IMG/VR virus record: IMGVR_UViG_3300002835_001143
Span: 1 to 23,117 of that record
DNA from: a virus
Direction: 5' to 3' (one strand)
Length of the DNA: 23,117 nt
The position numbers and the translations under genes are program-made. Positions 1 to 23,117 of this stretch are shown in pieces. Under the pieces are notes generated by a model, which saw only the letters and a program-made list of their open reading frames with translations, was not told the DNA's origin and did not search any database. Every line of letters starts with the position of its first letter. Positions within the stretch are counted from its first letter, which is position 1.

Positions 1-11
1 TGTTTCTCTAA

Positions 12-44
12 TTTGTATACTCTTACAAGTTATAAATATACAAA
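12..44. repeat. 8-bp inverted repeat downstream of the terminase gene
   Basis: The arms TTTGTATA (12-19) and TATACAAA (37-44) are perfect inverted copies separated by 17 bases, in the 64-base stretch after the terminase stop. It could form a weak AT-only stem in RNA. Nothing U-rich follows on the minus strand, so it is not a convincing terminator. The loop contains TATAAATA on the plus strand, a motif that recurs at other gene junctions. The rest of 1-64 is probably the leader of the next gene beyond the window. Confidence 0.3.
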
Positions 45-64
45 AAATAAACTTAACTACCAAA

Positions 65-1639
65 TTAAAGTATCCATGTCATGTCAAGGTCGTTACCACG
101 ACCATCCTTAACAACCCATGGGTTTTTACTACCAAGCCGTGAGTTGTAAGCTCCACCGTCACTTTTTCCAATATGTGTAAGCGCAGTTCGTGTTAAATCA
201 ATACCTTGTTGTCTTAATTTAAGAGCGGTATCTCTTACCCATAGTCCTGTGGAAAATGACATTACCAAGTCATCATTATAACCTTGTTGAGCTTCAGCCC
301 GTGAACCATTCCAAATGAATACAAACAACTCATCAATCAATCTTTTAGAATGAATGATTGGAGCTTTCTCTCTCATGTATGTATCTAATTTAGAAATGAC
401 TAATGGTCGTGTTCTTGATGTCATCGAAAACCCAGGAACCATGTCTTCTTTTTTCTTTAAGTCCCATCCCTTTCGTAGATGAACATCTTCGTCAACGTAC
501 CCTACTTCACGATATGAATAATAAAGATTTTGATAATTTCGGTCAATAACTTCTTGTATAACAGCCCAACCAATGTTTGCGTTTTCAATCACCAACATAG
601 CATTGTTCCATTCAGCGGCAATAGAGGTTAGCATCGCTCCAAATTGTTTTGTTTCAATCTTACCTTTATATTCTGCAACTTGTTCTACTGTCTCCACATC
701 TATAACATGGAATGCTGAGTAATCTTGACCATCTCCACGAGCAACGTCAGCTACAACCACATAGTCACGAGAATAGTTTGGATATTCCCAAACCCAATAG
801 TTACTATCGAATCCACGTTTTTCAACTGGATCTTTGATATAAGTTTCTTGATACCATGTTAGGATTGATGAATCAACTACAGTGTAACCTGAACTGATAA
901 AGTCACAATCACATTCTTGTGCTGCTCCTTTTTCACCAAGTAGTTTAGTTTGGTCATCTCTCCACTTTTGATTTCGTTCAGGGTGAACAGTCCAGTGAAG
1001 TTTAATTGGATTCCAACTATCACCAGCCTCACCTTTTAACCAAATTTTATGAAACCAATTACCAACACCATTTGGTGTTGAAAGTACAATAGCTTTACCA
1101 CCTGTAGACAAAGTTGATTGAGCCGATGTCCAAATGTCTTCGATATTTTGAATAAATGCAGCCTCGTCAATGATTAACATTGATAATGCTTCAGAACGAC
1201 CAGCGTCACCTGCAGCAGAGGTTGCTTTAATTTGAGAACCATTTCGTAATCGTAAGGAAAGTTTGTTGTCTTCGATAGTTTCACTCTTTAACCAACTTGG
1301 TAAACTATCATGCATAAATCTAACCTTTGTTACAAGGTTTTTTGCTACTTCTTGTTTGGTGGCAATTACCAATATGTTTTTATCCTCATGAAATAACATC
1401 ATCCACAACGAATATCCTGCTGATAGGGTTGAGATACCCAACTGACGTGACTTTAAGATTACGTTGAACCGATTATCATTGAAATCAGTCATCAAATCTT
1501 CTTGGAACGGGTACAAGTTGAATAAAATCTTACCTCGGTGTGGGTGTTGGATGTAACAATATTTTTTAAAGAAATATACGGGATCTTTCGCACACTTAAT
1601 GTACTCCTCCCGTATCATTTCCTTTAAAGTTTTTGCCAT
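65..1639 (-). CDS. terL: Terminase large subunit (DNA-packaging ATPase and nuclease)
   Basis: Motor that translocates phage DNA into the prohead and cuts the concatemer; equivalent of T4 gp17. The 524-residue protein has both expected domains. ATPase: a Walker A-like KSRQLGIST at residues 63-71, Walker B MLIIDE at 154-159 with catalytic E159, and a coupling motif LSTPNG at 187-191. Nuclease (RNase H fold): D298 in VVADVARGDG, E352 in VIEN, and D456/D457 in YNDDL, matching the acidic triad of gp17-type terminases. It is shorter than T4 gp17 (610 residues), mostly at the N-terminus. The Walker A has isoleucine where T4 has lysine; K63 at the start of the motif may substitute, as in lambda-type terminases. 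The ATG start is preceded by a weak AAGAGA. No small-subunit gene is recognisable next to it; the upstream neighbours look like lysis genes. Confidence 0.97.
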   Translation of the reverse strand: MAKTLKEMIREEYIKCAKDPVYFFKKYCYIQHPHRGKILFNLYPFQEDLMTDFNDNRFNVILKSRQLGISTLSAGYSLWMMLFHEDKNILVIATKQEVAKNLVTKVRFMHDSLPSWLKSETIEDNKLSLRLRNGSQIKATSAAGDAGRSEALSMLIIDEAAFIQNIEDIWTSAQSTLSTGGKAIVLSTPNGVGNWFHKIWLKGEAGDSWNPIKLHWTVHPERNQKWRDDQTKLLGEKGAAQECDCDFISSGYTVVDSSILTWYQETYIKDPVEKRGFDSNYWVWEYPNYSRDYVVVADVARGDGQDYSAFHVIDVETVEQVAEYKGKIETKQFGAMLTSIAAEWNNAMLVIENANIGWAVIQEVIDRNYQNLYYSYREVGYVDEDVHLRKGWDLKKKEDMVPGFSMTSRTRPLVISKLDTYMREKAPIIHSKRLIDELFVFIWNGSRAEAQQGYNDDLVMSFSTGLWVRDTALKLRQQGIDLTRTALTHIGKSDGGAYNSRLGSKNPWVVKDGRGNDLDMTWIL

Positions 1640-1648
1640 AGAGTTCTC

Positions 1649-2056
1649 TTATAGTAAGAATAACAGGGTCATAGCGACAATACCAATACTACCACCAGTA
1701 GCTAACCCACTAAAATACTTTTTTCGTTTTTCCGATTTCAATACTTTGATTTCAGATTCTTTTATAGCAATAATGTTATCCTTTTCAATAATAATTGATT
1801 CGGTATTTTTTACTATAGTATTTAGATTTACAATTTGTGAATCTTTCAATTCAATTTTCTTCTCAAGTAAACTAACTTTATCCTTTACAAGGATTAGTTC
1901 AGCATCACACAATTCATATTGTGCTTTAATTACCAACGCTTTTTGTAAAGTGTGTCTTGGTACAGCTATTAAAGTAGAATCACTTGAATGCGTCTGTGAA
2001 AGCAGAGGTGAGCTCGTCATCAGACATAGAATCAAACTTAGCAACGTCTTTTTCAT
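1649..2056 (-). CDS. Putative spanin-like or other lysis protein, signal peptide and C-terminal TM
   Basis: This 135-residue protein starts inside the end of the preceding gene, in another frame, with 77 bases of overlap. Residues 1-20 look like a signal peptide ending LLS|Q; a Q after the cleavage site is common in Bacteroidota. Residues about 55-112 are a charged heptad-like coiled coil. KSEKRKK at 107-113 precedes a hydrophobic C-terminal segment (116-135) that could be a membrane anchor. C11 lies in the hydrophobic core but is not in a good lipobox. Overlapping frames and coiled coils in both partners recall Rz/Rz1-type spanin pairs. A C-terminal TM is not expected for a classical outer-membrane spanin lipoprotein and is closer to a unimolecular spanin plan. 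The function is inferred from architecture and position only. It lies 9 bases upstream of the terminase gene. Confidence 0.6.
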   Translation of the reverse strand: MKKTLLSLILCLMTSSPLLSQTHSSDSTLIAVPRHTLQKALVIKAQYELCDAELILVKDKVSLLEKKIELKDSQIVNLNTIVKNTESIIIEKDNIIAIKESEIKVLKSEKRKKYFSGLATGGSIGIVAMTLLFLL

Positions 2057-2321
2057 GTTGTTTCTTTAATTTTTTAATTTGAGAATCTTTTGCATCAAGT
2101 TGTGAATCCACTTTTGCAATCTCTTTTTCAATTTCAGAGTTTACAACCTTTAGAGAATCCACACTACCTTGTAATCTTTCGATTTCTTTTTTAGAAGTTT
2201 GTTCTTGTTCCTTTAACATTTTCATGTACTCCTTTTTATAAGAGTTTCCCATGAACAAGTTTTGAACTATTAATAGCCCAACTGCTACAATGATTACAAT
2301 GTGTACTGATTTCAGTTTCAT
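1980..2321 (-). CDS. Putative inner-membrane spanin (Rz-like)
   Basis: This 113-residue protein has a short basic start, one membrane-spanning segment at about residues 6-24 (HIVIIVAVGLLIVQNLFMG), then a long Lys/Glu-rich coiled coil to about residue 95 and an acidic tail (SMSDDELTSAF). One N-terminal anchor plus a periplasmic coiled coil is the standard plan of an i-spanin, which bridges to an outer-membrane partner in the last step of lysis. Its ATG overlaps the stop of the upstream gene as TAATG, which implies translational coupling. Its last 25 or so codons encode the signal peptide of the next gene in another frame. No sequence-level homology to lambda Rz is claimed. Confidence 0.6.
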   Translation of the reverse strand: MKLKSVHIVIIVAVGLLIVQNLFMGNSYKKEYMKMLKEQEQTSKKEIERLQGSVDSLKVVNSEIEKEIAKVDSQLDAKDSQIKKLKKQHEKDVAKFDSMSDDELTSAFTDAFK

Positions 2322-2614
2322 TATTTTGATACCTTACCAGCAGAAGCTGCTGATGAACCTTTTTTCTTTGGATAGTATCTTTTTCTCGGTTTTACATCAC
2401 CAGCAGAAGCTTTACCAGAACCTTTAGGTTTGTTAGCTGATTTCTTGACTTCTTTTACGGCAGCTTTAGTTTCGGCAACTTTTTGTTCTACAACGTTAAC
2501 TTGCTTCTTAACTACTTCTACTTCTTTTTTGACTTGAGAAACAGTTTCCATGACTTTTTCGTCAATGTTAGTTTTACCCAAAATCCAATTCCAAATTTTT
2601 GTTAGTGTTTTCAT
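2321..2614 (-). CDS. Small basic coiled-coil protein of unknown function
   Basis: I do not recognise a family for this 97-residue protein. It begins with a Trp-rich amphipathic stretch (KIWNWILG), continues as a Val/Lys/Glu heptad coiled coil at about residues 18-62, and ends in a strongly basic Gly/Ser/Ala/Lys tail with PRKRYYPKKK. The tail contains a short repeated ASAG motif (residues in the last 35), seen in DNA as two copies of ccagcagaagct. The start has a good AGGA at 2620-2623, five bases from ATG. It is coupled by TAATG to the spanin-like gene. It might bind nucleic acid or membrane, or be part of the lysis cassette. A small terminase subunit is possible by position but not supported by sequence. 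Confidence 0.7.
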   Translation of the reverse strand: MKTLTKIWNWILGKTNIDEKVMETVSQVKKEVEVVKKQVNVVEQKVAETKAAVKEVKKSANKPKGSGKASAGDVKPRKRYYPKKKGSSAASAGKVSK

Positions 2615-2649
2615 AATATTCCTATTTTAAAATAAATATTGATTTTTAA

Positions 2650-3597
2650 TTAATTAAGTAAATCGGTTAATAACTTATCAAATGGTTCTTTTAACTTATC
2701 GTAATAAGAACTACCTTCAACAAGGTATCTCCCACCATACAACATATCACGAGTTGATATGTGTAGTTCGTGTGTTTTATCATTCTGGTATTGTTTAGCT
2801 CCCCATAAATGATATAACGTATTGTTTAATTCTTCAGTAGCATCGTCATGACCCAAATCCATGTCATATGAATAAAATCCTTCGGATGAATACAAAACTT
2901 TACATACCGCTTGTGTTTTGATTGGTACTCCAACTATATTAGACCAATAACTAGCAAGTGCTGCAAGAAACCACTGTTCCATCATGATTTGAGCTGATGA
3001 TAATGGGTGCATCCTATGTGAATTTTCAGTAGCATATACCATATCACCACTTGAATCTAAAACATAGTCAAAGTACCTACTAACAAAGTCCATTTTGAAA
3101 GATTCGTTGAACATACCAAGTACAGCACAATTCATTGGCTGTGTATTTCTAAATGAGGTTGTCATATCCTCATCCCAAACAAACCCATCGGGCCCTTTGA
3201 TATCAAAAATGTTAGGATACGAAGCGGTGGTCTCTCTATGTAGATACAAAACATCACATCCAATGTAAGATGTTAATGGTTTGTGTAACATTAAGTCGGT
3301 ATCAAATATTATAAATGGAGATTGTAACTTTGACATAGCCCAAATCTTTGGAGATGCCCAAAAATTGTCAGATATTCTATCGTATGGATAGTCGTCAAAT
3401 ATGTTCGTGATAACCTCATCATATAATGAGGTAATGTTCCACTTATCATAGAACTCTTTTGTTTTTACATCTGTTATTAAACACAAAGGAACGTCTGGGT
3501 TGACATTCCTATGGTTTATACAAGAATACATATGAGTTATTAACTCAAATGTTTGGGGGTCTCTATTACGAATTATGTAGACGTGGTAAGCCTTCAT
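2650..3597 (-). CDS. GT-A-like glycosyltransferase
   Basis: This 315-residue protein probably transfers a sugar from a nucleotide-sugar donor. An N-terminal Rossmann-like stretch is followed by FIIFDTDLMLHKPL with a DxD motif (D99 and D101 from the chosen ATG), the metal and nucleotide-sugar site of GT-A enzymes. Aromatic segments NFWASPKIWAMSK before it and MMEQWFLAA after it are typical of the fold. There is no signal peptide or membrane segment, so it should act in the cytoplasm. The acceptor is unknown: phage DNA, a virion protein or a host surface sugar. A TTG at 3600 directly precedes the ATG at 3597; I take the ATG. No clear Shine-Dalgarno is seen. It sits between the multidomain 825-residue gene and the small coiled-coil/lysis genes. 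I think it resembles glycosyltransferase-like families in Bacteroidota, but this is from memory. Confidence 0.75.
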   Translation of the reverse strand: MKAYHVYIIRNRDPQTFELITHMYSCINHRNVNPDVPLCLITDVKTKEFYDKWNITSLYDEVITNIFDDYPYDRISDNFWASPKIWAMSKLQSPFIIFDTDLMLHKPLTSYIGCDVLYLHRETTASYPNIFDIKGPDGFVWDEDMTTSFRNTQPMNCAVLGMFNESFKMDFVSRYFDYVLDSSGDMVYATENSHRMHPLSSAQIMMEQWFLAALASYWSNIVGVPIKTQAVCKVLYSSEGFYSYDMDLGHDDATEELNNTLYHLWGAKQYQNDKTHELHISTRDMLYGGRYLVEGSSYYDKLKEPFDKLLTDLLN

Positions 3598-3628
3598 CAA
3601 AACTTGTTTATAATAAGTATTGTTTTAA

Positions 3629-3645
3629 AATTAGTAAATCTAATA
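3629..3645 (-). terminator. Weak AT stem followed by a T run, possible terminator
   Basis: On the minus strand, just after the stop of the 825-residue gene, ATTAG-ATTTA-CTAAT is followed directly by TTT. The five-base-pair stem is AT-rich and would be unstable. I list it because it is the only stem-plus-T structure in a gap of this window in the direction of transcription. It may only attenuate. Confidence 0.2.
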
Positions 3646-3647
3646 CA

Positions 3648-6125
3648 TTACCATTTTTTACAAGACCAATAACGAGCTTTCCATCTTGGCCCAGGACTAT
3701 CACAATTGTGTCTGGCTCTGAATGATGCTCTTGCTTCGGGATTGTCTTTACGGATTCTCATCGTACCACCCTTAGCATCACCACCTTGTCCAAAGTTTAC
3801 TTTAACAACATTACCTTTGTCGTTCTTAACATATACTTTGAATTTCTTAACATCACCTTGCATGATTTTACCAAGCTTTACTTTACGACCTTGGTATTCA
3901 GCCTCACCTAATTGCTTTTTGTATTTTTTAATATCATCACGAACTTCTTCAAAGTCCGACCACATTCCGTTTTTGATAAAATATACGGCGCCTTTAAAAT
4001 CTTTGAATCCCAAATATTTAACTAAATTCTTATCAGAGTATAATTGCTTTAGAACTTCTTTAACACCAGCAGACGCAAGATTCATTTCTTCTATTTTTGA
4101 TTCAAAAACAGGAACCTGAATACCAAATGATTTTAATTTGGCTTGTAATGATTGTTGCTCTTCTTGGTCACCAAATTTAATGTAAGACAACACTTCTTTG
4201 AATGACTTGAATCCGAGTTTAGGTAACACCTCTTTATTATTAAAAATCGTAGTCAATAATTCTTTGACACCGGCCGATTTGAATTTCAATTCTCTTAACC
4301 CAGCTCGTTCTGATGTCATATATGATTCAAGGTACTCTTTAAAATCTTCAATCTCTTCGTAATTTTCAACATCATACTCATCAACCACTTCTTCCTCTTC
4401 TTCTTTTACAAAAGATTTAGCTTGTGGGTTTGAATATAATTTACCAATCTCAATTCCGTTTTGTTCCATGAATGATTTGATAGCATGGTATTCTTCTTTG
4501 ATGATAGTTTTTAATACGTTGAGTTTTTTGTTCTCATCTAATTTTTCTTCTTCGGTTTCTTCATCAAGTTTTTTAACAGGATACATTTTTCCGTTGAATT
4601 CGAATTCAGTCAAACCTTCTTGACGAGCTTTGAACAAAGCGCCAGTAAAAGCATTACCTTCTACCATTTGCTTTTTATTCATCATACTTTCCATGATACC
4701 AACAGCAATATCACCAACCAAAAAGTCAGGTTTAGTTGCGTATTTTTTGTTCACAATAGCAACTCTATTACCACTCTTATCTTGAACTACATAAATCGGC
4801 ATTGGTGAAGTAGCAAAGATGTATCTCATGCCGGTTTTCTTTAATTCAGTACCAACACTCATAAATGAAGAAGCAGCTTCAACAGCCGACTTGATTTTTT
4901 CCATATCATTTGATGATATACCTTCATTTACATTATCTTGATAAAGAACTTGAATATCTTTAATGTCACCTGTGAATGGTCCGTTCAATGTATTAATGGT
5001 TACTTTGTTACCACTAATTTTCATTACCATGCCGGTTTTGTTTTTTGATTTGAAATGTACAAAATCACCAATCTCAAAATCACCAACGTTTGCTTCAGTT
5101 AATGAACTATCACTAACAATACCTTCATAATTAGCCATGGTTAATACATCATTTTCTTTTGACATTTTAATCACATTCTGACTAACGTTGTGTAAGTCCA
5201 TATCACTTTTTGCATCTTCACGAGAATATTCTAATAAACGAATAAAAAGCGGAACATCCATTGAGATGGTGTCTATACTATCATTAGCTTCTGAAATTCC
5301 TTGTTGTTTGTTTTTCATATCAGCAAAGGCTTGTGCTTCTTCTTTGGTAGCAAACCCCTTTACTCTAACCTCACCTTCCCAAACAGCCCACGGCTCATTT
5401 GGATTCTTACAAGGTCTTACTACATATTTGTCATTTGGGTCACCGGTATGTGATTCATTTATCGACTCTTCAATACCTTTTTTAGAACGGATTTTGTATT
5501 TCTTGTAAAGGTAATCCATTGACTTGATGTTTTGTTTTAACTGCCATGCGTGGTCATCATTTACTCTTTTTAAACGAACCATTAATTGAATGTCAGAATC
5601 AGACGCTACTTCAGCAAATTTAGGACCAATTACCCAAGATTGTTTACCTCTATAAAGGTCAACATTAATATCAGCCTCGTTTACGGATTCTGATTTAGTT
5701 TTCCAAGTACCACCTTTTTCTTTGTACCACTTTGATGCAAATGCGTTAGCGTATGCTGATGGATATACATCGTATTTAGCCTTTGCAGCAGCAACGGCTC
5801 TATCCCAAAGAGCAGGGTTGTTGGGTTCGTTTTCTTCGTTAATCGATTCCTTTACACAATTTGGAACTTCTTTACCATTTTTCATTTTCATTCCTATTTG
5901 TTTGTATCCATCCCAACACGGGCTGTCTTCCTTGATAGATTCAAATCTAAACTTACCTTTAGGCGCTTCTTGTTTAAAATATTTTAAAGCAAACTCTGAT
6001 TTAAGGTTTGGAGCATATTGGCCGATTTCTTTTCCGTTCTTTAAAACGATATGAGTTAACATACCACCCCAACGGAAAACTTTTGCAAGTTCATAATCAC
6101 CAATTTTAGCAACAACTTTAGCCAT
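3648..6125 (-). CDS. Large multidomain protein, candidate processed head-packaged polyprotein
   Basis: This 825-residue protein is a string of small domains joined by short linkers. I see, in order: an N-terminal 60-residue unit; a Cys-containing WDGYKQIGMKMKNGK unit (70-91); a module with NNPALWDRA and YPSAYANAFASKWYKEKGG (102-140), like the uncharacterised DUF5872 family; two further small units (151-220 and 225-275); a helical unit (285-335); an SH3/KOW-like unit (345-395); an acidic linker (520-600); a duplicated unit (617-668 and 685-736); and a basic C-terminal domain with NPEARASFRARHNCDSPG and a terminal RYWSCKKW. Boundaries often carry (I/L/V)xE sites, for example INE at 95-97 and 222-224, ISE at 277-279, LTE at 342-344 and LGE at 739-741, followed by A, S, G or an acidic residue. 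That pattern suggests a substrate of a gp21-like prohead protease. Start: ATG with AAGG (6132-6135) six bases upstream. Function unproven. Confidence 0.75.
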   Translation of the reverse strand: MAKVVAKIGDYELAKVFRWGGMLTHIVLKNGKEIGQYAPNLKSEFALKYFKQEAPKGKFRFESIKEDSPCWDGYKQIGMKMKNGKEVPNCVKESINEENEPNNPALWDRAVAAAKAKYDVYPSAYANAFASKWYKEKGGTWKTKSESVNEADINVDLYRGKQSWVIGPKFAEVASDSDIQLMVRLKRVNDDHAWQLKQNIKSMDYLYKKYKIRSKKGIEESINESHTGDPNDKYVVRPCKNPNEPWAVWEGEVRVKGFATKEEAQAFADMKNKQQGISEANDSIDTISMDVPLFIRLLEYSREDAKSDMDLHNVSQNVIKMSKENDVLTMANYEGIVSDSSLTEANVGDFEIGDFVHFKSKNKTGMVMKISGNKVTINTLNGPFTGDIKDIQVLYQDNVNEGISSNDMEKIKSAVEAASSFMSVGTELKKTGMRYIFATSPMPIYVVQDKSGNRVAIVNKKYATKPDFLVGDIAVGIMESMMNKKQMVEGNAFTGALFKARQEGLTEFEFNGKMYPVKKLDEETEEEKLDENKKLNVLKTIIKEEYHAIKSFMEQNGIEIGKLYSNPQAKSFVKEEEEEVVDEYDVENYEEIEDFKEYLESYMTSERAGLRELKFKSAGVKELLTTIFNNKEVLPKLGFKSFKEVLSYIKFGDQEEQQSLQAKLKSFGIQVPVFESKIEEMNLASAGVKEVLKQLYSDKNLVKYLGFKDFKGAVYFIKNGMWSDFEEVRDDIKKYKKQLGEAEYQGRKVKLGKIMQGDVKKFKVYVKNDKGNVVKVNFGQGGDAKGGTMRIRKDNPEARASFRARHNCDSPGPRWKARYWSCKKW

Positions 6126-6133
6126 TTTAAACC

Positions 6134-6604
6134 TTATGAAATATATACGTTTAACTCGTATGCGCTACGCATTCCATACACTTGGATTGCCAAAGCTTTA
6201 CGTTGTGGTTTTCCACCTTTTGTAAGAGAAATTATAAATCTATTGGTTTTACCTTCAGAGGGTTTTTTTGGACCTAATCCAATTTTTGTTGAAGTTTCTT
6301 CTTCATCAAAATCATAACCAGCTTTTTTAGCATATTCTAATGCGGTTTGGATTGCTGAAGTATATGTTTTATGGTAAACTTGATATGCCGCTTCTTTGAT
6401 TACGGATTCATTTCTCTTATTAGAAGTGTACATACCTTTTAACCATGCAATAGCATCTTTGGTTAAGTCAAATTGTGGAAATTCTTTTTTGAATTCTTTT
6501 ATGAATTCTTGAAACGTTTCCGCTTCTTGAACCATAATGTCAATTTCGCTCATCGATGACTCATTGACTTTTTTAGATTCGGTTATAAGTGATTTTAATC
6601 TCAT
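6134..6604 (-). CDS. Conserved hypothetical protein with capsid-targeting-like N-terminus
   Basis: This 156-residue protein begins MRLKSLITE|S, close to T4 capsid-targeting sequences, which are short N-terminal peptides ending in (L/I)xE. Further candidate sites are VNE|S at 13-15 and IKE|A at 69-71. After the last one follows a compact C-terminal domain (72-156) with YHKTYTSAIQTALEYAKK, GPKKPSEGKTNRF and a terminal YELNVYIS. I believe similar C-termini occur in other marine T4-like phages, from memory only. The N-terminal third is helical and acidic. The start is well supported by GAGGGAG seven bases upstream. The gene lies 8 bases upstream of the 825-residue gene and is likely co-translated with it. 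It could be an internal head protein; its biochemical role is unknown. Confidence 0.75.
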   Translation of the reverse strand: MRLKSLITESKKVNESSMSEIDIMVQEAETFQEFIKEFKKEFPQFDLTKDAIAWLKGMYTSNKRNESVIKEAAYQVYHKTYTSAIQTALEYAKKAGYDFDEEETSTKIGLGPKKPSEGKTNRFIISLTKGGKPQRKALAIQVYGMRSAYELNVYIS

Positions 6605-6611
6605 AATGTGT

Positions 6612-6618
6612 CTCCCTC
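6612..6618 (-). promoter_or_regulatory. Strong Shine-Dalgarno for the 156-residue protein
   Basis: GAGGGAG on the minus strand, seven bases before the ATG at 6604. It is the best ribosome binding site in the window and fixes this start. Many other genes here have weak or no such site, so this protein may be made in large amounts. Confidence 0.8.
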
Positions 6619-6640
6619 AAGAAATAAATAGGTAGTTTAT

Positions 6641-6654
6641 AACACTTTCGTGTT
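6641..6654. other. Small GAAA-tetraloop hairpin between genes
   Basis: On the minus strand AACAC-GAAA-GTGTT forms a five-pair stem closed by a stable C(GAAA)G loop, 37 bases before the ATG at 6604. Downstream there is no T run in the direction of transcription; on the plus strand GTGTT is followed by TTATTTT. It may be an mRNA-stability or processing element, or a weak antisense terminator. Confidence 0.35.
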
Positions 6655-6659
6655 TTATT

Positions 6660-7268
6660 TTAACCTTCTACTTGGGTTTCTATTGGATTTTCTAATTTTG
6701 CTATAAATTCGGTTTTAAATTTTTCAAAATCAGAATCTAATTTAGCTTCAAATTCTTCAAATGACATTCCACCAGACCAATCTTCAAATGAACCATCTTC
6801 ATTGATGTATTGTGTTCGGAGCCCAGCCTTCAAAACTTCTTTTTCAATTTCAGCTTGTTTTAACCAAGCTTTTGCGTTTTCTAAAATTTTACTACGTTCG
6901 TACTCTTCGTATTTACCATCAAGTTTTAGTTGAGTCTCCATATCAGTAACACACTCCAAACACATACCATGAAATGCTTTCATTTTTTCATCAGCTTGAG
7001 ATGGTTTGTTACAAGTACACGTTTCTTTAGGACAGTTTGGAAAAGACTTTAAATCACTTCTCAAATCTGAAAGTTTTCCAAGTTTTACCTTGTAACCTTT
7101 CTTTTGTTCCCAAAGATTACCTTCTTCATCGGTCCATTGGTCACCAACTTCACGTTTTATATAATCTAAACTTTCACCAAAAGTAATACTTTTACGAGTT
7201 TGTGTTTTGTGAGTTCCGGCCAACATCTCTTTGACCGCTTTAACATTTCTTAATTTATCAGATGCCAT
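6660..7268 (-). CDS. Conserved hypothetical protein with zinc-ribbon-like Cys cluster
   Basis: The 202-residue protein has five cysteines clustered at C79, C84, C86, C103 and C106, with H100 nearby (NCPKETCTC, then HGMCLEC). This spacing fits a small zinc-binding knuckle or ribbon. The N-terminus (MASDKLRNVKAVKEMLAG) is basic, and the C-terminal half is acidic and helical (ENAKAWLKQAEIEKEVLK, then FEEFEAKLDSDFEKFK). I recall related hypothetical proteins in marine T4-like phages, but know no function. The start is ATG; instead of a Shine-Dalgarno there is a run of nine A residues shortly upstream, which could keep the initiation region open. It sits between the 999-residue multi-enzyme gene and the 156-residue gene. 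Unlike those two, its first residues do not look like a capsid-targeting sequence. Confidence 0.75.
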   Translation of the reverse strand: MASDKLRNVKAVKEMLAGTHKTQTRKSITFGESLDYIKREVGDQWTDEEGNLWEQKKGYKVKLGKLSDLRSDLKSFPNCPKETCTCNKPSQADEKMKAFHGMCLECVTDMETQLKLDGKYEEYERSKILENAKAWLKQAEIEKEVLKAGLRTQYINEDGSFEDWSGGMSFEEFEAKLDSDFEKFKTEFIAKLENPIETQVEG

Positions 7269-7302
7269 AACTTTTTTTTTGTTTCAGTATATAAATATAA
7301 AA

Positions 7303-10302
7303 TTATTCGTAGAAAAGACCAAGTATTTGATTTAACGGAGCGAATGTTCCCGTTAACTTATAAGTTTGACCCTTGTATACAAATACAATACCCTCGTTAG
7401 GTACAATTTTGTCTTTACCGCCAATAGCAGCAAGTCTTTCCAATTCCAATCTCAATTTAGAAATCTTTTTAGGGTCACCTAACTTTTGAACGTCTTTGAT
7501 TGTTTGGTCAAGTCGGTCTTTCATATTACGAACTGCCGTGTCTGGATTTACAGTCAATACTGATGACATAAATGATAATACTTCAGCACCAACCCCCAAG
7601 AATATATCTTCAAATGGTCTAATATTATCTTTTGCAATTTTAGCGTGGTCATTTTTGTCCACACCTTGAGCCCAAGCTAATACTTTAGGGTCGGTGATGT
7701 TTTTGTTGTCTAATCTAAACGACTTATCATAGAACGCCCATCTCTTAACAAGACCCATCTTGGTTTTATTGTCAATTGTAGATGGTGATTTCGTATCAAC
7801 GTAATTTTCCCACCATCTTTGATGGTATTCAGCAACACCATCTGTGTCTTTTAAATTAAATTGCTTTTGAAGTTTACCTAACTGACCATCAAACTTTGAT
7901 TTCAATGAAGATAACTTTTGTGACTTTGGTAATTGTTGAATTGGTGGACCTTGAATAGTATATTGTGATTGTACATCAGCATTTACTTGTTTAATCATAC
8001 CGGCAAGAATCTTTGCATCACTTTGTTCAGCTCCAATAGCAACACCATCCTCATTATATTCCGTTGTATTGTGGAATACCAATAACGGCTGACCGTATGG
8101 GATTACGTTTACGGATGTTGGCCAGATTACTTCAAGGTTCATAAATTTTGCACCTTGTTTGAATATCTTGTCACGTTGAGCTTTTGATAAACTTTTGATA
8201 GCTGACGTTAGGTCTTTCATTGCAAAGTTGTAAGCATCCGTGAGACCACCACGACCTTGGAACTTACTCGCAACACCACTAATATCAAGTGCTTTTTCAC
8301 CACGATTGGCAAGATGACCTTTATTTCTAGCAGCAATTAATCCACCTTTATCATCTCTCCACGAAATGGCAAGTGCTTGTCCATCGGTCTTTTCTCTGGC
8401 AAGTTCTAACTCACCATTTAGAGCACCATGGATGATTTGTTTTAGGTCACCAAAGGTAAGATTCATTTCAGTATCAAATGGATGAGCCATGTGTCCATAA
8501 GCACCACCTTCCATCAACATACCCTCATCGAGTTTATCAATAATTCTAAACTTCAGTAAGGGCTTTCCGTTGATTGTAATATCTCCCTTTTCATTTTTAC
8601 CTATAGACTTAACTACTATTCTTTTGTTTTTAAACTTACCACCAAGTACAGTATCACCAACACTAATTGGTACGTTTATATCTTCATCCAATAAAGTTTC
8701 TTTTAATACGTTTTCGTTTGTATTGATAATATAATCTAATGTAGCATCTTTACCTTTTAAGTCTAGCCAATATTTTGATTTTATAAATTGAGAATATAAA
8801 GTTTTCATATTTGAAACGGCTTCAACTTCCCAAGGTAGTTTCATATATTCAGCAGGATTGGATTTCATTAACTTACCATAATCTTTTGCAGTTATATATT
8901 CCTTACCTTTCCACAATATTGCAGTGTAATCTTTATTTGGTAATAATTCTTTTTTACAAACCTGTTTGACATGAGTTAATTCATGTATCATTGTTTGAAT
9001 TATTCTCTGATATGATTGATTAGGATTAAAGTTTAAATAAAATTTATTACCATCTACTGATGTGGAACTCAAAGATATATCACCTATCAATCCAACTTTT
9101 TCTTTTTTCTTTACTATAATTTTCGCGTTAAAACCATATTTGTCCATCATAAAAGCAACAACAGATTTAACCATTAAAGTTTCATGTTGTTTCAATTTCA
9201 TTGATGTGCCAAATAAGTCTTCATCTAAAAATTTCATGAACGAATTTCCCAAAGAATAAGCTGTGGTATGGATATTTTCTGATAGCGGTAAGTGGCCCAT
9301 CATATACTCTATGATTTCATATCCAAGATTAATGGCGTGTTCTTTTTTTAAGTCTTGAACATCTAACTCCTTTCTACCTTGTTTAGCGGTCGTGAAGTCA
9401 TCACTTACAGGTGGAATTTCCAAATCAGTATTATTACGAATATTTCGTTTGGATGAGTATTGGTAATAATCAGATGACCCCTTTGCATCTGGTGAGACAA
9501 TCACATCAGCAACCGGAAAATGCATTTGAACATAACCACCATTCACAAACCACACATCATCTTTTTGACCAGGATTCTTCGTTCCAAGTTTACGAGTTTT
9601 TCCCGGTAATACAAACATAGTATCAGGTTCACCAGCATCAGCGCCATATTCACTACCTTCGAGTATTGAGTTTACATTATATCTTTTGAAGAACTCTTCC
9701 ATTACTGATTCTACTTTAATAAGTCGAGTAGTAATCAGATTATAAATTTTTGGGTCGAACTTTGGATATGCTTTTTGGAATCCAGCTTTTCTTTGAGATT
9801 CGTCTGAAGCTGATAACCAATCACGAACATCAGTACCACTTATAGCATTTGGTTGTTTTGGAGATACATAAACATAACCATGTTCTTTATATCCAAATTC
9901 AGGTTTACCATCATACTTTTTAAAGTATTTACCACCCAAACGAGCTTCATCCTTTTCACCAACTACAGTAATAAAAGCCGTTGAAGTTTCATCGAATTTA
10001 GAAATAACTTCAGTAGGAGCATATGGGTTTTTTACTTGTACAATTTGTGAAGATGGTATCTTAAACATCTTCATCATTATGTCTCTTTTTTCTTTGAAGT
10101 TAAATGGGTGTCTTGGCCCACCTTGTTGGTTTGAAGTTCCGATAAATACGTTTTCTTTACCAAACTTTTTTACAAGATGTGAATATGTAGCGTAATGACC
10201 ATTATGAAATGGTTGGAATCTGCCAGCATATACAACAACTTGTCTTTTGATATTGCTTTCAACAATAACCGACTTGACCCATTCTTTAATTAAATTTCCC
10301 AT
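7303..10302 (-). CDS. Multi-enzyme protein: HxGH nucleotidyltransferase, zincin-like region, KxDG ligase-like domain
   Basis: The 999-residue protein has distinct parts. Residues 1-15 (ending VIVE|S) resemble a capsid-targeting peptide. Residues 20-195 are an adenylyl/cytidylyltransferase of the HxGH type (GRFQPFHNGH, H33 and H36; ISGTDVR at 154-160), close in style to NMN adenylyltransferases. Residues 216-535 include HELTH at 440-444 with WEVEA downstream (E492, E494), a zincin metalloprotease signature. Residues 541-590 look like a small SH3/KOW unit. Residues 599-999 fit the covalent nucleotidyltransferase superfamily of DNA/RNA ligases and capping enzymes: EKTDG with K638, a possible motif III LEV at 723-725, EGIVF at 970-974 and K982 in YKLTG. 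Boundaries carry ILE|G (213-215), LDE|D (538-540) and LME|G (596-598). Substrates are unknown; NAD or nucleic-acid end chemistry is plausible. The ATG start follows the upstream stop by 17 bases, without a clear Shine-Dalgarno. Confidence 0.85.
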   Translation of the reverse strand: MGNLIKEWVKSVIVESNIKRQVVVYAGRFQPFHNGHYATYSHLVKKFGKENVFIGTSNQQGGPRHPFNFKEKRDIMMKMFKIPSSQIVQVKNPYAPTEVISKFDETSTAFITVVGEKDEARLGGKYFKKYDGKPEFGYKEHGYVYVSPKQPNAISGTDVRDWLSASDESQRKAGFQKAYPKFDPKIYNLITTRLIKVESVMEEFFKRYNVNSILEGSEYGADAGEPDTMFVLPGKTRKLGTKNPGQKDDVWFVNGGYVQMHFPVADVIVSPDAKGSSDYYQYSSKRNIRNNTDLEIPPVSDDFTTAKQGRKELDVQDLKKEHAINLGYEIIEYMMGHLPLSENIHTTAYSLGNSFMKFLDEDLFGTSMKLKQHETLMVKSVVAFMMDKYGFNAKIIVKKKEKVGLIGDISLSSTSVDGNKFYLNFNPNQSYQRIIQTMIHELTHVKQVCKKELLPNKDYTAILWKGKEYITAKDYGKLMKSNPAEYMKLPWEVEAVSNMKTLYSQFIKSKYWLDLKGKDATLDYIINTNENVLKETLLDEDINVPISVGDTVLGGKFKNKRIVVKSIGKNEKGDITINGKPLLKFRIIDKLDEGMLMEGGAYGHMAHPFDTEMNLTFGDLKQIIHGALNGELELAREKTDGQALAISWRDDKGGLIAARNKGHLANRGEKALDISGVASKFQGRGGLTDAYNFAMKDLTSAIKSLSKAQRDKIFKQGAKFMNLEVIWPTSVNVIPYGQPLLVFHNTTEYNEDGVAIGAEQSDAKILAGMIKQVNADVQSQYTIQGPPIQQLPKSQKLSSLKSKFDGQLGKLQKQFNLKDTDGVAEYHQRWWENYVDTKSPSTIDNKTKMGLVKRWAFYDKSFRLDNKNITDPKVLAWAQGVDKNDHAKIAKDNIRPFEDIFLGVGAEVLSFMSSVLTVNPDTAVRNMKDRLDQTIKDVQKLGDPKKISKLRLELERLAAIGGKDKIVPNEGIVFVYKGQTYKLTGTFAPLNQILGLFYE

Positions 10303-10319
10303 AATAATAAATATCCAAA

Positions 10320-13300
10320 TTACGCGCCAACCGGCGGGTCCCCAATAGTTTCATCACCACCACTATAATCAGCAGCAAATCCTCTAGCAGTAACTATACT
10401 TAATCCTTTTACAAATGTACCCGTATTTGAGTCAGCTGTTCCTGTTACAACATTACAATTTATGTGTAAACTTATTCTACAATAACTTGACGTATATTGG
10501 TCAGGAATATTTACCACTGTGTTATATTCTGCAATACTACGACTTCCTGTTGTATTTGTGAATGCGGTCGTACACACCACATCCGAACTACCCCCACCAT
10601 TCCAACTATCATATGCACTCAAATCATTAACAAGTCCAGAAGAGCCAGTCACACTTTTCCATAGTCTATATTGTACACCATGACTCACGCTCGTAGCACC
10701 GCCTTTTGTACCCTTTACTGAATATGAAAATATCATTTTATTTTCACCGGGAAGTAAATATACTGTGTATTGAGATGATGATACATAGTAGTAACCATTA
10801 GTGTCGGTATTTGTAACGGAGTATTCCGAGTAGTCACTTACAATTTGCCTACCTAAATTTCTAGCGTCTAAAATACCATTTGAGGTGTCCATCAAAGTAT
10901 ATAAAGTCCCACCCACACTACGTCTAATTAATACTTCAGACCCACTAATTTGTCCATTTGATTTTAATACTAATGATGGAGTTCCAGCTATCACTTGAGT
11001 AGATGAACTGATTGATGTCGTATTTAAAGCAAATCCACCAACAACACCACCGTTAAGTAATACATTTGATGCTGTGATTTGTCCATTTGATTTTAAAGAT
11101 AAAGCGCCATTTGATGATGAGATTATATCACTACCCAAGGTAAATCCACCAATCACACCACCATTTAGCAAAGCGTTTGATGCTGTGATATCGCCATTAG
11201 ATTTTACTTTAAAGTTTGTGGAATCTAATTCAAAATTACTAACAACAATCTTAACATCACTACCACTAATTAAAGCAGCCGATGCTGTGATTTGTCCGTT
11301 ATCTCTTAAAATTATATTTCCGTTGGATGAACTAATTGTGTTTGCTGAAATGCCATACCCACCAATTGAACCAAATGTAGCAGTAATACCACCTTGTAAG
11401 TATACGTTATCGGTAGCAAGACCAAAACCTGGATTTGGATTTCCAAATACCATGTTACTTCCTGCCAACCCGCTCAAGTCTCCTAATCTGGCTTTTAGTT
11501 CAACATCATAGATTCCACTACCAGTTCTTTCAACAATATCCATGTAAGGAGTAGCTTCGTCATTTGGATTTGCATTAATACGAATAAATCCGGTGTTTAA
11601 TTTACCAGTTGATACTAAAACTTGACCGGCTTCATATGATTGTGAAATTGCAGGAGCATCACCAAGTGATGATGAATCACCCGTAATACCATATCCGTAT
11701 GAACGAGTAACATACAAGTATCCTTTGAAGTTAGTACCACTTGCAGGTTCTAATCGTGACGCGGTTTCGACCTTCACATATTCAGTAGAGAATCCAGTAT
11801 CGTTTACTTTTTTAAGAACAAGGATTTCGCCATTTACAAATCCCGTAACATTATCCACCACAAAAACACTTGCCGATGGTGAAACGTTGGTGTATAGTAC
11901 ATCAACACTACTTTGACTACCAGCTGTTATTGTTGCTGATGTATTTGTGGAACTTGAGTATATGATAACACTTGACGTGTAGGTTGTTTGTAATGGCGCT
12001 TGAATTGACGAGGTGTCAATCTTGATATTATTTGAATCAATTCGTTCAAGAATTGGATATGTTCTTGTAGTACCACCAGCATCAAACGTTATCTGACCCT
12101 TTTGTGCAATAGACGTTGGAAAGGTGCTACCTAACGTAGAAACCACATTAGACGAGGTTTGTGAGTAAGAAATCGAAGAAGATAGTCTTGACATCGTAAT
12201 CTTCGTTCCTTGTGGATGTGGTGCTGTTGATGGGTCAAACGTGTAACCAGCATCAAAGTTAAATGAGAAAACACCACTTGCTAAATTAAAAATAGTAGCA
12301 CGTGCTGTAGTTGACGGCGTACCATTGTCGGTAAAGATTGGGTCTACAGCAGCTATGTCTAATAATGGACCTATGAATGATGCGGTAGGCACCGATGTAT
12401 TGGGTAATAATGATGAATAAGAATCACTATCAAATCCCGGCTCGTTACCATTGTAATCATTTGATAAAAACGTTTCAGCTTCAAGATACGTTTGAATCGT
12501 AGTTGATAGCTGACGAGATGCTGTTACGTTTATACTTGTGTTTGTATTACTTTGTGAATAGTATAGTGTAGCAGAAGCTACATTTGCGTATATTGGAGTA
12601 CCTATTGTAAAATGTGTTGAATCTGCTTTAGATACTAACAAATAGTTGTTTCCACTATAATTTACATAATCATTACCAATTTGATTTCCAAATCCACTTG
12701 GTAAACTTGTGGATGATGTAATCATTGAAGATGATATTGTTAATAATGTACTTACAGCAGAACCACTCACAGTAGTTGAATTTGCTATATATAATTGACC
12801 ACCAACAGCGTTTACGGATTCCTTTTCGAACGTAGTTGTTTTTAAAGTACCTCTTACTGAAATGTTTTCGAATTCAGCTTTACCATCTTGTCCGATTTTC
12901 CAACCCTTAACACCACTTGCGAAGTCTCGTGTTTGTATCTTACCACTTGAATTTATATCCAAGTTACTACTGAATATACTGCCAGTATTTACACCCCACC
13001 CACCAATACTTGCAGATACGAATTTTGCAAAACCTTGTGAGGTTATAGATGAAGATGCGTTATTGATATTTGATGGGGCTCCATCGATTGTAGCCGGTGT
13101 AAACAATTGATTGACTGATAGTCCAGCGTTGATAACTGCGTCAGCTCCAATAATCAATAAATTATTTTGAGGGTCAAGGTGGAATAATGATGAACTAATT
13201 TCAATGTTACCGTCAGAGCCACTTATAAATTGTGAACCAGTAGTACCAATAAAGAACTTTTCAGCTTTAATGTCAAGACTACCACCATCCTCGGTGGAGA

Positions 13301-14726
13301 ATATCAAATGAGCATTATCATTAGGACCTACGAGTTGCATACCAACACCGGTCAATGTGTCAGCTCCAACTTGTAAAGCACCACTACCACTATAGATTAT
13401 GAATCCACCAGGACCAATTCCTTGTGATGCAGAAGTTTGACCTTCGTATCCAACCGAGCGTAAGAATCCACTTGATACGCCAGCAAGTTCTATACCACTA
13501 CCAATTGTATTACCAATGAAAAAAGAACCTGTGATTATAGATTGGTTTCCAGCAATGTATACGTTACCGCCAGGAAAAACAATATTATCAACAATCAAAG
13601 AATAATCTGAAACTTCTCCGTTGATATTTAAAAATTGTAATTTAACACTCTTCGGGTCGTTGAGGTGTTCGGTTGGAATCGGTACTCTAAAATATTGACT
13701 ACCAGTTAATGGTACTCGTGTACTTCCTATGATTTGATAATCACCAGATATACCTTTGGATTTTATTAAGGTAGTGATACTATAAACACGACCTACCAAT
13801 GGTTCAAGGTTTGAGAGAGTTATGTTAGCGAACGAAATTTGATTTTGAGTCGCTACATATGATGATGTTGAATAATATGAAATGTTGGCTGAAACAATAC
13901 CATCTGAATAATCATATGTGTGAATTGATTTAGAACTTCTATTATCACTTTGAGTTATTGGTGAATCAATTCTTAATACATTATTAGAATATACTTCAGT
14001 AATACTTGATGTAAATCGAGTTGGTTGTGATTGTCCAGTTAATCTTGGAAATAATGTTACGTTTCCAAAATCCAAACGTAAAGAACCACTAACCATTTCA
14101 CCATTAAATAAATCACCACTAACACGTTCTATGGAGATTTTATCACCCCAATTTGATTTTTTATAATATACTAACGATGAAGCCGTTACAGCATTTAAAC
14201 TACCACTTGTTGATGGTATGTTTACAAAAGTTTCTATTGATGCTGAAATTGTACATTTTGGTAATGAGGTTTGGTCAAATACAATTTTTGATGTAGATGG
14301 TAAGTCCACTCTAATAGGAACTCTTCGTGACCATCTAATGTTTTGTCGATTCACCCACTCCGATGGGACGTTTGCAGAAGTTCCTACAAATATCACCTCA
14401 CCAACACCAGGAGCCGTGTCGTATTTATCATTTCTATTAGCGTAAACCCAAATAGAAATTAAACGAGTTTCATCCTCATCCTTTATATCAGAAATTTCCC
14501 AATAAACAGGTCGACCCGATTGGTCCAATATCTCGATATCAATTTCAGTATTGTCTTCGAGGTTTTTGGAATTACCACGAACTTTAATAGAAGATTTACC
14601 ATCACCTAAATATGATGGGAAATCCACGATTGCGAAGTATTCAGCCGAATCTACCGAGGTATCTTCGATGTATACATCTATATCTTTTAGGTTCTCTTTA
14701 CTCTTTACTTTGAGTTCTAAAGCCAT
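10320..14726 (-). CDS. Long tail fibre or tail-tip protein with internal repeats
   Basis: At 1468 residues this is the largest protein here, rich in Ser, Thr, Gly and Asn and in short beta-strand patterns, as expected of a trimeric fibre. The N-terminal 150 or so residues are more globular and charged and probably attach to the baseplate or tail. A middle region has stretches such as GSIGGYGI and ASIGGWGV (about residue 575). Residues about 1118-1271 contain three degenerate repeats of roughly 38-45 residues built on GGxxGG, ISSSNG and LKSNGQITAS. The last 200 residues form a Tyr/Ser-rich domain (YYYVSSSQYTVYLL, HGVQYRLWKS) that is the best candidate for receptor binding. The ATG start has GGAG at 14734-14737, seven bases upstream. 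It separates the DNA-metabolism cassette from the accessory block. Its exact virion position is unknown. Confidence 0.85.
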   Translation of the reverse strand: MALELKVKSKENLKDIDVYIEDTSVDSAEYFAIVDFPSYLGDGKSSIKVRGNSKNLEDNTEIDIEILDQSGRPVYWEISDIKDEDETRLISIWVYANRNDKYDTAPGVGEVIFVGTSANVPSEWVNRQNIRWSRRVPIRVDLPSTSKIVFDQTSLPKCTISASIETFVNIPSTSGSLNAVTASSLVYYKKSNWGDKISIERVSGDLFNGEMVSGSLRLDFGNVTLFPRLTGQSQPTRFTSSITEVYSNNVLRIDSPITQSDNRSSKSIHTYDYSDGIVSANISYYSTSSYVATQNQISFANITLSNLEPLVGRVYSITTLIKSKGISGDYQIIGSTRVPLTGSQYFRVPIPTEHLNDPKSVKLQFLNINGEVSDYSLIVDNIVFPGGNVYIAGNQSIITGSFFIGNTIGSGIELAGVSSGFLRSVGYEGQTSASQGIGPGGFIIYSGSGALQVGADTLTGVGMQLVGPNDNAHLIFSTEDGGSLDIKAEKFFIGTTGSQFISGSDGNIEISSSLFHLDPQNNLLIIGADAVINAGLSVNQLFTPATIDGAPSNINNASSSITSQGFAKFVSASIGGWGVNTGSIFSSNLDINSSGKIQTRDFASGVKGWKIGQDGKAEFENISVRGTLKTTTFEKESVNAVGGQLYIANSTTVSGSAVSTLLTISSSMITSSTSLPSGFGNQIGNDYVNYSGNNYLLVSKADSTHFTIGTPIYANVASATLYYSQSNTNTSINVTASRQLSTTIQTYLEAETFLSNDYNGNEPGFDSDSYSSLLPNTSVPTASFIGPLLDIAAVDPIFTDNGTPSTTARATIFNLASGVFSFNFDAGYTFDPSTAPHPQGTKITMSRLSSSISYSQTSSNVVSTLGSTFPTSIAQKGQITFDAGGTTRTYPILERIDSNNIKIDTSSIQAPLQTTYTSSVIIYSSSTNTSATITAGSQSSVDVLYTNVSPSASVFVVDNVTGFVNGEILVLKKVNDTGFSTEYVKVETASRLEPASGTNFKGYLYVTRSYGYGITGDSSSLGDAPAISQSYEAGQVLVSTGKLNTGFIRINANPNDEATPYMDIVERTGSGIYDVELKARLGDLSGLAGSNMVFGNPNPGFGLATDNVYLQGGITATFGSIGGYGISANTISSSNGNIILRDNGQITASAALISGSDVKIVVSNFELDSTNFKVKSNGDITASNALLNGGVIGGFTLGSDIISSSNGALSLKSNGQITASNVLLNGGVVGGFALNTTSISSSTQVIAGTPSLVLKSNGQISGSEVLIRRSVGGTLYTLMDTSNGILDARNLGRQIVSDYSEYSVTNTDTNGYYYVSSSQYTVYLLPGENKMIFSYSVKGTKGGATSVSHGVQYRLWKSVTGSSGLVNDLSAYDSWNGGGSSDVVCTTAFTNTTGSRSIAEYNTVVNIPDQYTSSYCRISLHINCNVVTGTADSNTGTFVKGLSIVTARGFAADYSGGDETIGDPPVGA
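10915..11375 (-). repeat. Three degenerate repeats in the tail fibre gene
   Basis: Three units of about 113-140 bases encode GGxxGG...ISSSNG...(K/R)xNGQI(T/S)xS. At DNA level the phrase tttgtccatttgatttta recurs around 10950 and 11079, with a variant near 11289. A fourth copy with SNGDITASNALL lies between them at about 11168-11212. Repeats of this kind lengthen fibre shafts and are prone to recombination. Confidence 0.7.
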
Positions 14727-14733
14727 TAATTAA

Positions 14734-14737
14734 CTCC
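14734..14737 (-). promoter_or_regulatory. Shine-Dalgarno for the tail fibre gene
   Basis: GGAG on the minus strand, seven bases before the ATG at 14726 and within the 18-base gap after the stop of the SbcD-SbcC fusion. It supports the chosen start. Confidence 0.6.
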
Positions 14738-14744
14738 AACTTTC

Positions 14745-17700
14745 TTATAAATATCTAATAGATGAAAACCCCTTCACTTTATTGATATCTATAATTTGGT
14801 CTACCATGTCTCGTGTCTTGTCAATATGAGATATTGTAATAATAAAATCAAATTGTGTCTTTAAGTAATCAAATAATAAATAGAGAGAATTAAAGTTGTC
14901 CGTGTCAAGTGACCCAAATCCTTCGTCAATAGCAATAAAGTTTGGTCTTGGTAAATTTGATACATTGATTAAAGCAGTTCTAATTGCAATCGAACTAACA
15001 AACTTTTCCATACCACTTGTTAGCTCTAATGGCCACACCTTATCATCACCATAACATATGTAGGAGTTTATATTTTTACCATCAGTATTCAATAGGATTT
15101 GGAAGTCAACAATCGGTTGTAAAATGTTATTGATTTCAATTTCAAGTTTTGGTAGTATTTCAGAAATCAACTGATATGGAACTCCATCACGTTTTACACA
15201 TTTTAAATAGTATTCGTAACCATCGTATTTTGCTTCCATGTGTTGAAGTTTGCCAATAGATTGATTCACCATTTCGATTGTTTTTTCAGCAATTTTAATA
15301 TCACTATACACCGACATGATTTCATTAGTAACTTCTTGAATCTCATTTGAGATAGAGGTTTGTGTGAGTTTAAGAGAATTTACATTCATCATAACATCAG
15401 CATTGAACTCAACTGCTTTTTGTTGGAGTTTAGCTCTACCAATAGTTTCAATTAAGGTATCAATCTCCCTACTATAAGTCATTAACATGGCGTTACAAGA
15501 GTCATAGTTTTTAGAAGTCTGATAACTTAATTTTGATAACTCAACATCCATCTGATTTAGTTTGTTGACTTTTTCGAGAGATTCTTTAACATTATATTTT
15601 GTCTTGTTTTCACGAGCAGTTTCCAACTCACCAAGTCGAGTTAGTAAAGTTAAATGTAATCCACGAATTTCTTTTTGTAAAGACTGCGCTTGTTTAGCAA
15701 ATGGTGTATTTTTATTTTGAACACAATGTTCACAATTATCATCAAATGTAAGCGAACCAATACCATCCAAATGTTTTTGTTTGTGTTTAATTTCCGATTC
15801 AAGTTGGTTTTGGCTTATAAGAATATCAGATTCAATACCATTCCACTTTTGCCATTCTAAATCCATCTCCTTCAACTTATCAACGTCTAGTTCAATAAGT
15901 TTATCAGAAACACGTTTACGTTTTTCTTCAACATCATTTAATTCTACTTTGATTGAATCACACTCTTCTTGATGTTTTTCAAGTTTCTCAATAACACTAC
16001 CAAGTTTAGATTCTAAAGAATCAACATCTTCAATATCTTCAACCGGTTTTAAAGTCATTACATAATCTGATATTTGATTTTGTATCTCAAGTGTCTTGGA
16101 TTCCAATTCGTCTTTTTTTGATTGATACTCCGTAAGAGAACCTGTGATTGATGTCAACGTAGTTTGGGAATCAGCAAGTTGACCAGGTAGGTCTTGGTTT
16201 TTATAGTCTTTAAGTAGAGCTGATAATTCTTTAATCTCTTCACTTGCTACTTGATACAAATCTTCAAACACATCCATATCCAAGAATTGCGCAAGAAGTT
16301 CCTTACGTTCTTTTTGAGATTTATCAATGAACCCACTATTGTTTGATTGTGTTGACATAGCGGTCAAAACAAAATCATCATAAGTACCAACGTAATCACG
16401 GATAATAAAGTTTGTATCTCTACGTTGTTCACCATTCAGAGATTCAGCAACACCATTTACAAGTTTATAAAAGTTTACGTCAACTTTAACAGTACCACGT
16501 TTTGGGCTCTTTTTAGCAGCCCTTTCAATTACATATACTTCACCATTGACATCAAAAGTGAACTTACAATCAAATGACATCTTTGAGTAATTCATAACGT
16601 CTTCAGCCTTTGAGGTTCGTGAACACTTATCAAAGATACAAAACGCAAGAGCATCCCATAATGTAGACTTACCACTTGCGTTTGGGGCAAAGATACCATA
16701 AGCACCTTTCATATTTGTAAAGTCAATAACGTTGTTAGGTCCATATGAAAACATATTTGAGAACTCAAATCTAACAGGAGTCCAAATAGAATTTTTCATG
16801 GTGTGATTAGAACCCAACTTTGCGTTTATATCATTATTGATTGATTTTACAATCTGAAGTTGTTCATCGGAGATTTGGTCGTTAGTAGTTAGGTAATCCT
16901 CAATCAGTCGATTTTGAAAAGCAACGTCTCTGACATTTTGTAATGTTATTTGATGTGCTCCATTTTGTGAATTTTTACTGATAATCTTTTGAATCGTAAG
17001 TTCTTCAATTTTGGTTTCTTTTTTCAACTCTGCAATTACACCATTCAAATCGGATTGTTTAGTATCCTTAACACGAATTCTCATCCGTGACTTCGTTGGG
17101 AATTTAGGTTTGTTTACAATAACACCCTCATCTACGTCAACAGTTACATATCCAAAATCATTTTCAATAGCAACAAATTCATGAGTACATGATTTAGAAT
17201 CCCAAACCAATAATCCATGGTTTGGATATAAAGATTCACTATGGTTTTGCATAATCAATGAACCGGGGTACATGATTAATTTATTACCATTTACAGCATT
17301 GTTTGGAACGTGAATGTCACCCAACAACACCATATCGTAACCAGCAAACGAATCAGCGTTTATGTTATGGTTCTCAATTTCAAAACCATGTTCGGTTTGA
17401 ATCTTGTCAACGGCTCCGTGGAACAAAGCAATCTTTACACTGTCTTTGATTTCCGATGATGGTATAAACCCTTTAGCGTCATCAAATACCGATTGATGTG
17501 TGAATGTGTAGTCTCCATTCAACGTTTGCCAAACACCACTATCTTTTAAATAAAATAAGTTATTATGATTTAGAGCGTTGACAATTGGTTGAATAGCATC
17601 CATCCGTGATGGGTTATTCAAGTTAGCATCGTGGTTGCCCGGAATGACAATGGTTGGTAGTAAATCGGCTAATGACTTCAAAAACTTTTGAGTCATCTCG

Positions 17701-17912
17701 ATAACTTCAGGAGTCATATCAGTTTTTGCGTGTACTATATCACCAGCAACTACGATAATGTCATCGATTTCCATAGTCGATGATATGTACTGATACAACC
17801 TATCAAACACTACATTGTATTCGGAGTGTCTTTTTAGGTTTCTAATATGTATATCTGCTACATGGTATATTTTACCAATTGTATCGATAGGTAGTTTCTT
17901 TGCTTTTCTCAT
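14745..17912 (-). CDS. gp47-gp46: SbcD-SbcC (Mre11-Rad50) fusion recombination nuclease
   Basis: This single 1055-residue protein joins the two subunits that T4 makes separately as gp47 and gp46. They resect double-strand ends for recombination-dependent replication. The Mre11/SbcD half (1-370) has all phosphoesterase motifs: DIH at 20-22, GD at 57-58, GNHD at 92-95, the HG of FHG at 165-166, and GDIH at 198-201. The Rad50/SbcC half has Walker A APNASGKST at 409-417, long coiled coils on both sides of a zinc hook C727-EH-C730, an ABC signature-like LTSGMEK (964-970), Walker B FIAIDEGFG (992-1000), a D-loop SLD and an H-loop histidine at 1029. Every key residue is present, so it should be active. 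ATGA overlap with the primase gene indicates coupling. M372 near the junction has no convincing ribosome binding site, so I read it as a true fusion. Confidence 0.95.
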   Translation of the reverse strand: MRKAKKLPIDTIGKIYHVADIHIRNLKRHSEYNVVFDRLYQYISSTMEIDDIIVVAGDIVHAKTDMTPEVIEMTQKFLKSLADLLPTIVIPGNHDANLNNPSRMDAIQPIVNALNHNNLFYLKDSGVWQTLNGDYTFTHQSVFDDAKGFIPSSEIKDSVKIALFHGAVDKIQTEHGFEIENHNINADSFAGYDMVLLGDIHVPNNAVNGNKLIMYPGSLIMQNHSESLYPNHGLLVWDSKSCTHEFVAIENDFGYVTVDVDEGVIVNKPKFPTKSRMRIRVKDTKQSDLNGVIAELKKETKIEELTIQKIISKNSQNGAHQITLQNVRDVAFQNRLIEDYLTTNDQISDEQLQIVKSINNDINAKLGSNHTMKNSIWTPVRFEFSNMFSYGPNNVIDFTNMKGAYGIFAPNASGKSTLWDALAFCIFDKCSRTSKAEDVMNYSKMSFDCKFTFDVNGEVYVIERAAKKSPKRGTVKVDVNFYKLVNGVAESLNGEQRRDTNFIIRDYVGTYDDFVLTAMSTQSNNSGFIDKSQKERKELLAQFLDMDVFEDLYQVASEEIKELSALLKDYKNQDLPGQLADSQTTLTSITGSLTEYQSKKDELESKTLEIQNQISDYVMTLKPVEDIEDVDSLESKLGSVIEKLEKHQEECDSIKVELNDVEEKRKRVSDKLIELDVDKLKEMDLEWQKWNGIESDILISQNQLESEIKHKQKHLDGIGSLTFDDNCEHCVQNKNTPFAKQAQSLQKEIRGLHLTLLTRLGELETARENKTKYNVKESLEKVNKLNQMDVELSKLSYQTSKNYDSCNAMLMTYSREIDTLIETIGRAKLQQKAVEFNADVMMNVNSLKLTQTSISNEIQEVTNEIMSVYSDIKIAEKTIEMVNQSIGKLQHMEAKYDGYEYYLKCVKRDGVPYQLISEILPKLEIEINNILQPIVDFQILLNTDGKNINSYICYGDDKVWPLELTSGMEKFVSSIAIRTALINVSNLPRPNFIAIDEGFGSLDTDNFNSLYLLFDYLKTQFDFIITISHIDKTRDMVDQIIDINKVKGFSSIRYL

Positions 17913-18853
17913 ACACGAAATAATTTGTACTCCATGAGTTTCTGAAGATTCATAGGAGTTGTATTATAAATTTCTTTGTTAATCTTTTCATATCCCATTT
18001 CGTTTGGGTCATCGTTACCCAAGTCCACAAGATAGGTTTCTATACCATAGTTCATAAATTTCTCTGCAAATCTAATTGCGTTCTTTAACGCATCAGAGTC
18101 AAGACATATATAAACTTTACTTACTTTTTTATCTATGATTTTTTTCTCAAGATTAGATGGAATTGTTTTACCAAATAATGGTACTGCGTTTCTACGAATT
18201 GCGATAGCATCAAAAGCCCCCTCACAAAGTACCAATGGAATATCCCAATTGACAAAAATATCAAAACCAATGATGTCTTTTGAAACCTTTGGATTCTTAT
18301 GTTTAAATTTCGTAGGGTAGAATGACCTACCAACAAAGAAATTAAGTTTACCACTCTCATCGTAAGATGGGATAATAATTTTTTCATCATATTCACCAGA
18401 TTCACAATATCCTATATTATATTTTACAATTTGCTCAGGAGTTATACCACGACTCATTACATAATTTAAAGCGTGTTTCCACTTAATAGAATCTGACTTT
18501 TGATATAGTGGTTTAAACTCTTTTGGTAACTCAACCAACTCAACACTTGTCGAGTTATTTAGGGAATTACTTGTAGGGTCGTATCTATTTACCTTACTGA
18601 ATATAGCATTGTATTCATCCCACGTTTGTTTTGATACGTTGAGTTTTTTGAATAGGGATTTGATAGTCTTACCCTTTTCATCAGAAATCCAACAATGCCA
18701 TGGGTTCTCACCACGAGGGGTAATCCGAATGTTGATTTCTAACTTTGGTTTGTAGTGGTCAACAAACGGAGAGTAGAACGCATAATTGTCACCCGAAGTT
18801 TTCTTCGATTTACCTAATACAAGTTCTAATAGAGCAAGTAGTCTATCTTCCAT
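17909..18853 (-). CDS. DnaG-type primase-like protein with Toprim domain and degenerate zinc finger
   Basis: The 314-residue protein matches the layout of short phage primases such as T4 gp61. Residues 24-70 look like the CHC2 zinc-binding fold (YAFYSPF, KPKLEIN, PWHCWIS, then IKSLFKKL), but three of the four usual cysteine positions appear to be S28, V31 and S57; only C54 remains. A linker leads to a catalytic core with an N-terminal RNA-polymerase-like part (SRGITPEQIVKYNIGY, IIPSYDESGKLNFFVGR) and a Toprim domain with E211 (VLCEGAFDA) and D252/D254 (CLDSDA). It should make RNA primers for lagging-strand synthesis with a phage helicase not in the window. Loss of zinc ligands suggests changed template recognition or a structural zinc-free version. 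The last codons overlap the SbcD-SbcC start as ATGA. Confidence 0.85.
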   Translation of the reverse strand: MEDRLLALLELVLGKSKKTSGDNYAFYSPFVDHYKPKLEINIRITPRGENPWHCWISDEKGKTIKSLFKKLNVSKQTWDEYNAIFSKVNRYDPTSNSLNNSTSVELVELPKEFKPLYQKSDSIKWKHALNYVMSRGITPEQIVKYNIGYCESGEYDEKIIIPSYDESGKLNFFVGRSFYPTKFKHKNPKVSKDIIGFDIFVNWDIPLVLCEGAFDAIAIRRNAVPLFGKTIPSNLEKKIIDKKVSKVYICLDSDALKNAIRFAEKFMNYGIETYLVDLGNDDPNEMGYEKINKEIYNTTPMNLQKLMEYKLFRV

Positions 18854-18884
18854 TAGGTCAAATATACGAAATTATTTTGAATAA

Positions 18885-19304
18885 TCAAAAAAAACTTTGT
18901 GTTGGTGTTTCGTCCAACCATTCTTGTGGTATTTCTTTCTTTGCCCACTTGAATCCGTACTTATCACACCATTCAGCATATGTCGTTTTTGACCCTTTGT
19001 AAATTTTACCATTAGGCGATTGTAAGACAAATCGAATATCAAGTTCAGGATGTTGTTCTTTAATCAATAAGTGTTTTTTTCGGTCTTCAGGTAAGAACCA
19101 ACCTTTTGATTCTATAAAGATACCATTTGGTAATCTGAAATCCGGCTTGTAAGTGTGATGTGATGCTGGGATGGTGTAGTTTATTTCATGCTTTTCATAC
19201 TCACCATCAACACCTTGAATTCGTAACTGTTCGTTTATCTTATCTTCAAGACCCGACTTATGTCCTTTGGTCTTTTGGATATGACTCCAATTTCCTTTTG
19301 CCAT
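18885..19304 (-). CDS. T7 endonuclease I-type Holliday junction resolvase
   Basis: This 139-residue nuclease belongs to the phage endonuclease I family (T7 gp3, 149 residues). The PD-(D/E)xK active site is intact: E20 in SGLEDKI, D55 in KPDFRLPNG, and E65-x-K67 in FIESKGW. These are the same residue numbers as the catalytic residues of T7 endonuclease I. It resolves branched DNA, debranching recombination intermediates so that concatemers can be packaged, a job done in T4 by the unrelated endonuclease VII (gp49). It sits 31 bases upstream of the primase gene and is followed by the recombination nuclease, which makes a compact DNA-processing cassette. The ATG start lies 9 bases after the upstream stop; the leader AAAAATAAGTT is A-rich with a weak AAG. 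Confidence 0.93.
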   Translation of the reverse strand: MAKGNWSHIQKTKGHKSGLEDKINEQLRIQGVDGEYEKHEINYTIPASHHTYKPDFRLPNGIFIESKGWFLPEDRKKHLLIKEQHPELDIRFVLQSPNGKIYKGSKTTYAEWCDKYGFKWAKKEIPQEWLDETPTQSFF

Positions 19305-19313
19305 AACTTATTT

Positions 19314-19946
19314 TTATCCCGCGTTAAATGTCCTTTGAATAAAATATATAACTCCGGCTATACTAACATTACCGCCGGTACATTGTACTTTCCATTGGTT
19401 ACCATTTGTTACAAAATCAACATCACCATAAAAATGAAACACTTCGTAAAAGTTTTCCCATGTATCATTACCTTTTCCAAAAACCAATGTTTTAGAAACT
19501 CTATCATATGGAGTAGCTCCTGTGGATGATAATGATACATCCATATGTGTTTGATTTGCATTTGAACTTTTGGCTTTAAATGTGACAACCACCGTATGGA
19601 CATCGCCTTCATTTTCAATTTGAATTTTTTTAGAAGAACCATCATAAAAATTAATGGATGAATTCATATATGAATTTATTGTATTAGCTGCATTATTTGG
19701 TAAAACTACAGCAGTAGCTCCATCCGTAACTACATATGCTGATGATGTTGTATATTGACCATCATCATATCTAGCCCACCCAAGACCAGTACCACCTAAA
19801 CCACTTGGTAAAGAACCTGTTATATTATTAACTAAATCTTGGAAGTCTACTTTTTTAGTTTCACCGGCACTAACGTCTACTACGGCAAAAACATCATTTG
19901 ATGCAATTTCATTAAGTTCAGTAAATTGTGTTATTCTTTTATCCAT
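19314..19946 (-). CDS. Fibre-like virion structural protein
   Basis: The 210-residue protein starts with KRITQFTELNEIASNDVFAV and a following KKVDFQDLV, a recurrent N-terminal attachment motif of phage fibre and decoration proteins. A short Gly-rich linker (GSLPSGLGGTGLGW, 44-57) leads to a beta-rich C-terminal domain of about 145 residues ending in VIYFIQRTFNAG, consistent with a jelly-roll receptor-binding or decoration domain. It may be a head fibre, neck whisker or short tail fibre; the sequence cannot say which. It lies between the 68-residue gene (4-base gap) and the resolvase gene. GGTAAGAAA just before ATG could act as a ribosome binding site. Confidence 0.75.
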   Translation of the reverse strand: MDKRITQFTELNEIASNDVFAVVDVSAGETKKVDFQDLVNNITGSLPSGLGGTGLGWARYDDGQYTTSSAYVVTDGATAVVLPNNAANTINSYMNSSINFYDGSSKKIQIENEGDVHTVVVTFKAKSSNANQTHMDVSLSSTGATPYDRVSKTLVFGKGNDTWENFYEVFHFYGDVDFVTNGNQWKVQCTGGNVSIAGVIYFIQRTFNAG

Positions 19947-19950
19947 TTTC

Positions 19951-20157
19951 TTACCAAATTATTCGTGAACCATCTTGTTGTAATATATATGAACCATCTT
20001 CTTGTAGAATATATCGACCCCCAGGTCGTCTATGTGATTGTTGCCTCAATATAAATTCTTGTTGTTCTTTTAGTAATAAAAAATTATAAGACCTTACAAT
20101 CTCATTTAATGGTAACTTATCTTTGTGTTGTTGATAATAATGTGACCATTGTATCAT
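19951..20157 (-). CDS. Small protein with C-terminal YILQxDGS tandem repeat
   Basis: This 68-residue protein has no recognised family. The N-terminal 40 residues are helical and charged (SHYYQQHKDKLPLNEI, then LLLKEQQEFIL). The C-terminus has two perfect-length units, YILQEDGS (49-56) and YILQQDGS (57-64), then RIIW. Similar short repeats occur in phage structural proteins, where they form beta-hairpin-like segments. Its close spacing to the LamG-like gene (2 bases) and the fibre-like gene (4 bases) suggests a small virion or assembly component. The start is ATG at 20157 with a weak GGA upstream. Confidence 0.65.
   Translation of the reverse strand: MIQWSHYYQQHKDKLPLNEIVRSYNFLLLKEQQEFILRQQSHRRPGGRYILQEDGSYILQQDGSRIIW
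19967..20014 (-). repeat. Two-unit 24-bp tandem repeat in the 68-residue gene
   Basis: Adjacent 24-base units at 19967-19990 and 19991-20014 start gaaccatctt and match at 21 of 24 positions. They encode the two YILQxDGS units in frame. This looks like a recent duplication and could vary in copy number among relatives. Confidence 0.85.
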
Positions 20158-20159
20158 GA

Positions 20160-21587
20160 TTAATCCAAATCAAATTTTACATTTATAGTGACATCAACGT
20201 CTTGTCTTTTTTTCAAAGGTGAGCCTAATTTAGCAACAGCTAACAAGTCACCAAAGTCATTATACAAACCAACTTGAGTAATATATGGTCTGAAGTCTGA
20301 ACCAGTTACCATTGATTTTAGTCTTGGTTCGTTTTCATCATAAGTTACTTTTAAAGATGGGTTGGACGATACATTATATTCATCACGATTAATTTCACAA
20401 AGAATCGATACCTCTTCAATTTGTTTGGTAGCTTTATAATTTAACTCAAAGCCTTTGTTTGTGTAATCAAAATCACCATTACCCAAAAACATATTTTGAT
20501 ATCGAGGTCGAGGGTCGGTAACTACAACCATACCATGTTTATAAAAAACATATCCAACTTCTTTTCGTTGCAGAGCAGAGCCGCTGGTTGAATTATTTGA
20601 TAATGATGATATAACACTCGATGATAACTCATTCCTATGTAGTCTAAATTGTGCAATTGAACCCGAAAACCCTAAACCGCCAGGAGATATGGTATCACTA
20701 CCAATTACAATATCATTATCATTACTAACTAATTCAGCAAATGAGTATGACCCACTAACGTCCTTAACCCCATCTATATACAATGCTAATTCATTTCCCA
20801 CTTTATTTAAAGCGTAGTGGTGAAATGTCCCATCATTAACAGCAGTAGATGAAGATATATTTAGAGTTGAAATACCATCTGATGCTCTGACAAAAACGTG
20901 ACCGGGAGATGCTGGGTGTAGTTCGGTATAAACTGAAAAGTCAAATGGGTAGTTTGGTAAATTATTTGTTTGAGTTCTCTCTATCCCATTTGCATCAAAG
21001 TATGTTTGTACATTTCTTTTTTGTATGATGGTTTGAGTTCCAACACCAGCCAATGATTGTGATGGTGGGATGTTAGCCCAAAATGAAACAGCCCAGTTAT
21101 CTACCTTGTTAAGTATATTAAAGTTTTGTTTGTGTTTGATTTGGATATTATTATATTGATTAAAATTATAAAAATTACCAACACCTAAACTTGGGTTTGA
21201 AACCACACCACCAACGGAAATGGGAGTGCTTTCAGATGGAGTCGGCTCCGATTGTAAGGTAGCAGCTCCATTAATTGTCAAGGCATATATATTATTTGGA
21301 TTTAACTTTACAGTTTGAATTATTATCAAACCACTTTGTATGTAAGCTCCAATAACACCAGACCCATTTGTATACGGTACGCCATCAAGTACAAAAGAAA
21401 TATCACCAACAGAAGTAAATTCATAACCACTATCAGGATGAAGATATGCTACGTTATATAGATATGCTCCGGCTTGTGTTCCGGTTACTACTCGTGTCGT
21501 GATAGCCGACCCATATGGATTTGTATCGGCTCTTAAAGTAGAGTTAGTTACGTTGTTTGTATAATTGGTTCTTAATGAATATGACAT
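20160..21587 (-). CDS. LamG-like virion structural protein
   Basis: The 475-residue protein has an N-terminal beta-rich part (1-115), a concanavalin/LamG-like jelly roll (about 137-330: WAVSFWANIPPSQS, then DGTFHHYALNKVGNELALYIDG and GSIAQFRLHRNELS), and a C-terminal module (about 385-475) ending with YITQVGLYND, LLAVAKLGSPL and FDLD. The C-terminal module is paralogous to the end of the protein at 22175-23117. LamG folds in tail proteins usually bind carbohydrate, so this could be a baseplate or adhesin component. The start overlaps the upstream stop as TAATG, with AGGA at 21595-21598 seven bases before ATG. The upstream 191-residue protein ends in what looks like the first strand of a LamG domain, so the two may once have been one gene. 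Confidence 0.75.
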   Translation of the reverse strand: MSYSLRTNYTNNVTNSTLRADTNPYGSAITTRVVTGTQAGAYLYNVAYLHPDSGYEFTSVGDISFVLDGVPYTNGSGVIGAYIQSGLIIIQTVKLNPNNIYALTINGAATLQSEPTPSESTPISVGGVVSNPSLGVGNFYNFNQYNNIQIKHKQNFNILNKVDNWAVSFWANIPPSQSLAGVGTQTIIQKRNVQTYFDANGIERTQTNNLPNYPFDFSVYTELHPASPGHVFVRASDGISTLNISSSTAVNDGTFHHYALNKVGNELALYIDGVKDVSGSYSFAELVSNDNDIVIGSDTISPGGLGFSGSIAQFRLHRNELSSSVISSLSNNSTSGSALQRKEVGYVFYKHGMVVVTDPRPRYQNMFLGNGDFDYTNKGFELNYKATKQIEEVSILCEINRDEYNVSSNPSLKVTYDENEPRLKSMVTGSDFRPYITQVGLYNDFGDLLAVAKLGSPLKKRQDVDVTINVKFDLD

Positions 21588-22162
21588 TAGACAATCCTAT
21601 TTTCACTTGAATAGTTAGACATATCATTTAAATTATCATTAAAATCTAAATAAACCAATACGTCACGAGTATTTACATAAGTCGAACTTGTCAATTCATT
21701 TGCTATTAATATACCATACTCATCGGTGACTTTTAGGTCAGACAATGAAATAGAAGATGATGGATAATTGCTATTATCTATAATAGTGACCGAACCCGGT
21801 TTTATGCCTTCTCCAAATTTATTTTGAGGTATGGATACAATTGATGCGGTATCGTATAATGTGATATCACGTCTTCTTTTAAAAAATGTAGAATTAAGAG
21901 AATACCAATTAATTTGTTGCGGTATGTGATTTAACTCATCACTTGATGCACCCGAACCACTAATGATTCGTGGGTCAGGTACATTTACACCATTGACTGA
22001 ACTTGATACTTCTAACAAAACTCCATTGTCTGAAATAGCTCTCAATATTGATATTTCAAATGACGATGAATAGTTAACATCAGTCACCTCATATCTTTTA
22101 TGAGCTTCAAAGGGTCTCTGTTGGATACCCTCTCGAAATATTTTCTTGAAAACTACTCCCAT
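21587..22162 (-). CDS. Virion-associated protein of unknown function
   Basis: This 191-residue protein is beta-rich and Ser-rich, without signal peptide or membrane segment. I see SSFEISILRAISDNG, then INWYSLNSTFFKRRRDITLYD, KPGSVTIIDNS, a LSDLKVTDEYGILIA stretch, and a C-terminal VLVYLDFNDNLNDMSNYSS that resembles the opening strand of LamG domains. This implies it belongs with the LamG-like protein that follows, to which it is coupled by TAATG. The chosen ATG at 22162 has AAAGATGAA a few bases upstream. The likely role is in the tail or baseplate; no function can be assigned. Confidence 0.65.
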   Translation of the reverse strand: MGVVFKKIFREGIQQRPFEAHKRYEVTDVNYSSSFEISILRAISDNGVLLEVSSSVNGVNVPDPRIISGSGASSDELNHIPQQINWYSLNSTFFKRRRDITLYDTASIVSIPQNKFGEGIKPGSVTIIDNSNYPSSSISLSDLKVTDEYGILIANELTSSTYVNTRDVLVYLDFNDNLNDMSNYSSENRIV

Positions 22163-22174
22163 GTGGGTTCATCT

Positions 22175-23117
22175 TTAAAAGTCTAATTTAACCTTAACCA
22201 AGATTTCGTTTGAGAACGATTTCAAGATTGGTTTAGATAGTTTAGCAACTGCTAATAATTGATTATCATTATTGTAAAGTCCAACTTGAGTGATGTACAC
22301 TTTAGGGTCGCCGACAAACGTTTGTTGCCTTAATTGACCATTTGAACCAGTAATAAATGATGGGTTATTAGAAAAGTTATATTCAGCATTCTTTGCTCTT
22401 ACAAAAAAGAAAGTCGATTTAACCTCTTCTTCGTTTCTGGCTTGAAATCCGTATGTAGCGTCAACAATAGCAGCACCACTAATGGCTGTAAATAGTTTTT
22501 TGTGATTGTGTCTATCTTCACCGCCCGTAAGAGTTGGGACTACAGAACTTGCACTACGTTCAGTATTTAAAGAACAACTAGCATCTAATGTAGCAGCACT
22601 TAATACAAGAATTCCTTGTTGTGGATATACCGCTCCATAAACACCGGTACTATATACACCATTCAATAATGAGCCACTAACAATATTGTAACTTGTAGCG
22701 GTAGAAACGCCTGTTTGATTTACATCACCACTGTCATCAATTAGAGACATCACTCTACCATTAGAACCCGACAATCTTAATTCCCAGTTACCTGGATCAA
22801 GTTTATCTTTTAAACGAGCTCTATTAATTGCTACAACATATATGTCATTTTGAGTTACACCGCCAAATGTAAAAGTTCTTTGGTTTGATGGTAATAATAT
22901 TTGTTGAAATTGTGAATAGATTGCTTTAGATGGTGAATCTTCATTCTGACCATATGAACCACTACCTAATCTATGACCATATGTAATCGCAAATTGCGGT
23001 TCTGATGTAGATGCTGATGGTATACCATTATAGATTTCATAATAGTATTGTTTTTGAGTTGATGATTGGTAAGACGATGTAAAGAACGATGTCAATTCGG
23101 CAACGTTACCACTCCAT
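22175..23117 (-). CDS. Virion structural protein, 5' end cut by window edge
   Basis: The reading frame stays open to the right edge. A TTG at 23093-23095 would be the first alternative start inside the window, but upstream codons read WSGNVAE and continue the protein style, so I treat the gene as partial. The visible 313 residues are Ser/Gly-rich and beta-structured (YYYEIYNGIPSAS, then YGHRLGSGSYG, WELRLSGSNGR, LSAATLDASCS). The last 90 or so residues contain FFFVRAKNAEYNFSNNPSF and YITQVGLYNN, LLAVAKLSKP and KLDF, paralogous to the C-terminus of the LamG-like protein at 20160-21587. A shared C-terminal module suggests both proteins attach to the same virion platform, perhaps the baseplate. 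Confidence 0.75.
   Translation of the reverse strand, partial: WSGNVAELTSFFTSSYQSSTQKQYYYEIYNGIPSASTSEPQFAITYGHRLGSGSYGQNEDSPSKAIYSQFQQILLPSNQRTFTFGGVTQNDIYVVAINRARLKDKLDPGNWELRLSGSNGRVMSLIDDSGDVNQTGVSTATSYNIVSGSLLNGVYSTGVYGAVYPQQGILVLSAATLDASCSLNTERSASSVVPTLTGGEDRHNHKKLFTAISGAAIVDATYGFQARNEEEVKSTFFFVRAKNAEYNFSNNPSFITGSNGQLRQQTFVGDPKVYITQVGLYNNDNQLLAVAKLSKPILKSFSNEILVKVKLDF

Follow-up and report, generated by a model that had tools for sequence, protein, structure and literature searches.

Which role can a phage protein have that carries the motifs of three enzyme families in one chain of 999 residues? In the window, the whole stretch of 23,117 nucleotides analysed here, the three motif sets lie on the minus strand within one open frame (10302..7303), with FHNGH starting at residue 32 and ISGTDVR at 154, HELTH at 440 and WEVEA at 491, EKTDG at 637 (K638), EGIVF at 970 and KLTG at 982. 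A 186,631-base record (L002) holds a 100 % identical copy. The open reading frame probably encodes the precursor of a T4-type internal-head cargo that would be processed by the prohead protease, loaded into the head and injected. We infer cleavage, packaging, injection and enzyme activities from the module architecture, the placement of the motifs, a gp21-family protease and a gp23 with a conserved E/A site, all of them directly visible in the sequences. The features are:

7303..10302, minus strand: 999-aa ORF, proposed capsid-cargo polyprotein precursor (open frame, identical copy elsewhere).
10255..10302, minus strand: capsid-targeting-like N-terminus MGNLIKEWVKSVIVE/S, residues 1-16, predicted cut after E15 (tag counts, likeness to T4).
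9661..10254, minus strand: HxGH (HIGH superfamily) nucleotidyltransferase, residues 17-214 (Pfam PF01467, 2.4e-06, and motifs).
9655..9666, minus strand: predicted prohead-protease site ILE/G, E215 (breakpoint cluster at 219, range 214-238, n=21).
9220..9657, minus strand: unassigned segment, residues 216-361, holding the E342 motif (parts common to relatives without this zincin).
9217..9228, minus strand: predicted site LDE/D, E361, start of the zincin module (breakpoint cluster 363, n=6; stand-alone starts).
8683..9219, minus strand: zincin metallopeptidase-like module, residues 362-540 (invariant motifs, predicted model).
8680..8691, minus strand: predicted site LDE/D, E540 (breakpoint cluster 535, n=13).
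8524..8682, minus strand: conserved module of about 55 residues, VGDTVLGGKFKNK.. (matches 71.7-76.4 % identical).
8506..8532, minus strand: tandem predicted sites LDE/G, E593, and LME/G, E598 (25 dereplicated contexts).
7306..8508, minus strand: covalent-nucleotidyltransferase (RNA-ligase-like) domain, residues 599-999 (motifs, predicted model).
6134..6604, minus strand: 156-aa neighbour ORF with a capsid-targeting-like start MRLKSLITE/S, predicted cut after E (4 motifs versus 0.7 expected).
3648..6125, minus strand: 825-aa neighbour ORF with 12 candidate cleavage motifs (3.35 expected; rank 1 among 232 ORFs).

All motif sets named in an earlier, sequence-only reading were present and conserved among the relatives. 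The three proposed families hold at the superfamily level: the nucleotidyltransferase by Pfam and, as judged from invariant motifs and weak to moderate fold matches of predicted models, the zincin at residues 362-540 and the RNA-ligase-like domain at residues 599-999. The first domain matched CTP_transf_like (PF01467) with 28.2 bits, above the gathering score of 21. All 42 distinct full-length relatives have HxGH, and 33 of them have [IVL]SGTx[VI]R; HxGH, ISGTxxR and the profile score over the cut-off place the domain among the HIGH-superfamily nucleotidyltransferases. The NMN/NAD role suggested for it gained no support, and NAD salvage was downgraded as a candidate: the NadM equivalog profile reached 36.1 bits at a cut-off of 397 with a match spanning about 60-70 residues, and a NadV-type NAPRTase above cut-off was found in none of 10 related records, which may be fragments and yielded one sub-threshold match. 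In the zincin module, HExxHxxQ and WExEA are invariant in all 24 aligned sequences, the window's own included. The AF2 model (pLDDT 83.5, pTM 0.83) was aligned by VIA-align mostly to zinc metallopeptidases with Z up to 7.3, and to YbeY-type proteins up to 7.0; Foldseek gave nothing significant, and a profile search of solved structures only weak, unrelated-looking matches (best CTF19, E 0.062).

In the third domain, KxDG, ARN[KQG], N[LI]EVI, EG[IL]VF and KLTG occurred in every one of the 42 distinct full-length relatives, and E39, K40, D42, G43, E126, E372, G373 and K384 of the domain are invariant in 35 sequences. We take KxDG to be motif I and assign motifs III, IV and V as well, the set that marks a covalent nucleotidyltransferase and that all 42 possess; K638 is the proposed nucleophile. 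In VIA-align, the first 11 rows for the AF2 model (pLDDT 83.3, pTM 0.67) were RNA ligases at a Z of only 3.3-5.3, the lysine being in register with theirs if the start is ungapped. None of the Foldseek matches was significant, the best (E 0.28) being a non-ligase and T4 Rnl2 the second (E 1.0), and the profile search of solved structures revealed only weak, unrelated-looking matches (best 40S protein eS6, E 0.015). A split intein in one relative (L069) lies between K and T of EK/TDG; inteins are usually sited at active sites. An Rfam search of this split gene gave one match, far below gathering.

In phage T4, the internal proteins IPI, IPII, IPIII and Alt carry a targeting sequence, are cut by gp21 and are injected. 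The 999-aa chain begins with a short propeptide-like stretch ending in L/I-x-E (VIVE/S, residues 12-16), as in T4-type capsid-targeted proteins; the N-terminus of IPII/IPIII reads MKTYQEFIAE/A, cut after E. Of 33 distinct N-terminal tags, which are homologous and not independent, 32 contain the motif [ILVM]xE, against a shuffled expectation of 21.1 ± 2.6 and a maximum of 28 in 1000 shuffles; E was taken beyond position 8, because IKE of M..LIKEW also fits the motif. For T4 gp21, an L/I-X-E rule is given in the accessible text of PMC9026906. Motifs of this specificity ([LI]xE) are situated between the domains at residues 15, 215, 361, 540, 593 and 598; a seventh, at 342, fits none of the domain borders well. 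The domain limits of the sequence-only reading, 16-215, 216-540 and 599-999, nearly match the predicted cuts at 15, 215, 540 and 598. The last junction is a tandem, [LIV]xE/[GS][LI][LI]xE/GG, present in 25 contexts chosen for dissimilar upstream sequence with GG obligatory: E(-1) and I/L(-3) in 25, ILVM(-4) in 24, E(-6) and G/S(-5) in 21 each. Exceptions were L189, without the E (LLLM/GG), and L109, without E/GG.

The motif [LI]xE has few residues and occurs often: the 186-kb record contains 194 matches to [ILVM]xE[SAG] within its ORFs versus 162 expected. The highest ranks go to the 825-aa and 156-aa neighbours and to a 467-aa candidate for a head-core protein close to the protease, and rank 4 to a GroEL-like ORF. 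Taken by itself, the 999-aa precursor shows no significant enrichment (4 versus 2.4, P 0.21; 7 versus 4.0, P 0.09, with D and N allowed), thus the case rests on the position of the motifs. Among 10 representatives, 39 of 81 homology breakpoints fell at [ILVM]xE[SAGDN], with 11.1 ± 3.0 expected, and still 18 of 58 (7.3 ± 2.5, P<=0.0003) when the two constant junctions were left out. The controls xD, xK, x[QN] and the reversed motif showed no enrichment in this internal set; [DEKRSTN]xE[SAGDN] was mildly enriched (16/58 versus 9.8, P 0.02), and in the full set both this control (27/81 versus 14.3) and the reversed motif (23/81 versus 13.2) were enriched. Around breakpoint clusters 194 and 518 the motif is absent up to a distance of 12 residues, and E342 is 10 residues off a wide cluster (290-332).

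The relatives share constant ends, the nucleotidyltransferase and the ligase-like domain, and differ in an exchanged middle. Microcystis phage Mel-JY01 has a 639-aa version made up of nucleotidyltransferase and ligase domain, with IIAE/GG where they join. In L188 the module order is altered and the junction motif kept; a CCA-adding enzyme and an HD cargo are flanked by the same motif. The ligase-like domain also stands alone behind a targeting-like N-terminus. The module of about 55 residues has counterparts in Pelagibacter phage HTVC008M and in two records of uncultured huge phages, and forms a stand-alone 61-residue frame in LR756502. Stand-alone zincins begin with MI[RK]L[KR]xI[LM][NS]E/DLFG (predicted cut after E) at the point where the module starts; such a tag was present on 8 of 28 frames, all 7 close ones among them, and absent from 20, all distant relatives, of which one is truncated at the start. 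Nucleotidyltransferase ORFs in two 400-kb contigs have no targeting-like N-terminus. A polyvalent protein as described by Iyer et al. (2017), injected as one multidomain chain or freed by its own metallopeptidase and not by the prohead protease, is an unlikely alternative, although multidomain phage effectors with zincins are known and release by embedded peptidases has been proposed (accessible text of PMC5512222), and the zincin of this chain, with HExxH in the middle of 10 of 42 relatives, would agree with it. The motif before the ligase domain, [ILVM]xE, is kept in all 32 relatives whose middle lacks HExxH, which makes processing by an embedded peptidase less likely; moreover, it fits the gp21 specificity and the capsid-protein site, and modules occur alone behind targeting-like N-termini.

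The capsid-cargo precursor also agrees with the gene content of the related phages. An S77 protease and Gp23 were found in five of six related records, with 8.0e-35 and 1.5e-78, respectively, in a record with an identical gene copy (G001). T4 gp23 E65/A aligns with [LV]xE/A in all five capsid proteins of related records, and a gp21-family protease and a gp23 with the E/A site occur in the same phage. On a 410-kb contig, the ligase-like gene belongs to a run of 27 ORFs adjoining the protease and Gp23 genes, 16 of which agree with a strict pattern modelled on T4 IPIII. In the window, a probably structural, repetitive 1468-aa ORF neighbours the gene; beyond it on the same side are a 1055-aa ORF, presumably an SbcCD/gp46-47-like nuclease, and a Toprim/primase-like ORF (Pfam scores below gathering). 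Several ORFs without annotated function and then a terminase follow on the other side, and the 825-aa ORF may be a second cargo or core polyprotein. The location in a late structural block, as had been read, therefore holds only in part. Pfam matches to Methyltrans_Mon_2nd and DUF6782 were set aside as below gathering scores, and neither the Rfam nor the tRNA search of the window gave a match. The T4 late promoter TATAAATA, with 29 copies in the 186-kb record and within 70 bases upstream of only 2 of 232 ORFs, was not found within that distance of the 999-aa ORF; another motif turned up in the upstream search.

These replication- and recombination-like neighbours, partly read by eye, and the shortness of the motif would suit an unpackaged intracellular multidomain enzyme of RNA or NAD metabolism with the motifs as flexible linkers. 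This is very unlikely in view of the conserved targeting-like N-terminus, the position beside protease and Gp23 on the 410-kb contig, the breakpoint statistics and the lack of a NadV partner above cut-off in the 10 records. A prohead core or scaffold component with inactive enzyme-like domains is highly improbable: gp21 also cleaves scaffold proteins, and does so at numerous positions (accessible text of PMC9026906), and the 467-aa core candidate is equally enriched in the motif, but the catalytic motifs are invariant within diverged sequence and an intein interrupts the nucleophile motif of L069.

For the capsid-cargo precursor, we propose that the short N-terminus would target the chain to the prohead core, where the capsid-maturing gp21-family protease would separate the modules by cutting behind [LIVM]xE at their borders. 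The products would be a HIGH nucleotidyltransferase, a zincin with the 55-residue module and an RNA-ligase-like enzyme, which would remain beside the DNA in the head and pass into the cell on infection; the constant ends would frame a slot for exchangeable cargo. The earlier view of one three-domain protein stands for the chain, but this is probably a precursor of separate prohead proteins and not one enzyme with three activities; the suggested delivered toolkit fits well. Early take-over or counter-defence is the most likely function. That the kit would repair RNA or tRNA which host nucleases have cleaved is a more doubtful option, suggested by the recurrent RNA enzymes (ligase-like, CCA-adding, HD).

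The likeness to T4 IPI, IPII, IPIII and Alt comprises the short N-terminus ending in [LI]xE, the protease and gp23 in the same phages and, for Alt, an enzyme as cargo. According to the accessible text of PMC9026906, T4 internal head proteins are single modules with terminal propeptides, whereas here several enzyme domains are joined, predicted cuts separate them, and the middle is exchangeable. Polyvalent proteins are likewise large and modular, with peptidase and nucleic-acid domains and a predicted delivery (Iyer, Burroughs, Aravind 2017, PMC5512222); however, in the accessible text their release is ascribed to embedded peptidases, a ligase-like core with T4-like sites does not appear, and 'prohead protease' occurs once, within a reference title. 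In phiKZ and SPN3US the prohead protease cleaves head proteins behind a short motif with a terminal E, and many of these proteins are ejected; of 14 mapped SPN3US sites, 13 serve to take off an N-terminal propeptide and the other trims the C-terminus of the protease itself, but the accessible parts of PMC10052503 and PMC5694885 describe no single chain that yields several enzymes. Phage RNA-repair sets (T4 Rnl1; jumbo-phage ligases and CCA-adding enzyme) also combine ligase-like and CCA-adding enzymes, in the accessible text of PMC7824862 and PMC9503650 as phage-encoded enzymes and not as modules of a head precursor. The literature search revealed no precursor of this multi-enzyme capsid-cargo kind and no paper on Microcystis phage Mel-JY01, a member of the group.

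As a tentative generalization, T4-like phages may keep an exchangeable enzyme set behind one targeting sequence, cut apart in the head, so that a kit of RNA repair and protease is injected before phage expression; the same logic may span separate tagged genes in huge phages, two-module fusions and chains of up to 1999 residues. If true, the cut motif at module borders would allow much of the unannotated late protein repertoire in T4-like and huge phages to be interpreted as delivered effectors, and delivered RNA-repair enzymes would counter nuclease-based defences at once. One targeting sequence, several proteins and one protease would then constitute a natural multi-cargo packaging.

The minus strand of the window encodes, from 10302 to 7303, a genuine open reading frame (ORF) of 999 residues. 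All motifs named in it by the sequence-only reading were present, starting at residues 32, 154, 440, 491, 637, 970 and 982. The chain comprises an N-terminal tag, an HxGH nucleotidyltransferase, an exchangeable middle (here a zincin and a 55-residue module) and a ligase-like domain. Its modules and motifs are seen in the sequence itself; we infer that this precursor would be packaged, cut by a gp21-family (S77) prohead protease and delivered, and assign it as a variant to the kind of the T4 internal proteins. A tblastn search against the phage collection matched 49 records, none of them with a query coverage of at least 80 %. A scan of viral contigs yielded 249 stretches coding for relatives, the best 80 of which were taken as loci (L-numbers). 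These 80 and the window's own locus contained 56 full-length ORFs, 42 of them distinct; an ORF counted as full length if its match began by residue 20 and reached at least residue 990, with the start not open. At L007:1-2581 residues 597-668 approximately are missing and the frame is shifted there, the rest being 100 % identical to the window gene; this is a real deletion or an assembly error.

The relatives have in common the first part, residues 1 to about 195-215, and the last part, about 591-998. Between these lies a middle of 166-1405 residues (taken to begin at residue 196 and to stop at the ligase domain), and the 42 distinct middles formed 10 clusters. Pfam annotation of one representative per cluster, gathering scores respected, gave:

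L037 and L049 (2 of 10 representatives): CCA-type PolyA_pol and HD
L047 (1 of 10): HD alone
L073 (1 of 10): DUF5661
L057, L008 and L076 (3 of 10): sub-threshold matches only
L026, L036 and L055 (3 of 10): no Pfam match

An NCBIfam search of 4 of the 10 representatives assigned the CCA modules of both L037 and L049 to CCA tRNA nucleotidyltransferase or PcnB (about 1e-52, under the equivalog cut-offs). By reading, the distant member L188 begins with a targeting-like stretch, followed by the 55-residue module, then a CCA-like module, the nucleotidyltransferase and the ligase; LLIE/GG is retained (slash, predicted cut). HxGH is altered in the distant members L082:11243-13162, L188 and L189 (PMGIHH, PFGPHH), SGTxxR being retained.

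Passages of PMC9026906 give L/I-X-E as the motif after which gp21 of T4 cleaves, and state that targeting needs no more of IPIII than its first ten residues. A capsid gene was detected in five of the related phages, and in all five the T4 E65/A site aligned with [LV]xE/A. The precursor has [ILVM]xE[SAGDN] at E15, 215, 342, 361, 540, 593 and 598, a number not significant if taken alone (7 versus 4.0 in shuffles, P 0.09). The junction to the ligase-like domain was studied in 25 contexts dereplicated from 45 distinct ones, and showed E(-1) in 25, I/L(-3) in 25, ILVM(-4) in 24, G/S(-5) in 21 and E(-6) in 21. Because contexts were located by exact GGAYGHM and selected for less than 50 % identity over -30..-6, their GG and the diversity upstream (column entropies 2.8-3.9 bits) are built in; E(-6) is conserved despite this filter. 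[ILVM]xE before GGAYGHM was retained in 32 of 32 relatives lacking HExxH in the middle. It stood immediately before GG in six of eight distant members (the Microcystis phage Mel-JY01, L108, L188, L190, L192, L193), and was absent there from L109 and L189; the truncated L191 and the close relative L187 were left out of this set.

Clusters of homology breakpoints in the 10 representatives lay close to a motif in 39 of 81 cases overall (11.1±3.0 expected) and in 18 of 58 internal ones (7.3±2.5 expected). For the internal set the controls xD (5/58), xK (12/58), x[QN] (1/58) and reversed (10/58) were not enriched; [DEKRSTN]xE[SAGDN] reached 16/58 versus 9.8 (P 0.02). Two full-set controls also exceeded expectation (reversed 23/81 versus 13.2, no-hydrophobic 27/81 versus 14.3), which calls for caution with this test; tandem sites may account for the excess.

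The check proposed earlier, structure prediction with fold search, favoured the ligase-like and zincin assignments with VIA-align and gave no significant match for either with Foldseek; the predicted models are supportive, not proof. The ligase-like model (pLDDT 83.3, pTM 0.67) had no Foldseek match at E<=0.001. With VIA-align against 349 chains, its top 11 rows were RNA or tRNA ligases (Z 5.3-3.3), and K638, the proposed nucleophile, lay opposite K99 (5tt6), K170 (5cou) and K92 (8uch), the residues given in the titles of these entries, provided that the aligned ranges start ungapped. The zincin model (pLDDT 83.5, pTM 0.83) had no significant Foldseek match; its VIA-align rows were mostly zinc peptidases (top Z 7.3). 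In L069:10001-13493 a split intein interrupts a relative precisely between K and T of EK/TDG (here the slash marks the insertion), as N-part, intervening 244-aa ORF and C-part (TIGR01445 35.6 bits, cut-off 24.5; TIGR01443 19.7 bits, cut-off 15.6). The constant ligase-like domain together with CCA-like and HD cargo suggests RNA repair; a role in NAD synthesis, within the range of the sequence-only reading, is disfavoured. The zincin may cut a target in host defence or take-over.

Further ORFs in the window are:

1649-2321, minus strand: overlapping small ORFs, the 113-aa one matching Rz-like spanin families (2.6e-05)
2650-3600, minus strand: DUF6734 ORF, exceeding the gathering score
3648-6125, minus strand: 825-aa ORF in which candidate cleavage motifs number 12, against 3.35 expected

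The 825-aa ORF, with short stretches common to Pelagibacter, Roseobacter, Flavobacterium and other phages, is possibly a second cargo polyprotein. Four bases before the ATG of the precursor (upstream of 10302, minus strand) stands [GA]ATATTTAT, which has 19 copies on both strands of the 186-kb record G001 and lies at most 70 bases upstream of 15 of 232 ORFs, the precursor gene among them. TTCGTANNTTTG, which has 13 copies in all and precedes 9 ORFs, resembles a Bacteroidota promoter.

Thirty-one zincin frames were listed; 3 fused or long ones were set aside. Of the 28 stand-alone frames left, 8 had a start resembling a targeting sequence:

L139 (the same gene as L115), L121, L143, L144, L148: start MI[RK]L[KR]xI[LM][NS]E/DLFG
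L149, L151: the same stretch, no ATG
L152, a more distant zincin: start MKTFQEMAVQE/D

The tag is not universal, because the other 20 lack such a start (e.g., L153, L158, L163; L166 is incomplete there). The zincin of Tenacibaculum phage pT24 starts with MKTILEYFDPILTDMVFE/S, and a single record holds both a zincin-less precursor relative (L018) and a stand-alone zincin (L143). Another candidate zincin with a targeting-like start is the 252-aa ORF MKLKNLILE/GMYD.. with HEIEH and KEVDA at L099:4668-5426 (G001 104668-105426, minus strand); upstream of it stands the other, early-looking promoter motif, not the [GA]ATATTTAT of the precursor.

In titles, abstract openings and passages, few subscription journals being covered, no description of such a precursor was found; the passages were from PMC5512222, PMC9026906, PMC10052503, PMC5694885, PMC9503650, PMC7824862, PMC13282480 and PMC12363816. 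As a module on its own, the ligase-like domain occurs in LR756500, preceded by MKFLKSYEEFLNENLILE/GG, and in a 410-kb contig (G011:C82), read as a huge phage, preceded by MKSLIQYISE..PILE/GG. There the nucleotidyltransferase is a separate gene with an internal MMTLKEYIFEA; a related 400-kb contig encodes a nucleotidyltransferase-ligase fusion with HMSLRDYVFEH..VYVME/GG in between. S77 protease and Gp23 lie in the same 20-kb stretch as the ligase-like gene of the 410-kb contig. A strict N-terminal pattern, fitted by T4 IPII and IPIII and not by IPI, occurred in 16 of 27 ORFs of this stretch and in 33 of 146 in seven others sampled, compared with 2 of 52 in the T4 parts; in the window's phage, which has differently shaped tags, it occurred in 0 of 209. 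Across L204-L211 of the contig 49 of 173 sampled ORFs have this T4-IPIII-like start, among them a large paralogous family, MKKLNQFITEKFRLSKDN. If the contig is a huge phage, its arsenal of internal proteins is apparently very large.
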